A stretch of DNA of 64,000 nt from contig NZ_VFMJ01000001.1 in assembly GCF_006715005.1 (NCBI RefSeq), positions 3,844,001-3,908,000 of the forward strand, read 5' to 3'. The translations under genes and the position numbers were made by a program. Under the pieces are notes generated by a model. It saw only the letters and a list, made by a program, of their open reading frames with translations, ran no database searches and was not told the origin of the DNA. The DNA is from Serratia marcescens (lineage in GTDB: Bacteria > Pseudomonadota > Gammaproteobacteria > Enterobacterales > Enterobacteriaceae). Shown here piece by piece: positions 1 through 64,000 of the stretch (positions are counted from its first letter, which is position 1; every line of letters begins with the position of its first letter).

Positions 1-2
1 CG

Positions 3-860
3 CGCGCCACGGTCAGCAACGCGTTAAAACGGCTGGAGCAGCGGCTTGGCGTGCGCCTGCTGATCCGCACCACCCGCCAGGTGCAGGTGACCAGCGAAGG
101 CAGCCTCTACTATCAACGCTGCGTGCAGCTGCTGGGGGCGCTGGAGGAGGCGGACACGCTGTTCAGCCACCATAAGCTGCAACCGTCCGGCAAGGTGCGC
201 ATCGACATGCCCCATTCGCTGGCGCGCCAGATCGTCATTCCGGCGTTGGGCGACTTTTACCGGCGTTACCCCGACATCACCCTGGCGCTGGGCGCCAACG
301 ACACCCACGTCGATCTGTTGCGAGAAGGCGTTGACTGCGTGCTGCGCGCCTGGGAAACCGAAGACGACAGCCTGGTGGCGCGGCGCATCGCCCAGTTGCC
401 GCAGGTCACCTGCGCTTCCCCCGCTTACCTGCAGGCCTGCGGCACGCCGCTCGACATCGATAGCCTGCAGCCGCATCGCGCGGTGGGGTATTTCTCCCTG
501 GCCAGCAACCGCGATTATCCGCTGGAATTCTGCCGCGGCGGCAAGGTGGAACGGCGCGAACTCCCCGCCCGGCTGAGCATCAGCGGCGCCGACGCCTACA
601 TCGCCGGCGCGCGGGCCGGCATGGGATTGATTCAGGCGGCGCGCTATTCGCTTGCCCCCTGGCTGAAACGGGGCGAACTGGTGGAAGTGTTGGCGGACAC
701 GCCGCCCCCGCCGATGCCGATTTACATCATGTATCCGCCCGGCCGTTTCCTGGCGCCACGGGTCAGGGTGTTGATTGATTGGCTGATTTGGCTGTTTGAC
801 CAGCAGAAAAGCGGCGATATGGCTGTTTTTCCAGCAAACGCCCGCAAAGCGGGGAAATAA
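3..860 (+). CDS. LysR-family transcriptional regulator, 5' partial
   Basis: The reading frame is open from the first bases of the window, so the gene begins upstream; roughly 30 N-terminal residues are missing by comparison with LysR proteins. The visible start (ATVSNALKRLEQRLGVRLL) is the second half of the winged helix-turn-helix, and the remaining ~250 residues have the usual LysR effector-binding layout. The GTG at 51 is internal, not the start. It ends just before the tRNA promoter at 864. The target is unknown because the divergent or adjacent gene lies outside the window. Confidence 0.85.
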   Translation, partial: RATVSNALKRLEQRLGVRLLIRTTRQVQVTSEGSLYYQRCVQLLGALEEADTLFSHHKLQPSGKVRIDMPHSLARQIVIPALGDFYRRYPDITLALGANDTHVDLLREGVDCVLRAWETEDDSLVARRIAQLPQVTCASPAYLQACGTPLDIDSLQPHRAVGYFSLASNRDYPLEFCRGGKVERRELPARLSISGADAYIAGARAGMGLIQAARYSLAPWLKRGELVEVLADTPPPPMPIYIMYPPGRFLAPRVRVLIDWLIWLFDQQKSGDMAVFPANARKAGK

Positions 861-863
861 CTG

Positions 864-891
864 TTGACGTGTCCGCCAAAATCTCTAGAAT
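864..891 (+). promoter_or_regulatory. Promoter of the tRNA-Leu operon
   Basis: TTGACG at 864-869 and TAGAAT at 886-891 are separated by 16 bp, followed by a GC-rich discriminator (cgcctcc). This is the pattern of a stringently controlled stable-RNA promoter. It lies about 40 bp upstream of the first tRNA. Confidence 0.7.
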
Positions 892-932
892 TCGCCTCCG
901 TGGTAACGTTACTCCGGTAATGTTTCTGGTAC

Positions 933-1019
933 GCGAAGGTGGCGGAATTGGTAGACGCGCTAGCTTCAGGTGTTAGTGTCCTTACGGACGTGAGGGTTCA
1001 AGTCCCTCTCTTCGCACCA
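933..1019 (+). tRNA. leuQ: tRNA-Leu (anticodon CAG), copy 1
   Basis: The 87-nt sequence from GCGAAGGTGG to TCTTCGCACCA folds as a class II tRNA with a long variable arm (GTCC/GGAC stem), encoded CCA and anticodon CAG in the loop TTCAGGT. Three tandem copies correspond to the E. coli leuQPV operon; the symbol follows that operon and assignment of individual letters is arbitrary. Confidence 0.96.
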
Positions 1020-1055
1020 AATAACCACATGATTTATATTGCACTCAGCATCGAT

Positions 1056-1142
1056 GCGAAGGTGGCGGAATTGGTAGACGCGCTAGCTTCAGGTGTTAGT
1101 GTTCTTACGGACGTGAGGGTTCAAGTCCCTCTCTTCGCACCA
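1056..1142 (+). tRNA. leuP: tRNA-Leu (anticodon CAG), copy 2
   Basis: This is identical to copy 1 except for T instead of C at 1103 (copy 1: C980). The change turns one C-G pair of the variable-arm stem into a G-U wobble, so the fold is kept. The anticodon is CAG and CCA is encoded. Confidence 0.96.
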
Positions 1143-1184
1143 AGCTGGCGACGTAATATAAATCAAAGCAACAACATCGACTGT

Positions 1185-1271
1185 GCGAAGGTGGCGGAAT
1201 TGGTAGACGCGCTAGCTTCAGGTGTTAGTGTCCTTACGGACGTGAGGGTTCAAGTCCCTCTCTTCGCACCA
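1185..1271 (+). tRNA. leuV: tRNA-Leu (anticodon CAG), copy 3
   Basis: This third tandem 87-nt copy appears identical to copy 1. The spacers between copies are 36 and 42 nt and differ in sequence, as expected for one processed transcript. Confidence 0.96.
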
Positions 1272-1326
1272 ATTGATGATCTCTCCGGTAGTGTCCTCGA
1301 AAAAATCCCAACGCATTGATGAACAA

Positions 1327-1345
1327 CACGCCTAAGCGTGGTTTT
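1327..1345 (+). terminator. Rho-independent terminator of the tRNA-Leu operon
   Basis: A CACGC-CTAA-GCGTG hairpin is followed by GTTTT. It lies 55 nt after the last tRNA and just before the convergent DUF1435 gene. Confidence 0.6.
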
Positions 1346-1359
1346 GCCGTTTCCGGCGT

Positions 1360-1644
1360 TTACGTGAAGCTGAAGTTGAGGCTGATTGCCGCCAGGCCGC
1401 CCGCCAGCGCCATGCAGGAAGGCAGCAGCAGATAGTGGCGCAGCCGGCTGTTGAACAGCATCACCAGCGTCGCCAACATCGCTATCACAATCAGGGTGCG
1501 TAACTGCATCATATTCAGATCGATCAAGGCCAACAGCGGCATCAGCGCGCACGGCAGCAAAACGCCCCAGGCGCTGGCCAAGCGATCGCCGAGGCACCAG
1601 CTGACGCCCCACAGTCCACACGCGGCAATCATGGCAGTAAGCAT
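1360..1644 (-). CDS. yjjZ: DUF1435-family small inner-membrane protein (YjjZ-like)
   Basis: This is a 94-residue, strongly hydrophobic protein (MLTAMIAACGLWGV...) with about three membrane segments. I recognise it as the DUF1435 family; in E. coli the family member YjjZ sits beside leuQPV, which matches the position here. The start at 1644 is chosen for the AGGGGG ribosome site five bases upstream; a longer in-frame extension to 1827 has no such site and would cross the Fur-like box. The function is unknown. In E. coli the iron-regulated fhuF is the next gene, but fhuF is not present here, and the Fur-like site lies directly in front of this gene. Confidence 0.7.
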   Translation of the reverse strand: MLTAMIAACGLWGVSWCLGDRLASAWGVLLPCALMPLLALIDLNMMQLRTLIVIAMLATLVMLFNSRLRHYLLLPSCMALAGGLAAISLNFSFT

Positions 1645-1661
1645 GACAACCCCCTTTAAGT

Positions 1662-1680
1662 GATAATGATAACCAATATC
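1662..1680 (-). promoter_or_regulatory. Fur-box-like operator
   Basis: GATAATGATAACCAATATC matches 17 of 19 positions of the classical Fur box (GATAATGATAATCATTATC). It is centred about 27 bp upstream of the DUF1435 start. Weaker copies lie nearby at 1791-1809 (14 of 19). Iron regulation of this gene is inferred from the site only. Confidence 0.65.
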
Positions 1681-1903
1681 ATATAACACTTTTTTGGCCG
1701 CCGCATCATTTTCACTGCGGTGACCAAACCCAGATGACACCAGCATGAAAAAATGATAATTTGACATAAGAAAATTCCTAGTCCTGTTTGCATGATAATA
1801 ATCACAATCCTCAACCATGCAATTCAAGTGGATATTCGCGCCAAAGGAATGCTTCTCAACCTTAATTATTCGACAGAACGACTTTGCAAAGAGTGACCTC
1901 CGT

Positions 1904-2983
1904 ATGAACGCCCGTTCTTATCAGGAATTACTGAACAGCAAGCAGCGCCTGGCATTATTTCTTTTTCTGGTGATGAATGCCGCCTCTTCCGTATTTACGT
2001 TATTGTTCCCTTTTAGGGATACGCCCGCATTTACCCTACCTTTATTATGTATACCGCTATTTTGTCTGGCGACGGCGCTATTTTCCCTGCAAACGCCGCG
2101 GAAATACTTGTGCAAACTCAACCTGTTTTCCAGCGTGCTTGGCCTGCTGTGGGCCGCACATATTTACGTTAAAAGTCAATATTGCTTGCCGAATAACCAA
2201 GATTTTTTATTAATTAGTTTGTTCAGCATCTTTTTTATCAGCGCTATTTCTCTGACGGATAACTTTACCGCCTTTTGTTTACACGCCGTGCCTTCCGCAA
2301 TGGTGATCCTGGCTTTAGACGGCATGCATAATACCCTGCGGATATTATTCACCACGCTATTACCTATTATCGCTTTCTCCATTCATCACCTGATGTTGAA
2401 ACGCAGTGAAATCTTTACCCACGCGCTGGTGGCCAACCTGTATAACGAGCGGGACAAATTCAATAATTTGAGCATGCTCGATCCCCTGACCGGCCTTTAT
2501 AACCGCCGCGGGCTGGAAAATAAGATCAATATGCTGCTCGAACCGCAAACCGGCCGCCACTACGTGCTGCTGCTGGATATCGACCACTTCAAGGTCTACA
2601 ACGACAGCTACGGCCACGCCATGGGCGACCGGGCGCTGGTGCAGGTGGCGGTCGCCATTCGCGATGCGGTACGTTCGCGCGACATCGTGGTGCGCTACGG
2701 CGGAGAAGAGTTTTTGGTACTGCTGACCAACGTGCACGAAGGCTACGCGGCGCAGCTGGCCGAACGGGTTCGCCAGCGGGTGGCGGAACTGAACATCCCG
2801 CACGGCGCCAGCCCGCAACACAGCGACACGCTGACGCTCAGTGCCGGCATCTCGGCCCTGGAAAAACTGGACGTCGAATCGGCGATCGGCGCAGCCGACG
2901 CCGCGCTCTATCTGGCGAAGCACAGCGGCCGCAACAATATCCAGCTGGCGCAAAACGTCCAGCCTGCGGCCATTCACCCTTAA
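1904..2983 (+). CDS. Membrane-anchored diguanylate cyclase (GGDEF)
   Basis: This 359-residue protein should make cyclic di-GMP from two GTP. The N-terminal ~165 residues hold five or six hydrophobic segments, and the C-terminal half is a GGDEF domain that begins at DPLTGLYNRRG (193-203). The signature GGEEF is at 266-270, preceded at the expected distance by RSRD (257-260), which fits the RxxD inhibitory I-site, so product inhibition is likely. The start at 1904 (MNARSYQELL) was chosen because upstream codons are in Fur-site/promoter sequence. No EAL domain is present. The sensor input is unknown. It is transcribed away from the DUF1435 gene. Confidence 0.88.
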   Translation: MNARSYQELLNSKQRLALFLFLVMNAASSVFTLLFPFRDTPAFTLPLLCIPLFCLATALFSLQTPRKYLCKLNLFSSVLGLLWAAHIYVKSQYCLPNNQDFLLISLFSIFFISAISLTDNFTAFCLHAVPSAMVILALDGMHNTLRILFTTLLPIIAFSIHHLMLKRSEIFTHALVANLYNERDKFNNLSMLDPLTGLYNRRGLENKINMLLEPQTGRHYVLLLDIDHFKVYNDSYGHAMGDRALVQVAVAIRDAVRSRDIVVRYGGEEFLVLLTNVHEGYAAQLAERVRQRVAELNIPHGASPQHSDTLTLSAGISALEKLDVESAIGAADAALYLAKHSGRNNIQLAQNVQPAAIHP

Positions 2984-3004
2984 GCCGGCGGCCGGTATTG
3001 AAAC

Positions 3005-3601
3005 TCAGGCGGCGGTGAAACGCAGTCCGTTCAGCAACAGGTTCAAACTGGCCAAGGCCTGCTCCAGCGCGGCGTCTTTTTCCGGGTGATGGGCGACCCA
3101 CAGCGCGGCATCCATCAGGCCGCCATTGAGCAAATGCGCCAGCGATTCCGGCTCGGCGACGGCGATGCGCCGCTGTGCCATCAACGCCTGCAATGCGCCC
3201 GTCATCCAGACAATGCACGCCAGCTTGCTGGCCTGCAGATATTCGGCCCCCAGCACCGAAGGTGAATCGCGCAACAGAATGCGCTGCGCTTGCGGCTCCG
3301 TCATCATGATCAAATACCCGCGACAACGCGCCGCAAACGCCTCCCAGTCATCCGCCGCACTCGCGGTAATGTCGGCCAGACGCGCATCCATTTCAGCGTC
3401 AATCGCCTTCACCACCGCCAGGAACAACCCCTTTTTATCGCCAAAATGGTGATAGAGCGCGCCGCGCGTCATGCCGGCTTGCGCGGTAAGTTCATCCATC
3501 ACCGTCTCGGCATACCCCACGCTGCCAAACTGTCGGCGGGCCGCCGCCACCAGCTTTTGTCGGGTTTCTTCAATCATTTCGGTGCGCGCTTTACGTGCCA
3601 T
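3005..3601 (-). CDS. TetR-family repressor
   Basis: This 198-residue protein has an N-terminal TetR helix-turn-helix (MDELTAQAGMTRGALYHHFGDK) and a helical C-terminal ligand domain. The start at 3601 (MARKARTEM) has a GGAG ribosome site seven bases upstream; an upstream ATG at 3643 would sit inside the operator. It is divergent from an MFS exporter, and two palindromic operators occupy the gap. The simplest reading is a local repressor that senses a substrate of the pump and controls both genes. Confidence 0.88.
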   Translation of the reverse strand: MARKARTEMIEETRQKLVAAARRQFGSVGYAETVMDELTAQAGMTRGALYHHFGDKKGLFLAVVKAIDAEMDARLADITASAADDWEAFAARCRGYLIMMTEPQAQRILLRDSPSVLGAEYLQASKLACIVWMTGALQALMAQRRIAVAEPESLAHLLNGGLMDAALWVAHHPEKDAALEQALASLNLLLNGLRFTAA

Positions 3602-3635
3602 GGGTCCACTCCGCCTCGTTATTGATGACGTTATA

Positions 3636-3660
3636 ATTGACATACGCCATGTATGTCAAT
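3636..3660. promoter_or_regulatory. TetR operator 1
   Basis: The arms ATTGACATAC and GTATGTCAAT form a perfect inverted repeat with a 5-bp centre (GCCAT). It overlaps the region just upstream of the tetR-like gene. The ACATAC-N5-GTATGT core recurs 8 bp downstream. Confidence 0.75.
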
Positions 3661-3667
3661 TAACGTA

Positions 3668-3684
3668 ACATACGTGGCGTATGT
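3668..3684. promoter_or_regulatory. TetR operator 2
   Basis: ACATACGTGGCGTATGT is a second palindrome with the same ACATAC-N5-GTATGT architecture as operator 1. It lies about 55 bp before the MFS start and suggests cooperative occupancy of the divergent promoters. Confidence 0.7.
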
Positions 3685-3737
3685 CAATGATGGACATTGA
3701 GCGAATACCTAGCCGCCAACATTCCGGAGCCCTTTCC

Positions 3738-4934
3738 ATGGCAAATCCTTATTTCAAACTGTTCAACGCCCCGGGCAGCAAGGCGTTTTCCTCTGCCGGT
3801 CTAATCGCGCGCCTGCCGGTCTCGATGACCGGTATCGGCATCATCACCATGCTCTCGCAGGTACGCGGGTCCTATTGGTTGGCGGGCGCGGTGGCAGCGA
3901 CGTTCGCCTTTTCCATGGCGCTGCTTGCGCCGCAAATCGCGCGCGCGGCGGATCGTCACGGCCAAAGCCGCGTGTTGCCGTATGCCACCGGGATCAGCGC
4001 GATCGCCCTGCTGCTGCTGTTGCTCTGCACCCACTATCGGGCACCGGACTGGACGCTGTTTGTCTTCGCCGCGCTCGCGGGCGGCATGCCCAGCATCTCC
4101 GCGATGGTCAGGGCCCGCTGGAGCGAAATTTATCGCGGCACGCCACAGCTGCACACGGCATTTTCATTCGAGTCCGTATTGGACGAGGTGGCCTTTATCG
4201 TCGGCCCACCGATCGCCGTGGGGCTTAGCGTTTCACTCTTCCCAGAGGCCGGCCCTCTGGTGGCCGCGCTGCTTCTGGTGGCGGGCGTTGCGGCATTCGC
4301 CGCGCAAAAAAGCACCCAGCCCCCGGTTTACGCCCACAATAACCAGCGGCAGCGCGCCATCCTGACCATGCCGTCGATGCAGATCCTGGTGCTGGCGCTG
4401 ATCGCCCTCGGCACCATCGTCGGCACCGTGGACGTCATCAGCGTGGCCTTCGCCGAGCAGCAAGGGCAGCCGGCCGCCGCCAGCATCGTACTGTCGGTTT
4501 ACGCGTTCGGCTCCTGCCTGGCCGGGCTGATTTTCGGCGCAATGAAGATCCCCGTCCCCTTGCCTCGTCTGTTCTTATACGCGGCGTTCGCCACCGCTTT
4601 CACCACCTTGCCGCTGCTGTGGGTGCACAATGTCTTGACGCTGGCGGCGGCGATGTTTGTCGCCGGATTGTTTTTTGCGCCGACCATGATCGTTGCCATG
4701 GGGCTGGTTGAAAACATCGTGCCGCCCTCCCGGCTGACGGAGGGGTTGACCTGGATGGTCACCGGCCTGGGGATAGGCGTGGCGCTCGGCGCCGCATTGG
4801 CGGGCCTGGCGATCGATGCCATAGGGATAACGGCCGGCTTCAGCATCACGCTCACCGCCGGACTGATCGTATTGCTGGTGGCGGCCGGCGGCTACCGCTT
4901 AATGCGGCGAACGCTGGCCTTGAAAGCGGCGTGA
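3738..4934 (+). CDS. MFS transporter under the TetR regulator
   Basis: This 398-residue protein has about twelve hydrophobic segments and the overall organisation of the major facilitator superfamily. The start at 3738 (MANPYFKLFNAP) follows a GGAG site by nine bases; the upstream frame from 3681 lies in operator 2. Divergence from a TetR repressor argues for an export role (drug or metabolite), but the substrate cannot be read from the sequence. Confidence 0.82.
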   Translation: MANPYFKLFNAPGSKAFSSAGLIARLPVSMTGIGIITMLSQVRGSYWLAGAVAATFAFSMALLAPQIARAADRHGQSRVLPYATGISAIALLLLLLCTHYRAPDWTLFVFAALAGGMPSISAMVRARWSEIYRGTPQLHTAFSFESVLDEVAFIVGPPIAVGLSVSLFPEAGPLVAALLLVAGVAAFAAQKSTQPPVYAHNNQRQRAILTMPSMQILVLALIALGTIVGTVDVISVAFAEQQGQPAAASIVLSVYAFGSCLAGLIFGAMKIPVPLPRLFLYAAFATAFTTLPLLWVHNVLTLAAAMFVAGLFFAPTMIVAMGLVENIVPPSRLTEGLTWMVTGLGIGVALGAALAGLAIDAIGITAGFSITLTAGLIVLLVAAGGYRLMRRTLALKAA

Positions 4935-4944
4935 ATCGCCCGCG

Positions 4945-5874
4945 CTAAGCGGTTTCCCAAATCGCCTTGCCCTGCCAGCGCCGTTCGATCGCCGTCAGAA
5001 ACAGTTTCACCTTGGGGGAGAGATGGCGTCGGCTGGGGTAGACGGCGCAGATCGGCGGCCCTGGGCGACAATAGCGCTCCAGCACCGGCACCAGCGTGCC
5101 GGCCGCAATCTGCTCGCCGACCAGAAACGCCCCCACCTGGCACAGGCCGGCCCCGGCGACGGCCGCATCCCGTAAGGCCTCGACGTTGTTGAAACGCATC
5201 CTGCCGCGCACCGGCTGTTCGTGCAGTTGGCCGTTGACCAAATAGCGCCAGGGCGCCGGCAGCCCCTGATGACTGAAGACCAGCGTCTCGTGATCGCCCA
5301 ACGCCTCCGGTTTTGCAGGCGTACCGTGCCGCGCCAGATAATCCGGCGCCGCGCAGGTGATCAGGCGATGCGGCGCGAGCACCCGCCGCACCAGCCGGCT
5401 ATCGTCGCTGCCGCCGACCCGGATAGCTACGTCGATGCCGTCGCGCACCAGATCGCTGTACTCATCGGAGAAGCTGACGTCGGCGTCCTCCTCCGGCCAC
5501 TGCGCCAAAAACTCCCGCAGAATCGGCAAGATATGCAATCGCCCCAACGAGACCGGCAGATCCAGCCGCAGCCGCCCGCGCGGCGTTTGCCGCCGCGTAT
5601 TGAGCGCCGTTTCCGCCTCTTCGGCCTGCGACAGGATGCGCTGCGCATACTCGTAAAACACCGCGCCGTCTTCGGTCAGGCTGACGCTGCGCGTGGTGCG
5701 CTGCAACAGCCGGGTCGCCAGTCGCTCCTCCAACCGGTTCACGCATTTGCCCGCCGCCGATCGGGAAATGCCCAGCCTCTCGGCCGCCAGCGTGAAGCTG
5801 CAGGCGTCGGCGACGCGAATGAACACCAGCAGGTCGGTCAGGTTATCCAACGGCATAGACGGTAAATTAGCCAC
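4945..5874 (-). CDS. LysR-family transcriptional regulator
   Basis: This 309-residue LysR protein has an N-terminal winged helix (DACSFTLAAERLGISRSAAGK) and an effector domain. The start is GTG at 5874 with GGGGA upstream; an ATG six codons later lacks a ribosome site. It diverges from the MFS gene at 5965 with a 90-bp shared gap and probably regulates it. It ends 10 bp from the converging MFS gene at 4934. Confidence 0.85.
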   Translation of the reverse strand: MANLPSMPLDNLTDLLVFIRVADACSFTLAAERLGISRSAAGKCVNRLEERLATRLLQRTTRSVSLTEDGAVFYEYAQRILSQAEEAETALNTRRQTPRGRLRLDLPVSLGRLHILPILREFLAQWPEEDADVSFSDEYSDLVRDGIDVAIRVGGSDDSRLVRRVLAPHRLITCAAPDYLARHGTPAKPEALGDHETLVFSHQGLPAPWRYLVNGQLHEQPVRGRMRFNNVEALRDAAVAGAGLCQVGAFLVGEQIAAGTLVPVLERYCRPGPPICAVYPSRRHLSPKVKLFLTAIERRWQGKAIWETA

Positions 5875-5964
5875 GATGTGTCCCCAATGTTGCGCATTCA
5901 GGCCAGTTTATCAGTCATTTTGGCGCGGATACACTGAGGCTCTTCATCTGTTGGGAGGATCCTT

Positions 5965-7167
5965 ATGAGTGCCTTACACGCCGGCGGCGGCGCAAAACCC
6001 TGGCTGGCGACCTTTGCCATCGGCCTGTCCACCTTTACCGTCGTTACCGCAGAAATGCTGCCCGTCGGGCTGCTGACTCCGATCGTCAGCACCTTGAACG
6101 CATCGATCGGCCGTGCCGGATTGCTGATTTCCCTGCCGGCCCTGTTCGCCGCGCTGTTCGCCCCGCTGGTGGTGCTGGGTGCCCGGCGCACGGATCGCCG
6201 CAGCCTGTTGGTGGGCTTTCTGCTGCTGCTGATCGCCGCCAACCTGCTGGCCGCCGCTGCCACCTCCATGGCCCTGCTGTTCGCCGCGCGCATCCTGCTG
6301 GGTTTTTGCATCGGCGGTATCTGGGCCATCGCCGGCGGGTTGGCGGAACGCCTGGTGCCGCCGGCCTCCGTCGGATTGGCGCTGTCCGTCATCTTCGGCG
6401 GCGTAGCGGCGGCCTCGGTGTTCGGCGTGCCACTCGGGGTGTTCCTCGGCGAAGCGCTGGGTTGGCGCATGGCGTTTCTGGCCGTCGCCGTCCTGGCGGC
6501 GCTGACCCTGCTGTTGCTGCTGTGCGTGCTGCCGTCGCTGCCGGTCACGCAGGCGATAAGCTGGCGGTCGTTCACCGCGCAGCGCGCGAATCGCCGACTG
6601 CTCCTCGGACTGCTGCTGACGTTTCTGCTGGTCGCCGGCCACTTTATGGCCTACACCTTTGTCCGCCCGCTGCTGCAGACGGTCGCCGGCATCGAGGGCC
6701 GCTGGGTGGGGCCGCTGCTGTTCGCCTACGGCGTCGCCGGTATCGCCGGGAATTTCATCGCCGGCCAGGCCGCCGCCAAGCGGCTGCGCCGCACCCTGGC
6801 ACTGATCGCCCTCGGGCTGGCGCTCGCCGTCCTGCTGCTGCCGCTGCTGGGCCACGCGCCGCTGAGCGGCAGTGCCTTCCTCCTGCTGTGGGGCATCGCC
6901 TACGGCGGCGTTTCCGTTTCACTGATGGCGTGGATGCTCAAGGCGGCCCCCGATGCGGTCGAGGTCGCCTCTTCGCTGTATATCGCGCTGTTTAATCTGG
7001 CGATTTCCTGCGGTTCGCTGGCGGGTGGGCTGGTGGTGGATGCCGGAGGCTTGACGATAAACGGCGTGCTGTCCGGCATGGTGCTGCTGCTGGCGTTGAC
7101 GATCCTGATGCGAACGCGCCCACAGGCGCTGACAACGGCGGCGAAGGCCGATTCGCCGCCGGGTTGA
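5965..7167 (+). CDS. MFS efflux transporter, DHA1-like
   Basis: This 400-residue protein has about twelve membrane segments. The N-terminus TFTVVTAEMLPVGLLTPI resembles the arabinose-efflux/NepI/YdhP branch of drug:H+ antiporter family 1. A strong ribosome site (GGGAGG) is eight bases before the ATG. It is paired divergently with a LysR regulator. The substrate is unknown; sugar, purine nucleoside or drug export are all possible for this branch. Confidence 0.82.
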   Translation: MSALHAGGGAKPWLATFAIGLSTFTVVTAEMLPVGLLTPIVSTLNASIGRAGLLISLPALFAALFAPLVVLGARRTDRRSLLVGFLLLLIAANLLAAAATSMALLFAARILLGFCIGGIWAIAGGLAERLVPPASVGLALSVIFGGVAAASVFGVPLGVFLGEALGWRMAFLAVAVLAALTLLLLLCVLPSLPVTQAISWRSFTAQRANRRLLLGLLLTFLLVAGHFMAYTFVRPLLQTVAGIEGRWVGPLLFAYGVAGIAGNFIAGQAAAKRLRRTLALIALGLALAVLLLPLLGHAPLSGSAFLLLWGIAYGGVSVSLMAWMLKAAPDAVEVASSLYIALFNLAISCGSLAGGLVVDAGGLTINGVLSGMVLLLALTILMRTRPQALTTAAKADSPPG

Positions 7168-7168
7168 A

Positions 7169-8398
7169 TCAGGCGCGGCGCTGCCGCAGGCCGTAAACCA
7201 GCACCACCGCGAAGCACAGCAGCGGCAGCAGATAAGAGAGAGCAGTGCTGTAACGGTCGGCCAGCGCCCCCATAAAGTACGGCATGATGGCGCCGCCGAC
7301 GATCGCCATGATCATAAAGGAGCTGGCGCGCTTGGTGTGTTTACCCAAATTTTTCACCCCCAGGGCGAAAATCGTCGGGAACATGATCGACATAAAGAAG
7401 AACACCGCGATCAGCGCCACCACCGACACGCCGTCGACGCTCAGCATCACCACGCCGCACAGTGCGATGTTGATCAGCGCATAGGCCGCCAGCAGCGTCG
7501 CCGGTTTGACTCGCCCCATCAGCCAGGTGCTGAAGAAGCGCCCGACCATAAAGCAGATCATGGCGATCGACAGCAGGTAAGAGGCGCTCTGGTTAGACAC
7601 CTCGTGCCAGTGCTCGGTGGCATAGTTGATGAAAAACGCCCCTACGCCCACCTGCGCCGCCACGTAGAAGAACTGTGTGATAACCCCGCCGACGAAATGC
7701 GGATGCTGCCACAATCCCTGCGCTATCACGCCATGCACCGGTTTTTCCTCCTCGCGGATCGCCGGCAGCCGGGTGCGGCTGAACAACAGCGCGATCAGCA
7801 GCACCAGCACGGCGATCGCCACATAGGTGATCTTCACCGCGCTCTGATCGCCGTCGCCGGCGGACTGGCTGGCGGAGAAGAACAGCGTGCCGCCGATCAG
7901 CGGGCCGATAAACTGCCCGAGGCCGTTGAACGACTGGGCCATATTCAGCCGCCGTTCGGCGCCCTGCGCATCGCCCAGCACCGTGGCGTACGGGTTGGCC
8001 GCTGTTTCCAGGCAGCCCAGGCCGCTGGCGATAACGAACAGCGCGAACAGGAATACGCCGAAGCTGTTGGCCGACGCCGCCGGCACGAACAGCAGCGCCC
8101 CCAGCGCATACAGGCACAGTCCAACCAGAATGCCCGCCTTATAGCCCTTGCGATCCATAAAGTACCCGGCGGGCAGCGCCACCAGGAAATAGGCGCCGAA
8201 ATAGGCCGCCTGCAGCAGCCCCGACTGCGCCTTGGTGACGTGCAACGTCTCTTGAAAATGTTTGTTCAATACGTCCAGCAGGCCATAAGACAGCCCCCAC
8301 ATGAAGAACAGGCTGGTGACCAGGATAAATGCCCAGCGCAGATTGGCGGTCACGGGGACGCCCGGCTGCGCGGAGGCCGCACTTTTTTCAGCAAGCAT
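7169..8398 (-). CDS. fucP: L-fucose:H+ symporter, FucP family
   Basis: This 409-residue MFS protein belongs to the FucP sugar:H+ symporter branch: FFMWGLSYGLLDVLNKHFQ near the N-terminus, ETAANPYATVLG after the fourth segment and MFPTIFALGVKNLG late in the protein are typical. It is the last gene of a seven-gene operon for L-fucose oxidation, 40 bp after the mutarotase, which supports fucose (or a related 6-deoxy sugar) as substrate. The ATG is preceded by GAGGG. It should act in the inner membrane. Confidence 0.85.
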   Translation of the reverse strand: MLAEKSAASAQPGVPVTANLRWAFILVTSLFFMWGLSYGLLDVLNKHFQETLHVTKAQSGLLQAAYFGAYFLVALPAGYFMDRKGYKAGILVGLCLYALGALLFVPAASANSFGVFLFALFVIASGLGCLETAANPYATVLGDAQGAERRLNMAQSFNGLGQFIGPLIGGTLFFSASQSAGDGDQSAVKITYVAIAVLVLLIALLFSRTRLPAIREEEKPVHGVIAQGLWQHPHFVGGVITQFFYVAAQVGVGAFFINYATEHWHEVSNQSASYLLSIAMICFMVGRFFSTWLMGRVKPATLLAAYALINIALCGVVMLSVDGVSVVALIAVFFFMSIMFPTIFALGVKNLGKHTKRASSFMIMAIVGGAIMPYFMGALADRYSTALSYLLPLLCFAVVLVYGLRQRRA

Positions 8399-8438
8399 GG
8401 TGATACCCTCGTATCGTCTGGCGATGATGATGTTGGCG

Positions 8439-10412
<1,974 letters not shown>

Positions 10413-10426
10413 GCGATCCTCCCGCC

Positions 10427-11704
10427 TCACCCGCGGAACCGATACTGCTCGATCGACGACGGATGCATCTCGATCGAATAGCCGGGACGGCTCGGCGGCA
10501 TGTAGGCCGCACCGTTGATTACGCAGGGATCGACAAAGTGTTCATGCAAATGATCGACGTACTCGATCACCCGGCCTTCGTGGGTGCCGGCAATGCACAG
10601 GTAGTCGATCATCGACAGGTGCTGCACGTACTCGCACAGCCCGACGCCGCCGGCGTGCGGGCAGACCGGCAGCTGGTATTTGGCCGCCATCAGCATCACC
10701 GCCAGCACTTCGTTGACGCCGCCGAGGCGGCAGGCGTCGATCTGCACCACGTCTACCGCGCCGCGCATGATGAACTGCTTGAACATGATGCGGTTCTGGC
10801 ACATCTCACCGGTGGCCACCTTGACCGGCGCCACCCCTTCGCGGATGCGACGATGCCCTTCCACGTCGTCCGGGCTGGTCGGCTCTTCGATAAACCAGGG
10901 TTTGGCGAACGCCAGGTGCTTCACCCACGGAATGGCTTCGTCCACCTCCCACACCTGGTTGGCGTCGATCATCAGCCGGCGATCCGGGCCGATCACCTCG
11001 CGGGCGATGCGCACCCGGCGGATGTCGTCTTCCAGATCGCGCCCGACCTTCAGCTTCAGGTAGGAGAAACCGGCGTCGACCGCTTCCTGGCACAGGCGGC
11101 GCAGCTTGTCGTCCGGGTAGCCCAGCCAGCCGGCGGAGGTGGTGTAACAGGGATACCCCTCCTGCAGCAGCCGCTCCAGGCGCCGCTCTTTGCCCTCGGC
11201 CCGCTGTTTCAGCAGCGCCAGCGCCTCCTGCGGCGTGATGCAGTCGGTGATGTAACGGAAGTCGATGCAGCGCACCAGTTCCTCCGGCGTCATCTCCGCC
11301 ACCAGCCGCCATACCGGCTTGCCGACCGATTTGGCCCACAGATCCCACACCGCGTTGACCACCGCGCCGGTCGCCAGGTGAATGGCGCCTTTGTCCGGCC
11401 CGATCCAGCGCAGCTGGCTGTCGCTGGTGAAGCGCCGCCAGAAGGCGCCCATGTCGGCGGCGATATCCTCCAGCCGCTCGCCGACGATCTGATGCTCCAG
11501 CGCGCGGATCGCCGCGCAGCAGATCTCGTTGCCGCGGCCGATGGTGAACGTCAGCCCATGGCCGCTGAGATCCGCGCGATCGGTCTCCAGGATCACGTAG
11601 GCGGCGGAATAGTCGGGATCCGGATTCATGGCGTCGGATCCGTCCAGCCCCAGCGACGTGGGGAAACGAATGTCTTCAACCCGCAGTGCGGTAATGGTGG
11701 TCAT
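10427..11704 (-). CDS. L-fuconate dehydratase (enolase superfamily)
   Basis: This 425-residue enzyme should convert L-fuconate to 2-keto-3-deoxy-L-fuconate. Enolase-superfamily residues are all visible: Lys217-x-Lys219 (YLKLKVG), metal ligands Asp247 (MIDAN), Glu273 (FIEEP) and Glu300 (ATGE), and His350 (VCPH). Their spacing matches, with a one-residue offset, what I recall of the characterised Xanthomonas campestris L-fuconate dehydratase. It is the best-supported functional anchor of this operon. Confidence 0.93.
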   Translation of the reverse strand: MTTITALRVEDIRFPTSLGLDGSDAMNPDPDYSAAYVILETDRADLSGHGLTFTIGRGNEICCAAIRALEHQIVGERLEDIAADMGAFWRRFTSDSQLRWIGPDKGAIHLATGAVVNAVWDLWAKSVGKPVWRLVAEMTPEELVRCIDFRYITDCITPQEALALLKQRAEGKERRLERLLQEGYPCYTTSAGWLGYPDDKLRRLCQEAVDAGFSYLKLKVGRDLEDDIRRVRIAREVIGPDRRLMIDANQVWEVDEAIPWVKHLAFAKPWFIEEPTSPDDVEGHRRIREGVAPVKVATGEMCQNRIMFKQFIMRGAVDVVQIDACRLGGVNEVLAVMLMAAKYQLPVCPHAGGVGLCEYVQHLSMIDYLCIAGTHEGRVIEYVDHLHEHFVDPCVINGAAYMPPSRPGYSIEMHPSSIEQYRFRG

Positions 11705-11718
11705 GGCGGCGCTCCCGG

Positions 11719-12564
11719 TTAAGCCTGTACGGTTTGCTGGCGCTGTTCGCCCAGCCCTTCAATGCCCAGACGCATCGTCTGACCCGCCCGCAGGTAGATG
11801 GGCTGCGGTTTCTGCCCCATGCCAACGCCCGGCGGCGTGCCGGTGGAGATCACATCGCCCGGCTGCAGGCTCATGAAGCGGCTGAGGTAGCTGACGATCT
11901 GCGGAATGCGGAAGATCATGGTGCTGGTGTTGCCGTCCTGATAGCGCTTGCCGTCCACCTCCAGCCACAGGTTCAGGCTGTGCGGATCGGCGATCTCGTC
12001 GGCGGTCACCAGCCAGGGGCCGATCGGCCCGAAGGTGTCGCAGCCTTTGCCCTTGTCCCAGGTGCCGCCGCGTTCAATTTGATACTCGCGTTCGGAGACG
12101 TCGTTGATCACGCAGTAACCGGCGACGTGGCGCATCGCGTCGGCTTCGCTGATGTAGCGTCCGCCCTGGCCGATCACCACGCCCAGCTCCACTTCCCAGT
12201 CGGTTTTCTGCGAGCCGCGCGGGATCTCCACCCGATCGTGGGGGCCGACCACCGCGCTGGTCCATTTGTTGAACACCACCGGTTCTTCAGGAATGGCCGC
12301 GCCGGTTTCCGCCGCGTGATCGGCGTAATTCAGGCCGATGCAGATAAACTTGCCGATGCCGCCGACGCAGGCACCGAGGCGCGGCTGCCCCTCGACCAAC
12401 GGCAGCGCGGCGCTGTCCAGCGCACGCAGTTTGGCGAGCGACGCCGGCAATAACGCGGCGCCCCCCACGTCGGCAATATGCTGCGACAGATCGCGCAGGC
12501 GGCCCTGCGCATCCAACATGCCGGGGCGCTCTTGCCCAGGTTGCCCGTAACGTAAAAGTTTCAT
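11719..12564 (-). CDS. 2,4-diketo-3-deoxy-L-fuconate hydrolase (FAH family)
   Basis: This 281-residue fumarylacetoacetate-hydrolase fold protein is predicted to split 2,4-diketo-3-deoxy-L-fuconate to pyruvate and L-lactate, ending the pathway. FICIGLNYADHAAETG, DWEVELGVVIG and STGTPPGVGMG are family motifs, including the acidic metal ligands. The start at 12564 (MKLLRYGQPG) follows GAGAGGAAGG; a longer frame to 12849 overlaps the upstream SDR in another frame and is rejected. Confidence 0.87.
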   Translation of the reverse strand: MKLLRYGQPGQERPGMLDAQGRLRDLSQHIADVGGAALLPASLAKLRALDSAALPLVEGQPRLGACVGGIGKFICIGLNYADHAAETGAAIPEEPVVFNKWTSAVVGPHDRVEIPRGSQKTDWEVELGVVIGQGGRYISEADAMRHVAGYCVINDVSEREYQIERGGTWDKGKGCDTFGPIGPWLVTADEIADPHSLNLWLEVDGKRYQDGNTSTMIFRIPQIVSYLSRFMSLQPGDVISTGTPPGVGMGQKPQPIYLRAGQTMRLGIEGLGEQRQQTVQA

Positions 12565-12589
12565 GCCTTCCTCTCTCAAAAATGGCGGC

Positions 12590-13330
12590 TCAGTTGCTCC
12601 AGCCGCCGTCGATGATCTGCACCGTGCCGGTGGTGTACGAGCTGGCGTCGGAGGCCAGATACAGCGCCAATTGGGCGATTTCCTCGGTGGTGCCGATGCG
12701 CCCGATCGGCTGACGGGCGACGAACGCCTGATACACCTCTTGCTCGCTGCGCCCCTGTTCGCGCGCCTGCTCGGCGATGCGCTGGCGCAGCGACGGCGAT
12801 TCCACCGTGCCGGGGCAAATGGCGTTGCAGCGGATGCCCTGGGTGACATAATCCGCCGCCACCGAGCGCGTCAGGCCGATCACCGCCGCCTTGCTGGCGC
12901 TGTAGGCGAAGCGGTTCGGCACCCCTTTCACGCTCGAGGCCACCGAGGACATGTTGATGATCGAGCCTTTGCCGCGCGCCAACATGCCCGGCAGGAAGGC
13001 GCGGATCATGCGGAACATCGCGGTGACGTTGAGATCGAGCGCGAACGCCCACTGATCTTCGCTGCAGTCGAGGATCGATCCGCTGTGCACCACGCCGGCG
13101 CAGTTGAACAGCACGTCGATCGGGCCGATCGCTTCCGCCGCCGCCGCGATGGCGGCCGGATCGGTGACGTTCAGCTCCAGCGCGCGGATCCCGGCGGAAC
13201 CCTGCAGGCGTTCGAGGTTGATGTCGCTGGCGATCACTTCCGCACCGGCGGCGGCGAACAGCCTGGCGGTGGTAAAACCGATCCCTTGCCCGGCGGCGGT
13301 GATCAGTACGCGTTTCCCGGTTAAATCCAT
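12590..13330 (-). CDS. 2-keto-3-deoxy-L-fuconate dehydrogenase, SDR family
   Basis: This 246-residue short-chain dehydrogenase has an AAGQGIG cofactor motif, NCAG, a serine before YSASK (catalytic Tyr/Lys) and the C-terminal IDGGWSN. It resembles the BDH2/2-keto-3-deoxy-L-fuconate dehydrogenase group. It is the first gene of the fucose operon, directly under the divergent GntR regulator, and should form 2,4-diketo-3-deoxy-L-fuconate for the hydrolase that follows 25 bp downstream. Confidence 0.84.
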   Translation of the reverse strand: MDLTGKRVLITAAGQGIGFTTARLFAAAGAEVIASDINLERLQGSAGIRALELNVTDPAAIAAAAEAIGPIDVLFNCAGVVHSGSILDCSEDQWAFALDLNVTAMFRMIRAFLPGMLARGKGSIINMSSVASSVKGVPNRFAYSASKAAVIGLTRSVAADYVTQGIRCNAICPGTVESPSLRQRIAEQAREQGRSEQEVYQAFVARQPIGRIGTTEEIAQLALYLASDASSYTTGTVQIIDGGWSN

Positions 13331-13356
13331 CTTGACTCCTCGGCCTAAAGGTCTAA

Positions 13357-13367
13357 TGGTCAGGCCA
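13357..13367. promoter_or_regulatory. Candidate GntR (FadR-type) operator 1
   Basis: TGGTCAGGCCA is a near-perfect palindrome of the TGGT-N3-ACCA type bound by many FadR-subfamily regulators. It is placed 27 bp before the fucose operon start and 25 bp, centre to centre, from a second copy. Confidence 0.55.
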
Positions 13368-13381
13368 CTAAAGGCGGTTAA

Positions 13382-13392
13382 AGGTCAGGCCT
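13382..13392. promoter_or_regulatory. Candidate GntR (FadR-type) operator 2
   Basis: AGGTCAGGCCT shares the GGTCAGGCC core with operator 1 and is itself nearly symmetric. The 25-bp spacing is about two and a half helical turns. Confidence 0.5.
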
Positions 13393-13565
13393 CTAACATG
13401 ACAAAAGACGCTTTACGCGTTATCGTTGGGGGAAGAAGTTAATAAAACAGCCTTGAAACCGCATTTCAATTAACCATTTTTTTACACTTGAATAACGATT
13501 ACTCAAGCACCTTGTCGCATAATTGTGCGCCAAATCACTGAACGCCGAATCGTCAAAGGTCAAAA

Positions 13566-14324
13566 ATGCCGATTACCCGACTGGAAAACCCAAGAATTTA
13601 CAGACAGATAGCTGACCAGCTCAAACGTCTTATCGAAAATAACGAATTTCCGCCGGGCAGTCGCCTGCCCTCGGAGCGCGATCTCGCCCAGCAGTTACAG
13701 GTCAGCCGCGCGTCGGTGCGCGAGGCGCTGATCGCGCTGGAAGTGATCGGCCTGGTGGACGTCAAGGTCGGCAACGGGGTGATCGTGCGCTCGCCAACGT
13801 CGCTGGCGGCGTCGCAGGAGCCGGTGATGGCCCAGGCCGGCCGCAACCAGTGGGCGGAGATCGACGACGAACTGAACATCGAGCTGGATTTCAACGCCGA
13901 GCTGCCGCCGTTTTCTCTGCTGCAAACCCGCTTGCTGATCGAACCGGAGACCGCCGCGCTGGCCGCACGCCACGCCTCCGACGAAGAGCTGGCGGGCATT
14001 CGCGCCGCCTATGAGCAGAACTGCCGCGATAACCGCGCCGGTTCCGCCACCCACCCCGGCGATCGGCTGTTCCACATCCGCATCGCCCAGGCCAGCGGCA
14101 ACCCGGCCTATGCGTTCATCATCGGCCACCTGCTCGGCCACCGTTACGGCAGCATGTTCCGCGTGCTGCAGCGCCACTATACGCCGGACGACATGCCGCA
14201 CCGCTCCGAGCTGGAACACCGGGCGATCCTGGCGGCGATCGAAGCGCGCGACGTGCGCGGCGCCCGCAAGGCGATGAAGGCGCATCTGGACGAAGTGATC
14301 GCCATTTTCGCCCGCGCGCAGTAG
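13566..14324 (+). CDS. GntR/FadR-family regulator of the fucose operon
   Basis: This 252-residue protein has an N-terminal GntR winged helix (PPGSRLPSERDLAQQLQVSR, then ASVREALIALEVIGLV) and a C-terminal all-helical FCD ligand domain with the conserved D...H...H metal/ligand residues (DRLFHIRIAQASGNP). It is transcribed away from the fucose operon across 235 bp that hold two GGTCAGGCC sites, so it is the likely repressor responding to a pathway intermediate such as fuconate. The effector is inferred, not visible. Confidence 0.87.
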   Translation: MPITRLENPRIYRQIADQLKRLIENNEFPPGSRLPSERDLAQQLQVSRASVREALIALEVIGLVDVKVGNGVIVRSPTSLAASQEPVMAQAGRNQWAEIDDELNIELDFNAELPPFSLLQTRLLIEPETAALAARHASDEELAGIRAAYEQNCRDNRAGSATHPGDRLFHIRIAQASGNPAYAFIIGHLLGHRYGSMFRVLQRHYTPDDMPHRSELEHRAILAAIEARDVRGARKAMKAHLDEVIAIFARAQ

Positions 14325-14331
14325 CGCCACC

Positions 14332-14367
14332 GGCGGTGAAAAAATTTTATCGCCACCGCTCTTTTTT
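14332..14367 (+). terminator. Possible terminator after the GntR gene
   Basis: GCGGTG and CACCGC arms enclose an A/T-rich 15-nt loop and are followed by TCTTTTTTC, eight bases after the stop codon. The large loop makes this a moderate call. Confidence 0.45.
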
Positions 14368-14451
14368 CTACATGCAGCCGGGGCCTGGGGGCATTACACT
14401 GGGCGACGAATAAGCCCTTTCCCCGCTGCATTGTTAAATGGATAACGACCG

Positions 14452-15594
14452 TTGAAGAACTCTGTCTCCGCTTTATTGCTGGCGCTGGGCCTGTGCGCCG
14501 CGCCGCTGGCCGTGCAGGCCGCGCCCCCGCTGCTGGCTTCGCAAATCGTCGACCAGTATGCCGAACATATTTTCTACAACAGCGGCGCCACCGGTATGGC
14601 GCTGGTGGTCATCGACGGCAATCAGGTGGTTAACCGCAGCTTTGGCGACACCAAGCCCGGCAACAACCTGCGCCCGCGCCCGGATTCGCTGATCCGCATC
14701 GCGTCGATCACCAAGCTGATGACCAGCGAAGTGATGGTGAAAATGGCGGCGGCAGGTCAGGTCAAACTGACCGATCCGCTGCGCAAGTACGCCCCCAAAG
14801 GCGCCTATGTGCCGGCTTACAACGCCGGCCAGCCGATCACGTTATTGAACCTGGCCACCCACACCAGCGCGCTGCCGCGCGAGCAGCCGGGCAAGAAGCC
14901 GCCTAAAACGCCGGTCTTCACCTGGCCAACCAAGGCCCAGCGCTGGCAATGGCTGGCGCATGCCAACGTCACGGTGCCGCCGGGCGTACACGCCGCTTAT
15001 TCCAACCTGGCGTACGATCTGCTGGCCGATGCGCTGTCGCGCGCCGCAGGCAAACCCTACAACGCGCTGCTGAAAGAGAACATCACCGCGCCGCTCGGCA
15101 TGGTGGATACCACGCTGACGCCGAGCCCTGAACAATGTTCGCGCCTGATGGTGGCGGCGGCCGGCCCGAGCGCCTGCCGCGACACCACCGCCGCGGCCGG
15201 CAGCGGCGGCGTCTACTCCACCCCGCGCGACATGCAGCGCTGGATGCAGCAGTTCCTCTCCTCCAGCGCCAGCGGCCCGCGCAAAGCCACCGCCGCCAGC
15301 GAGCAAACCATGTACTTCCAGCGCCACGATCTGGTGTCGCTGAAGGGCATGGACGTGCCGGGGCAAGCGGATGCATTAGGATTGGGCTGGGTGTATATGG
15401 CGCCGAAGGATGGGCTGCCGGGCATCATTCAGAAGACCGGCGGCGGCGGCGGATTCATTACCTACATGGCGATGATCCCGGCGAAAAACGTCGGGGTGTT
15501 CGTGGTGGTGACCCGCTCGGAGCTGAGCAAGTTCACCAACATGAGCGATCCGGTCAACCGCCTGGTGAGCGATCTGGCGGCCAACAAGAGTTGA
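14452..15594 (+). CDS. ampH: AmpH, D,D-carboxypeptidase/endopeptidase
   Basis: This 380-residue class C beta-lactamase-fold enzyme acts on periplasmic peptidoglycan peptides. It carries an N-terminal signal peptide ending at VQA-A, SITK (active Ser85, Lys88), a YSN motif (AAYSN) and KTGGGGG near the C-terminus. Long stretches (FYNSGATGMALVVIDGNQ, GLGWVYMAPK) match E. coli AmpH as I remember it. The start is TTG at 14452: the only nearby ATG is out of frame and stops after five codons. It is an isolated gene unrelated to its catabolic neighbours. Confidence 0.93.
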   Translation: MKNSVSALLLALGLCAAPLAVQAAPPLLASQIVDQYAEHIFYNSGATGMALVVIDGNQVVNRSFGDTKPGNNLRPRPDSLIRIASITKLMTSEVMVKMAAAGQVKLTDPLRKYAPKGAYVPAYNAGQPITLLNLATHTSALPREQPGKKPPKTPVFTWPTKAQRWQWLAHANVTVPPGVHAAYSNLAYDLLADALSRAAGKPYNALLKENITAPLGMVDTTLTPSPEQCSRLMVAAAGPSACRDTTAAAGSGGVYSTPRDMQRWMQQFLSSSASGPRKATAASEQTMYFQRHDLVSLKGMDVPGQADALGLGWVYMAPKDGLPGIIQKTGGGGGFITYMAMIPAKNVGVFVVVTRSELSKFTNMSDPVNRLVSDLAANKS

Positions 15595-15599
15595 TATGC

Positions 15600-15621
15600 G
15601 GGGCGCAGCCTGCTGCGCCCC
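15600..15621. terminator. Hairpin between convergent ampH and hpaC
   Basis: GGGGCGCAG-CCTG-CTGCGCCCC is a very stable 9-bp stem placed between two converging stop codons. No clear T-tract follows on either strand, so it may be a weak or Rho-assisted terminator. Confidence 0.5.
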
Positions 15622-15627
15622 AACGCC

Positions 15628-16143
15628 TCAGGCCGGCACCGCCATCTGATGGATCACCGAATGGAAGTTGCGCTTGAAGTAGATCAGGCCATTACCGGCT
15701 TCGCTCAGCGCGATCTGCTTGATCTGCACCAGGTACATCTGGTGGGTGCCGATGCTCTGGATCTGCTCGATCTCCCCTTCCAGGCTGGCCAGAGTATTGC
15801 GCAGCACCGGCTGCCCCAGCGCGCCGAGCTGCCACTCTTCCAGCCGGAAACGATCTTCCATGCTGACGCCGGTCATGCCGGCGAAGTGGCGCGCCATCAG
15901 CTCCTGCTCGTGGTTGAGCACGTTGACGCACAGCCTGCGGTTTTCCTGAAACACCGGGTTCATCGCGCTGTTGCGGTTGATGCACACCAGCAGCGTCGGC
16001 GGCGTATCGGTTACCGAGCACACCGCCGTGGCGGTGATGCCACAGCGCCCCGCCGGGCCGTCGGTGGTGACGATATTCACCGCCGCCGACAGGCTGGCCA
16101 TGGCGTCGCGAAAGCGCAGGCGCTGTTCATTTTCCTGAGACAT
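15628..16143 (-). CDS. hpaC: HpaC, flavin reductase of 4-HPA 3-monooxygenase
   Basis: This 171-residue flavin:NADH reductase supplies reduced FAD to HpaB. It has the flavin-reductase-like core (AAVNIVTTDGPAGRCGITA, SVTDTPPTLLVCINR, NVLNHEQE) and matches HpaC in length. A strong AGGAGG precedes the ATG. It follows hpaB by 16 bp and is the last gene of the hpa cluster. Confidence 0.93.
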   Translation of the reverse strand: MSQENEQRLRFRDAMASLSAAVNIVTTDGPAGRCGITATAVCSVTDTPPTLLVCINRNSAMNPVFQENRRLCVNVLNHEQELMARHFAGMTGVSMEDRFRLEEWQLGALGQPVLRNTLASLEGEIEQIQSIGTHQMYLVQIKQIALSEAGNGLIYFKRNFHSVIHQMAVPA

Positions 16144-16159
16144 ACAACCTCCTCCTGAA

Positions 16160-17722
16160 TTACTTCAGCAGATTATCCAACTGATTAATATCGTCATTGT
16201 TCCGCAGGTGCGGCACCTTCCAGCCGTGCTGATCGTAATCGGCCAGGCACTTGTCGACCATCTGCATCATGCGATCCATGTTGCCGGATCCCTGCGCGTG
16301 GCGCAGGCACTGCAGGCGGATCTCATCCTGGCTGCCGGCGTAGTTGATCTCATACAGCTCGTGACGGCCGCCGAATTCGCTGCCGATCGCATCCCACATC
16401 AGCTTGAGGATCTTGATGCGTTCGACGTGATCCATGCCGTCCGATCCGCGCACGTAGCGCGCCAGGTACTTGTCGATCTCCGGGTTGTTCATGTCGCGCA
16501 CGCTGGACGGCAGGTAGATCAGGCCGCTGGTGACGTTCTTCTCGATGATGTGTTTCACCTTGGTGTAGGCCATCGGCGCCATCACGCGGTAGGTTTGCAG
16601 CGCGGCGGAATCCGGCAGGTAGGCGCCGTTTTCCCATTGAGTGGCTTCGGCGCACATCGCGTCGCTCAGCGACCAGAACAGGTTGCGCCAGGCCACCACT
16701 TCGCCCAGATCCGCCTGCACGCCGCGGAACTCCAACACGCCGGTACACGAGAGGCTTTTTTGCAACAGCGCGGTAATGAAGTCCATCTTCACCGCCAGGC
16801 GCACGCAGGCCTGCAGCGGGAACAGCCGGGCGAAACCGCCCTGGGTGCTCCAGCGGCGGCAGCGGTCGAAATCGCGGTAGATCAGCACGTTTTCCCACGG
16901 GATCAGTACATGATCCATGATCAGGATCGCGTCGTTCTCGTCGAAGCGACTGGTGAGCGGGTAGTCGAACGGCGATCCGGTGGCGCCGGCCACCAGCTCA
17001 TAGGAGGCGCGTGAAATCAGCTTCACCCCTTCGGCGTCCATCGGCGCCACGAACATCAGCGCGAAGTCCGGGTTATCGCCCATCACCTGCGCCGAACCGA
17101 AGCCAATGAAGTTGTAGTGGGTCAACGCCGAGTTGGTAGCCACCACTTTGGCACCGCTGACCACGATACCGGCGTCAGTCTCTTTCTCCACCTGAATGTA
17201 GACGTCCTTCACCTCATTGACCGGCTTGTGGCGGTCGATCGGCGGGTTGACGATGGCGTGGTTGAAATAGAGCCCGGTTTCCTGAATGCGTTTGTACCAG
17301 TGGCGCGCGTTGTCGGCGAACTGGCCGTAGAACTCCGGGTAAGCGCCCAGCGCGCAGCCGAAGGCCGCCTTGTAGTCCGGCGTGCGCCCCATCCAGCCGT
17401 AGCTTTGGCGTGACCAGTCGGCGATGGCGTCGCGCTGCTGGCGCATCTCTTCCGGGCTGCGGGCGTAGCGGAAGAATTTGTGGGTATAGCCGCCGTTGCC
17501 GGTGTCGGTGTTCCAGCACAGGCGATCCTGGCTGGCCGGATCGTGCAGCGCGTCGTACAGCTGGCCGACTGACGCCGCCGCGTTGCGGAACGCCGGGTGC
17601 GTAGTCACGTCTTTCACGCGCTCGCCGTAAATGTAGATTTCGCGGCTGTCCTGCAAACTTTTCAGGTATTCGGCGCCGGTGAACGGGCGTTTGCTGTCGG
17701 CACGAAAGTCTTCTGGTTTCAT
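16160..17722 (-). CDS. hpaB: HpaB, 4-hydroxyphenylacetate 3-monooxygenase oxygenase component
   Basis: This 520-residue FADH2-dependent hydroxylase converts 4-hydroxyphenylacetate to homoprotocatechuate. Its length equals E. coli HpaB, and family stretches such as TGAEYLKSLQDSREIYIYGE and VDKCLADYDQHGWKVP are present. The start at 17722 (MKPEDFRADS) is preceded by GGAAGACCCG; the longer open frame to 18016 is non-coding leader. A 178-bp leader separates it from hpaA and contains TGTGATCGCGGTTACG (17890-17905), a weak CRP-like site overlapping the hpaA stop region. Confidence 0.95.
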   Translation of the reverse strand: MKPEDFRADSKRPFTGAEYLKSLQDSREIYIYGERVKDVTTHPAFRNAAASVGQLYDALHDPASQDRLCWNTDTGNGGYTHKFFRYARSPEEMRQQRDAIADWSRQSYGWMGRTPDYKAAFGCALGAYPEFYGQFADNARHWYKRIQETGLYFNHAIVNPPIDRHKPVNEVKDVYIQVEKETDAGIVVSGAKVVATNSALTHYNFIGFGSAQVMGDNPDFALMFVAPMDAEGVKLISRASYELVAGATGSPFDYPLTSRFDENDAILIMDHVLIPWENVLIYRDFDRCRRWSTQGGFARLFPLQACVRLAVKMDFITALLQKSLSCTGVLEFRGVQADLGEVVAWRNLFWSLSDAMCAEATQWENGAYLPDSAALQTYRVMAPMAYTKVKHIIEKNVTSGLIYLPSSVRDMNNPEIDKYLARYVRGSDGMDHVERIKILKLMWDAIGSEFGGRHELYEINYAGSQDEIRLQCLRHAQGSGNMDRMMQMVDKCLADYDQHGWKVPHLRNNDDINQLDNLLK

Positions 17723-17900
17723 CGGGTCTTCCTCGTCATCGGCATTTTTCAGGCCGTGGAGCCGGCCATTTGTTAAAATAATGTTTTCTTTTGGTTGCTT
17801 AATTGAAGCTGCCAAAGCCGGTTTCGAGAAGAGACTTTTGCGGCAATCGCCGGTACTTTTCAGGTCAGTTTGCCGCTTTCGCGGCAAACTGTGATCGCGG

Positions 17901-18797
17901 TTACGAAAGGGCGTGCTGCGCCGCGCGGTAGGTCGAGGGGGAACAGCCTTCCAGCCGATTGAAAAAACGGGCGAAATAGGCCGGATCCTTGAAGCCGAGG
18001 CTGTAGGCGGTTTCATGCACCGTACAGGCGCTGAACAGCAGCATCCGTTTGGCCTCGCGCAGCAGCCGATCGAAGATCAGCCGCTTGGGCGGCCGGTTGG
18101 CGAAGCGCCGGCACAGGTCGTTGAGCCGCGATTCGGTCACCCCCAGCGCCTGCGCATACTCCGGTACCGGCAGGTGCTCGCGAAAACGCTCGTCCACCAT
18201 CTTGTTGAACCGCTGAAACAGCTGCAGTTCGCCGCGCACGCCGCTGTTGGCGCTGTCTTCCAGCGCGGTGTTGCGCAGCAGCAGCGTGAACACCGCCTGC
18301 GCCAGCAGCGCCAGCGTCTGTTCGCGCCCGGCCAGGTTCTGCCCGAACTCGCGGCGGATCAGCGCCCAGTAGTGGCTGAGCGCCGTCAGCTCCTGCGGCG
18401 CGTCGGCCAGCGACAGGCAGATGCCCGGCATGTCCAGCGCCAGGTTGCTGCCGGGATACAAGCGCTCCAGCAGCGGCCAAATCAGCTCCTGGCGCACCGT
18501 CAACACGTGGCCGTCGCTGTCCGGTTCGGTGAAGAACGCATGCGGCACCGACGGCGGCGTGAGGATGAACAGCGGCGCCTGCACCGAATAGTGCTGATCG
18601 TCGAGCTGCAGCTCTATCTTGCCGGTCTCCAGGAAATGCACCTGGAAGAAGCAGTCGTGCCAGTGCACCTGCATGTCGCGGCCGAAGAATGCCGCCAGCC
18701 CGGCGAAGGTTTCGTAGTGCACCTCGTCGGCGGCGTAGCGCGCGTCATACTCTTTGCAAATATCGATGTTGGCGATAAAGCCGGTACTTTTCCGCAC
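17901..18797 (-). CDS. hpaA: HpaA, AraC-family activator of hpaBC
   Basis: This ~298-residue AraC/XylS protein has an N-terminal cupin-like sensing domain (FFGRDMQVHWHDCFFQVHF, SVQAPLFILTPPSVPHAF) and two C-terminal helix-turn-helices ending in GFKDPAYFARFFNRLEGCSP. It should activate hpaBC in response to 4-HPA. I place the start at GTG 18797 because AGGAGG lies seven bases upstream; ATG codons at 18824 and 18818 in the same frame lack a ribosome site. It lies between hpaX and hpaB as in E. coli W. Confidence 0.88.
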   Translation of the reverse strand: MRKSTGFIANIDICKEYDARYAADEVHYETFAGLAAFFGRDMQVHWHDCFFQVHFLETGKIELQLDDQHYSVQAPLFILTPPSVPHAFFTEPDSDGHVLTVRQELIWPLLERLYPGSNLALDMPGICLSLADAPQELTALSHYWALIRREFGQNLAGREQTLALLAQAVFTLLLRNTALEDSANSGVRGELQLFQRFNKMVDERFREHLPVPEYAQALGVTESRLNDLCRRFANRPPKRLIFDRLLREAKRMLLFSACTVHETAYSLGFKDPAYFARFFNRLEGCSPSTYRAAQHALS

Positions 18798-18831
18798 CTC
18801 ATGACCTCCTGCAATCATGCCCACTTGCGCA

Positions 18832-20202
18832 TCAAGGCGTGGCTCTCGGGCGCGAATCCTTCATCGGAATGCGCCACACCAGCACGGCGCCGACGATCAA
18901 CAGCGCCGAAACGAAATACAGCCCGGAGTTGAAGCTGCCGGTCATGTCCTTGAACCAGCCGATCAGCAGCGGGCTGAGCGCCGATCCGATGTTGCCGGTG
19001 GCGTTGATCACCGCGATCCCTACCGCCCGCGCTTCCAGACTGATCGACTGATCCGGCGTGGTCCAGAAGATCGCCATGGCGGTAAAGGAGCCGACCGAAG
19101 CCATCACGATCCCGAGCAGCTGGATCAGGCTGTGATCGGTGGCGGACGCCAACAGCCAGCCGGCGGCGGCGAACAGGTACGGCAGCGCGGTGTGATGCTT
19201 GCGCTCCTGCAGCCTGTCGGATCGTTTGCTCCACCACACCATGCCGGCGATGGTGCAGATCTGCGGGATCGCCGCCAGAATGCCGATCGTCACGTTGCTG
19301 CTGCCCTGGTTAAAGCTCTGCAGGATCTGCGGCGTCCAGATGTTGATTGCGCTCAGGGTGTTGGTCAGGCAGAAATAGGCCAGCGTGTACATCAGCACGA
19401 TCGGCGTGCAGATCTCGCGCCACAGGCTGCGCTGTTGCAGCGCACGGTGGCTGCTCGGCCCATTGGGTTGCACCAGCTGCAGCTTGTCGGCCGCCATCAT
19501 CGCCTGCAGGCTGGCTTTTTCCTCGTCGGTCAGCCACTTGGCCTTGGCCGGCGTATCGTCGAGATAGAACCACACCACCACGCCCAGCAGCACCGACGGA
19601 ATGCCTTCCAGCAGGAACAGCCATTGCCAGCCCTTCAGGTTCATCACCCCGTCCAGCGCCAGGATATAGCCGGAGACCAGCGAGCCGATCGCCATGGTCA
19701 CCGGCATGGCGATCATGAACAGCGCGTTGGCGCGGGCACGGTAAAACGCCGGGAACCAGTAGGTGAGGTACACCAGAATGCCCGGCAGGAAGCCGGCCTC
19801 GGTGATGCCGACGATCATGCGCAGCACGTACAGACTGGTCGGCCCGGTGGCGAACATGGTGCAGGTGGAGGCAATGCCCCACAGCACCATGATGGTGGCG
19901 ATCCAGCGCCGCGCGCCGACCCTGCTCAGCATCATGTTGCTCGGAATGCCGAAGATCACATAGGTGACATAGAATAACGTCGCCGCCAGCCCGAACATGG
20001 TCGAGCTGAGGCCGAGATCTTTGCCCATCGTCAGCCCGGCGAAGCCGATGTTGATGCGATCGAGGAAAGAGAAAACAAACAACACAAACAGGAAAATGAT
20101 CAGGCGCCGAAACAACTTTTTAATCACCGATTGCTCGGCGGCGGTTAACGCTTTATGTTGCTGCGCCGGGTTGGCCGGCTGCAGCGAATCGACGTGGTTC
20201 AT
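18832..20202 (-). CDS. hpaX: HpaX, 4-hydroxyphenylacetate permease
   Basis: This 456-residue MFS transporter belongs to the anion:cation symporter (ACS) branch, with FLDRINIGFAGLTMGKDLGL in the first segment, R-x-x-x-G-x-x-E (LRMIVGITEAGFLPG) and twelve segments. Length and location between hpaI and hpaA match HpaX. It would import 4-HPA across the inner membrane. Confidence 0.92.
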   Translation of the reverse strand: MNHVDSLQPANPAQQHKALTAAEQSVIKKLFRRLIIFLFVLFVFSFLDRINIGFAGLTMGKDLGLSSTMFGLAATLFYVTYVIFGIPSNMMLSRVGARRWIATIMVLWGIASTCTMFATGPTSLYVLRMIVGITEAGFLPGILVYLTYWFPAFYRARANALFMIAMPVTMAIGSLVSGYILALDGVMNLKGWQWLFLLEGIPSVLLGVVVWFYLDDTPAKAKWLTDEEKASLQAMMAADKLQLVQPNGPSSHRALQQRSLWREICTPIVLMYTLAYFCLTNTLSAINIWTPQILQSFNQGSSNVTIGILAAIPQICTIAGMVWWSKRSDRLQERKHHTALPYLFAAAGWLLASATDHSLIQLLGIVMASVGSFTAMAIFWTTPDQSISLEARAVGIAVINATGNIGSALSPLLIGWFKDMTGSFNSGLYFVSALLIVGAVLVWRIPMKDSRPRATP

Positions 20203-20205
20203 GGT

Positions 20206-21000
20206 TCAGTAGACTCCCGATGAAGGCGCTTGCGCCCCGCCCTGTTTGAACTCGTTCGCCAGGGCTTCCGCCGCCCGCGCCAGCAGGGTGGTATCCACCC
20301 CCACCGCGACAAACAGCGCGCCGGCCTCCAGATAGCGCTGCGCCAGCGCCTTGTTGGCCATCAAAATGCCGGGCGCCTTGCCGGCGGCGCGGATGCGCGC
20401 GATGGCGTCGTCGATAGTGCGCTGCACCTCCGGGTGCTGCGGATTGCCGGCAAAGCCCATGTCGGCGCTGAGATCCGCCGGGCCGATAAACACGCCGTCC
20501 ACCCCTTCCACCTGCAAAATGGCGTCGAGGTTTTTCACCGCTTCGCGGGTTTCAATCTGCACCAGCACGCACATCTGCTCATCGGCCTGCTGCAGGTAAT
20601 CGGGCACCCGGTTCCAGCGTGAAGCGCGCGCCAGGGCGCTGCCGACGCCGCGCACGCCGTGCGGCGGATAGCGCGTGGCGCGCACCGCGTCGCGCGCCTG
20701 TTCGGCGTTTTGAATCATCGGGATAAGCAAGGTTTGCGCGCCGACGTCCAGCAGTTGCTTGATGATCACCGCGTCGTTCCACGGCGGCCGCACCACCGGC
20801 TGGCTCGGGTAAGGCGCGACCGCCTGCAGCTGCCCCAGCACCGTTTGCACGTTGTTGGGCGCATGTTCGCCGTCGATCAGCAGCCAGTCGAAACCGGCGC
20901 CGGCCAGCAGCTCGGCGCTGTAGCTGCTGCACAACCCGAGCCACAGCCCGATCTGCGGGCGTTTTTCCTGCAGCGCACGCTTGAAGTGGTTGGTTAACAT
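20206..21000 (-). CDS. hpaI: HpaI, 4-hydroxy-2-oxoheptanedioate aldolase
   Basis: This 264-residue class II metal-dependent aldolase cleaves 4-hydroxy-2-oxoheptane-1,7-dioate to pyruvate and succinate semialdehyde. It shows [30 protein letters not shown] (base/His region), [11 protein letters not shown] (metal Glu) and [16 protein letters not shown] (metal Asp). A strong GGGAG site precedes the ATG. Three bases separate its stop from the hpaX start. Confidence 0.94.
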
Positions 21001-21076
21001 CGCATTCTCCCTGACAAGCGGGCGCGGCGCGTGGCCCCCGCCCGGTTATTGCGGCCCGGTTCGCCGGACCTGCTTA

Positions 21077-21880
21077 TTAGACGAAGCGGCAGCTGATGCA
21101 GCCCATCGGGCCGTAGTCGACGTGGAAGGTATCACCGCGCCGCGCCGGCACCGGCCGGGTGAAGGAGCCGCCGAGGATCACCTGTCCCGCTTCCAGCTCC
21201 ACCTCATACGGCGCCAGCTTGTTGGCCAGCCAGGCCACGCCGTTGGCCGGGTGGTTGAGCACCGCCGCCGCTACGCCGGACTCTTCAATCACGCCGTTGC
21301 GGTACAGCAGCGCGGAGATCCAGCGCAGATCCAGCGCATCCGGTTTGATCGGCCGCCCGCCCATCACCACCCCGGCATTGGCGGCGTTGTCGGAAATGGT
21401 GTCGAACACCTTGCGCGGCCGCTGCGTCTCGGGATCGACGTTGTGGCTGCGCGCATCGATGATCTCCAGCGCCGGAATGACGTAGTCGGTGGCGTTGTAG
21501 ACGTCGAACAGCGTGCAGTTCGGCCCGCGCAGCGGCTTGGCCAACACGAAAGCCAGCTCCACCTCCACCCGCGGCACGATAAAGCGATCGATCGGAATGT
21601 CGCTGCCGTCGTTGAAGAACATGTCGTCCAGCAGCGCGCCATAGTCCGGCTCGGTGATCTGCGAGCTCACCTGCATGGCGCGCGAGGTCAGGCCGATCTT
21701 GTGGCCTTTGAGCGTGCGCCCATCGGCGATCTTCAGCTCCACCCACTGCCGCTGAATGGCGTAGGCGTCTTCAATGGTGATCTCGGGATGATCGAGCGAC
21801 AGCGCGCGGATCTGCTCACGACTCTTTTCCGCCTGATGCAGGCGCTGCACGGCGCGGTTAATCTGCTCTTTATCCAGCAT
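21077..21880 (-). CDS. hpaH: HpaH, 2-oxohept-4-ene-1,7-dioate hydratase
   Basis: This 267-residue hydratase of the FAH-related MhpD family hydrates 2-oxohept-4-ene-1,7-dioate before HpaI cleavage. Motifs include [28 protein letters not shown] (metal Glu pair) and [15 protein letters not shown]. The start at 21880 ([10 protein letters not shown]) follows AAGGGG; the longer frame to 22261 only overlaps hpaF. It is located directly after hpaF. Confidence 0.93.
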
Positions 21881-21894
21881 GTACGACCCCTTAT

Positions 21895-22281
21895 TCACGC
21901 CTTGTTGAACAGCGCGTGGACATTGTTCTGTTTGTAATTCAGCACCGGATCCAGCTCTTCCATGGTGAAAGAGAGCGCCAGGTAACGCTGCGCCATCAGC
22001 GCGGCAAAGTGTTCCTTGATCAGCGCAAACAGCATCTCGCCCACCTGCTGCCGGCTTTCCAGACTGCGGCCGTGGCCGATCTTCAGCGTCATGTGCACGA
22101 AGGCGTAATCCTGCTTGCCGTCGGCCATCTGCCAGGTGTCGAGCCAGATGGCGCGGCTGCGCACGCCGGCCAGCGGAAAGATGCCGGTCGCCGCCAGCGC
22201 CTCGTTGACCTTGGCGAATAGGGTGGGCAAATCCGCCTCGCGGCGGATGTTGTCGGTACATTCAGCGTAAAAATGGGGCAT
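21895..22281 (-). CDS. hpaF: HpaF, 5-carboxymethyl-2-hydroxymuconate delta-isomerase
   Basis: This 128-residue protein has the CHMI trimer fold of the tautomerase superfamily: it begins [12 protein letters not shown], so Pro1 is the catalytic base after removal of Met. The start at 22281 has GGAG upstream. It lies between hpaD and hpaH as in other hpa clusters and isomerises the ring-cleavage acid. Confidence 0.92.
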
Positions 22282-22331
22282 AACGTTCTCCAGACGGCGC
22301 ATAGGCGCGGGCGCGGCCCGCGCAGCGGCAT

Positions 22332-23405
22332 TTACAGCGTATTGCCAAGTTTGAAACCTTTTTCCGTATCGCCCTCGCGGGTATAGGAAAAACCGTCTGC
22401 GCCGATGGTGACGGCCATTTCGCTGGGCGCACTGCGCTCGATGACCGGCTGCGGCTGCCCATCGAGATCCAGCACCAGCGATCCTTCGGTATACCAGCTC
22501 GGCACCACCGGATTGCCCCACCAGTCGCGGCGCTGGTTGTCATGCACGTCCCAGGTCACGGTCGGGTTGTCCGGATCGCCGGTGTAGTAATCCTGCGTGT
22601 AGATTTCCACCCGGTGGCCATCGGGATCGCGCAGGTAGAGGTAGAACGCGTTGGAGACGCCGTGGCGGCCAGGGCCGCGTTCGATCAAATCGGATTTGCG
22701 CAGCGCGCCGAGCTTGTCGCAGATGGCCAAAATATTGTGCTTTTCATGAGTGGCGAAGGCGATGTGATGCATGCGCGGCCCGGCGCCGCCGGTCATCGCG
22801 GTATCGTGCACCGTCGCCTTGCGGCGCATCCAGGCGGCGTAAACCACGCCGTCTTCATCGCGGATGTCTTCCGTCACGCGGAAGCCCAGCCCCTGGATGT
22901 ATTCCACGGCGCGCGGCACGTCAGGGGTGATTTGGTTAAAGTGGTCGAGGCGCACCAGCGCGCCTGGCGTATACAGATCGTAGCGCCAGGCCAGGCGCTC
23001 GACGTGCTGCACGTCGTAGAAAAACTCGTATGGGAAACCGAGCGGATCCTCTACCCGCACCGCATCGCCGATGCCTTTGGCGAACCCGTTCACCCGACGC
23101 TCGGTGCGGCAGCCAAGCGCCTTGAAATACGCTTCGGCGCGGTCGACGTCTTCCGGCGTGCGCACGCGGAAAGCAAACGCCGCCACGGCGGCGACCGGGC
23201 CTTCGCGCAGCACCAGGTTATGGTGAATAAACTCCTCCATCGAACGCAGGTAGAGGGTTTTATCCTCTTCGGCGGTCACGACCAGGCCGAGGATATCGAC
23301 GTAAAATTCGCGTGCGGCTTTAAGGTTCGTGACCTGAATTTCCATGTAGGCACAGCGAACGACGTCGGGAGCAGGGACAGCATCAGTGGTAAGTTTTGTC
23401 GTCAT
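22332..23405 (-). CDS. hpaD: 3,4-dihydroxyphenylacetate 2,3-dioxygenase, vicinal-oxygen-chelate type (HpaD function)
   Basis: This ~357-residue type I extradiol dioxygenase opens the homoprotocatechuate ring. Two VOC modules are present. Numbered from an alternative upstream ATG at 23414, the metal triad is His158 (LDHFN), His217 (MHHIAF) and Glu270 (HRVEIY), with second-sphere His203 (TVHDTA), His251 (GRHGVSN) and Tyr260; all sit three residues after the equivalents I recall for Brevibacterium fuscum HPCD. It is unrelated to the LigB-type HpaD of E. coli, yet occupies the hpaD slot. I prefer ATG 23405, nine bases after GAGATG; ATG 23414 abuts the ribosome site. Confidence 0.92.
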   Translation of the reverse strand: MTTKLTTDAVPAPDVVRCAYMEIQVTNLKAAREFYVDILGLVVTAEEDKTLYLRSMEEFIHHNLVLREGPVAAVAAFAFRVRTPEDVDRAEAYFKALGCRTERRVNGFAKGIGDAVRVEDPLGFPYEFFYDVQHVERLAWRYDLYTPGALVRLDHFNQITPDVPRAVEYIQGLGFRVTEDIRDEDGVVYAAWMRRKATVHDTAMTGGAGPRMHHIAFATHEKHNILAICDKLGALRKSDLIERGPGRHGVSNAFYLYLRDPDGHRVEIYTQDYYTGDPDNPTVTWDVHDNQRRDWWGNPVVPSWYTEGSLVLDLDGQPQPVIERSAPSEMAVTIGADGFSYTREGDTEKGFKLGNTL

Positions 23406-23442
23406 TGTTCTCATCTCTTTCGTTATTATTGTGGCCTGAGGC

Positions 23443-24897
23443 TCAAACGCCCCATTTCGGGATCGGGTGGTCGCCCATGGAAATGCACACGTTCTTCATT
23501 TCGGCGAACACTTCGAAGCTGTATTCGCCGCCTTCGCGGCCGGTGCCGGAGGCTTTCACGCCGCCGAACGGTTGGCGCAGATCGCGTACGTTTTGGGTGT
23601 TGACGAAAACCATGCCGGCTTCGATGCCGCGGGCCAGGCGCAGAACCTTGCTCACATCCTGCGTCCAGATGTACGACGCCAGGCCATACTCCACGTCGTT
23701 GGCCATGCGCAGGCCGTCTTCTTCTGACTTGAACGGCAGCAGGCAGGCCACCGGCCCGAAAATCTCCTCCTGCGCCACGCGCATCTGGTTATCGACATCC
23801 GCCAGCACCGTCGGGCGCAGGAAGTTGCCGTGGCTCAAACCGGCCGGTTTGTCCGGGCCGCCGGCCAGCAGGGTTGCCCCTTCTTCCACCCCGAGGCGGA
23901 TATAGCCGGAGACTTTTTCCCAGTGCTGCGGGCTGATCAGCGCCCCCACCTGGGTATTGGGATCTTGCGGATCGCCCACGCGCAGACGGTTGGCGCGCTC
24001 GGCGAAGCGTTTGACGAATTCCGGGTAGATGCTCTCCTGAATGAAGATGCGCGAACCGGCGGTGCAGCGTTCGCCGTTGATCGAGAAGATGGTGAACAGC
24101 GCGGCGTCGAGCGCCCGCTCGATGTCGGCGTCTTCAAAGATCAGCACCGGCGACTTGCCGCCCAGCTCCATGGAGAATTTCTTCAGCCCGGCGCTTTCGA
24201 TGATGCGGCGGCCGGTGGCGGTGCCGCCGGTGAAGGAAACCGCGCGCACGTCTTTATGGCGCACCAGCGCGTCGCCGGCAGTGGCGCCGTAGCCCTGCAC
24301 CACATTCAGCACCCCGGCCGGGATACCGGCCTCCAGCGCCAGCTCGCCCAGGCGGTCGGCGGTCAGCGGCGACAGTTCAGACATCTTCAGCACCGCGGTG
24401 TTGCCCAGCGCCAGGCAAGGCGCGGTTTTCCAGGTGGCGGTCATGAACGGCACGTTCCACGGCGATACCAGCGCGCACACCCCCACCGGCTGCACCAGCG
24501 TGTAGTTGAGCATCTTGTCGTCCACCGGGTAGGTCTTGCCGTTCATCTGCTGGCACACCTCGGCGAAGAACTCGAAGTTGTGCGAGGCGCGCGGGATCAG
24601 CACGTTTTTGGTCTGGTGGATCGGCAGGCCGGTGTCGGCGGTTTCCAGTTCGGCGATCTGCGGCACGTTCTGGTCGATCAGCTCCCCCAGACGACGCATC
24701 AGGCGCGCGCGCTCTTTCATCGGCGTGTTGGCCCATTTGGGGAACGCCTCTTTCGCTGCCGCCACCGCCTGGTCGATCTCCAACTGACCGCCGGAAGCCA
24801 CCTCCGCCAGCACCTCGCCGTTCGCCGGGTTGGTGGTGGTGAAGTACTCTTTGCTGGCGACGTTCTTGCCGTTGATCCAGTGGTTGATGGTTTTCAT
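23443..24897 (-). CDS. hpaE: HpaE, 5-carboxymethyl-2-hydroxymuconate semialdehyde dehydrogenase
   Basis: This 484-residue NAD-dependent aldehyde dehydrogenase has the family signatures VSPWNVPFMTATWKTAPCLA, MELGGKSPVLIFEDAD (Glu base) and NGERCTAGSR (catalytic Cys). It oxidises the ring-cleavage semialdehyde to 5-carboxymethyl-2-hydroxymuconate. Its ATG overlaps the hpaG2 stop by four bases (ATGA), so translation is coupled. Confidence 0.95.
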   Translation of the reverse strand: MKTINHWINGKNVASKEYFTTTNPANGEVLAEVASGGQLEIDQAVAAAKEAFPKWANTPMKERARLMRRLGELIDQNVPQIAELETADTGLPIHQTKNVLIPRASHNFEFFAEVCQQMNGKTYPVDDKMLNYTLVQPVGVCALVSPWNVPFMTATWKTAPCLALGNTAVLKMSELSPLTADRLGELALEAGIPAGVLNVVQGYGATAGDALVRHKDVRAVSFTGGTATGRRIIESAGLKKFSMELGGKSPVLIFEDADIERALDAALFTIFSINGERCTAGSRIFIQESIYPEFVKRFAERANRLRVGDPQDPNTQVGALISPQHWEKVSGYIRLGVEEGATLLAGGPDKPAGLSHGNFLRPTVLADVDNQMRVAQEEIFGPVACLLPFKSEEDGLRMANDVEYGLASYIWTQDVSKVLRLARGIEAGMVFVNTQNVRDLRQPFGGVKASGTGREGGEYSFEVFAEMKNVCISMGDHPIPKWGV

Positions 24898-25658
24898 CGC
24901 AGGCTCTCCTCGTAATCTTTTTCACTGATAATGTGGTTAACCAGACGGCCGATGCCCTCGATCTCCACCACCACTTCATCGCCCGGCTGCACGTCGGCCA
25001 GCCCTTTCGGCGTGCCGGTGGCGATCATGTCGCCCGGCTGCAGCGTCATGAATTCGCTCAGGTAGGCGATCAGGAACGGAATGTCGAAAATCATGTCGGC
25101 GGTGCTGCCGCGCTGGCGCAGCTCGCCGTTGACATAGGTGCCGAGCGCCAGCCGGTGCGGATCGGCGACGTCGTCGCGATCGACGATATACGGCCCGATC
25201 GGCGTCAGGGTGTCGCGGCTCTTCACCCGCAGATTTGGCCGGTAGTAGTTCTCCAGGTAATCGCGGATGGCGTAGTCGTTGCATAGGGTGTAACCCGCCA
25301 CGTACTCCATGGCGTGCTCACGGCTGACGTTGCGCGCGGTCTTGCCGATCACCGCCACCAGCTCGGCTTCGTAATGCATGTACTCCACGCCGGCCGGGCG
25401 TACCGACACCTGACGGTGACCGGTCAGGGTGTTCGGCGCCTTGAGGAACACCAGCGGCTCTTCCGGCGCCTTGAATTCCAGCTCGCTGGCGTGGTCGGCA
25501 TAGTTCAGCCCCAGGGCGAACACCGTGCCCTGCGCCGGCGGCAGCCATTCCACTTCGCGCTCCTGCAGCACCTCGCTGTTCGGCAGCGTGACGCGCAGCT
25601 GGTCATCCACCTGCACGTTGAAGACCTGGCCATGATGGCGAATACGAGCATGTTTCAT
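24894..25658 (-). CDS. hpaG: HpaG2, C-terminal-type subunit of the isomerase/decarboxylase
   Basis: This 254-residue FAH-fold protein corresponds to the C-terminal half of E. coli HpaG, which decarboxylates 5-oxopent-3-ene-1,2,5-tricarboxylate and isomerises the product. VFALGLNYADHASELEFKAP, MHYEAELVAVIGKTARN and IATGTPKGLADVQPGD are the FAH motifs. It is a separate polypeptide here, overlapping the preceding half by four bases (25655-25658), instead of the single ~430-residue fusion of E. coli. Confidence 0.9.
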   Translation of the reverse strand: MKHARIRHHGQVFNVQVDDQLRVTLPNSEVLQEREVEWLPPAQGTVFALGLNYADHASELEFKAPEEPLVFLKAPNTLTGHRQVSVRPAGVEYMHYEAELVAVIGKTARNVSREHAMEYVAGYTLCNDYAIRDYLENYYRPNLRVKSRDTLTPIGPYIVDRDDVADPHRLALGTYVNGELRQRGSTADMIFDIPFLIAYLSEFMTLQPGDMIATGTPKGLADVQPGDEVVVEIEGIGRLVNHIISEKDYEESLR

Positions 25659-26287
25659 GATGCGGCTCCTGCCTGGGTGACGCGGTTGGTCAGAGTGGGC
25701 AGGCCGGCGGCGCGCACCGTCACCTCATCCCCCGGTTTGATCTCCACCCGCTGGTGCGGGGTGCCGATCAGCACCGCATCGCCCGGCTGCAGGGTGATGA
25801 AGTCGCTGATGGCGGCGATCAGCTCCGGCACCGAGCGCACCAGATCGGCGGTGGACCAGCGATCCCGCTCCACGCCGTTGATCTCGGTGACGATCTCCAG
25901 CCGATCGGCAGTCGCCAGTTGGCCGATCTCCCCCAGCGGGCAGAACCCGTCGCGGCATTTGGCCTTGATCGCCGGGCGGTAGAAGCTGCTTTCCGGCAGG
26001 CTGACGTCGTTGGCCAGCGCGTAACCGGCCAGATAACGGCCCACCTGCGCCGCCGGCACCTTGCGCGCGGTGTCGCCGATGATCACCGCCAGCGTGCCGC
26101 CGCTTTGCACGGTTTCACCGGCCGGAAACGGGATCGCCCCGCCGTTGGCGAGGTGGGTGTTGCGCGGTTTGATAAACCACACCGGGGTTTTGGGCGGGGT
26201 TTGATACGGTGGCTGGTGAAACGCCTGATCCCAGGCGTCCAGTTGGCTGCGGTGGTTCAGCGCAACGGAAAATACGGTGCCTTTCAT
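25655..26287 (-). CDS. hpaG: HpaG1, N-terminal-type subunit of the isomerase/decarboxylase
   Basis: This 210-residue FAH-fold protein corresponds to the N-terminal half of fused HpaG (GTVFSVALNHRSQL, PKTPVWFIKPRNTH, LIGTPHQRVEIKPGD). It is the first gene of the meta-cleavage operon. ATG 26287 is chosen because GGAGGAG lies five bases upstream; the frame is open to 26317 without a better site. The FAH acidic residues are less complete than in HpaG2, so catalysis may be split unequally between the two proteins. Confidence 0.88.
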   Translation of the reverse strand: MKGTVFSVALNHRSQLDAWDQAFHQPPYQTPPKTPVWFIKPRNTHLANGGAIPFPAGETVQSGGTLAVIIGDTARKVPAAQVGRYLAGYALANDVSLPESSFYRPAIKAKCRDGFCPLGEIGQLATADRLEIVTEINGVERDRWSTADLVRSVPELIAAISDFITLQPGDAVLIGTPHQRVEIKPGDEVTVRAAGLPTLTNRVTQAGAAS

Positions 26288-26324
26288 GCGAACTCCTCCA
26301 ATGGCAAAACATGACAACCGGCAT

Positions 26325-26342
26325 TCATTAACATATTAATGA
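26325..26342. promoter_or_regulatory. Candidate HpaR operator in the hpaG promoter
   Basis: TCATTAACATATTAATGA is a perfect palindrome (7-bp arms, 4-bp centre) located 38 bp before hpaG1. HpaR is a MarR-type repressor that binds palindromes in this promoter in E. coli. A second inverted repeat, TGATTA-N10-TAATCA, lies at 26435-26456 closer to hpaR and could serve autoregulation. Binding by HpaR is inferred. Confidence 0.6.
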
Positions 26343-26390
26343 TTACTTTTATACGCTGTGCAGCTTTTACGCAACGCGCTTGGAGTGATT

Positions 26391-26406
26391 TGTGATCGTG
26401 ATAACA
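26391..26406. promoter_or_regulatory. CRP-like site between hpaG1 and hpaR
   Basis: TGTGATCGTGATAACA matches TGTGA-N6-TCACA at nine of ten conserved positions. The E. coli meta-operon promoter is known to depend on CRP, which fits. Confidence 0.6.
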
Positions 26407-26612
26407 AAATATTCACAAACAACGAACATTAGCGTGATTATTCAGCGTATTAATCATTTTTCTCGCCATTTTTCGCTGCGCCGCGCATTTTTGCTTTATC
26501 CCTGCGGGTAACTTTGGCTACTATTAAGTTATTAACAAAATCGGGCCTGCGGGGTAATAGCCCTGCGGTAAGCGCCGTGACAACGAACACCTTGATAGCT
26601 AAGGCCAAACTT

Positions 26613-27065
26613 ATGCATGAATCGTTAACCATCGCCCTGCTGCAGGCGCGCGAAACCGCCATGGGGTTCTTTCGCCCGATCCTGAAAAGCCACAACCTGA
26701 CCGAGCAGCAGTGGCGCATCATCCGCGTGCTGGCCAACAGCCGCTCGATCGAATTCCACGAACTGGCGGCGGAAACCTGCATTCTGCGCCCCAGCCTGAC
26801 CGGCATTCTGTCGCGCATGGAGCGTGATAAGCTGATCTTCCGCCTCAAGCCGGTCAACGATCAGCGCAAGCTGTACGTGTCGCTGACCCAGCAGGGTCAG
26901 GATCTGTATGAAGTGGCGCGCCACCAGGTGGAACAGGGCTACGCCGAGATTGAAGCCGCTTTCTCGCGGCAGAAAATGGACCAGTTGATGACGCTGCTGG
27001 ACGAGCTGATCACCCTGGGCGACAGCCTGCCCGCCAACGTCACCGCGCATCCCGCCAAGCAGTGA
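26613..27065 (+). CDS. hpaR: HpaR, MarR-family repressor of the hpa meta operon
   Basis: This 150-residue MarR protein (MHESLTIALLQARETAM) is close to E. coli HpaR in length and sequence. The winged helix spans LTEQQWRIIRVLANSRSIEF to LRPSLTGILSRMERDKL. It represses the meta-cleavage operon until 4-HPA or its 3-hydroxy derivative binds. The start at 26613 is supported by the conserved N-terminus; the upstream extension to 26514 is not. It is divergent from hpaG1 across a 325-bp regulatory region. Confidence 0.93.
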   Translation: MHESLTIALLQARETAMGFFRPILKSHNLTEQQWRIIRVLANSRSIEFHELAAETCILRPSLTGILSRMERDKLIFRLKPVNDQRKLYVSLTQQGQDLYEVARHQVEQGYAEIEAAFSRQKMDQLMTLLDELITLGDSLPANVTAHPAKQ

Positions 27066-27121
27066 TTTAACCCACCGGAATTCTCAAATTAATTGGCGTT
27101 GCAGCCAACAACGCTGCAGCG

Positions 27122-27913
27122 TCAAGTAAGCAGAGAATTCGTTTCCGGCAACAGCGCGCCGCCGTCCACCACCAGCGTCTGGCCGGTGATGTAGGCCGCC
27201 GCCGGCGAGGCGAGAAACACCATCGCCGCGGCGATGTCTTCCGGTTCCCCCAGCCGCCCGAGCGGCACCGAGGCAGCGATCGCCTGATTCACCTGCGTGT
27301 CGCCCAGATTGGCCATCGCCGGCGTGCGGATCATCCCCGGCTCCACGCCGTTGACGCGAATGTTCTCCGCCGCCAACTCCAGCGCCGCCGCGCGAATAAA
27401 TCCGTTCACCCCGGCCTTAGAGGCCGCATAGTGCGCCAGCCCCGGGTAGGCTACCCGCGGGCCGGTCACCGACGAGGTCACCAGAATGCAGCCCCCGCCC
27501 CGACGGCGCATCCACGGCAGCGCCGCCTGCGCCAGAAAGAACGGCGCCATCAGATTGACGCTCAGCGTGCGTTGCAACAAGGCCGCGTCGATGGCGGTAA
27601 ACGGCGTCAGCGGAAAATAGGCGGCGTTGTGGATCACCACGTCCAACCGTTGACGGCGCTCACCCACCGCCGCCACTCCCTCGGCAATCTGCCCCGGCTC
27701 GGCCAGATCGCAGGCCAGCGCCTGTACGCTCAGCCCTTCGTCCCGCAGCGTTTGCGCCGCCGCCTGCGCCTGCGGCAGCTGCACGTCCGCGATCGTCACC
27801 TCGGCGCCCAGCCGAGCAAAGGCGCTGACGATCGCCAGCCCAATGCCCTGAGCGCCGCCGGTCACCAGCACCACCTGCCCCGCGAAGGCATTGGCCGCAT
27901 AGGTTGCGCTCAT
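27122..27913 (-). CDS. Short-chain dehydrogenase, last gene of the moa-like operon
   Basis: This 263-residue classical SDR has TGGAQGIG, HNAA (instead of the usual NNAG), catalytic YAASK and VDGG near the end. It lies four bases after moaF in the permease-DUF3156-SDR-moaF-SDR operon. The alcohol or aldehyde substrate is unknown; in the Klebsiella monoamine regulon an SDR accompanies MoaF, so a role in amine-derived alcohol metabolism is plausible. Confidence 0.72.
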   Translation of the reverse strand: MSATYAANAFAGQVVLVTGGAQGIGLAIVSAFARLGAEVTIADVQLPQAQAAAQTLRDEGLSVQALACDLAEPGQIAEGVAAVGERRQRLDVVIHNAAYFPLTPFTAIDAALLQRTLSVNLMAPFFLAQAALPWMRRRGGGCILVTSSVTGPRVAYPGLAHYAASKAGVNGFIRAAALELAAENIRVNGVEPGMIRTPAMANLGDTQVNQAIAASVPLGRLGEPEDIAAAMVFLASPAAAYITGQTLVVDGGALLPETNSLLT

Positions 27914-27917
27914 CGGC

Positions 27918-28715
27918 CTATCCTCGCGGGTGGTGCGTGGTGTTCAGCACCTGCGCGTGGGCGCCGACCGCAAAGTTGCTCAGCGCGCTGAAATCGCTGC
28001 CCTGATAACCGAGGATCTTACCGTCGGTGCGCATGCCCTGCAGATCGATCATCACCACGCCCAGCGTCGGGATGATCTTCTCGCGCCAGACGAACAGATA
28101 AAGCTGCTCCGCCACCTTCACGTAGTGGCAGCGATCGACGTCCGCCAGCCCTTTCTCCACCCCGTCCAGACACTGCCAGGCGTAGAAGTTGTCGTTCAGG
28201 TAGATATGCTCGTACCGCTCGGTCGGGCTGTAGGTGTACATATTGCGCATGCCGATCAGCTCGTCGGTAAAGCCCGGCGGTGCCGCGTCGGCGTCGTCCA
28301 GCGTGCCGAAGCGGAATTCGGCCTCGACCGCGGTCAGCGGCAGCCCCTGCTCCACCCGGCTGAAGGCGTCGAGCCGCGTCTGCGCTTCGTCCGGCAGTTG
28401 GCCGTACACCGCAGTAAAGTTGCCCTGATTGCGGTCGCATACCAGCGTAATGCTGGCGTTGGCGCGGGCAGGATCGAGAAAATCGATGAACAACACACCA
28501 GGGCGAATGCTGGTAGCGCGATAGGCGACGCCGCGCCGCTCCCCCCACTCCAGCGTCTGCTCGTCGGTAAACCGACAGCGCTGCGTCGCGCCGTCGCTAA
28601 AGCGCAGCGTCAGCGTGGTGCCCGCCAGGCCGTGCTGGCGTTCCAGCGTATTGCTGTGCGGCGCAAAGCCTTCCGCCAGCGCGCCAACCTGAATGAATAC
28701 CGCTTCTGAACTCAT
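27918..28715 (-). CDS. moaF: MoaF-family protein (monoamine regulon)
   Basis: This 265-residue protein has the two-half layout of the MoaF family, first seen in the tyramine-induced moa operon of Klebsiella aerogenes: an N-terminal half (LERQHGLAGTTLTLRFSDG) and a C-terminal half (GMRNMYTYSPTERYEHIYL, then NDNFYAWQCLDGVEKGLADV). The biochemical role is unresolved; despite the family name it is not a molybdopterin enzyme by any visible motif. The start at 28715 has GGAG seven bases upstream. It sits between two SDR genes. Confidence 0.78.
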   Translation of the reverse strand: MSSEAVFIQVGALAEGFAPHSNTLERQHGLAGTTLTLRFSDGATQRCRFTDEQTLEWGERRGVAYRATSIRPGVLFIDFLDPARANASITLVCDRNQGNFTAVYGQLPDEAQTRLDAFSRVEQGLPLTAVEAEFRFGTLDDADAAPPGFTDELIGMRNMYTYSPTERYEHIYLNDNFYAWQCLDGVEKGLADVDRCHYVKVAEQLYLFVWREKIIPTLGVVMIDLQGMRTDGKILGYQGSDFSALSNFAVGAHAQVLNTTHHPRG

Positions 28716-28726
28716 GGAAATGCTCC

Positions 28727-29509
28727 TTACAGGGAAGTGAAAGCCAGGGTCGGCACATCGACGATGGTGGAGCCGCCGTCGGCCACCAGCGCCGCGCCGG
28801 TTATGATTGAAGCCTCGCTGGAACAGAGGAAACGGCAGACGCGGGCGATCTCCTCGGCGCTGGCCGGCCGGCGCAGCGGCACGTCGCGACAGACCATTTG
28901 GTAGGCCTGCTCCAGCGAAATCTGATGGGCGTCCATCAGCAGTTGCATCTCTTCGTCCGCCATCGGCGTGGTCACCCAGCCCGGGCACACCGCGTTGGCA
29001 CGCACGCCCAGCGGGCCGTAATCGCGGGCGATGGAACGCATCAGCCCGATCAGCGCATGTTTGGCGGTAACGTAGCCGCAGACCTCTGGCCCGGCGGCCA
29101 GCGAGGCGATCGAGGCCACGAACAGCAGGTTGCCGCCGCTTTTAATCAGCTCCGGCAGGCAGGCGCGCGCGCTGGCGAAAGCGCTGTTGAGGTTGCTGTC
29201 CATCGCCCCTTGCCATTGCGCGTCGGTCATCTCGGTGATGCGCTTGAAGCCCATGCCGCCGGCGCTGCCGATCAGGCAGTCGATGCGACCGGCGTCGCGC
29301 AGAATCGCCGGCAGCAGCGTGTGGTTCCAGCTCTCGCCGCTGGCAGCGTCGCCCACCAGCGCCTGCGCGCCGATCTCTTGCGCCAGCGCCGCCAGCGGTT
29401 CCGGGCGGCGGCCGATGATGAACACCCGATCGCCCTGCGCCGCCAGCAGGCGGGCGCAGGCGGCGCCGACGCCGGTACCGCCGCCGGTAATCACAACCAC
29501 TCTATTCAT
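28727..29509 (-). CDS. Short-chain dehydrogenase in the moa-like operon
   Basis: This 260-residue SDR has TGGGTGVG, GSAGG in place of NNAG, SIASLAAG, catalytic YVTAK and VADGGS. Its start overlaps the end of the DUF3156 gene by eight bases and follows GGAGAAG. It precedes moaF by 11 bp. Either this or the 27.1-kb SDR could be the counterpart of Klebsiella MoaE; the sequence alone does not decide. Confidence 0.72.
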   Translation of the reverse strand: MNRVVVITGGGTGVGAACARLLAAQGDRVFIIGRRPEPLAALAQEIGAQALVGDAASGESWNHTLLPAILRDAGRIDCLIGSAGGMGFKRITEMTDAQWQGAMDSNLNSAFASARACLPELIKSGGNLLFVASIASLAAGPEVCGYVTAKHALIGLMRSIARDYGPLGVRANAVCPGWVTTPMADEEMQLLMDAHQISLEQAYQMVCRDVPLRRPASAEEIARVCRFLCSSEASIITGAALVADGGSTIVDVPTLAFTSL

Positions 29510-30092
29510 GATTCAGCTTCTCCATCAGTTGGCCGATCATCAGCAGGCTGCTCAACAGCAGCCGCCGCTGTTCGGCATCCAGCCGCAGATAGCGGCGGCC
29601 GGCCGGTAAACGGCTGACCACCTCCGACGCGGCGAAATGCTCGATATCCACCTGCCAGCGCCCGTCGTTCACCGTCAGCCGCACGCGGCGAAAATCCAGC
29701 TGCGCCAGCGTCTCGCCGATCTGCGGGTAGCGCTGCAGGCCGTCCAGCACCCGCTGCGCGGCCGCATGGCGCTGGCGCAACAGATAACGCACCCCGCGCC
29801 GCCGCAGCCAGCCGCCGGTCACCACGTCCAGCGTCAGCGGAGGCTGCGCTGCGCACGTGCCCTGCAACCGAAAGCGGTGGCTGACGATATGCGCCATAAA
29901 CAGCCCCTGCACCTGTTCACCGATCTCGATCTGCGGCCCCTGCGGTAGCGTCAGCCGCAGCAGGCCCGGCGCCAGGCGTTCGCACGCGTAGGGTTCCAGA
30001 TTGCGCGCCAGACGATCCAGCGCGGCGCCCGGCCGATAGCCCGACGGCGCGCGCCGCCAGGCGCGATTAAGTGAGGGAAGTAAGCCGATCAA
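29502..30092 (-). CDS. DUF3156-like protein of unknown function
   Basis: This 196-residue, arginine- and leucine-rich soluble protein has no membrane segment and no motif I can assign; it resembles the DUF3156 group. I prefer the TTG start at 30092, six bases after a perfect AGGAGG, over GTG 30113, which lacks correct spacing. It overlaps the 3' end of the permease gene by 26 bp and the next SDR by eight bp, so it is a true operon member. An accessory role to the permease or dehydrogenases is only a guess. Confidence 0.6.
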   Translation of the reverse strand: MIGLLPSLNRAWRRAPSGYRPGAALDRLARNLEPYACERLAPGLLRLTLPQGPQIEIGEQVQGLFMAHIVSHRFRLQGTCAAQPPLTLDVVTGGWLRRRGVRYLLRQRHAAAQRVLDGLQRYPQIGETLAQLDFRRVRLTVNDGRWQVDIEHFAASEVVSRLPAGRRYLRLDAEQRRLLLSSLLMIGQLMEKLNHE

Positions 30093-31560
30093 ACTGCGCC
30101 TCCTCGTTTTCACCCTTGGCGAACGCGTTCTCCAGCACCTGCTCGACCGGCACCGGCTTGAACGGGTTCACTTTCTGCACGCACAGCGTCCAGAACAGCG
30201 CATAGGCGGCGGTCAGGCCGATCATCCAGCCAAAGGGAATGTAGATGTCGCTCGGGTTCATCCCCGGCGGCGTGATGTAGACGATGGCCAGCACGATGCC
30301 GACGCTGGAGACGATTTGCGGCAGCGGGAACCACGGCGATTTATAGGCGCGCGGCAGGTCGGGGCGGCGCACGCGCAGGATCACCACCGAACAGGTCACC
30401 AGCAGGTAGGCCACGCCCCAGGCGCACACCGCCGCCAGCACCAGCGGAATGATCCTGTCGAGGTTGCCCTGAATGGCGAAGGCGTGTACGCAGGGGATCA
30501 ACACCGCCACCAGAATGCCGACCACCGGCGTTTTAAAGCGCGGGTGCAGATAAGCGAACATGCGCGGCAGCGCGCCGTCCAGCGCCATGCCGTACAGAAT
30601 GCGCGGCACCGCCGCCATCAGCGTGTTGATGGTCGCGGCGCCCGCCAACAACAGGCCGACGCCGAGCCAGTATTTGCCGAACTGGCCCATCACCTGGCCG
30701 GCGAACGCCGGGATGGCCATCGGCGTTTCCAGCAGGCGCGTGCCGCTGGCGGCGTCGATCACCACGTTTTCCACCTGATGGCTGAGCGCCGCGCCATACA
30801 GCGCCATGCACACCGCCACGCCGCACAGCCCCAGCGCCATCGCGCGCGGGATCACCCGATCGCAGCGTTTGATCTCCGGCGCCATCGGCGTCACCAGCTC
30901 ACAGCCGACGAACATGAACATCGCCATGCCGATCAGGCTGAACACCGCGAAGGGATCGTTCAGGCTCAGCGTGCTGCCGAACCAGCCCTCGAGCGGCACC
31001 GCATGCGGCGACAGCAGCCCGACGATGCCGAAAATCACCAGCGTGCTCCACATGGCGAAGGTCAGCACGATCTCCGCCTTGCCGAAGGCCTCGATGCCGA
31101 ACGCGTTGAGCAGGCCGAACACGATTACCAGCCCGACGCCGACCATCCAGGAGGCATTGTGGCTTTCCATCAGGGTGTTGAGGTGCTCAAAGTTCACCAG
31201 CGCCATGATGCCGGAGAGAATGGTCTCGGCGGTGCCGGCGAAGATGTGCACGATCAGGTAGGCCGACAGCGCGCCGGTGATGGCGAAAAAGCGCCCCATG
31301 CCGCAGGAGATGTAGTCGTAAACCGAACCGGAGGTCGGCAGCAGCGACGCCGCTTCGGAGAAGGTGGTGAGCTGCGCCTGCATCATGATGAAGGCGATCA
31401 GCATCGCCAGCGCGAAGGTGTCGCCGCCGATGCCGAAGCCGCTGGTGACCGTCAGGATCACCGGGCTGGCCATGATCACCCCGACCGAACTGGCCAGGGT
31501 GGTGGGAAAGCCGACCTTGCCTCGAGCCAGGTGGGCGTGCAACCGCGACGACAGGTTCAT
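30067..31560 (-). CDS. APC-family amine/amino-acid permease
   Basis: This 497-residue permease has twelve hydrophobic segments and the APC-superfamily N-terminus (LASSVGVIMASPVILTVTSG, FSEAASLLPTSGSVYDYIS). It starts the five-gene operon with MoaF and is preceded by AGAGGAAA. Its position next to the arylsulfatase pair recalls the tyramine permease tynP of Klebsiella, so an aromatic amine is a reasonable substrate, but no tyramine oxidase gene is in the window. A TCGTCCTTAAGGACGA palindrome lies 107 bp upstream. Confidence 0.75.
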   Translation of the reverse strand: MNLSSRLHAHLARGKVGFPTTLASSVGVIMASPVILTVTSGFGIGGDTFALAMLIAFIMMQAQLTTFSEAASLLPTSGSVYDYISCGMGRFFAITGALSAYLIVHIFAGTAETILSGIMALVNFEHLNTLMESHNASWMVGVGLVIVFGLLNAFGIEAFGKAEIVLTFAMWSTLVIFGIVGLLSPHAVPLEGWFGSTLSLNDPFAVFSLIGMAMFMFVGCELVTPMAPEIKRCDRVIPRAMALGLCGVAVCMALYGAALSHQVENVVIDAASGTRLLETPMAIPAFAGQVMGQFGKYWLGVGLLLAGAATINTLMAAVPRILYGMALDGALPRMFAYLHPRFKTPVVGILVAVLIPCVHAFAIQGNLDRIIPLVLAAVCAWGVAYLLVTCSVVILRVRRPDLPRAYKSPWFPLPQIVSSVGIVLAIVYITPPGMNPSDIYIPFGWMIGLTAAYALFWTLCVQKVNPFKPVPVEQVLENAFAKGENEEAQFDRLTSLT

Positions 31561-31666
31561 GGTTATTTCCTCTTATAGTTTTGGCCTGATGCATGCAGGT
31601 GCTTGCAGGTTTTTCACCGCCAGCGGCGGTAATCTCACTATAGAGAGGAAAGGAAAATGCTGACTA

Positions 31667-31682
31667 TCGTCCTTAAGGACGA
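31667..31682. promoter_or_regulatory. Perfect palindrome, candidate MoaR-type operator 1
   Basis: TCGTCCTTAAGGACGA is a perfect 16-bp palindrome upstream of the permease operon. With flanks it reads CTATCGTCCTTAAGGACGAG, nearly the same as the site before atsA at 34728. Confidence 0.68.
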
Positions 31683-31689
31683 GACGGTT

Positions 31690-32874
31690 TCAACCTGCGG
31701 TGGCGCTCACGGCGGCGCGCCATTGCATCGCCCCCTGCGGGCTGCGCGGGTAGGCGCGCAGCGGCGCCAGCAGCGCGGAAAAGAAGGCGTAATAGCCGGC
31801 GCACAGCCGGTTGTAGCGATCTTCGCCCACATGCGCCGGGCAGCCGCCCTGGCAGACGCTTTTCACGCTGCAGCGTTGGCACTCGCGGCGCAGGCTCTTG
31901 TTTTTACCGAACGGCATTTCCACCGCCCTTGTCGCCAGGGTGGCGAGCGGCGTGTGGCGATCGGCATGGCCGAGCAGATGCTGCGCATTGATCAGATGAT
32001 CGCAGGCGTAAAGCCGCCCGTCCGGCTCCATCACCAGATTGCCGCCGCAGCGTTCGGCGTGCACGCAGCTGAGGCTGACGTGGGTGAAATACTGCGCGTA
32101 GACCTGTTCGATGTTCATCACGAAGACCTGGCCGATATGCCCGCGGCTGCGCCAGCGGCGGTATACCGCCAGCATGAAGCGCCCCCAGTTGGCGGCGCTC
32201 AGTCCGTAACCGGCGGTGGGCGCATCCCCTTCCAGCATCAGCGGCTGAAACTGCAGATAACGCGCCCCGATCGCCACCGCATGATCGTAGATCGCCTCGG
32301 CGCGATCCGCGACGCCGTCGTGCACCACCATCAGCAGGTTGAAGTCGATCTGATGGCGCTGCAACAACGCAATGCCGCGCAACGCGGCGTCATAGCTGGC
32401 GCCGCCGCGCTTGTCCGGCCGGTGGGCGTCCTGCACCTCGCGATCGCCGTCCAGGCTGACGCCGAGGATAAAGTGATGCTGCCGGAACAGCCGGCACCAG
32501 GCGTCGTTCAGCAGGGTACCGTTGGTCTGCAGGCTGTTGCTGATCCGCACGCCCGGCGGCGCATAGCGGCGCTGCAACGCCAGCGCCCGCTTGTAAAAAC
32601 CGATCCCCGCCAGCAGCGGCTCACCGCCCTGCCAGACGAAGTTGATCTCGCGGCTGTAACGCGGCTGGGCGGCGATGTAGCCGCGGATAAATTCCGCCAG
32701 CAGGTCGTCGTCCATCTTGCGCGTCCGCTCTTGCTGGCGCTGCGGGTAGTAACAGTAGCGGCAACCCAGGTTGCAGCCGGCGCCGATCGGCTTCACCAGC
32801 AAATGAAAAGGCGCCGCCGCGCGCGGTTCGCTCTCTACCGGGATCTGCTGCGCGCGCAGCTGGGCCAGGTTCAT
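31690..32874 (-). CDS. atsB: Anaerobic sulfatase-maturating radical-SAM enzyme
   Basis: This 394-residue radical SAM enzyme converts the active-site Ser of the sulfatase to formylglycine. The [4Fe-4S]-SAM cluster motif is Cys34-x3-Cys38-x2-Cys41 ([10 protein letters not shown]), and the C-terminal SPASM-type cysteines ([31 protein letters not shown]) bind two more clusters. It overlaps the atsA stop by four bases (32871-32874). Its partner has the Ser-type motif, as expected for this family. It should act in the cytosol before sulfatase export. Confidence 0.92.
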
Positions 32875-34583
32875 GGCGCCGCCTGCGGCAACGGTTTGTG
32901 GGTCTGCGGATCCAGGCCGATGTAGTCGCCGGTGCTGGCGTCAACACCGAGGTAGTCGATCGCTGCGCCTTTGGCCTCAATGACCATGCCCTGCTGCGCA
33001 AAGCGGCGATACGCCTCGCTCAGCCGTTTGACTCGATCCGGGTTGGCGGCGGCCAGATCGCGCGTTTCCAGCGGATCGTCATGCAGGTTGAACAGCCCCC
33101 ACGGCGCCATCTGCGCCGTCGGCCCGGCCTTCACCAACCGCCGCAGCTTCCAGATGCCGTCCACGTAGGCGGCCTGGTTATGCAGCTCCACGCCGTAGGT
33201 CGCGCGCGGCACGCCGTCGGCCTCGCCGCTGAAATAGCGCTTGAAGCTGACGCCGACCATCGGCAGCCTCGGTTTGGCCTTCAGCGGTTTGTTGGCGTCG
33301 ATGCCGGCATAGTCGTACAGCGTCGGGGCGATGTCATACACCGCCATCGGCGTGCGGTCGATGCCGCCGCGCCCCTTCAGCCGCGGCGCGGAGATGATGA
33401 AATCGGTATTGATGCCGCCCTGCGCGCTGGTGGTTTTGTGGTAGTTGGCGTACGGCGCATTGCTGACGTTGGCCCAGTGCGGCCCGTAAGAGATGAACGA
33501 TCCCTTGCGGCCGAGGTTGGCGTAGCTGTTGTCGAACTGCCGCCAATACTCCGGCTTCGAGCCGTAGTAGAAGCCGCTGGCCGGGTTGGCGCCGTTGTCG
33601 GTGGCGAACACGATCACCGTATTTTGGTCGCGGCCGGTCTGCTTCAGGGTGTTCAGCACCGCGCCGACCTGATCGTCCATGTAAGCAATCATCGCCGCGT
33701 ACACCTGCATGGTCTTGGCTTCATATTTTTGCTGCTCGGGCGTCAGCGCGTTCCAGGCCTTATCCAGCGCCAGCGTCGGCATCGGCGTGCGATCGGAAAT
33801 CAACCCCAGCGCTTTCAGGCGCTGAATGCGCTGCTGATAGGCCTGCTGGTAACCGGCGTCGTATTTGCCGTCGAATTTGGCGATCCAGTCATCCGGCGCC
33901 TGCAATGGATCGTGCGGCGCGGTGAACGCCAGATAGGCGAAGACGGGCTTATTCTGCGGCGTATCGCGGATCCACTGTTCCAGCTGATCGGCATAGGCCT
34001 TGCTGGAGTAGAAATCTTTGGGCAACGACACGCGTTTGCCGTTCAGGGTGTAGAAGGTGTGGAACGCCTCCACGGTGCCCAGCGGTTTCGCATCGTCGAA
34101 ATGGCTGGTGCCGCCGCCCATAAAGGCGAAAGCGCGCTCGAAGCCGCGATCGGTCGGTTTGGCGCCGTCGACATAGCCCAGGTGCCATTTGCCCGCCATC
34201 ATGGTGGCGTAACCCGCGTCGCGAAAACGCTCCGGCAATGTGGTCACGCGGTCGGTCAGCCGCATTTCATAGCCCGGCTGCGCGGCGGTGCTCTCATACC
34301 ACCACATGCCGCCCATGCCGGCCTGCTGATTGGTGTTGCCGGTCATCAGCATCGACCGCGCCGGCGCCGACATCGGCGAGGTGTAGTACTGGCTCATGCG
34401 CACGCCCCGTTCGGCCAGCGCCTGCAGGTTGGGGGTCGGTATCTCGCCGCCGAACGGGCTGATGTCGGAATAGCCCATGTCGTCCACCAGAATGATCAGC
34501 ACATTGGGGCGATCGGCGTCCGCCCCCTGAGCCAGGCCCGATAAGGCACCGCTCAACGCCACCGCCAGCGTTTTTTTCTGCAT
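32871..34583 (-). CDS. atsA: Arylsulfatase, Ser-type
   Basis: This 570-residue periplasmic sulfatase has an N-terminal signal peptide (cleavage near GLAQG-A). The formylglycine motif is Ser72-Ala-Pro-Ala-Arg within [15 protein letters not shown], and metal ligands are visible as VDDMGYSD and FATDNGAN. Ser at position 72 equals the known site of Klebsiella AtsA. It should release sulfate from phenolic sulfate esters such as tyramine or tyrosine sulfate, feeding phenols to the pathways next door. The upstream palindrome at 34728 suggests control by the divergent LuxR-type regulator. Confidence 0.93.
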
Positions 34584-34727
34584 CGTTCGTTCCCCGTATG
34601 GTCATGCGGACTGAACAACCCGACGCCTCAGCCCGAGAAAGGTCATCATTTTTTCGTCTTATACGTTTGGCGCCGCCTGGCGCTATCTTCAATTCGCAGT
34701 GTAGGAAGCGGTGGAAAAGCCTGGCTA

Positions 34728-34743
34728 TCGTTCTTAAGAACGA
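34728..34743. promoter_or_regulatory. Perfect palindrome, candidate MoaR-type operator 2
   Basis: TCGTTCTTAAGAACGA is a perfect 16-bp palindrome, about 145 bp before atsA. It differs from the 31667 site only by a compensating C/T and G/A pair, and both have the same CTATCG...CGAG flanks, so it is likely one regulator's site. Confidence 0.7.
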
Positions 34744-34849
34744 GGGGCGGCGACGGTCGTGCCGGTTGTAGCACGCGCAGGGCGGCGAGGGCTTCGTCCA
34801 GGCAAGCAGTGAAAAGCGCTGTAAATTCAGCGGGAAAAGCGGCGAATTA

Positions 34850-34871
34850 TTTCATTAACCTATTAATGAAA
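34850..34871. promoter_or_regulatory. 22-bp perfect palindrome (TTAA-N4-TTAA core)
   Basis: Nine-base arms (TTTCATTAA / TTAATGAAA) flank CCTA. The core is the same as the candidate HpaR operator at 26325-26342 (CATTAA-N4-TTAATG). It could be an HpaR site joining the sulfatase region to 4-HPA control, or an operator of the adjacent LuxR-type gene. Confidence 0.5.
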
Positions 34872-35065
34872 ATCGCGATAAATCCGAACTGAAAAGCCCT
34901 GATTAACGCAGTGTCATCTTGTTATTTATGTGTTTTATTGTAATCGGCCTCACGTTGTTAATATGTTTTTATTGTGTTGCCAAATTGCTACAACTATGCT
35001 TGTATCGTTCATATATTGACCGCCAACATTCTCCAGATTGAACGATAAAGGGAGGAACACGAATC

Positions 35066-35713
35066 ATGCACAGCACAGCATCCGATGCCTTTATCAACAG
35101 TTGTTTGGCGACTATTGCGCACCTGATCCCGGTGTCTGCCGGGGTGTTTTATCTGGTCGATCGCGACCTGCGGCCAGATCACTACATCCTGCACGGCATG
35201 CCCGATAAAACGCATCAGCAGTACCTGAACCACTTCCAACAGATAGACCCGCTGCAGCCGGCCAATTTCCATCGCCAGGACATCACCATGGTCGGCATGA
35301 GCCCGGCGGCGATCGCCGGCAACCGCCGCTATTACCACGACTTTATGCTGCCGAACGACATGCGCGACATGACGGAGATTTTCATTCGCCAACGCAAACG
35401 CATCGTCGCCGGGGTGTCGCTGATCCGCGATACGCCGTTTACCGAAGTGGAGCGCGGCCGCCTGCGCGCGGTGCTGCCGCTGATCGAGCTGGCGACGCGC
35501 GATCTGCTGCCCGACAGCGAGGCGCAGCTGTTGACCGCCAAAGAGCAAGAGATCGTCAACCTGGTGCGCGAAGGCGCCAGCAATAAGCGCATCGCCCTGA
35601 AGCTGGGCATTTCGCTGTCCACGGTGAAAACCCATATGCGCAATATTTTCGCCAAAACCGACGTGGTGAACCGCACCGAGCTGGTCGCCGGCGGCTTTCT
35701 CGCCCACGGTTAA
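35066..35713 (+). CDS. moaR: LuxR-family regulator, MoaR-like
   Basis: This 215-residue protein has a C-terminal LuxR/GerE helix-turn-helix (LTAKEQEIVNLVREGASNKR, then STVKTHMRNIFAKTDVVNRTEL) and an N-terminal ~150-residue domain with no receiver Asp and no evident acyl-homoserine-lactone pocket. The Klebsiella monoamine regulator MoaR is a LuxR-type protein of similar size, and the neighbours (arylsulfatase, MoaF, permease) are its known kind of targets. GGGAGG precedes the ATG by ten bases. The symbol is by context. Confidence 0.68.
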   Translation: MHSTASDAFINSCLATIAHLIPVSAGVFYLVDRDLRPDHYILHGMPDKTHQQYLNHFQQIDPLQPANFHRQDITMVGMSPAAIAGNRRYYHDFMLPNDMRDMTEIFIRQRKRIVAGVSLIRDTPFTEVERGRLRAVLPLIELATRDLLPDSEAQLLTAKEQEIVNLVREGASNKRIALKLGISLSTVKTHMRNIFAKTDVVNRTELVAGGFLAHG

Positions 35714-35852
35714 CGCCCGATAACGGCCGCCGCTGCCGACGGCCGGAAAATAACGCCAAAACGTATTCGCCATTTATGGCGCGGCCTCCCCCTGCCCGCA
35801 ATCGGGCCGGGCGGGATAATTCATCGTCACTCAACGCTCGGGGAAAAGGTTT

Positions 35853-37040
35853 ATGTCCAGTGATTCGGTTTCCGCGCCCGCCGTCGGCACGGCGCTCCCC
35901 TGCCCGCCGCGGCTGTTGACCGCCATTATCGTCTTCGCCGCCATCGCGCCGGGCATTCTGATGACCGCCCCCGCCGTGGCCGCCCAGCTCGCTACTCAGT
36001 GGCAGCTCGGCCCGGCGCAGATCGGCCACCTGTTCTCCACCGAACTCGGCGCCATGAGCCTGGCCACGCTGCCGGCGTGGTGGTGGATCGGGCGCATCAA
36101 CTGGCGGCGGGTCGCTACGCTGTCGGCGCTGGTGTTTATCGCCGGCAACCTGGCTTCGGCGCTGGTGCAAGATTTTACGTTGCTGCTGCCGCTGCGCTTC
36201 ATCGCCTCGCTGGCGGGCGGCACCCTGATGATCCTGTGCATCACCTGCGCCGCCGGCACCGCCAATCCCAGCCGCGTCTATGCCTTCTGGGTGCTCGGCC
36301 AGCTGGTGCTGGGTGCGGTCGGGCTGCTGGTGCTGCCACCGCTGTTTGCGCACTTCGGCCTGATGGCGGTCTACCTGATTTTGGCCGCCATCATGCTGTG
36401 CTGCCTGCCGCTCATCCCGGCGTTCCCCAACGGTTTCACCGCCGCCCGCACCGCCCGCAGCGGCCCCGCCGCCTCGCTGGCGCGCAAGCTGTGCGCCGTG
36501 CTGGCGGTGCTGACCTTTTACATCAGCCTGAGCGCGGTCTGGACCTTTATCGGCGGCATCGCCGCCGGCGCCGGGCTGTCGCCGGCCCACAGCGGCCAGG
36601 TGCTGGCCGTCGCCACCTTGCTCGGCATCGTCGGCGCGGGGGCCGCGGCGCTGATCGGCGCGCGCTTCGGCGGCGGACGCCTGATCGTGCTGGGATACGC
36701 CCTGCTGCTGGCCAGCGTGGCGCTGCTGACGGGCCAGCCCCTGCTGCTGCGCTTCGCCCTGGCGGCCCTGCTGTTCAAATTCACCTGGACCTTCGTGCTG
36801 CCGTTCATTCTGGCGCGGGTCGCCGGGTTGGATAACGACGGCAAGCTGATGAACGGCATCAACCTGGTGATCGGCGGCGGCATGGCCATCGGTCCGACGC
36901 TGGCCGGCTCTCTGATCGAATCTTCCGGCGGTTTCAACGCCTTGCTGCTTGGCGCGCTGGGCTGCGCGCTGCTGTCGCTGCTGTTGATTTCGCTGGCTTC
37001 ACCGCGCGCACCGCGCCGTATAACAGGAGGAGAAAGGTGA
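35853..37040 (+). CDS. MFS transporter linked to a class II deacetylase
   Basis: This 395-residue protein has about twelve hydrophobic segments of MFS type and no further family that I can name. Its TGA overlaps the GTG of the deacetylase-like gene (37037-37040), which implies coupled translation and a shared substrate or product, possibly an acylated amine. It is preceded by CTCGGGGAAAAGG. Confidence 0.75.
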   Translation: MSSDSVSAPAVGTALPCPPRLLTAIIVFAAIAPGILMTAPAVAAQLATQWQLGPAQIGHLFSTELGAMSLATLPAWWWIGRINWRRVATLSALVFIAGNLASALVQDFTLLLPLRFIASLAGGTLMILCITCAAGTANPSRVYAFWVLGQLVLGAVGLLVLPPLFAHFGLMAVYLILAAIMLCCLPLIPAFPNGFTAARTARSGPAASLARKLCAVLAVLTFYISLSAVWTFIGGIAAGAGLSPAHSGQVLAVATLLGIVGAGAAALIGARFGGGRLIVLGYALLLASVALLTGQPLLLRFALAALLFKFTWTFVLPFILARVAGLDNDGKLMNGINLVIGGGMAIGPTLAGSLIESSGGFNALLLGALGCALLSLLLISLASPRAPRRITGGER

Positions 37041-38149
37041 AAAGAACAACCGGTTTCTTGTTTGATGAACGCTGTTTCTGGCACAGCACCGGCCTGCACG
37101 CCACCACCCTGCCGGTCGGCGGCTGGGTACAACCGCCCTCGGGCGCCGGCCACGCCGAATCGCCGGAAACCAAACGGCGTATGAAGAACCTGATGGACGT
37201 ATCCGGCCTGTCGCGCCAGCTCACCCTGCTGAGCGCCGAACCGGCGACGGAAGAAGACCTGCTGCGCATCCACCCCGCCCACTACCTGCAGCGCTTCAAA
37301 CAGGTGAGCGACAGCGGCGGCGGCCTGCTGGGAGAGGAAGCGCCGCTGGGGCCGGGCAGCTATGAAATCGCCAAACTCTCCGCCGGGCTGGCCTGTGCGG
37401 CGGTAGAGGCGGTGCTGCAGGGCGAACTGGATAATGCCTATGCGCTGTCGCGCCCGCCGGGCCACCACTGCCTGCCGGATCAATCGATGGGCTTCTGCTT
37501 CCTGGCCAATATTCCCATCGCCATCGAGCGCGCCAAGGCCCGCTACGGCCTCGGCAAAGTAGCGGTGCTCGACTGGGACGTGCACCACGGCAACGGCACC
37601 CAGCACATCTATTGGCAGTGCGGCGACGTGCTGACGCTGTCGCTGCATCAGGACGGTTGCTTCCCGGCAGGCTATTCCGGCGAACGGGATCGCGGCGAGG
37701 GCGCCGGGGCGGGCTGCAACGTTAACGTGCCGATGCTGGCCGGCGCCGGCGACGACGGCTACCTGCACGCCATGCGGCGCATCATCATCCCGGCGCTGGA
37801 AAAATTCGAGCCGGAGCTGATCATCGTCGCCTGCGGTTACGACGCCAACGCCCTCGATCCGCTGGCGCGCATGCAGCTGCACAGCGACAGCTTCCGTGCC
37901 ATGACCGCGCTGGTGCAGGACGCCGCCGACCGGCTGTGCGGCGGCAAACTGGTGATGGTGCATGAAGGCGGCTACGCCGAATCCTACGTGCCGTTCTGCG
38001 GGTTGGCGGTGATGGAACAGCTAAGCGGCGTGCGCACTGAAGTGCAGGATCCGCTGCTGGCGTTCATCCAGCAACAGCAGCCGCGCGACGCCTTCAACCG
38101 CTTCCAGCGCGAAGCGCTCGACGCGTTGGCGCGCCAGTTCGGCCTGTAA
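37037..38149 (+). CDS. Class II histone-deacetylase-like amidohydrolase
   Basis: This 370-residue zinc amidohydrolase has the deacetylase fold residues: PPGHH (His143, His144), Asp181 and His183 (DWDVHHGNGT), Asp269 (CGYDANALDP) and HEGGYAESY for the transition-state Tyr. Bacterial members often deacetylate acetylpolyamines or related N-acyl amines. The GTG start has AGGAGGAG upstream. The MFS gene before it and the PuuB-like oxidase nearby favour an amine substrate, but that is inference. Confidence 0.87.
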   Translation: MKRTTGFLFDERCFWHSTGLHATTLPVGGWVQPPSGAGHAESPETKRRMKNLMDVSGLSRQLTLLSAEPATEEDLLRIHPAHYLQRFKQVSDSGGGLLGEEAPLGPGSYEIAKLSAGLACAAVEAVLQGELDNAYALSRPPGHHCLPDQSMGFCFLANIPIAIERAKARYGLGKVAVLDWDVHHGNGTQHIYWQCGDVLTLSLHQDGCFPAGYSGERDRGEGAGAGCNVNVPMLAGAGDDGYLHAMRRIIIPALEKFEPELIIVACGYDANALDPLARMQLHSDSFRAMTALVQDAADRLCGGKLVMVHEGGYAESYVPFCGLAVMEQLSGVRTEVQDPLLAFIQQQQPRDAFNRFQREALDALARQFGL

Positions 38150-38245
38150 TCCCCCCCTTTGTGGGCGCCGCACCCGGCGCCCCTGACAACCTCGCCGCCA
38201 GCCGCTACGCTGAAGGGCAACCCTACCCACCATGAGAACAATAAC

Positions 38246-39052
38246 ATGTCCGAACAAACCGTCAGCTTTATCAAAGGCCGTCACGGCGACATCGCCGTGC
38301 ACGACTGGGGCAACGACAAGCCGCGCTATCTGGCGCTGCTGGTGCACGGCTACGGCGAGCACCTCGGCCGCTATCAATACGTGGCGCGTACGCTGCAGGC
38401 GCAGGGGGCGCGGGTGTTCGGCCCCGACCACCTCGGCCACGGCCTGTCGCAGGGCGAACGCGTGCTGATCGAAGATTATGACGCCGTGGTCGACGACGTG
38501 CAGCGCGTGGTCAGCCATTTCCGGCAGCAATACCCCGCCTTGCCGCTGGTGGTGATCGGCCACTCGATGGGCGGCATGATCGCCACCCGCTACGTGCAGC
38601 GTCACGGCGAGGAAGTGCGCGCCTTGGTGCTGTCCGGCCCGCTGCTCGGCGACAGAACGGCGATTTCCGATCTGGCCGAACTGCCGACGATCCCCGACGC
38701 GCCGCTGGATACCGCCACCCTGGCGCGCGATCCGGCGGTTGGCGCGGCCTATCAGGAAGATCCGCTGGTGTGGCACGGGCCGTTCAAGCGCCCCACCCTG
38801 CGCGCCATGCAGCGGATCCTCGCCGCCATCAACGCCGGGCCGGGCTTCGGCGCGCTGCCCACGCTGTGGATCCACGGCGACGACGATCGGCTGGTGCTGC
38901 TGAGCGAAACGCAAACCGCGCTCGATCGTCTGCAGGGCGACGATTTCGAACGGATGATCAATGCGGACGGGCGGCACGAGAGCTTTAACGAAACCAATAA
39001 GGATCAGATCCTCACGCGGGTGACCGATTTTATTGCGCGGGTATTAGGCTAA
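38246..39052 (+). CDS. Alpha/beta hydrolase, monoacylglycerol-lipase-like
   Basis: This 268-residue serine hydrolase has the nucleophile elbow GHSMGG, the oxyanion region LVHGYGEHLGRY, the acid WIHGDDDRL and the C-terminal His in ADGRHESFNE. The GEH motif near the oxyanion hole is typical of monoacylglycerol lipases/lysophospholipases. The start at 38246 (MSEQTVSF) is chosen by homology; the ribosome site is weak. It is 96 bp after the deacetylase gene and may be in the same transcript. Confidence 0.83.
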   Translation: MSEQTVSFIKGRHGDIAVHDWGNDKPRYLALLVHGYGEHLGRYQYVARTLQAQGARVFGPDHLGHGLSQGERVLIEDYDAVVDDVQRVVSHFRQQYPALPLVVIGHSMGGMIATRYVQRHGEEVRALVLSGPLLGDRTAISDLAELPTIPDAPLDTATLARDPAVGAAYQEDPLVWHGPFKRPTLRAMQRILAAINAGPGFGALPTLWIHGDDDRLVLLSETQTALDRLQGDDFERMINADGRHESFNETNKDQILTRVTDFIARVLG

Positions 39053-39058
39053 AACGCT

Positions 39059-39080
39059 CCCCCTCAGCAAGCTGAGGGGG
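39059..39080. terminator. Bidirectional terminator between the hydrolase and cupin genes
   Basis: CCCCCTCAGC-AA-GCTGAGGGGG is a 10-bp perfect stem between converging genes. On the minus strand it is followed by AGCGTTTT, so it mainly serves the cupin transcript. Confidence 0.75.
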
Positions 39081-39091
39081 GCATGACGGCG

Positions 39092-39457
39092 TCAGCCCTC
39101 GACGATGGCGAGGTAGTGTTTGACGAAGCGATCCGAGGTGATGTCCCAGCGCACCGGGGTGCCTTTCTCGACGAACCAGGAATCGCCGGCCTGATACTGC
39201 ACCGATTCGCCGGTACGTTCGTTGGTCAGGGTCGCGCTGCCTTCCCACACCGTGGCGTGCTCGGCGAACGGATACTCCATCACGAAGCTGCCGCGGGTGC
39301 AGCTGAACACGCCGCAGTTCAGGTTGTCGGTCGGTTCGCCGAAGATGCTGGCCACGCCGACGTTTGGCGTGCCGGCGATCACCGTGGCGCCCAGGTTGCT
39401 GACGCTGCCGATCTCCAGCAGTTCAGGCAGCGGTTGTTTAAGCAGTAACGGTTTCAT
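39092..39457 (-). CDS. Cupin-domain protein
   Basis: This 121-residue single-domain cupin (EYPFAEHATVWEGSATLTNE, then AGDSWFVEKGTPVRWDI) resembles the DUF861/EutQ-like group. The usual two-His metal set is reduced, so it may bind ligand rather than catalyse oxidation. It follows the FAD oxidoreductase by 18 bp and has AGAGGAG before the ATG. Such small cupins commonly accompany PuuB-like oxidases; the function is unknown. Confidence 0.78.
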   Translation of the reverse strand: MKPLLLKQPLPELLEIGSVSNLGATVIAGTPNVGVASIFGEPTDNLNCGVFSCTRGSFVMEYPFAEHATVWEGSATLTNERTGESVQYQAGDSWFVEKGTPVRWDITSDRFVKHYLAIVEG

Positions 39458-39475
39458 GTGATTCTCCTCTGAGGG

Positions 39476-40777
39476 TTAACGGCGGCCTTTCCAGTAGCCG
39501 GATGTCTGGTGCCAAACCTTACCGGCGGTGGTCATCACCCGCCGCAGCTTGTCCTTGCCGAAGATGTTGACGTGCGGGATCGAGCTCATCAGATCGTACC
39601 GATCGGACCCTTCGCTCATGCCCTCCGCCAGCACCTTGCACACGATGTGGCTCGGCGTCACGCCGAAGCCGGAGTAGCCCTGCACGTAAAACACGTTGTC
39701 GCGATCCGGCAGCGTGCCGATCTGCGGGAACAGGTTGGCGCTGCAGCACAGCGGGCCGCCCCAGGCCAGATCGATCTTCACGTCTTTCAGGTACGGGAAC
39801 ACCTTCAGCATCAGGTTGCGGTTCCAGGCCTTGAGATCCGACGGGAAATATTCGATCAGGCGGGTGGCGCTGCCGAACAGCAGCCGGTTTTCGTTGGTCA
39901 CCCGGTAATAGTCGATCACCGGGCGGATGTCGCTGTAGGCGCCGCGGATCGGGCTGATCTGGCGGATCAGATCGTCAGACAGCGGCTCGGTGGCCAGCTG
40001 GAAGGCGTAGGTATTGATGGTCTTGCGGTAGATCTGCGGCTCCATGCCGTTGAGGAAGCCGTTGCAGGCCCACAGCATCTTGTTGGCGCGCACCGAGCCC
40101 ATGGCGGTACGCACCGTGATGCGCGGGCCATACTCCACGTTGAGCACGCTGCTGTTCTCAAAGATTTTCACCCCGTAGCCGCTCAGCGCCTTGGCCTCGC
40201 CCAGCAACAGGTTAAGCGAATGCACGTGGCCACCGCCCATGTGTTTCAGCGCGCAGGTGTAGGCGTCGGAGCCCACCACCTGCTTCACCTCCGCCCCGGT
40301 GTAGAGCTCAATTTCCTCCTGCGGCGCTACCGCCTTGAACTCCTTCAGCCAGCCGCGCAGGGTCTTCTCCTGGCGTGCGTTGCTGCCGAGATAGCCGTAG
40401 CCGAAGCAGAAGTCGGCGTCGATGTCATATTTCTTGATGCGCTCGCGGATAATGCCGGCGCCGAGGTTGCTGATTTTGAAGATGGTTTCCAGCCCGGCCG
40501 GGCCAACGTGGCGCTTGATCTTCTCCAGATCGTGGCCGATACCGGCCATCACCTGGCCGCCGTTGCGCCCGGTGCCGCCGTAACCCAGATAGCGGCCTTC
40601 GAGAATGGCAATGTTGGTGATGCCCTTCTCCGCCAGCTCCAGCGCGGTGTTGATGCCGGAGAAGCCGCCGCCGATGATCACCACGTCAACGTCCAGATCC
40701 TCTTCCAGCGTCGGGAAGCGCAGATCGTATTTTTTGGTCGCCGCGTAGTAGGTTAAGGACTCGATTTCGTTGTTCAC
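39476..40777 (-). CDS. FAD-dependent amine oxidoreductase, PuuB-like
   Basis: This 433-residue DAO-family flavoprotein has an N-terminal dinucleotide fold VVIIGGGFSGINTALELAEK, the GTGRNGGQVM segment typical of gamma-glutamylputrescine oxidase-like enzymes, and a C-terminal FAD contact YVQGYSGFGVTPSHI. It should oxidise an amine or N-acyl amine to an aldehyde, which the Fe-dependent dehydrogenase nearby might process. The start is GTG 40777 with GGGAG seven bases upstream. A TGTCCC/GGGACA palindrome lies 64 bp before it. Confidence 0.83.
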   Translation of the reverse strand: MNNEIESLTYYAATKKYDLRFPTLEEDLDVDVVIIGGGFSGINTALELAEKGITNIAILEGRYLGYGGTGRNGGQVMAGIGHDLEKIKRHVGPAGLETIFKISNLGAGIIRERIKKYDIDADFCFGYGYLGSNARQEKTLRGWLKEFKAVAPQEEIELYTGAEVKQVVGSDAYTCALKHMGGGHVHSLNLLLGEAKALSGYGVKIFENSSVLNVEYGPRITVRTAMGSVRANKMLWACNGFLNGMEPQIYRKTINTYAFQLATEPLSDDLIRQISPIRGAYSDIRPVIDYYRVTNENRLLFGSATRLIEYFPSDLKAWNRNLMLKVFPYLKDVKIDLAWGGPLCCSANLFPQIGTLPDRDNVFYVQGYSGFGVTPSHIVCKVLAEGMSEGSDRYDLMSSIPHVNIFGKDKLRRVMTTAGKVWHQTSGYWKGRR

Positions 40778-40840
40778 TGCCGCACTCCCGATTGCCTATG
40801 CCATGACATCGGATTATCGGGAGCCGTGGGATCGTTCGCT

Positions 40841-40858
40841 ATGTCCCCTTAGGGACAT
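40841..40858. promoter_or_regulatory. Palindrome before the PuuB-like gene, related to the MoaR-type sites
   Basis: ATGTCCC-CTTA-GGGACAT has perfect 7-bp arms. With the flanking CT it shares CTAT-n-GTCC...CTTA...GGAC with the sites at 31667 and 34728. It lies between the second LuxR-type gene and the oxidoreductase. Confidence 0.6.
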
Positions 40859-40878
40859 TTGCTACAAAAAATTAACAT

Positions 40879-41637
40879 TCACGCGCTGCGCCGCTGCGGG
40901 ACGGTCAGCAACAGGCTGAACAGTTCGGCCTGCGAGCCGATGTTCAGCTTGCCGTAAATGTTCTTGCGGTGATTTTTTACCGTGCCGAGGCTGATGAACA
41001 GCCGGTCGGCAATCTGCTGCGAACCGCAGCCGGCGAGGATCAAATCGACGATCTCCCGCTCGCGCGGCGTCAGCAGATAACGCGCCTGCCCACCGTCGTC
41101 GTTCATCGTGTCGGCCTCGGCCGGTGCCGCCACCACTTCGCCGTGCAGCCGCGCCACGCTTTTCACCAGCGTCAGCGCGCTGCGCAGATCCGCCCGCTGC
41201 GGGTAGCGCACCGCCACCGTGCGGCGCGCCGAGCCGAAGAATACCCCAAGCCCGCGCTCCGGCGTCAGCTGCAGCAGCACGCCGGCCTCGTCATGCCAGC
41301 CGGTCTTGCGATAAAAATTGCGGTAATAGTCGCTGTGATAAAACCCGCAGGGCGCCAGCTGGCGCAGCGTGAGCACCTCACCTTCGCCACCGTCGTTCAG
41401 CGCACGGTAAAACGGATCCTGCAGGTAGGCACCCTGTTGGTAGATCTGGTTGACCGCATCGCTGTTTTCCCGCTCGGTTTTGATCAGGCAGCGCGGCGGC
41501 CGGCCGCGTTCGAAGGCATAGACGATGGCGTTGTCGAAGGCGAAAAACCCCTCCAGCCAATTCAACAGGCTGGGATAAAAGCGCGGGCTGGCCACCGCAT
41601 CGATCACCGCAGACAAGCGTTCAACCTGAATTTCCAT
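40879..41637 (-). CDS. LuxR-family regulator
   Basis: This 252-residue protein has a C-terminal LuxR/GerE helix-turn-helix (LTPREREIVDLILAGCGSQQ, then SLGTVKNHRKNIYGKLNIGSQAEL). The N-terminal ~170 residues contain aromatic-rich sequence (YAFERGRPPRCLIKTERE, CGFYHSDYYRNFYRKTGWHD) but no receiver-domain or AHL-pocket pattern that I recognise. It is located directly upstream of the PuuB-like oxidoreductase on the same strand and divergent from an alcohol dehydrogenase, so these are its likely targets. Confidence 0.82.
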   Translation of the reverse strand: MEIQVERLSAVIDAVASPRFYPSLLNWLEGFFAFDNAIVYAFERGRPPRCLIKTERENSDAVNQIYQQGAYLQDPFYRALNDGGEGEVLTLRQLAPCGFYHSDYYRNFYRKTGWHDEAGVLLQLTPERGLGVFFGSARRTVAVRYPQRADLRSALTLVKSVARLHGEVVAAPAEADTMNDDGGQARYLLTPREREIVDLILAGCGSQQIADRLFISLGTVKNHRKNIYGKLNIGSQAELFSLLLTVPQRRSA

Positions 41638-41649
41638 ACCCGCCTCGCC

Positions 41650-41669
41650 ATTATTAATACATTAACAAT
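41650..41669. promoter_or_regulatory. Palindrome at the LuxR-type gene start (TTAA-N4-TTAA core)
   Basis: ATTATTAATACATTAACAAT has 7 of 8 matching arm positions around TACA. It has the same TTAA-N4-TTAA layout as the palindromes at 26325 and 34850. It sits 13 bp before the LuxR-type ATG, suitable for autoregulation. Confidence 0.45.
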
Positions 41670-41866
41670 CTACCGATTTCGGATGGGGTTAGCCGCATGG
41701 CGGCCAGTACTGTTAAAAAAAGCATCCGGCGCGCCGAAATGCAAGAACGCGATCGTTTACATGTTAAACAACTCACAAGTTGCCGCAGCGGGGAAAGCGG
41801 TGGCCGCTCCGCGCCCGCTGGCTTATGCTGTGGCATCGCGCTCTGCAACGTCGTCAAGGAGACCTC

Positions 41867-42994
41867 ATGTCCGTCAGCCACATCATCGCCAACCGCCAGA
41901 CCTGGTTCGGCCACGGCAGCATCCAGCAACTGCCGCCGCTGCTGCTTGCCGATCCGCAGCCGACGCTGCTGTTCAGCTGCCGATCTTTTCTCAACGGCCC
42001 GGTGTACGCCGGCCTGCGCGAATCGCTGACGCCGCTGCTTATCGGCACTGAGATCGTCAGCCACGAGGCGTCGCCGCAGGAAATAGACGCCTGGGTGGCG
42101 CGCTGGCGCGGCCAGGCGCGGCGCGTGGTGGCCATCGGCGGCGGCAGCGTCCTGGACGCCGCCAAGGCGTTCTCCGCGCTGGTGGAGCATCCGCTGCCGA
42201 CGCTGCGCTATATGGAAAAAGTCGGCGACAGCAAAATCAGCGGCGCCACCCTGCCGCTGATCGCCATTCCCACCACCGCCGGCACCGGCAGCGAGGTGAC
42301 GCAGAACGCGGTGATCACCGATACCCAGGTCAGCAAAGTGAAGGCCTCGCTGCGCCACAATAACTTCGTGCCGCACACCGCCATTCTCGATCCGCAGCTG
42401 CTGGCGGGCGCGCCGGACAAAGTGTTGGCCTACTGCGCCATCGACGCCTTCACCCACCTGTTCGAGGCCTATCTGTCGAAAACCGCCGGCGCCATGACGC
42501 GCGACATGTCGCTGAACGGCATACGCCACTTCCTCGCCGCCTGGCCGGCGCTCAACCGCAGCGATGCAGCGCGCGAAGCGATTATGCAAGCTTCGTACCT
42601 CGGGGGGCTGACGCTGAGCGCCGCCGGGCTGGGGGTGATCCACGGCATCGCCGGCGAGATCGGCGCGCTGCGCGACTACCACCACGGCCAGGTCTGCGGC
42701 CGCCTGCTGCTGCCGTTCCTCGCCCTGCTGGAAAGCAGCGAGCAGCCGCAGCAACGCGCACTGATGGCCGAGCTGGCCGCCAGGCTATTCCCGCACTGGC
42801 AGGGCAGCCCGGAGAGCTACCTGACCGATTTCATCACCCGCCACGCCATTGCGCTGTTCTGGCAGGACGATTTGCCGATTTCCGGCCAGGAATTGGCGGT
42901 CGCGCTGGAGAAATCCAACAGCAAGAATTCCTGGATCGACTATGCGCCGGCGCAGCGGCAACGGATGATCGAAGAGGCGTTTCGCGTCGAATGA
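41867..42994 (+). CDS. Iron-containing alcohol dehydrogenase
   Basis: This 375-residue group III alcohol dehydrogenase has the cofactor motif VVAIGGGSVLDAAKAF, IPTTAGTGSEVTQNAVI, and metal ligands in DAFTHLFEAYLSK and GVIHGIAGEIGALRDYHHG. It should reduce or oxidise a small aldehyde/alcohol with NAD(P). The start at 41867 (MSVSHIIANR) follows AAGGAG by seven bases. It is divergent from the LuxR-type gene and probably part of the amine block; the substrate is unknown. Confidence 0.86.
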   Translation: MSVSHIIANRQTWFGHGSIQQLPPLLLADPQPTLLFSCRSFLNGPVYAGLRESLTPLLIGTEIVSHEASPQEIDAWVARWRGQARRVVAIGGGSVLDAAKAFSALVEHPLPTLRYMEKVGDSKISGATLPLIAIPTTAGTGSEVTQNAVITDTQVSKVKASLRHNNFVPHTAILDPQLLAGAPDKVLAYCAIDAFTHLFEAYLSKTAGAMTRDMSLNGIRHFLAAWPALNRSDAAREAIMQASYLGGLTLSAAGLGVIHGIAGEIGALRDYHHGQVCGRLLLPFLALLESSEQPQQRALMAELAARLFPHWQGSPESYLTDFITRHAIALFWQDDLPISGQELAVALEKSNSKNSWIDYAPAQRQRMIEEAFRVE

Positions 42995-43005
42995 TTATAT
43001 AATCA
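42992..43005 (+). promoter_or_regulatory. Palindromic -10 region before a small ORF
   Basis: TGATTATATAATCA is a perfect 14-bp palindrome that contains TATAAT (42998-43003). It begins at the last base of the alcohol dehydrogenase stop codon region and is 30 bp before the small ORF. The -35 element is weak. Confidence 0.45.
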
Positions 43006-43033
43006 GATCAACGCACTAGCAGGAGTTAAGGAA

Positions 43034-43126
43034 ATGGGCATCATCGGCTGGATCTTCGCCGGCATCGCGGTCGGCATCCTGGTCGGCGCGCTGATCAGGA
43101 TCTTCGGCAAGAAGAAAGAGCAGTAA
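43034..43126 (+). CDS. 30-residue putative membrane peptide
   Basis: ATG at 43034 encodes a 30-residue peptide that starts MGIIGWIFAGIAVGILVGAL and ends IRIFGKKKEQ. One hydrophobic Gly-rich helix of about 22 residues is followed by a short basic tail, the pattern of small inner-membrane proteins with the C-terminus in the cytosol. AGGAGTTAAGGAA immediately precedes the start, and a palindromic TATAAT lies 30 bp upstream. I do not recognise a family; it vaguely recalls GlsB/YeaQ-type hydrophobic segments but is much shorter. Confidence 0.6.
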   Translation: MGIIGWIFAGIAVGILVGALIRIFGKKKEQ

Positions 43127-43135
43127 GCGTCAGCG

Positions 43136-44065
43136 TCACGCTGTTCCGTGGGCCGCCAGCAGGCACTCATGGAACAGCTTCACCACCCGCTGTGGCACCG
43201 GCGAGCGGCGCAGCACGCTGGAATATTCGCAGTGATAGCGGAACAGCGCCGGTTTGATCGCCCGCATCATATTCTGCGCCACGAAAAACGCCGCATAGTG
43301 ATCCGGCAAAAAGCCGACGTATTTGCCGGACAGGATCAGCGTGGCGATCGACTCCTGCGCAAACCCCGTCGCCTTGCGATGCAAATGTTGCTGCAGGCTC
43401 AGTTCCATATTCGGCGAATGATAGCCTAAGCCGGCGAAGGCATAATTGTGCAGCAGATCCCAATTTAATGTTTCATGGGGGCCGGAAAATAATTCATGCT
43501 GCGCGCCGCAATATAAGAACATCCTCTCACTGAATAACGAATGATAAGATAAACTTTCCGCGCTGCGGTGCATGGGAATAACGCCAACCTGAAATTGCCC
43601 GTCTATGACGCCGCGTTCAATGGTATTAATCGGCTCCACGTACATTTGCAAAGAAACCTCCGGCGCACGCTCGCTGAATAACGCGATGGCCCGGCCGATC
43701 TGCGCCTGCGGATTGCTGACCGTATGGTCGAATATCGCCACGTGCAGCTGCCCGCCCATGCGTTGGTGCACCTCGTCCACCCCGCGCCGGAACGCCTCGG
43801 TGGCCGCCAGCAGGTTGACCGTTTCCTGGTAGATCAACAGCCCCTCGTCGGTGACCGCAAAGCCCTCGCGCCCGCGCTGGCACAGCGTCAGGCCCAGCCG
43901 CTGCTCCAGATCCTTGATGTGTTTGCTGATGGTCGACAGGCTGATGTTCAGTTCCAGTTCGGCGGCGCTCATGCCACCGCAGTCAACCACGGCCTTGAAT
44001 ACCCGCAGCAAACGCAGATCCATATCCGACAATTGCCCTAACAGCGCGCGCTTTTTTACTTGCAT
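43136..44065 (-). CDS. LysR-family regulator of the transaminase operon
   Basis: This 309-residue LysR protein has the N-terminal helix-turn-helix at about residues 15-75 (MDLRLLRVFKAVVDCGGMSA, STISKHIKDLEQRLGLTL). It is divergent from the omega-transaminase gene with a 135-bp A/T-rich gap, the classic LysR arrangement, and probably activates that operon in response to its amino-acid substrate. Confidence 0.86.
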   Translation of the reverse strand: MQVKKRALLGQLSDMDLRLLRVFKAVVDCGGMSAAELELNISLSTISKHIKDLEQRLGLTLCQRGREGFAVTDEGLLIYQETVNLLAATEAFRRGVDEVHQRMGGQLHVAIFDHTVSNPQAQIGRAIALFSERAPEVSLQMYVEPINTIERGVIDGQFQVGVIPMHRSAESLSYHSLFSERMFLYCGAQHELFSGPHETLNWDLLHNYAFAGLGYHSPNMELSLQQHLHRKATGFAQESIATLILSGKYVGFLPDHYAAFFVAQNMMRAIKPALFRYHCEYSSVLRRSPVPQRVVKLFHECLLAAHGTA

Positions 44066-44200
44066 AAAACCTTAAGTAAGTTTCGACATATGATTATTCA
44101 CAGTAGAGAACAAGCGGTACATAGTCAATTTCGCACAACAATTCGTTAACAACTCGGTTTATTTCATTAATCGCTCTTATTTTCCTGTTCGGAGGAAAAC

Positions 44201-45541
44201 ATGGCCGCTGAAAATCACCCGCTAAATAGTCTCGATGCCGAAGGGTTAGAGGCCCATTGGATGCCTTTTACCGGTAACCGTAATTTTAAAGCGCAGCCGC
44301 GCATCATTACTCAAGCCGCGGGGGCGTATTACACCAGCCATGACGGCAGAAAGATTTTCGACGGCCTGTCCGGATTATGGTGTTGCGGATTGGGGCACGG
44401 CCGGCAGGAAATCACCGACGCCGCCCAGCGCCAGCTGGCGACGCTGGATTACTCGCCGGCGTTTCAGTTCGGCCACCCGCTGTCGTTCGAACTGGCCAAC
44501 AAGATCAAGGCACTGACGCCGGCGGGGCTGGATTACGTGTTCTTCACCGGCTCAGGATCGGAAGCGGCGGACACCTCGCTGAAAATGGCGCGCGCTTACT
44601 GGCGCGCCAAAGGCCAGGCAGGCAAAACCTGCTTTATCGGCCGGGAAAAGGGCTATCACGGCGTTAACTTCGGCGGTATCTCGGTCGGCGGCATCGCCGG
44701 CAACCGCAAGACGTTCGGCGCCGGCGCCGAGGCGGACCACCTGCAGCACACCCTGCTGGCCGGCAACGCCTTTTCGCGCGGCATGCCGCAACAGGGGGCG
44801 GAGCTGGCGGAAGAGCTCAACCGCATCATCGCGCTGCGCGACGCCTCAACGATCGCCGCGGTGATCGTCGAACCCTTCTCCGGCTCCGCCGGGGTGATCG
44901 TGCCGCCGGTCGGCTACCTGCAGCGCCTGCGCGAAATCTGTACCCAGCATGACATCCTGCTGATCTTCGACGAAGTGATCACCGCCTTCGGCCGCTGCGG
45001 TGCGATGACCGGCGCCGAGGCGTTCGGCGTCACGCCGGACATCATGAACATCGCCAAACAGGTGACCAACGGCGCGCAGCCGATGGGCGCGGTGGTGGTG
45101 CGGCCGGAGATCTACCACACCTTCATGAACGGCGGCGAGCCGGACTACCAGCTCGAATTCCCGCACGGCTACACCTACTCCGCCCACCCGGTCAGCTGCG
45201 CGGTCGCGCTGGCGACGCTGGACATCCTGCAGCGCGAACAGATGGTGGAGCGCGTACAGGCGCTGGCGCCCTACTTCGAGCGCGCGGTGCACAGCCTGCA
45301 GGGAGCCAAACACGTCGCCGACATTCGCAACATCGGCCTGGCGGCCGGCATTACGCTGGCGGCGCGGCCGGGCGAACCGGCGCGGCGTCCCTTCGAGGCG
45401 GCGATGCGCTGCTGGGAAAGCGGATTTTACGTGCGCTACGGCGGCGACACCCTGCAGCTGGCGCCGCCGTTCATCAGCAGCGAAGCGCAGATCGATGCGC
45501 TGATCAACGCCGTGGGCGACGCCCTCAACGCCACCGAATAA
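44201..45541 (+). CDS. Omega-amino acid:pyruvate aminotransferase (class III)
   Basis: This 446-residue PLP enzyme has the class III signature: GSGSEAADTSLKMARAYW, the pyridine-N Asp257 (LIFDEVITAFGR) and Lys286 in NIAKQVTNG. Overall it fits beta-alanine:pyruvate aminotransferases (WMPFTGNRNFK near the N-terminus). With the CoA-acylating dehydrogenase 10 bp downstream, it should turn beta-alanine into malonate semialdehyde. GGAGGAAAAC precedes the ATG. Other omega-amines are possible substrates. Confidence 0.87.
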   Translation: MAAENHPLNSLDAEGLEAHWMPFTGNRNFKAQPRIITQAAGAYYTSHDGRKIFDGLSGLWCCGLGHGRQEITDAAQRQLATLDYSPAFQFGHPLSFELANKIKALTPAGLDYVFFTGSGSEAADTSLKMARAYWRAKGQAGKTCFIGREKGYHGVNFGGISVGGIAGNRKTFGAGAEADHLQHTLLAGNAFSRGMPQQGAELAEELNRIIALRDASTIAAVIVEPFSGSAGVIVPPVGYLQRLREICTQHDILLIFDEVITAFGRCGAMTGAEAFGVTPDIMNIAKQVTNGAQPMGAVVVRPEIYHTFMNGGEPDYQLEFPHGYTYSAHPVSCAVALATLDILQREQMVERVQALAPYFERAVHSLQGAKHVADIRNIGLAAGITLAARPGEPARRPFEAAMRCWESGFYVRYGGDTLQLAPPFISSEAQIDALINAVGDALNATE

Positions 45542-45551
45542 GGAGAAAACC

Positions 45552-47060
45552 ATGACCATCACCCACTGGATCAACGGCGAGCCTGCCGCCGGCGGCGAAC
45601 GCAGCCAGCCGGTTTACGACCCGGCCACCGGCCAATCGGCGCAGGAGGTGCAGCTGGCCGACCGCGCCACGGTGGAGCGCGCCATCGCCGCCGCCGAACA
45701 GGCCTATCCCGCCTGGCGCGACACCCCGCCGCTGAAGCGCGCGCGCATCATGATGAAGCTCAAGGATCTGCTGGAGCAGCACGCCGACGCCGTCTGCCAA
45801 CTGATCACCGCCGAGCACGGCAAGGTGCTCAGCGACGCCCTGGGCGAACTGCAGCGCGGCATCGAGAATATCGAATACGCCGGCTATGTGCCGGAACTGC
45901 TGAAGGGCGAACACAGCAAAGAGGCCGGCCCGGGCATCGACAGCTGGAGCGAGTTTCAACCGCTGGGCGTGGTGGCGGGCATCACGCCGTTCAACTTCCC
46001 GGCGATGGTGCCGCTGTGGATGTGGCCAATGGCGGTCGCCTGCGGTAACACCTTCGTGCTGAAACCTTCCGAGCGCGTGCCTTCCGCCGCGCTGTATATC
46101 GCCCGGTTGGCGGCGGAAGCCGGGCTGCCGCCGGGGGTGCTCAACGTGATCAACGGCGATCGTGAAGCGGTGGAGACGCTGCTGCATGACGGGCGCGTCA
46201 AAGCGATCAGCTTCGTCGGTTCGACGCCGGTGGCGGAACACATCTATCACACCGGCTGCGGGCAGAACAAACGGGTGCAGGCGTTGGGCGGTGCCAAAAA
46301 CCACGCGGTGGTGCTGCCGGACGCCGATATCCCCGGCGCGGTCGGCGCGCTGATGGGCGCCGCCTTCGGCTCCTGCGGCCAGCGCTGCATGGCCATCCCG
46401 CTGGTGGTGGCGGTGGGCGACGGCACCGCCGACGCGCTGATCGCCGGGCTGCGGCAACAGATGGCCGCCATGCGCGTCGGCCCCGGCAGCGACAACCGCA
46501 ACGACATGGGGCCGCTGGTGACCCAACAGCATTATCAGAAGGTGAAAGGCTATATCGATCAGGGCGTGGCCGAAGGCGCCGAGCTGCTGGTGGACGGCCG
46601 CGAACTGAGCGTGATCGGCGCCGACGGCCGCCCCAGCCAGGGGTATTTCCTCGGCCCGACGCTGTTCGATCGCGTGACGCCCGGCATGCGCATCTATCAG
46701 GAAGAGATCTTCGGCCCGGTGCTCGGCGTGGTGCGCGCGGCATCGCTGCCGGAGGCGATGGCCATGATCGACGCCCACGAATACGGCAACGGCACCTGCC
46801 TGTTCACCCGCGACGGCGAAGCGGCGCGCTACTTTTCCAGCCGCATTCAGGTCGGCATGGTGGGGATCAACGTGGCGCTGCCGGTGCCGGTGGCCTACCA
46901 CTCGTTCGGCGGCTGGAAGCGCTCGCTGTTTGGCGATCTGCACGCCTACGGCCCGGACGCCGTCAGGTTCTACACCAAACGCAAGACCGTGACCCAGCGC
47001 TGGCCGGCCTCCGGCGATGCCCGCCGCGCCAGCTTCAGCTTCCCGTCGGGGCAGGGGTAA
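45552..47060 (+). CDS. mmsA: CoA-acylating (methyl)malonate-semialdehyde dehydrogenase
   Basis: This 502-residue aldehyde dehydrogenase is of the MmsA type: [34 protein letters not shown], and the catalytic Cys279 in GQRCMA with CoA-dependent family context. It would convert malonate semialdehyde to acetyl-CoA, CO2 and NADH. It lies 10 bp after the transaminase, a pairing known for beta-alanine or valine catabolism. GGAGAAAACC precedes the ATG. Confidence 0.88.
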
Positions 47061-47080
47061 CACATAAGAACAATGAACTT

Positions 47081-47101
47081 CCGGGGAGCAACGCTCCCCG
47101 G
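47081..47101 (+). terminator. Hairpin terminator after mmsA
   Basis: CCGGGGAGC-AAC-GCTCCCCGG is a 9-bp perfect stem 20 bp after the stop. Only a short CATTT follows, so read-through to the permease gene is possible. Confidence 0.55.
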
Positions 47102-47186
47102 CATTTAGCGCGCTCCATTTGATTCCTGCGTACAGCCTGTGCAGCAAAACAATAACTCACTCACACGTTAATGGAGTCGTTATCCC

Positions 47187-48563
47187 ATGAAAGAGTCCGC
47201 CCCTGAACACACCTTCAAAGGCAATCTCAGCGTCCTCGACGTGGTGATGATCACCGCGTCCGGCGTGACGCCGGCCAGTTCGATCTTCGTTATCGCGCCG
47301 CTGGCGATCGCCAACGCCGGCAGCGGCGCCTTTCTGTCGTTTCTGATCGCCGCCTGCGTCGCCGCCTCCATCGCGCTGTGCTATGCCGAGCTCGGCGCCG
47401 CACACCCCAGCGCCGGCGGTGAATACAGCATCATCAAGCGCCTGTTCGGCACCCTGTGCGGGTTGCAGACCTACCTGTTTATCCTCAGCGCCTCGCTGTT
47501 CGTGCCGGCGGTACTGGCCACCGGCGCGGTGCCTTACCTGAACACCGCGCTGGGCACCCAGTTCGACGCCTCGACCGCTGGCATGCTCACCGTGCTGGTC
47601 GGCGGTATCTGCGCCATTTTCAACATCAAAGCCAACGCCCTGCTGACCGGCGCCTTTCTGGTGGTGGAAGTGGCGGTGCTGGCGCTGATCGCCTGGCTCG
47701 GCTTCAGCCACCCGCATCAAAGTACAGAGATCCTCACCGCGCCGGTGATGCTGGACGCGCAGGGCAGCCTGGCGCCGGTGTCGCTGCCGCTGATCGTCGC
47801 CATGGTCGGGGTCGCGTTGTTCTCCTACAACGGCTACGGCGCGGCGGTGTACATGGCGGAAGACATGCGCGAACAGGGCAGGCCGATGGCGATCGCGATC
47901 ATGCTGACGCTGGTCATCGTGGTGCTGGTGGAACTGGTGCCGTTCACTGCCCTGTTGATCGGCTCGCCGTCGCTGACGGAGATGGCCAAACAGGCCGATC
48001 CGGTCGGCTACGTGGTCACCCAGCTCGGCGGCCCGACGCTGGCGCGGGTGGTGAGTGGCGCAATCTATCTGTCGGTGTTCAACGCCATTATCGCCATCGT
48101 GGCGCAGTTCAGCCGCATGATGTTCGCCAGCGGACGTGACGGCTTCTGGCTGCCGGCGTTCAACCGGGCGCTGAAAATCATCCACCCGCGCTTCGGCACC
48201 CCCTGGATCGCCACCCTGCTGTTCGGCGTGCCCTCGGCGCTGCTGGCGTTTTGCTCCGATCTCGAATCGCTGACCTCGTTCACCGTGATCCTGTTGCTGC
48301 TGGTGTACATCATCATGGCGGTGGCGGCGCTGATCAGTCGCCGTCGCCGCCACTTCCACCATCCGTACCTGATGCCGCTGTGGCCGCTGCCGGTGGTGGT
48401 GGCGCTGCTGTGCTGCCTGTACGTGCTGTGGACGATTTTGATCGCCAGCAGCCTGAAAGACTTTATTATCATTGCCGGCATCATCGGCTTCGGGCTGGCG
48501 CTGAACCATCTGCGCGGCCGCCAGACGGCGCCCCTCGCCGCCCCCTCAATAGAAGGAGAATAA
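47187..48563 (+). CDS. APC-family amino-acid permease
   Basis: This 458-residue permease has about twelve segments and the APC N-terminus LDVVMITASGVTPASSIFVI. GGAG lies 12 bases before the ATG. It stops two bases before the start of the aminopeptidase gene, whose ribosome site (AGAAGGAG) lies in its last codons, so the two are co-translated. Import of beta-alanine or a beta-alanyl peptide is suggested by both neighbours. Confidence 0.8.
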   Translation: MKESAPEHTFKGNLSVLDVVMITASGVTPASSIFVIAPLAIANAGSGAFLSFLIAACVAASIALCYAELGAAHPSAGGEYSIIKRLFGTLCGLQTYLFILSASLFVPAVLATGAVPYLNTALGTQFDASTAGMLTVLVGGICAIFNIKANALLTGAFLVVEVAVLALIAWLGFSHPHQSTEILTAPVMLDAQGSLAPVSLPLIVAMVGVALFSYNGYGAAVYMAEDMREQGRPMAIAIMLTLVIVVLVELVPFTALLIGSPSLTEMAKQADPVGYVVTQLGGPTLARVVSGAIYLSVFNAIIAIVAQFSRMMFASGRDGFWLPAFNRALKIIHPRFGTPWIATLLFGVPSALLAFCSDLESLTSFTVILLLLVYIIMAVAALISRRRRHFHHPYLMPLWPLPVVVALLCCLYVLWTILIASSLKDFIIIAGIIGFGLALNHLRGRQTAPLAAPSIEGE

Positions 48564-48565
48564 CC

Positions 48566-49675
48566 ATGACGCAGCGCGCTCAGGATCTGGGCATTATCAT
48601 CGGACAGGGCACGCCCGGCCCGCTGAACGCCATCACCGACGTGCCCGGCGTGCGCGTCGGCCATGCCAGCATTCATGCCGATTTAGCGGACGGGCGCAGC
48701 GTGCGCACCGGCGTGACGGTGATCGAACCGCGCCCCGGCTCCGCCCGCCACGCCCCCTGTTTCGCCGGCGTGCACGTGCTGAACGGCAACGGCGACGCCA
48801 CCGGCCTGGAATGGGTGCGCGAAGCGGGCCTGCTGACCAGCCCGATCGCCTTCACCAACACCCACAGCGTGGGGGTAGTGCGCGATGCGCTGATCGCGCT
48901 GGAGCGTGAAGCGCTGCCCGCGAGCGACAATGCAGTGTACTGGAATATGCCGGTGGTGATGGAAACCTTCGACGGCCTGCTCAACGACATCAACGGCTTT
49001 CACGTCAAGGCCGAGCACGTGCGCCAGGCGCAGCAGGCGGCCCAAGGCGGCTTGCCGCAGGAAGGCGCGGTCGGCGGCGGCAGCGGCATGATCTGCCATG
49101 AGTTCAAAGGCGGCAGCGGCACCGCGTCGCGCCGCTTGCCCGCCGATCAGGGCGGCTGGACGGTGGGCGCCATCGTGCAGGCCAACCACGGCAAGCGCGA
49201 GTCGTTGCTGGTCGGCGGTTACCCGGTGGGCCGGCACCTGGGGCATCTCCCCTCGCCGTTCACGCCGCAGTTGCCGCATCCCGGCATGGGCTCCATCGTG
49301 GTGGCGCTGGCGACCGATGCGCCGCTGCTGCCGCACCAGTGTACGCGGCTGGCGCAGCGCGCCAGCATCGGCATCGCCCGCACCGGCGGCGGCACCGAGG
49401 ATTCGAGCGGCGACATTTTCATCGCCTTCGCCACCGGCAACGACGACCTGCCGCCCGCCGACTACGCCAATAAAGGCGCCTTCACCACGCCGCTGCGCAT
49501 GGTGAACAACGACTACATTTCGGCGCTGTTCGCCGCGGCGGCGGAAGCGGTAGAGGAAGCGATCGTCAATGCGCTGCTGGCGGCCAATAGCGTCAGCGGC
49601 AACGGCCATCGGGCGGAAGGATTGAGCGCCGAGCAGCTGGTGACGGCGCTGGAGCAGGCCGGCTGGCGGCGGTAA
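48566..49675 (+). CDS. P1-family (DmpA/BapA-type) beta-peptidyl aminopeptidase
   Basis: This 369-residue self-processing N-terminal nucleophile hydrolase has GVRVGHASIH, GGGSGMICHEFKGGSGTASR, and the cleavage region GMGSIVVALATDAPLLPHQ, where autoproteolysis is expected between Gly242 and Ser243, freeing Ser243 as nucleophile (equivalent to Ser250 of DmpA/BapA). Family members remove N-terminal beta-amino acids, including beta-alanine from carnosine-like dipeptides. No signal peptide is visible, so it should be cytosolic. The transaminase and semialdehyde dehydrogenase upstream would consume the released beta-alanine. Confidence 0.86.
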   Translation: MTQRAQDLGIIIGQGTPGPLNAITDVPGVRVGHASIHADLADGRSVRTGVTVIEPRPGSARHAPCFAGVHVLNGNGDATGLEWVREAGLLTSPIAFTNTHSVGVVRDALIALEREALPASDNAVYWNMPVVMETFDGLLNDINGFHVKAEHVRQAQQAAQGGLPQEGAVGGGSGMICHEFKGGSGTASRRLPADQGGWTVGAIVQANHGKRESLLVGGYPVGRHLGHLPSPFTPQLPHPGMGSIVVALATDAPLLPHQCTRLAQRASIGIARTGGGTEDSSGDIFIAFATGNDDLPPADYANKGAFTTPLRMVNNDYISALFAAAAEAVEEAIVNALLAANSVSGNGHRAEGLSAEQLVTALEQAGWRR

Positions 49676-49682
49676 AAAAACA

Positions 49683-49709
49683 CAGGGCGCGGGGATTAAC
49701 CGCGCCCTG
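49683..49709. terminator. Bidirectional terminator between the aminopeptidase and PLD operon
   Basis: CAGGGCGCGG / CCGCGCCCTG forms a 10-bp stem with a 7-nt loop. On the minus strand it is followed by TGTTTTTTT, a strong terminator for the TonB/PLD operon. Confidence 0.78.
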
Positions 49710-49713
49710 CTTA

Positions 49714-50964
49714 TCAGGATTCGCCGCCCGGCTTGGGCGTCGGGTAGTCGTAATCCACCCGCAGCGGTTCAGCGTAGACGCTGTTCCACAGCTGTTGGTA
49801 CAGCTGGTCCAACCGCCCGCTCATCGCCGCGCTGCGCATCACCAGCTCCAGATTGCGCGAGTTGTCCAGATAGCCGCCGGTCCAGTTGCTGGTACCCACC
49901 CAGGCAATCTCATCGTCGATGGTCATCAGCTTGCTGTGGATCACGCGGGCAAACGGAATGAAGCCGCTGCTGGCCGGCGGAATGGTCACCACTTTTATCT
50001 GCACGTTCGGCACCAGCGCCAGGCTCTTCAGCCAGGCGATATCCGGCTTTTTGGTGTTCCAGTTGGCCACCATCAGCTCGATCTGCACGCCGCGCGCCGC
50101 CGCGCCGCGCAGCGCGTTGTCGATCACCGCGTAGAAGGGGCGGCTGCGCTCCGGGCCAAACGACAACGGCGCGTAGTCCATCACCTGCACCCGCACCCGC
50201 CGTTTGGCGTCGGCCAGCAGGCGCGGCAACTCGGCCTGCGAGTCAATCACCCCCGCCGGGTTGTAGGCGCGCGGGCTGGCCACCAGATAGTTGCCCTGCG
50301 GCTGCGCCATCGTCGGCGAATCGGGCAACGCCGGCACCGGTTTATCCTGCGCCAACAGCGCCTGCGCCTGCCAGTCCTGTTCGAAGATCGCCTGAATTTG
50401 TCCCACCACTTTGGCGTCGCTGATGCGCAGCCCGGTTTCGTGAATATGCTCCAGCGCGCGCCAGTCGAAGTTCTGGCTGCCGACGAACGCCTGTTCGCCG
50501 TCCACCAGCAGGTATTTGGCGTGCAGAATGCCGCCGCTCAGCTTCTGGTAAGGAATGATGCGCAGCTCCAGATTGGGGATCGCCTTCAGCTGTTCCAGCG
50601 TTTCGGCGGTAGAAATGCGAATGCCCTTCTCTTCCACCAAAAAGCGAATTTTCACCCCGCGCTCGCCGGCCGCCTTCAGGTGCTGCAGCACACCGTCCAG
50701 CAGCGAACCGTCCTGATTCGCCACGTAAAACTGCCCCAGGTCGATGCGGGTTTTCGCCGCGTCGAACATCTCGCGCCACACCTCGGCGGTGTTGCGCAGG
50801 TCATCGGCCTGCAGCGCGGTTTCCACCGGCGCGGTGTACACCAGCTCATAGCCTGGAATAGCAAAACGCGCCGCAGCGCTCTGGCTCAACATCAACAAAC
50901 AACCGCCCCACAATGCCGTATAAAGGCGGCCGAGCGGCCGCCGTACTGGATGGCCATTAGGCAT
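49714..50964 (-). CDS. Secreted phospholipase D-like protein
   Basis: This ~416-residue protein has an N-terminal hydrophobic signal (LYTALWGGCLLMLSQSAAARF) and two HKD motifs, HAKYLLVDGEQAFVGSQNFD and HSKLMTIDDEIAWVGTSNWT, the full catalytic pair of the PLD superfamily. Diesterase or phospholipase activity is expected in the periplasm or outside. ATG 50964 is preferred (GGAG nine bases upstream); TTG 50985 gives a longer frame. It overlaps the end of exbB by eight bases and is the last gene of the TonB operon. Confidence 0.83.
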   Translation of the reverse strand: MPNGHPVRRPLGRLYTALWGGCLLMLSQSAAARFAIPGYELVYTAPVETALQADDLRNTAEVWREMFDAAKTRIDLGQFYVANQDGSLLDGVLQHLKAAGERGVKIRFLVEEKGIRISTAETLEQLKAIPNLELRIIPYQKLSGGILHAKYLLVDGEQAFVGSQNFDWRALEHIHETGLRISDAKVVGQIQAIFEQDWQAQALLAQDKPVPALPDSPTMAQPQGNYLVASPRAYNPAGVIDSQAELPRLLADAKRRVRVQVMDYAPLSFGPERSRPFYAVIDNALRGAAARGVQIELMVANWNTKKPDIAWLKSLALVPNVQIKVVTIPPASSGFIPFARVIHSKLMTIDDEIAWVGTSNWTGGYLDNSRNLELVMRSAAMSGRLDQLYQQLWNSVYAEPLRVDYDYPTPKPGGES

Positions 50965-51607
50965 AGCGCGGCGCTCCGCTGTCAACCCATTGTTCGCCGC
51001 TGCCGTTATCCGGGCGGCTGGCCGGCTGACCGGCGCGGATCAGCAGCACCTTCAGCAGCTCGTTGATGCGCTCCATGCGGCTCTGCAGAAAGTTGTTGGC
51101 GACCAGGCACAGCAGCGCGATGGCGATGCCCAGCCCCGTGGCATACAGCGCGGTGCCCATCCCGGCCGACACCAGGCTCGGCTCAGACACCCCCGAGGCG
51201 GCCAGCGCCTTGAAGGTTTCGATGATCCCCATCACCGTGCCGAGCAAGCCCAGCAACGGCGCGGCGGTGACCACGGTTTCCAGCAGCCACAGGCCGCGCG
51301 CCATCGGCGGCTTGCTCAGCAGGTACTGGGCGTCGATCAGATCGCCGATCGTTTCACGATCGCCGGCGCGGTGCTTCTGCGCCAATACCGGCGCGATCAC
51401 CGCCATCGGCAGGCTGTTGCGCTGAGTCAGCGCGTCCGGCAGATCGGCGGCGCGGCGCACGTCCGGCGTCAGCGCCTGCTCCAGCCGGCGCGCCTGGCGC
51501 TGGGTATAGGCGAAGTACAGCGTGCGCTCGATGATGATCACCAGCGCAATCGCCAGCGCGGCGTACATCACGTAGAAAATAATGTCGTGCAACAGATTGG
51601 CGTCCAT
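50957..51607 (-). CDS. exbB: ExbB/TolQ-type proton-channel subunit
   Basis: This 216-residue MotA/TolQ/ExbB protein has three membrane segments: one near residue 10-30 and two in the C-terminal half (GLWLLETVVTAAPLLGLLGT, GMGTALYATGLGIAIALLCL). It would form the proton channel energising the adjacent TonB. It is 46 bp after the receptor gene and overlaps the PLD gene. Confidence 0.87.
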   Translation of the reverse strand: MDANLLHDIIFYVMYAALAIALVIIIERTLYFAYTQRQARRLEQALTPDVRRAADLPDALTQRNSLPMAVIAPVLAQKHRAGDRETIGDLIDAQYLLSKPPMARGLWLLETVVTAAPLLGLLGTVMGIIETFKALAASGVSEPSLVSAGMGTALYATGLGIAIALLCLVANNFLQSRMERINELLKVLLIRAGQPASRPDNGSGEQWVDSGAPRYA

Positions 51608-51653
51608 ACAGGGCTCCTCTTTCCCGCCGCCGGGCAGGCGGCGGGGTATTCAG

Positions 51654-53897
51654 TTAAAAGGTGGCTTCCAGCGAAACGCTGAAGGTGCGTTCTTCGCCGA
51701 CGTTGTAATACGGCGTGCTGGCCTTCACGCCGCCGTACGGCGCCGCGTTGAAGGTGGTGGTGCGCACCGAGGTCAGGTATTCCTTGTCAAACAGGTTGCT
51801 GATGCCAAAGCGCAGCGCGGCGCTCTTGACGATTTTCTTGTCCACCGGCAGATGCACCCCCGCCGCCAGATCGAACACCGTGCGGCCGCCGATCTTCTCG
51901 TCGTTGGTCAGATCGCCGTAGAACGCGCTGACGTACTTGCCGCTGACGCTGCCGTAATACAGCCCGTCGTCATAACCCAGCGTCATGTTCAGCAGGTTTT
52001 TCGGCACGTTCGGCACCTCCTTGCCGGAGGTCGGCAGCGGCAGCCCGCCGTTGCTGACGATATCGCTCTTCTGCTTCGACTCGGTGTAGGTATAAGAGGT
52101 GTAGTAGTTGAAGTTATGCGGCAGTTGGCCGCTCCACTCCAGCTCCAGCCCTTTGTTCTCCACGTTGCCGATGTTCATCATCTCGTAGTCACCGGCCGAG
52201 TTGGTGGTGGAGATTTGGCGATCGCTGTAGCGCATGTAAAACAGCGTGGCGCTCAGCAGCATGTCTTCCTGCTGGAAACGCCAGCCCAGTTCGTGGTTCC
52301 AGCTAAGCTCCGGCTTGGTGCTAAGCGAGTCGCCAACGTTGTACAGCACGTAGTTTGGCGGCGTGCGCATGTTGCGCGTCAGGTTGTAGAACACCTGGTT
52401 TTCCTGGTTCACCTTATAGCTGGCGCTGAAGTTCGGCAGGAATTCGTGATAGGTGGCTTTGCGCTTCTCCGGCACGTTGTACAGGCTGCCGCGGTTGTCC
52501 CCTTTACGCTCTACGTACTGATAGGCCAGGCCGCCAACAAAGGTCCAGTCCGGCGTGGCGAACCAGGTGTCCTGCAGCCACACCTTCTGCGCCGGGGTGA
52601 TGGTGTACTGGTTGCGCCCCTGCACCGTATTACCGTTGGCATCCTTCACCTGATCGGATCCGCCCGGCTGGCCCCAAATCTGCGACGGATTGCCGTCGCC
52701 CTTGATGCTGATGAACGGTTGGGTCTGCAGCTGGCGCGCGCGTTCGTACCAGTAACCGACGTCCAGGCTGTGCTGCTCGTTGATGTCCCACTTCAGCTTG
52801 GTGGTGATGCCCGGCCGCCAGGTCTGGGTCCACGACGGGCGGTAATAGGTGTCGGATTTCAGGTTGCTGAGATCGTACTGCCCGGCCTTACTGGAGGTGT
52901 TGGACAGCACCGAGGCCGTCTGGCCGTTGAAGCTGCCGCCGTTGCCCCAGTAGTAATACGGCTGCAGAGTCAGCGACAGGTTATCGCGCAACTGCAGCTT
53001 CTGGGTGAACGACAGCGTGAAGTTCTCGAACGGGTTGCGTTCAATCTTGTAATACTTGTTCAACTGCCCTTTGTTGTTGTACTCCGGTGTGGTGACGTAG
53101 TCGGTGTCACGGCCGTCGTTTTGGAACTGTGCCTTGCTCAGGGTGTTGTAGTTGGTGTTGTTCTGGCGGTTGTACTTCATCACCAGATTGCTGCTGTTGC
53201 CGTTGCCGTCTTCATACAGCGAGTTCATCTCGAACTTGTCGGAATACAGTCGCCCCTCGCCGCGCCACTTCTTCGCTTCGGTGTGCGAATAGGAGAGCCA
53301 GTTGCTGAAGCCGTTGTACTCGCCGGTCTCGAGGCGGGCGAAGGTTTTGCTCAGGCTGTTGCTGCCCAGCGTCTGCTTGACGAAACCGCCGAAGTCTTTC
53401 GCCGGGCGGTGCGTCACCAGGCCGATGTTGCCACCGCTGGAGCCGATGTGCGGGCCGTCCGCTTCGGAAGAGCCCTGGGTGACGAACACCTCTTCCAGGT
53501 TCTCCGCATCGCCCAGCAGGTTCGGGTATACCGCGTAGTTGCCGGAGTCGTTGATCGGAATACCGTCCATCGACAGGCCGATCTGATCCGAGTTCATGCC
53601 GCGCATGGTGTAGTCCACGCCGCTCAGGCCGCTGGCGTCGTTGCTGTTGACGTTCAGGCCCGGCGTGTATTTCAGCTTATCGATGGCGTTGGCCGCCGAC
53701 GGCATTTTGTCCATCGCCTCTTTGGTGACGGTAGAACGCGCCTTGGCGCTGTCATCCTGCACCATCATGCCGCCGCCGAGCGACTGCCCCTTGACGCTGA
53801 TGGTGCCGACATCGGTGGCGTCGGCCGCCAGCGCGGCGCCCGGCAGCATCGCCGACATCACCGCCAGATAGATCCCAGAACGATTAAACGATTTCAT
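51654..53897 (-). CDS. TonB-dependent outer-membrane receptor
   Basis: This ~747-residue protein has a signal peptide (MLPGAALA-A), a TonB box/linker (VGTISVKGQSL), a plug domain (VDYTMRGMNSDQIGLSMDGI, GNIGLVTHRP) and a 22-strand barrel ending in a terminal Phe (SVSLEATF). ATG 53897 (MKSFNRSGIY) follows GGGA; ATG 53906 is also possible. The ligand is unknown: no siderophore biosynthesis or Fur box is visible nearby, and its own TonB-ExbBD and PLD genes suggest a specific, perhaps phosphate- or lipid-linked, ligand. Confidence 0.87.
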   Translation of the reverse strand: MKSFNRSGIYLAVMSAMLPGAALAADATDVGTISVKGQSLGGGMMVQDDSAKARSTVTKEAMDKMPSAANAIDKLKYTPGLNVNSNDASGLSGVDYTMRGMNSDQIGLSMDGIPINDSGNYAVYPNLLGDAENLEEVFVTQGSSEADGPHIGSSGGNIGLVTHRPAKDFGGFVKQTLGSNSLSKTFARLETGEYNGFSNWLSYSHTEAKKWRGEGRLYSDKFEMNSLYEDGNGNSSNLVMKYNRQNNTNYNTLSKAQFQNDGRDTDYVTTPEYNNKGQLNKYYKIERNPFENFTLSFTQKLQLRDNLSLTLQPYYYWGNGGSFNGQTASVLSNTSSKAGQYDLSNLKSDTYYRPSWTQTWRPGITTKLKWDINEQHSLDVGYWYERARQLQTQPFISIKGDGNPSQIWGQPGGSDQVKDANGNTVQGRNQYTITPAQKVWLQDTWFATPDWTFVGGLAYQYVERKGDNRGSLYNVPEKRKATYHEFLPNFSASYKVNQENQVFYNLTRNMRTPPNYVLYNVGDSLSTKPELSWNHELGWRFQQEDMLLSATLFYMRYSDRQISTTNSAGDYEMMNIGNVENKGLELEWSGQLPHNFNYYTSYTYTESKQKSDIVSNGGLPLPTSGKEVPNVPKNLLNMTLGYDDGLYYGSVSGKYVSAFYGDLTNDEKIGGRTVFDLAAGVHLPVDKKIVKSAALRFGISNLFDKEYLTSVRTTTFNAAPYGGVKASTPYYNVGEERTFSVSLEATF

Positions 53898-53936
53898 TGT
53901 GTGCATCCCATAAAAATCAAACGATTAACCCTTGCG

Positions 53937-54683
53937 CTAAGGCGCCTGATAATTGAACGTCGCGGTAAATCTTTTGGTTGTTTGCCCGGCGAATGCCTCG
54001 CTCGGGAACGGCTTTACTGAACTGATGCTTTGCAAGCTGCCCATCGCCGCGCGGTTCAGCAGCATGCTGGCGGCTTTGTTGGCGATGCCGGAAGAGAGCA
54101 CCCGCCCGCTGCGATCGACCTCCAGCCACACTTCGACGTTGCCCTGCGGGCGCTCGAGCGAAGCCTGACGCCCGCTCGGGTAGCGCTTGCGCTGTTCCAG
54201 CTCGCGGCGTAAGGCCAGCAGATAGCCGTTTTCAATCGCCTGCGCATTCACCTTCGGCGCCGCCGGGGCAGCCGGTGCGGATTGCGTCGCCGGTTTGCTG
54301 ACCAGCGCGCGCGGTGCAGCAGGCACCGGCGTCGGTTTAGGCTTCTCTACCGGTTTGGCTTTCTCTTTCACCGGTTTGGGTTTGGGCTTCGGCTGCGGTT
54401 TCGGCACCGGCTTGGCTTCCACGATCGGTTCCGGCGCCGGCACCACCGGTTCGGGGATCGGCTCCGGCTCGGGCGGCGGCGGTTCGGGCTGGGGTTCCGG
54501 CGGCGTTTCCGGTTGAGGTTCAGGCGCCGGTTCAGGCTCCACCAGCGCCAGCTCGATGGCGGTTTCGTCGTAGCGCGGCTGGATCTTCAGCGCCGCCTGC
54601 TGGCTGGCGAACAGCAGGCAACCGGCGACAATCAGCGCCGGCAACCAGCTGAAAAGATGACGTGAGCGATAGAGCAGATACAT
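53937..54683 (-). CDS. tonB: TonB-family energy transducer
   Basis: This 248-residue protein has one N-terminal membrane anchor (LFSWLPALIVAGCLLFASQQ), a long proline-rich spacer of Glu-Pro then Lys-Pro repeats (about residues 48-120) and a C-terminal TonB domain (YPSGRQASLERPQGNVEVWL, SVKPFPSEAF). It follows exbD with one base between and precedes the receptor. It is a dedicated paralogue, not the chromosomal housekeeping tonB, by its operon context. Confidence 0.87.
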   Translation of the reverse strand: MYLLYRSRHLFSWLPALIVAGCLLFASQQAALKIQPRYDETAIELALVEPEPAPEPQPETPPEPQPEPPPPEPEPIPEPVVPAPEPIVEAKPVPKPQPKPKPKPVKEKAKPVEKPKPTPVPAAPRALVSKPATQSAPAAPAAPKVNAQAIENGYLLALRRELEQRKRYPSGRQASLERPQGNVEVWLEVDRSGRVLSSGIANKAASMLLNRAAMGSLQSISSVKPFPSEAFAGQTTKRFTATFNYQAP

Positions 54684-54684
54684 G

Positions 54685-55092
54685 TCACAGCTTCCGTGTC
54701 GCGATGGAGACGGAGAAGAAACCGCCCTGGCGCAGGTTGTCCATGACTGCCACCAGCCGCTCGACCGACACGCCCTTGTCGCTGTTGACGATGATGGTGG
54801 TAGTCTGGTTGGCCTGCTGCTGTTGCTTCAGCGTGTTGACCAACGCGTCGAGCGCGATCGGCTGGCCATCCAGCTGCAGCTGTTCGTCGGCCCCCAGCGT
54901 GACGATCGCTTTTTTCTGCGGTTTCAGCTGCTGCGCGCTGCCGGCAGACGGCAGCTGCGTTTTCAGCCCGAGCGCCGGAATGACGTTCAGGCTAATCAAG
55001 ACGAAAAACACCAATAAAAACATCATCACGTCGATCATCGGGATCAGCTCGATGTGCGCTTTGTTCTTTTTCGGTTCGTTCCAGTTACGCAT
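54685..55092 (-). CDS. exbD: ExbD/TolR-type protein
   Basis: This 135-residue protein has one N-terminal membrane segment with the functional Asp (AHIELIPMIDVMMFLLVFFV) and a periplasmic ExbD domain ending GGFFSVSIATRKL. The start at 55092 (MRNWNEPKKN) follows GGGAG; ten further codons upstream are open but lack a site. It is the first gene of the exbD-tonB-receptor-exbB-PLD operon, an unusual order with exbD and exbB separated. Confidence 0.85.
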   Translation of the reverse strand: MRNWNEPKKNKAHIELIPMIDVMMFLLVFFVLISLNVIPALGLKTQLPSAGSAQQLKPQKKAIVTLGADEQLQLDGQPIALDALVNTLKQQQQANQTTTIIVNSDKGVSVERLVAVMDNLRQGGFFSVSIATRKL

Positions 55093-55634
55093 GACACTCC
55101 CTCCCAAAAGCGAAGCAGCCAATATAGGAGGGGTTTGTTTACCTTTTGTTACGCTTGTGTGATCTTATTTTCACAGCGTGGATTTTTTGCGAGAATTCTT
55201 TCAATGGCAGGCGATAACGGAGAAGATATAACTTATTAATTAGCTATAGTTTTTAATGGAATAATCACAGGACGGGCGCACTCACCTAACGGGTAGCAGA
55301 GCCTGAAATGTGAAAATAGTGACAGCCGCACCGGGCCCAGGGCAACGACGAGAAGAAATCGCCTCAGCCCGTCCGCAATAAGGGCATTATGATGCTTTCC
55401 ACCGCTGCCTCCAGTGATATCACCTTTTTTAGCCAAGAAGATTCTCAATTCCCGTCATAAAAATATCGACAGAAAATAAATACTCGCATATATAACCAAA
55501 CAATATTCCACGTTGGATATATTATTGCCAACGGCTTATCAGCTGTTATATTTTTAAATTGAAATAGCGCGGCAGCGTTATTTTCGGTATTAATTAAACT
55601 CACTAAGTCACCCTTTTATTTATAAGGATTGTAT
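55093..55634. other. 542-bp intergenic region between exbD and the microcin-like gene
   Basis: This stretch is much more A/T-rich than its surroundings, especially 55450-55634, and serves as promoter region for both divergent transcripts. A minus-strand frame at 55236-55448 has no ribosome site or recognisable product. I find no immunity or export gene here. Confidence 0.6.
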
Positions 55635-55937
55635 ATGAAAGTACTTAGTCAATATGAAGAGCAGTACGTTAGCGGTGGCGATCTGAACGCGGCCTGGGAT
55701 GGGTTGCTGGACGGCGCTATGACCGGCGCGCTGATTGCAGGCAAATCCGCAGGGGCCGGCGGCTTTATTGCCGGCGCCGTCGGCCAACTGGTCGGTACCA
55801 TTATCGGCGGCGTCGCAGGCGGCGTGGGGCTGGGGCTGTATGGCCTGACGCATACGCAGCAGGAAGTGGCGGACTACGCAAAACATTTCCGCGAAACTAT
55901 CGGCTCCACCTCGACCTCGGTCGGCGGCAGCCTGTAA
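55635..55937 (+). CDS. Double-glycine leader peptide, class II microcin-like precursor
   Basis: This 100-residue protein starts MKVLSQYEEQYVSGG, which aligns with the microcin V leader at Leu-12, Glu-8, Val-4, Ser-3 and Gly-2/-1, so cleavage after residue 15 by a C39-peptidase ABC exporter is expected. The 85-residue core is Gly/Ala-rich with two hydrophobic stretches (GAVGQLVGTIIGGVAGGVGL) and a Ser/Thr/Gly-rich tail (GSTSTSVGGSL). No cysteine is present. AAGGA lies six bases before the ATG and a terminator follows. No immunity or transporter gene is adjacent. Base composition upstream is A/T-rich, which suggests foreign origin. Confidence 0.72.
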   Translation: MKVLSQYEEQYVSGGDLNAAWDGLLDGAMTGALIAGKSAGAGGFIAGAVGQLVGTIIGGVAGGVGLGLYGLTHTQQEVADYAKHFRETIGSTSTSVGGSL

Positions 55938-55947
55938 GCACGAATAG

Positions 55948-55980
55948 ATAGTCACCCTCGCGGTGGCTATTTATTTTATT
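55948..55980 (+). terminator. Terminator after the microcin-like gene
   Basis: ATAGTCACC-CTCGC-GGTGGCTAT (one G-U pair) is followed by TTATTTTATT, ten bases after the stop codon. Confidence 0.75.
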
Positions 55981-55992
55981 GCCACCCTCACC

Positions 55993-56568
55993 CTACGCGC
56001 CCGCTGAACGCGTTATCATTATCGCATCCCGATATTCTTTCAAGCCTGAGGTTATCGCCTCGGTATTCAATTGCGAAACCATCCACGGGCTGAAAGCGAA
56101 AGGCGTTAATTTTACCGCCGCCATTAAATGATTGAGCTCGACCCAGGCATAATCCGCAACCTCATCCGGATTGCCATGGAGCGTGCCTTTAATTTGCGCG
56201 GCAAATACCGGGCAAACTTCATTCTCCATCACGCCGGACGCGTCGGTAGCCTGGTAGCTGAATGCCTCGCTCAACAGCATTATCTGCTCCACCTCCGTGC
56301 CCAGTTCAACCTGGGCGCGGCGCCTCACCGCCTGTGCCAGCGCCTCTTGCGGCAAGGGGTGGCCGCAAAAGGAATTAGTCCAAACGCCCGGCCACGCGGT
56401 TTTACTCAATGCGCGCCTTGTGGCCAGCACGTTGCCCTCTGAGGTAAAGAGGTAACATGAAAAGGCCAAATGCAGCGGCGTATGGTGCGTGTGCACCTGA
56501 TTTTTCGGCATCGTCCCGCAAGGCTGCCAGGCGGCATCGAGCAAAACGACGTCTTCGTTATTCATCAT
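55993..56568 (-). CDS. idi: Isopentenyl-diphosphate delta-isomerase, type 1
   Basis: This ~191-residue Nudix-fold enzyme interconverts IPP and DMAPP. TRRALSKTAWPGVWTNSFCG carries the catalytic Cys (NSFCGHP), and ENEVCPVFAAQ the catalytic Glu. ATG 56568 (MMNNEDVVLLD) is preferred because GGAA lies six bases upstream and E. coli Idi starts here; the frame is open to 56613, where an ATG overlaps the upstream stop (ATGA). In E. coli idi is isolated; here it follows a decarboxylase-subunit gene, probably by chance. Confidence 0.9.
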   Translation of the reverse strand: MMNNEDVVLLDAAWQPCGTMPKNQVHTHHTPLHLAFSCYLFTSEGNVLATRRALSKTAWPGVWTNSFCGHPLPQEALAQAVRRRAQVELGTEVEQIMLLSEAFSYQATDASGVMENEVCPVFAAQIKGTLHGNPDEVADYAWVELNHLMAAVKLTPFAFSPWMVSQLNTEAITSGLKEYRDAIMITRSAGA

Positions 56569-56609
56569 TGCGATTTCCATAAAAGACGGATGCTTGCCCG
56601 CCTTCAGTC

Positions 56610-56837
56610 TCATTTCGTCAGAAGAGGAGGAATGGCCGGCACGTCCGGCGCATTATCGATATCCTGCTGAGTCATGCGAAACTCAGGCGGATAATGTTCC
56701 CGTTCCGTTCTGCCAGCAGGCTCGGTATTCCGCCAGGTATAAAGACAGTGCTGGCATTGATATACCGTCCCTACGCCCTTCACCGGTGAATGTATCATGA
56801 TGTCTGTCTGTTTATCGGCCCGACAAGGACAAATCAT
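56610..56837 (-). CDS. Orphan subunit D of a hydroxyarylic acid decarboxylase (VdcD/BsdD-like)
   Basis: This 75-residue protein matches the small zinc-ribbon-like subunit D of non-oxidative hydroxybenzoate/vanillate decarboxylases: SPVKGVGTVYQCQHCLYTWR, REHYPPEFRMTQQDIDNAPD and VPAIPPLL. The family normally starts MICPRCAD; here it is MICPCRAD, so the first knuckle is Cys-x-Cys rather than Cys-x2-Cys. No subunit B or C (UbiX/UbiD-like) gene is present. It may be a remnant, or it may serve a distant B/C pair. AAGGCGAG precedes the ATG. Confidence 0.75.
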   Translation of the reverse strand: MICPCRADKQTDIMIHSPVKGVGTVYQCQHCLYTWRNTEPAGRTEREHYPPEFRMTQQDIDNAPDVPAIPPLLTK

Positions 56838-56920
56838 AGGCTCGCCTTAAGGACGGTTAGCCGGCATGGCGGTTAATTGTCTCTCCCCCCAGGCCGGCCT
56901 CATCAGAGGGTACAAAAATC

Positions 56921-56947
56921 ATAAAAAAAGACGCCCGCAGGCGTCTT
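56921..56947 (-). terminator. Terminator of the L,D-transpeptidase gene
   Basis: On the minus strand AAGACGCC-TGCG-GGCGTCTT is followed by a run of T (TTTTTTTAT). It lies 31 bp after the stop codon. Confidence 0.85.
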
Positions 56948-56977
56948 CTTGGCATTTTCACTGGGACCGGAAGGCTT

Positions 56978-57898
56978 TCAGTTCACTTTCACCGGCATAC
57001 CGGAACGGGCTTTGATCGCCGCGTCCACTTCGCTCTGGTTAACGCCGGCGTCCATCAGCACTTTGCCGACCGGGGCGGAAATGGTCAGCGGTACCGGATC
57101 TTTGGATTGCAGCTGCTCTTCGTTGGCCGACAGCGGGTTGTGCACTTCCACGTAGCGCGAGCCGTCCGGTTCGACGGTGGCTTTCATCGGTTCGTTGATG
57201 AACTGCACGCGGGTGCCAACCGGCACGTTCTCGAACAGGTACTTGATGTCGTCGGCACGCAGACGCACGCAGCCGTGGCTCACGCGCAGGCCGATACCGA
57301 AGTTGGCGTTGGTGCCGTGGATGGCGTACAGGCGGCCAACATACAGCGCATACAGCCCCATCGGGTTGTCCGGGCCGGCCGGGAACACCGCAGGCAGGAT
57401 CTCGCCGTCAGCCGCATATTCAGCGCGCATCTTGGCGGTCGGCGTCCAGGTCGGGCCGTCTTTCTTGCGCTGCACGGTGGTGGTCCAGTTCAGCGGGGTG
57501 TCTTTACCCAGCTGGCCGATGCCGATCGGCAGCACCACCACGGTGTTGGAACCTTTCGGGTAGTAGTACAGACGCATCTCGGCGCTGTTGATGATGATGC
57601 CTTCACGCGGCGCGTCCGGCAGGATCAGCTGCTGCGGAATGGTCAGGGTGCTGCCGGCCTTCGGCAGGAACGGATCCACGCCCGGGTTAGCCTCCAGCAT
57701 GTTGCTCAGCCCCATCTGATACTGGGCGGCGAAGCTTTCCAGCGGCAGTTTGCTGTCTTCCGGTACGGTGATTTGGATATTCTCGCCCACCAAACGGCTG
57801 TCTTTTGGCGGCAGCGGGTAGACGACGGCGAAGGCAGCCTGGCTGAATGCAACCAGTGCCGTAAACAGGGTTAGTAACGCGCGAATGCTCATTTTCAT
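56978..57898 (-). CDS. L,D-transpeptidase (ErfK/YbiS/YcfS/YnhG family)
   Basis: This ~306-residue periplasmic enzyme attaches Braun lipoprotein to, or cross-links, peptidoglycan. It has a signal peptide ([13 protein letters not shown]), a LysM-like segment ([20 protein letters not shown]), and the YkuD catalytic motif [20 protein letters not shown] with the active Cys. ATG 57898 and 57892 are both possible starts; upstream codons to 57919 lack a ribosome site. It is an isolated gene with its own terminator. Which of the E. coli paralogues (ErfK, YcfS) it matches is not decided. Confidence 0.9.
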
Positions 57899-58130
57899 CT
57901 TCGTGTTGGTCAAGGCCACTGGCGATTATGGGTATCGGTTTCTACGGCCACTTTGCCCCGCTGAATTTCAGCCGGCAGCCAACGGCGCTGCGGCCTGAAA
58001 AGCCAGGGGGGTTTGACCGGATGCGCATTATATGTGCACATCAATCAAAGTGTGAACCATTACCGATGTAATATCGCAATTTTTTGTAACCTGACGCGCC
58101 ACGAAGGCGATTTTTTGCGAGAACCGCCGC

Positions 58131-59006
58131 CTAACTGGCGGCGGCCAACGCTTCCACCCGCCGGATTGGGATCAGATATTCACAGCGGATCGCCGCGCCG
58201 CCGAGCGGGCAGCTGCCCTCCTGCGCCGGGTAGAAACGCTCGATATCCTGCCCCGGCCGGCGGATGGCGTTCATCTGTGGCATCGCGGTGTCATACAGCC
58301 GCACGATAAAGTTTTGTAACCCTTCCGCCAGCCCTTGATAGGTGAAACGGGCATACTCCCCCTGTTCGATAGTCACCCGCTCTCCCATCGCCCCTTCATC
58401 CGGCAGAGCGGCGGTATAGGCCATGCGCGGGCAGCCCCGGCGTTGCCTGTCGACCTCCAGGCTGGTGAGGCCGTACACCACCTCCGGCAGTGCTTGCGGC
58501 CGCAGCAGCTGCCGCCAGGCATGGCGGCGCAGCTCGCATTTGGAATCCGCCAACTGCCCCAGCGTGAAGCTGCGGCGCTGGGTGTTGCCCACCAGCTGCA
58601 TGGCGGGCAGCGTCACGATGTCGGCCTGCGGCAACGGCGCCTCGGTCAGCCGCAGCGGCGGCTGCAGGCCATAGCTCGACCAATCCTGGCTGCGGCGATA
58701 GCTGGCCGGCGGCAGACCGAACTGCTTGCGAAAGCAACGGGTGAAGGTTTGCTGTGAATCGAACTGGTAAGTATCGGCGATGCAGGCCACGCTGGTGCCG
58801 GTCAGGCGCAGTTCGCGCGCAGCGGCGGTCAGCCTTCTGCGGCGCGCGTAAGTGCCGAGAATATGGCCGGTATGCTGCTTGAATATCCGCTGCAAATGCC
58901 ACTTGGAGTAGCCGGACTTGGCGGCGATGTCGTCCAGCGTCAGCGGCTGATCCAGGCTCTGCTCGATCCAGGCCAGCAGCTGTTCAATCACCTGTTGCTG
59001 GTGCAT
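58131..59006 (-). CDS. Rob-like AraC regulator with GyrI-type C-terminal domain
   Basis: This 291-residue protein has two N-terminal AraC helix-turn-helices (LDDIAAKSGYSKWHLQRIFK, DSQQTFTRCFRKQFGLPPAS) and a C-terminal GyrI-like ligand domain (VYGLTSLE, YARFTYQGLAEGLQNF, IRCEYLIPIRR). Length and organisation are those of Rob, a MarA/SoxS/Rob-type activator of stress and efflux genes. It may be Rob itself or a paralogue; the creA neighbour of E. coli rob is not seen here. It follows a small unknown gene by ten bp. Confidence 0.82.
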   Translation of the reverse strand: MHQQQVIEQLLAWIEQSLDQPLTLDDIAAKSGYSKWHLQRIFKQHTGHILGTYARRRRLTAAARELRLTGTSVACIADTYQFDSQQTFTRCFRKQFGLPPASYRRSQDWSSYGLQPPLRLTEAPLPQADIVTLPAMQLVGNTQRRSFTLGQLADSKCELRRHAWRQLLRPQALPEVVYGLTSLEVDRQRRGCPRMAYTAALPDEGAMGERVTIEQGEYARFTYQGLAEGLQNFIVRLYDTAMPQMNAIRRPGQDIERFYPAQEGSCPLGGAAIRCEYLIPIRRVEALAAAS

Positions 59007-59016
59007 GGTATTCCCC

Positions 59017-59394
59017 TTATTTTAACAGTAACGTCTGCGCCAATACCCGGCCTGCGGCCTCATCGGCGGCCACCAGTATCGGATAGCCCCAGAATTTGGC
59101 GCCGTATTCGGCGAATTCTTCCGCCGCCGCGCGTTTGGCGTCGTCCGGCTCCAGCATGATCATGCCTTTCACCCACAGCTTCAGCGCCTCGCGGTTATCG
59201 CGTTTCCACAGCGCCACCTGGGTGCGAGCATCGCGATCGTGTTCTTCACCTTCATCGCCGACGCTGCGGTCGGTCATCAAGACAAAGGGTTCGGCGCGCG
59301 CCAACAGCGCGCTGAACTCAGCCAGCTCGGCCTGGGTATCGCGCCCGTTGCGGCGCATCCACACCAGCGGAAAAGTGGCGGTATCGAGTGACAT
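59017..59394 (-). CDS. Conserved protein of unknown function, partner of the Rob-like gene
   Basis: This 125-residue soluble, acidic protein (FPLVWMRRNGRDTQAELAEF, PFVLMTDRSVGDEGEE, FWGYPILVAADEAAG) has no membrane segment or motif I can assign. GAGGAAAC precedes the ATG. It is 10 bp upstream of the Rob-like regulator on the same strand, so the two are very likely co-transcribed. Confidence 0.7.
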   Translation of the reverse strand: MSLDTATFPLVWMRRNGRDTQAELAEFSALLARAEPFVLMTDRSVGDEGEEHDRDARTQVALWKRDNREALKLWVKGMIMLEPDDAKRAAAEEFAEYGAKFWGYPILVAADEAAGRVLAQTLLLK

Positions 59395-59514
59395 AATCAG
59401 TTTCCTCGCGAAAGGGTTTAGGACTGGCGCTTACTTTATCGGCACCGGCGCTAGACCACATTGCGCAATCAGGACATAATACTTTTCAATTCCGCCAAAT
59501 TGAGAATTGTTCTC

Positions 59515-60336
59515 ATGAAAGTACAGATCCCTCGCCGCAATATCGATATCGATCAGGTGCCACGCCCGCTGTTCGCCGTACAGAGTTCCACTATCGAACA
59601 AGACTGGGAAGTCGAGCCGCACCGTCATCAAAAGGCGCAGCTGATCTATACCGTGCGCGGCATGATCCGCTGCGAAGTGGAAAACGGCCTGTGGCTGGTG
59701 CCACCTCAGTGCGCGCTGTGGATGCCGGGCAACGTGTTGCACAACGCCCAGGGCGCCGGCTCAACGGAAGCTTACTGCCTGTTCGTCGATCAACACGTCG
59801 TCGCCGGCTTGCCGCAAAGCTGCTGCACGCTGTCGGTCTCGCCGCTGCTGCGCGAACTGCTGCTGCAGGCCACCACCTTCGAACCGCTCTACGACGAACA
59901 GGGCGCCGAAGGGCGCCTGACGGCGGTACTGCTGGATCAGCTGGTGGCCGCGCCGATCGAGAATCTGCACCTGCCGGTGTCCGACGACGCGCGCATCCGG
60001 CAGTTGACCGAAGGCATGCTGAACAGCCCGGCGGACAAATCCACCCTCGGGCAGTGGGCGCAGCGCATCGGCATGAGCGAGCGTTCCCTCAGCCGCACCT
60101 TGCAACAGCAGATGGGCATGAGCTTCGGCCACTGGCGGCGCCAGCTACACGTGATGCTGGCGCTGCAGCGCTTGACGCAGGGTGAGAGCGTACAGACGGT
60201 GGCGCTGGATCTGGGCTACGAAAGCGCCAGCGGCTTCGTCACCATGTTCAGAAAGGCAGTGGGCAAACCGCCGGCGCGTTATCTGGCGGAACGCAACGCC
60301 TCCGGGCAACCCCTGGGCGGCGCGATCAGCATGTGA
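59515..60336 (+). CDS. AraC-family regulator with N-terminal cupin
   Basis: This 273-residue protein has an N-terminal AraC-type cupin (EPHRHQKAQLIYTVRGMIRC, PPQCALWMPGNVLHNAQG) and C-terminal helix-turn-helices (LGQWAQRIGMSERSLSRTLQ, VALDLGYESASGFVTMFRKA). It resembles the NimR/YeaM-type subfamily that controls an adjacent efflux gene, but no exporter adjoins it here. The start at 59515 is chosen by the conserved start of this group (MKVQIPRRNI). It is divergent from the 59.0-kb pair across 120 bp. Confidence 0.82.
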   Translation: MKVQIPRRNIDIDQVPRPLFAVQSSTIEQDWEVEPHRHQKAQLIYTVRGMIRCEVENGLWLVPPQCALWMPGNVLHNAQGAGSTEAYCLFVDQHVVAGLPQSCCTLSVSPLLRELLLQATTFEPLYDEQGAEGRLTAVLLDQLVAAPIENLHLPVSDDARIRQLTEGMLNSPADKSTLGQWAQRIGMSERSLSRTLQQQMGMSFGHWRRQLHVMLALQRLTQGESVQTVALDLGYESASGFVTMFRKAVGKPPARYLAERNASGQPLGGAISM

Positions 60337-60338
60337 AC

Positions 60339-60356
60339 GGCCGGCGAATGCCGGCC
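60339..60356. terminator. Hairpin between the AraC gene and porin
   Basis: GGCCGGC-GAAT-GCCGGCC lies three bases after the AraC stop codon and before the converging porin gene. No T-tract follows. Confidence 0.45.
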
Positions 60357-60370
60357 CGGCAAGACACCGA

Positions 60371-61507
60371 TCAGAAGTCGTAGAACACCGTAATCCAGGT
60401 GGAATCCGGCTCGTTGTCGCTGCTGTTGGCCAGCGTGCGCTCCACATACACCGACAGGCCGTAACCGATGGTGGTGCCCGCGCCGAGATAGACGTGGTTG
60501 GCGTGATACGCCTCGTCCCCCTTCAACCGCAGCGAGTCCGCCGCCACGTAAGGCTGGACGGATTTGAGGAACGGCTTGTCGATATTGAAGGTGTAACCGA
60601 CAAAGCCTTCCAGCCCGTAGCCGTCACCGGCGAAGAAGTGCGACAGCGTGCGCTGGCGGGTGCTCGGCACATAGTCTTTGTAATAGCTGGCGGTGCCGAC
60701 GATGTACCAGTTGTTCGGCTGCCAGGTTAACGCGGTGCCGGACAGCTGCTGGTGATAATCCTTTTCGCTGTACAGATTGTCTTTGATCTTCGCGTCGGTA
60801 TAACTGTAGGCCGCGCTGAAGGTGAAGTCTTTCGTCACCTTGTAATCGAAGCCCAACCCACCCCCGCCCTTGCGGCGATAAATCAGGTTATCCGCAGTGT
60901 GCAGATCGTCTTCCGGCAATAAATAGTTGGCGTACAGCGTCACCGGCCCGAAATCATTGGTGTACTTGAGGCTGTTTTTCGGTTTATTGCCGCCGTCGTA
61001 GTCGCCGGAAATACCGATGCCGGTGCCGCCCGCATGGCCATCGTTATCCCAGACGTCGCTTTTGATGCCGACCACCGAATAATAGATGCCGTATTGATGG
61101 CCGTAGGTCAGGGTGCCGTAACGATCGTCTTTGAAACCGGCGTACAGCTGGCGCTGATAGTCGCGCTTGCCGTCTTCGTTATAGTGCCCGTCCCAGCTGA
61201 GCGCGTGCGCCAGATCCACGCCCCACTCGTAATAGCCGATGATCGAGGTGTCCTGCGTCAGCGCATAGTCGCCGCTGAAGCGAAAACGCGTGCCGCCGTC
61301 GTGGCCATTTTTGTCATAGCCCGGCTCCGGGCCGTTATTGAAGATCCACTCGGGGCGAATGCTGCCGCCCACCTTGACACTGAGCGGTGCCAGCAACACA
61401 TTGCTCTGCGGGTTTTTATCCAGAATGGTGATCTCGGCCTGTGCGCCGGCGGATAACGCCGACAGCAAGACGCCGCCAATGAATATTGGCGTTGTATTTT
61501 TTCTCAT
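60371..61507 (-). CDS. Outer-membrane porin
   Basis: This ~378-residue protein has a signal peptide (GGVLLSALSAGAQA-E) followed by alternating hydrophobic/polar beta strands rich in Tyr and Gly, and ends in Phe (SSDNEPDSTWITVFYDF), the beta-barrel assembly signal. Segments such as GTLTYGHQYGIYYSVVG are like Gram-negative trimeric porins. The start at 61507 (MRKNTTPIFI) follows AGGGGT; the upstream frame to 61591 is not coding. The substrate range is unknown. Confidence 0.83.
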   Translation of the reverse strand: MRKNTTPIFIGGVLLSALSAGAQAEITILDKNPQSNVLLAPLSVKVGGSIRPEWIFNNGPEPGYDKNGHDGGTRFRFSGDYALTQDTSIIGYYEWGVDLAHALSWDGHYNEDGKRDYQRQLYAGFKDDRYGTLTYGHQYGIYYSVVGIKSDVWDNDGHAGGTGIGISGDYDGGNKPKNSLKYTNDFGPVTLYANYLLPEDDLHTADNLIYRRKGGGGLGFDYKVTKDFTFSAAYSYTDAKIKDNLYSEKDYHQQLSGTALTWQPNNWYIVGTASYYKDYVPSTRQRTLSHFFAGDGYGLEGFVGYTFNIDKPFLKSVQPYVAADSLRLKGDEAYHANHVYLGAGTTIGYGLSVYVERTLANSSDNEPDSTWITVFYDF

Positions 61508-61877
61508 TATTACCCCTGCCCGAAAAATTATTGTTATAAACACGGTGGTCTTAAGCCACGCGGAAATAATTACCCGATGTAAACAGCGCACGCAAGATAT
61601 AAAAATTCACGTCATAATCTGCCATTATTCCAGGTTGGCTTTATTTTCAGCATAAACGTGTTCATCTGTAACGCGAAGAAAAACAATGTAATAACTGCAG
61701 CACGAAATAAACCAATCCGCACGTTTCATCCAAAATAACCCGGCGCGATTATCCGGGAATAAAGATAGCAAATAACAAATAAATATTATTGCCACAGATA
61801 AACCGTCACGCAGGGGAATTAACTAAAGGCGGGAAATAACGACGGAGCGCGTCGCGCGCTCCGGGAGAAAGAATTCA
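61508..61877. other. 370-bp intergenic region upstream of the porin
   Basis: The region is A/T-rich and holds no open frame of note. It contains the porin promoter, and probably an unrecognised terminator for the 3-hydroxybutyrate dehydrogenase transcript. I see no clear operator. Confidence 0.6.
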
Positions 61878-62648
61878 CTACTGCGCCAGCCAGCCGCCGT
61901 CCATGTTCCAGGCGGCGCCGCGCACCTGCACCGCCGCATCGCTGCACAGGAACAGCGCCAGCTCGCCGAGCTGCTCAGGCGTGACGAACGCTTGCGAAGG
62001 CTGCTTCTCCGCCAACAGCTCATCGCGCGCCTGCTGCGGATCGGTCCCGGCGGCAATGCGTTTGTCGATCTGCTGCTGCACCAGCGGCGTCAGCACCCAG
62101 CCGGGGCAGATGGCGTTGCAGGTGATAGGCGTGCGTGCGGTCTCCAGCGCCAGCGTCTTGGTCAGCCCCACCACGCCGTGCTTGGCCGCCACATAGGCCG
62201 ACTTGTCTTTCGACGCCACCAGCCCGTGCACCGACGCCACGTTGATGATGCGCCCCCAGTTACGCTCGCGCATCCCCGGCAGCGCCAATCGGCAGGTGTG
62301 GAACACTGCCGACAGGTTGATGGCGAGGATGGCGTTCCATTTCTCCACCGGGAACTGATCCAGCGGCGCCACGTGCTGAATGCCGGCGTTGTTCACCAGA
62401 ATGTCCACGCCACCGAACTCGCGTTCGGCATACTGCATCATGTCCGCTATCTGGCCCGCATCGCCGAGATCGGCGCCGTGATACCCCGGCGCGGCGCCCA
62501 GCCGCGCGACCTGCGCTTGCGCCTGCTCCACGTCGCCGAAGCCGTTGAGGATCACGCGCGCGCCGGCGGCGGCCAACACGGACGCTATCCCGAGGCCGAT
62601 GCCGCTGGTCGAGCCGGTCACCAGCGCGGTTTTGCCTTGTACACTCAT
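61878..62648 (-). CDS. 3-hydroxybutyrate dehydrogenase, SDR family
   Basis: This 256-residue SDR has TGSTSGIGLGIA, NNAGIQHVAPLDQFP, ASVHGLVASKDKSAYVAAKH (Tyr/Lys catalytic pair) and PGWVLTPLVQQQI, stretches that are diagnostic of D-3-hydroxybutyrate dehydrogenases. It would interconvert 3-hydroxybutyrate and acetoacetate with NAD. GGAG lies eight bases before the ATG. A GntP-type permease gene ends 12 bp upstream on the same strand, giving an uptake-plus-oxidation pair. Confidence 0.9.
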   Translation of the reverse strand: MSVQGKTALVTGSTSGIGLGIASVLAAAGARVILNGFGDVEQAQAQVARLGAAPGYHGADLGDAGQIADMMQYAEREFGGVDILVNNAGIQHVAPLDQFPVEKWNAILAINLSAVFHTCRLALPGMRERNWGRIINVASVHGLVASKDKSAYVAAKHGVVGLTKTLALETARTPITCNAICPGWVLTPLVQQQIDKRIAAGTDPQQARDELLAEKQPSQAFVTPEQLGELALFLCSDAAVQVRGAAWNMDGGWLAQ

Positions 62649-62660
62649 GGTATCGCTCCT

Positions 62661-64000
62661 TTAAACAATGCCGGTCAGGTAGAACACGCCGATCACGAAC
62701 AGCACCGCGGCGCTCTTGATCAGGGTGATGGCGAAGATGCCGCCGTAGGCCTGCCGGTGGCTGAGGCCGGTGATCGCCAGCAGGGTGATCACCGCGCCGT
62801 TGTGCGGCAAGGTGTCCATGCCGCCGCTGGCCATCGAGGCCACACGGTGCAGCACCTCCAGCGGAATCTGTGCCGCATGGGCGGCGGCGATAAAGCTGTC
62901 GGACATCGCCGCCAGCGCGATGCTCATGCCGCCGGAGGCCGATCCGGTGATGCCGGCCAGCAGGGTGACGCTGATCGCTTCGTTCAGCAGCGGGTTGGGG
63001 ATCGCCGACAGCGCCTGCGACAGCACCAAAAAGCCCGGCAGCGCGGCGATCACCGCGCCGAAGCCGTATTCGGAGGCGGTGTTCATCGCCGCCAGGATCG
63101 CGCCGCCGACCGCCGTCTTGCTGCCTTCCGCCAGCCGGCCGCGAATATTGCGAAAGCCGAACACCACCACCAGCAGAATACCCGACACCAGCGCCGCTTC
63201 CACCGCCCAGATGGCGGTGATCTTCGCCACGTCGGTGGTGATCGGCTTGGCCAGCCCCGGCAGCGTCAGCTCGTGGCTGGCGCCGTACCACTGCGGGATC
63301 CAATGGGTGAAGCCAAGGTTGAATACCCCGACCAAAATCAACGGCAGGATAGCGATCAGCGGGTTCGGCAGGTTGATGTCGTCCGGAGTTTCCGGCTCGT
63401 TCAGCAGATCGGTACCGTACCCTTCTCCCTTCAGCTGCGCCTTACGCCGCTGGCGTTCAAGATACAGCAGACCGACCGCGATGATGAACAGCGAGCCGAT
63501 CAGCCCCAGCCAGGGCGCGGCCCAGGCATTGGTGCCGAAGAAGCTGGTCGGGATGATGTTTTGGATCTGCGGCGTGCCGGGCAAGGCGTCCATGGTGAAG
63601 GAGAAGGCGCCGAGCGCCACGGTAGCCGGGATCAGCCGCTTGGGGATACCACTCTGGCGGAACAGCTCGGCGGCGAACGGATAGACCGCGAACGCCACCA
63701 CGAACAGCGAAACCCCGCCGTAGGTCAGCAGCGCGCACACCAGCACGATCACCGGAATGGCGTGACGCCGGCCGAGAATGCGGATCGCCGCCGCGACGAT
63801 CGAACGGGAGAAGCCGGACAGCTCGATCAGCTTGCCGAACACCGCCCCCAGCAGGAACACCGGGAAGTAGAGCTTCACGAAGCCGACCATCTTCTCCATA
63901 AACAGCCCGGTGAAGGTCGGCGCCACCGCGCCGGGATCGGTCAACAGCACCGCGCCCAGCGCGGCGATCGGGGCGAACAAAATCACGCTGTAGCCGCGAT
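62661..64000 (-). CDS. GntP-family permease, 5' partial (runs off the window)
   Basis: At least 445 residues of a GntP/Gnt-type carboxylate permease are present, with ~12 membrane segments, GGVSLFVVAFAVYPFAAELF, MDALPGTPQIQNIIPTSFFG and a late TLPHNGAVITLL motif. The frame remains open to the window end (RGYSV before ILFAP), so the true start lies beyond 64000; the GTG at 63986 is internal. Co-transcription with 3-hydroxybutyrate dehydrogenase suggests uptake of 3-hydroxybutyrate. Confidence 0.87.
   Translation of the reverse strand, partial: RGYSVILFAPIAALGAVLLTDPGAVAPTFTGLFMEKMVGFVKLYFPVFLLGAVFGKLIELSGFSRSIVAAAIRILGRRHAIPVIVLVCALLTYGGVSLFVVAFAVYPFAAELFRQSGIPKRLIPATVALGAFSFTMDALPGTPQIQNIIPTSFFGTNAWAAPWLGLIGSLFIIAVGLLYLERQRRKAQLKGEGYGTDLLNEPETPDDINLPNPLIAILPLILVGVFNLGFTHWIPQWYGASHELTLPGLAKPITTDVAKITAIWAVEAALVSGILLVVVFGFRNIRGRLAEGSKTAVGGAILAAMNTASEYGFGAVIAALPGFLVLSQALSAIPNPLLNEAISVTLLAGITGSASGGMSIALAAMSDSFIAAAHAAQIPLEVLHRVASMASGGMDTLPHNGAVITLLAITGLSHRQAYGGIFAITLIKSAAVLFVIGVFYLTGIV

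Follow-up and report, generated by a model that had tools for sequence, protein, structure and literature searches.

By what route would a double-glycine peptide leave the cell when its gene stands apart from any exporter gene, and what might the peptide do outside? The question is raised by a short gene in the window, the 64,000-nucleotide stretch of Serratia marcescens DNA analysed here, in which an initial annotation made from the letters alone had recognised a class II microcin-like precursor with a microcin V-type leader. We refer to this gene as the orphan.

The orphan occupies positions 55635–55937 of the plus strand and encodes 100 amino acids from an ATG start. A ribosome-binding site, AAGGA (55624–55628, +), read directly from the sequence, lies 6 nt upstream of the ATG and is nearly invariant in a five-genome alignment; both the 100-residue ORF and the ribosome site reported initially are thus borne out. 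Further upstream on the same strand (55525–55552) is a site that is promoter-like by consensus match only, TTGCCA and TATATT separated by 16 bases with TG before the second hexamer. Downstream, a terminator-like hairpin with a 15-pair stem (55942–55976, +) is strong at −20.6 kcal/mol (z −5.2), as expected of the good terminator described earlier, though it is absent from the list of a consensus terminator scan. The upstream flank is A/T-rich, with a GC content of 0.36–0.45 in 300-base windows versus 0.51–0.69 in nearby coding DNA.

Direct reading of the protein shows the leader followed by a Gly/Ala-rich region, then a polar C-terminal part and, last, a Ser/Thr/Gly tail, in agreement with the initial description. 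The leader, MKVLSQYEEQYVSGG, spans 15 residues (55635–55679, +) with cleavage predicted after Gly15, and the predicted mature peptide of 85 residues (55680–55934, +) comprises the glycine-rich region, a C-terminal helix and the tail. A single-sequence AlphaFold2 model is helical and of low confidence (mean pLDDT 56), with helices at residues 14–36, 43–72 and 75–96. The tail, STSTSVGGSL, at the end where class IIb microcins carry a siderophore-attachment motif, is Ser/Gly-rich by eye; the canonical form of that motif was not found in the 93 sequences of a recent S. marcescens survey (PMC13101503). A profile search, which the initial annotation had proposed, assigns residues 23–86 to Pfam DUF5862 (PF19180; E 1.8e-14, 53.7 bits against a curated cut-off of 33.3), whereas NCBIfam returned matches at E 0.4 or worse only. 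Two homologues in another Serratia genome, G028, also exceed the Pfam cut-off, and the Pfam annotation of the family gives its function as unknown.

Is the N-terminus a true leader? Class II microcin precursors carry a leader of 15–18 residues ending in GG or GA, followed by a core of 60–90 residues (PMC10233263); the orphan leader has 15 residues ending in VSGG, and the 85-residue core lies within the range. Leu-12, Glu-8, Val-4, Ser-3, Gly-2 and Gly-1 are all present, as the initial annotation had said, but its statement that every conserved position is matched was slightly too strong because position −7 is Glu in all five genomes where the consensus has Leu. That consensus, L(-12)xxxE(-8)L(-7)xxxxG(-2)G(-1), comes from PCAT substrates of Gram-positive bacteria, and leader affinity for PCAT1 was much lower with the change L(-7)A (PMC6959990); the orphan leader thus lacks the hydrophobic −7 residue of a consensus drawn from Gram-positive substrates. 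In the leader peptides of the exporter island described below, residue −7 is Met, Ile or Val. We scanned ATG-initiated ORFs of 60–180 residues in the window. A loose leader pattern matched twice, where 60 first-order Markov resamplings gave 0.43 matches on average; this, with the deviation at −7, leaves some room for the idea that a DUF5862 glycine-zipper protein here happens to have a leader-like N-terminus. We consider this highly improbable: a strict pattern, albeit one devised after seeing the peptide, matched once against a mean of 0.017 in the same number of such resamplings, and M1, L4, E8, V12 and G14 are invariant across the orphan, both G028 homologues and a 119-residue peptide of the island. 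In addition, both other settings in which we found DUF5862 adjoin an exporter, since the G028 pair and the 119-residue peptide each lie beside a PCAT. Homologues devoid of a conserved GG leader would, in the initial annotation, have counted against a microcin; the G028 homologues retain the leader, in GA form. The orphan is a genuine double-glycine precursor.

A search of other Serratia genomes, also proposed at the outset, was carried out at the protein level in 60 genomes, 30 from the genus and 30 from elsewhere, and gave matches in eight. The identical 100-residue protein occurs in five of the 30 genus genomes, namely the window's own (G000), G004, G015, G019 and G022, hereafter the carriers; G028 has its two homologues, and weak local matches in G011 and G029 (E 4e-4 to 6e-4), which cover 42 residues of frames 360 and 402 residues long, were set aside. 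PF19180 exceeds its cut-off in six of the 30, the carriers and G028, and in partly overlapping samples of the order (247 genomes), class (369) and phylum (398) it does so in the window's own genome only; two weak class-sample matches below the cut-off (G294, and G309 inside a 774-residue frame) were dropped. A scan of genome contigs found one locus, in S. ureilytica. Plasmids and phages searched for the orphan, and plasmids searched with one G028 homologue, gave no match.

Across the five carriers the orphan shows 27 variable codons, of which 27 are synonymous and none changes an amino acid. Mean synonymous difference is 0.176 for the orphan compared with 0.135 for ExbD and 0.129 for Ldt, and the gene is therefore not a recent arrival spread by copying; the G000 and G022 copies differ by one base. 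The 119-residue island peptide has eight replacement codons among 42 variable ones (p 0.019 against the orphan), and the counts for ExbD (4/29, p 0.11) and Ldt (4/68, p 0.57) do not differ significantly from that of the orphan. Purifying selection on the orphan is well supported by this comparison of sequences, that the selection is exceptional is only suggested, and the orphan is on the same comparative grounds confirmed as a real gene. These data also bear on the notion that the orphan is a relic whose cluster was lost and whose export has ended. Such a history would fit an isolated gene with Glu at −7 and no immunity gene, and it is very unlikely given 27 synonymous against zero replacement variable codons, a conserved start region and a PCAT and MFP that are full-length in all five carriers.

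The surroundings of the orphan are variable. The gene lies between exbD (−) and the convergent idi (55993–56613, −; NF002995), which encodes isopentenyl-diphosphate isomerase and which a DNA search located, among the 30 genus genomes, in the five carriers of the orphan; the query also covered vdcD, and the matches in G002 and G020 are confined to that part. In these two genomes the match to the window stops at 55325 and resumes at 56581, such that a segment with the orphan and idi (55326–56580) is absent at the same place. We define the complex as the 12 genomes in which exbD shares at least 95% identity with that of the window. In its seven non-carrier members and in G026 the exbD–ldt interval holds other material, about 0.2–1.2 kb; five of the eight show pairs of ORFs that by eye resemble HigB/HigA. 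The initial annotation had taken the A/T-rich flank as a sign of acquisition; the flank is indeed A/T-rich, but A/T richness alone is weak evidence, and the absence of the segment from G002 and G020 is the better argument.

Two further observations concern this region. In G005 the exbD–ldt site (L041 1950–2797) contains a 215-residue ORF followed by a hydrophobic 67-residue ORF, reminiscent of an effector–immunity pair; the former has no Pfam match and both are without an NCBIfam match. The vdcD gene (NF041205; window 56610–56837, −) stands alone in the window's own genome and in G022, while G004, G015 and G019 have about 2.6 kb extra at this site, including in G015 ORFs that by eye resemble vdcC, vdcB and a MarR-type regulator. 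The lone vdcD of G000 and G022 probably reflects a deletion.

No exporter gene was found adjoining the orphan. In the region 55151–56333 none of ten other ORFs of at least 25 residues is conserved as an immunity-like gene among the five carriers, where survival was judged by stops within the aligned parts of the four other carriers. Both upstream ORFs contain a stop in at least one carrier, the remaining eight overlap the orphan's coding sequence or idi, and none is strongly hydrophobic (19-residue hydropathy mean at most 1.55); on these grounds we conclude that the orphan has no adjacent immunity gene, though an unlinked one may exist. A candidate at 55445–55603 (−) was rejected because of a stop in G004. 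The initial annotation had stated that neither an immunity gene nor an exporter is adjacent and had suggested looking for small hydrophobic ORFs conserved nearby. Its statement stands, and the search, made at the orphan site, found no immunity-like ORF that survives across the carriers.

The missing immunity gene is the main gap in reading the orphan as an exported microcin, and together with Glu at −7 it departs from the canon; an immunity gene has been called requisite for secretion (PMC10233263). We file the orphan as microcin-like rather than as a member of the class because an adjacent immunity gene was sought and not found. This gap lends itself to another explanation, in which the orphan product is secreted as a double-glycine peptide but is no bacteriocin: a glycine-zipper peptide with a conserved role at the surface or in signalling, for which an immunity gene would be unnecessary. 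No conserved immunity candidate lies beside the orphan, none is obvious beside the 119-residue gene or the G028 homologues, and the protein shows no amino-acid change among five genomes, all of which would agree with such a role. The accessory distribution (five of 30), the variable site and an island that contains competition genes fit a weapon better, and double-glycine bacteriocins without an immunity protein have been reported from Bacteroides (PMC10233263). We therefore hold a non-bacteriocin role to be unlikely, though to be taken seriously.

If the orphan is exported, the machinery would be encoded elsewhere. The window's own genome contains three C39 matches, in L021, L020 and L022. 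The first belongs to an island of ~47 kb (about G000:C1:1139272–1186458; L101, L100, L021) that lies 2.7 Mb from the orphan and ends with an exporter. At this end (L021) are found, on one strand, a 119-residue GA-leader peptide with the leader MKELSVIEMNEVSGA, an MFP of 431 residues and a PCAT of 705 residues; the PCAT retains the C39 Cys, His and Asp, and PCAT and MFP are full-length in all five carriers. The island also contains T6SS genes, a LuxR-type regulator, an NRPS, a PhoPQ-related protein and a fimbrial operon, the T6SS genes (all but two) and the fimbrial genes being named by eye, as well as two further GA-leader peptides of 75 and 77 residues that are present in all five carriers. 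The 77-residue peptide is followed by a 132-residue ORF with an N-terminal hydrophobic stretch (L100 17670–18380), by position a plausible candidate for its immunity gene.

The other two C39 loci are of a different kind. L020 (5590–9607) has a LuxR-type regulator and an MFP-like ORF, together with a PCAT truncated to 207 residues at transposase-like ORFs, all names except that of the regulator being given by eye. L022 (6124–14782) has a lower-scoring C39 ABC protein in which Asn replaces the catalytic Asp; close by are a 67-residue GG-leader peptide, a thioredoxin-fold-like protein and ORFs that by eye resemble MFP, MacB and outer-membrane-factor genes. Because the L020 PCAT is cut to 207 residues and the L022 protein has Asn for Asp, the island PCAT is by its sequence the only canonical intact one in G000; it is probably so in G015 also, where two C39 matches were found, the island PCAT and one low-scoring C39 ABC protein. 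The initial annotation had called for a genome-wide search for a C39 transporter and an MFP and had held that lack of any C39 transporter would speak against a microcin. C39 transporters are present, and the genome has one intact PCAT with the C39 triad and an MFP, as expected for a class II microcin, at a locus remote from the orphan. C39 matches occur in 24 of the 30 genus genomes, and the mere presence of a PCAT therefore says little.

Several lines of evidence tie the orphan to this island. A search of the 30 genus genomes for the 119-residue peptide recovered it at 96–100% identity from all five carriers and from no other genome. A relative at 50% occurs in G002, and every further match, at E 3e-4 to 1e-3, is a DUF5862 peptide, either from G028 or from one of four carriers. 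We located the right flank of the island in 26 of the 30. The site is empty in all seven non-carrier members of the complex (7/7), where the flank resumes at L021 10445–10459 with the PCAT stop at 10451, and stretches of 11.7 kb from these genomes gave no match to parts of the island. The four other carriers match the right ~29 kb of the island at 87–96.5%, with a 0.5-kb piece at 76% in G004 and G022; the comparison covers this right part, and the left 18 kb, with most T6SS genes, lies outside it. Orphan and island, 2.7 Mb apart, thus agree in 12 of 12 complex genomes (Fisher p 0.0013), and over all 30 genus genomes p is 7e-6, a figure that ignores relatedness.

Common descent of the carriers as one clade is unsupported. 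They are scattered on an rpoBC tree of 16 tips (four changes, or five when exbD and ldt are added) and do not cluster at rpoBC, exbD, ldt or the island flank (exact p 0.42–0.79), three of these loci being flanks of the orphan or island site. What the orphan co-occurs with is the entire island, T6SS, NRPS and fimbrial genes included, and not the exporter alone; idi shares the pattern, and only 12 genomes inform the test. A shared promoter motif was not found: when the 200 bases upstream of the orphan were compared with those upstream of five other leader-peptide genes, the longest exact match ran to nine bases, a length we ascribe to chance.

Co-occurrence would also be expected if the orphan and the 119-residue island peptide together made up a two-peptide bacteriocin, by analogy with CdzC and CdzD, which act jointly in Caulobacter, with a shared immunity function located elsewhere. 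Both peptides occur in the same five carriers, both are glycine-rich and match DUF5862 (1.8e-14 and 4.8e-5), and no immunity gene is seen beside either. The 119-residue match, at 23.6 bits, falls below the Pfam cut-off of 33.3, the genes are 2.7 Mb apart, and a BLASTP comparison of the two peptides gives E 0.001, from a single comparison. We regard such a pairing as rather doubtful.

In G028 (L027 5012–9913) two tandem DUF5862 peptides of 97 residues each, 45 and 41% identical to the orphan, adjoin a LuxR-type regulator, a divergent MFP-like ORF (430 residues, by eye) and a C39 PCAT (707 residues); no immunity gene is obvious beside them, or beside the 119-residue gene, in the ORF lists. An 822-residue DUF4214 protein, possibly a further substrate or a surface partner, lies beside the pair. 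The literature search found no paper that names DUF5862 and none with the opening residues of the peptides; the link between DUF5862 and PCAT loci is drawn in the present analysis. As a tentative generalisation, which we put forward as less than an even prospect, DUF5862 peptides may be a class of their own, glycine-zipper peptides that are exported by PCATs and work with no dedicated immunity protein encoded next to them; in the S. marcescens complex this class would be split over two unlinked loci (exbD–ldt and the exporter) kept together by selection across lineages. The analysis gives DUF5862 a testable role, that of double-glycine peptides exported by C39 transporters, and provides a computed link from an orphan precursor to one remote exporter locus among several. 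Should DUF5862 peptides really have no immunity proteins, they could escape searches keyed to an adjacent immunity gene, and the survival of the producing cell would become a concrete problem.

On balance we lean towards the explanation that the island PCAT exports the orphan product in trans, as a class II microcin-like peptide directed against bacterial membranes. We infer the following course of events: the 15-residue leader would be recognised by the C39 peptidase of the island PCAT, 2.7 Mb away, which with the adjacent fusion protein and TolC would cleave after Gly15 and export the 85-residue glycine-zipper peptide. Outside, this peptide would most likely enter a related competitor's membrane in the form of a helical hairpin and make it permeable, either alone or together with the island's 119-residue DUF5862-like peptide.

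How does this compare with known systems? In microcin V the microcin genes and the immunity gene cvi form one cluster, unlike the orphan. That arrangement is partly documented in PMC13174018. Microcin V (colicin V) nevertheless has the same kind of double-glycine leader and the design of PCAT, MFP and TolC (PMC10233263) that we propose. Closer in taxonomy, microcin H47-type genes are mentioned in the genome papers of Serratia strains FS14 and SCBI (PMC4391916, PMC4506600), and Parker et al. (2026; PMC13101503) describe 93 unique class II microcin sequences from S. marcescens with matches in 96% of assemblies, microcins SM001–SM080, 17 microcins with activity and co-associated pairs. Because S. 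marcescens class II microcins are already published there, the earlier suggestion of an undescribed Serratia microcin is weakened, and the orphan may be among the 93 sequences. The likeness extends further: the precursors are of the double-glycine type, usually several per genome, only 5 of 1,562 carrier assemblies lack a PCAT, strain SM39 encodes SM020 and SM064 away from the main cluster, some peptides are statistically co-associated, and how multiple secretion systems pair with multiple microcins is described as still to be determined. Those microcins are said to adjoin their own immunity gene, whereas the orphan has no conserved adjacent one. Finally, the Cdz system of Caulobacter crescentus, Cdz-like versions of which are reported in S. 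marcescens, consists of an exporter, two peptides and the CdzI immunity gene at one locus (PMC5380434), in contrast to the orphan with its exporter 2.7 Mb away and no immunity gene at its site. Its products are small glycine-zipper peptides that leave by type I export, a route that we propose for the orphan as well, and by this analogy the Cdz peptides are its closest functional model.
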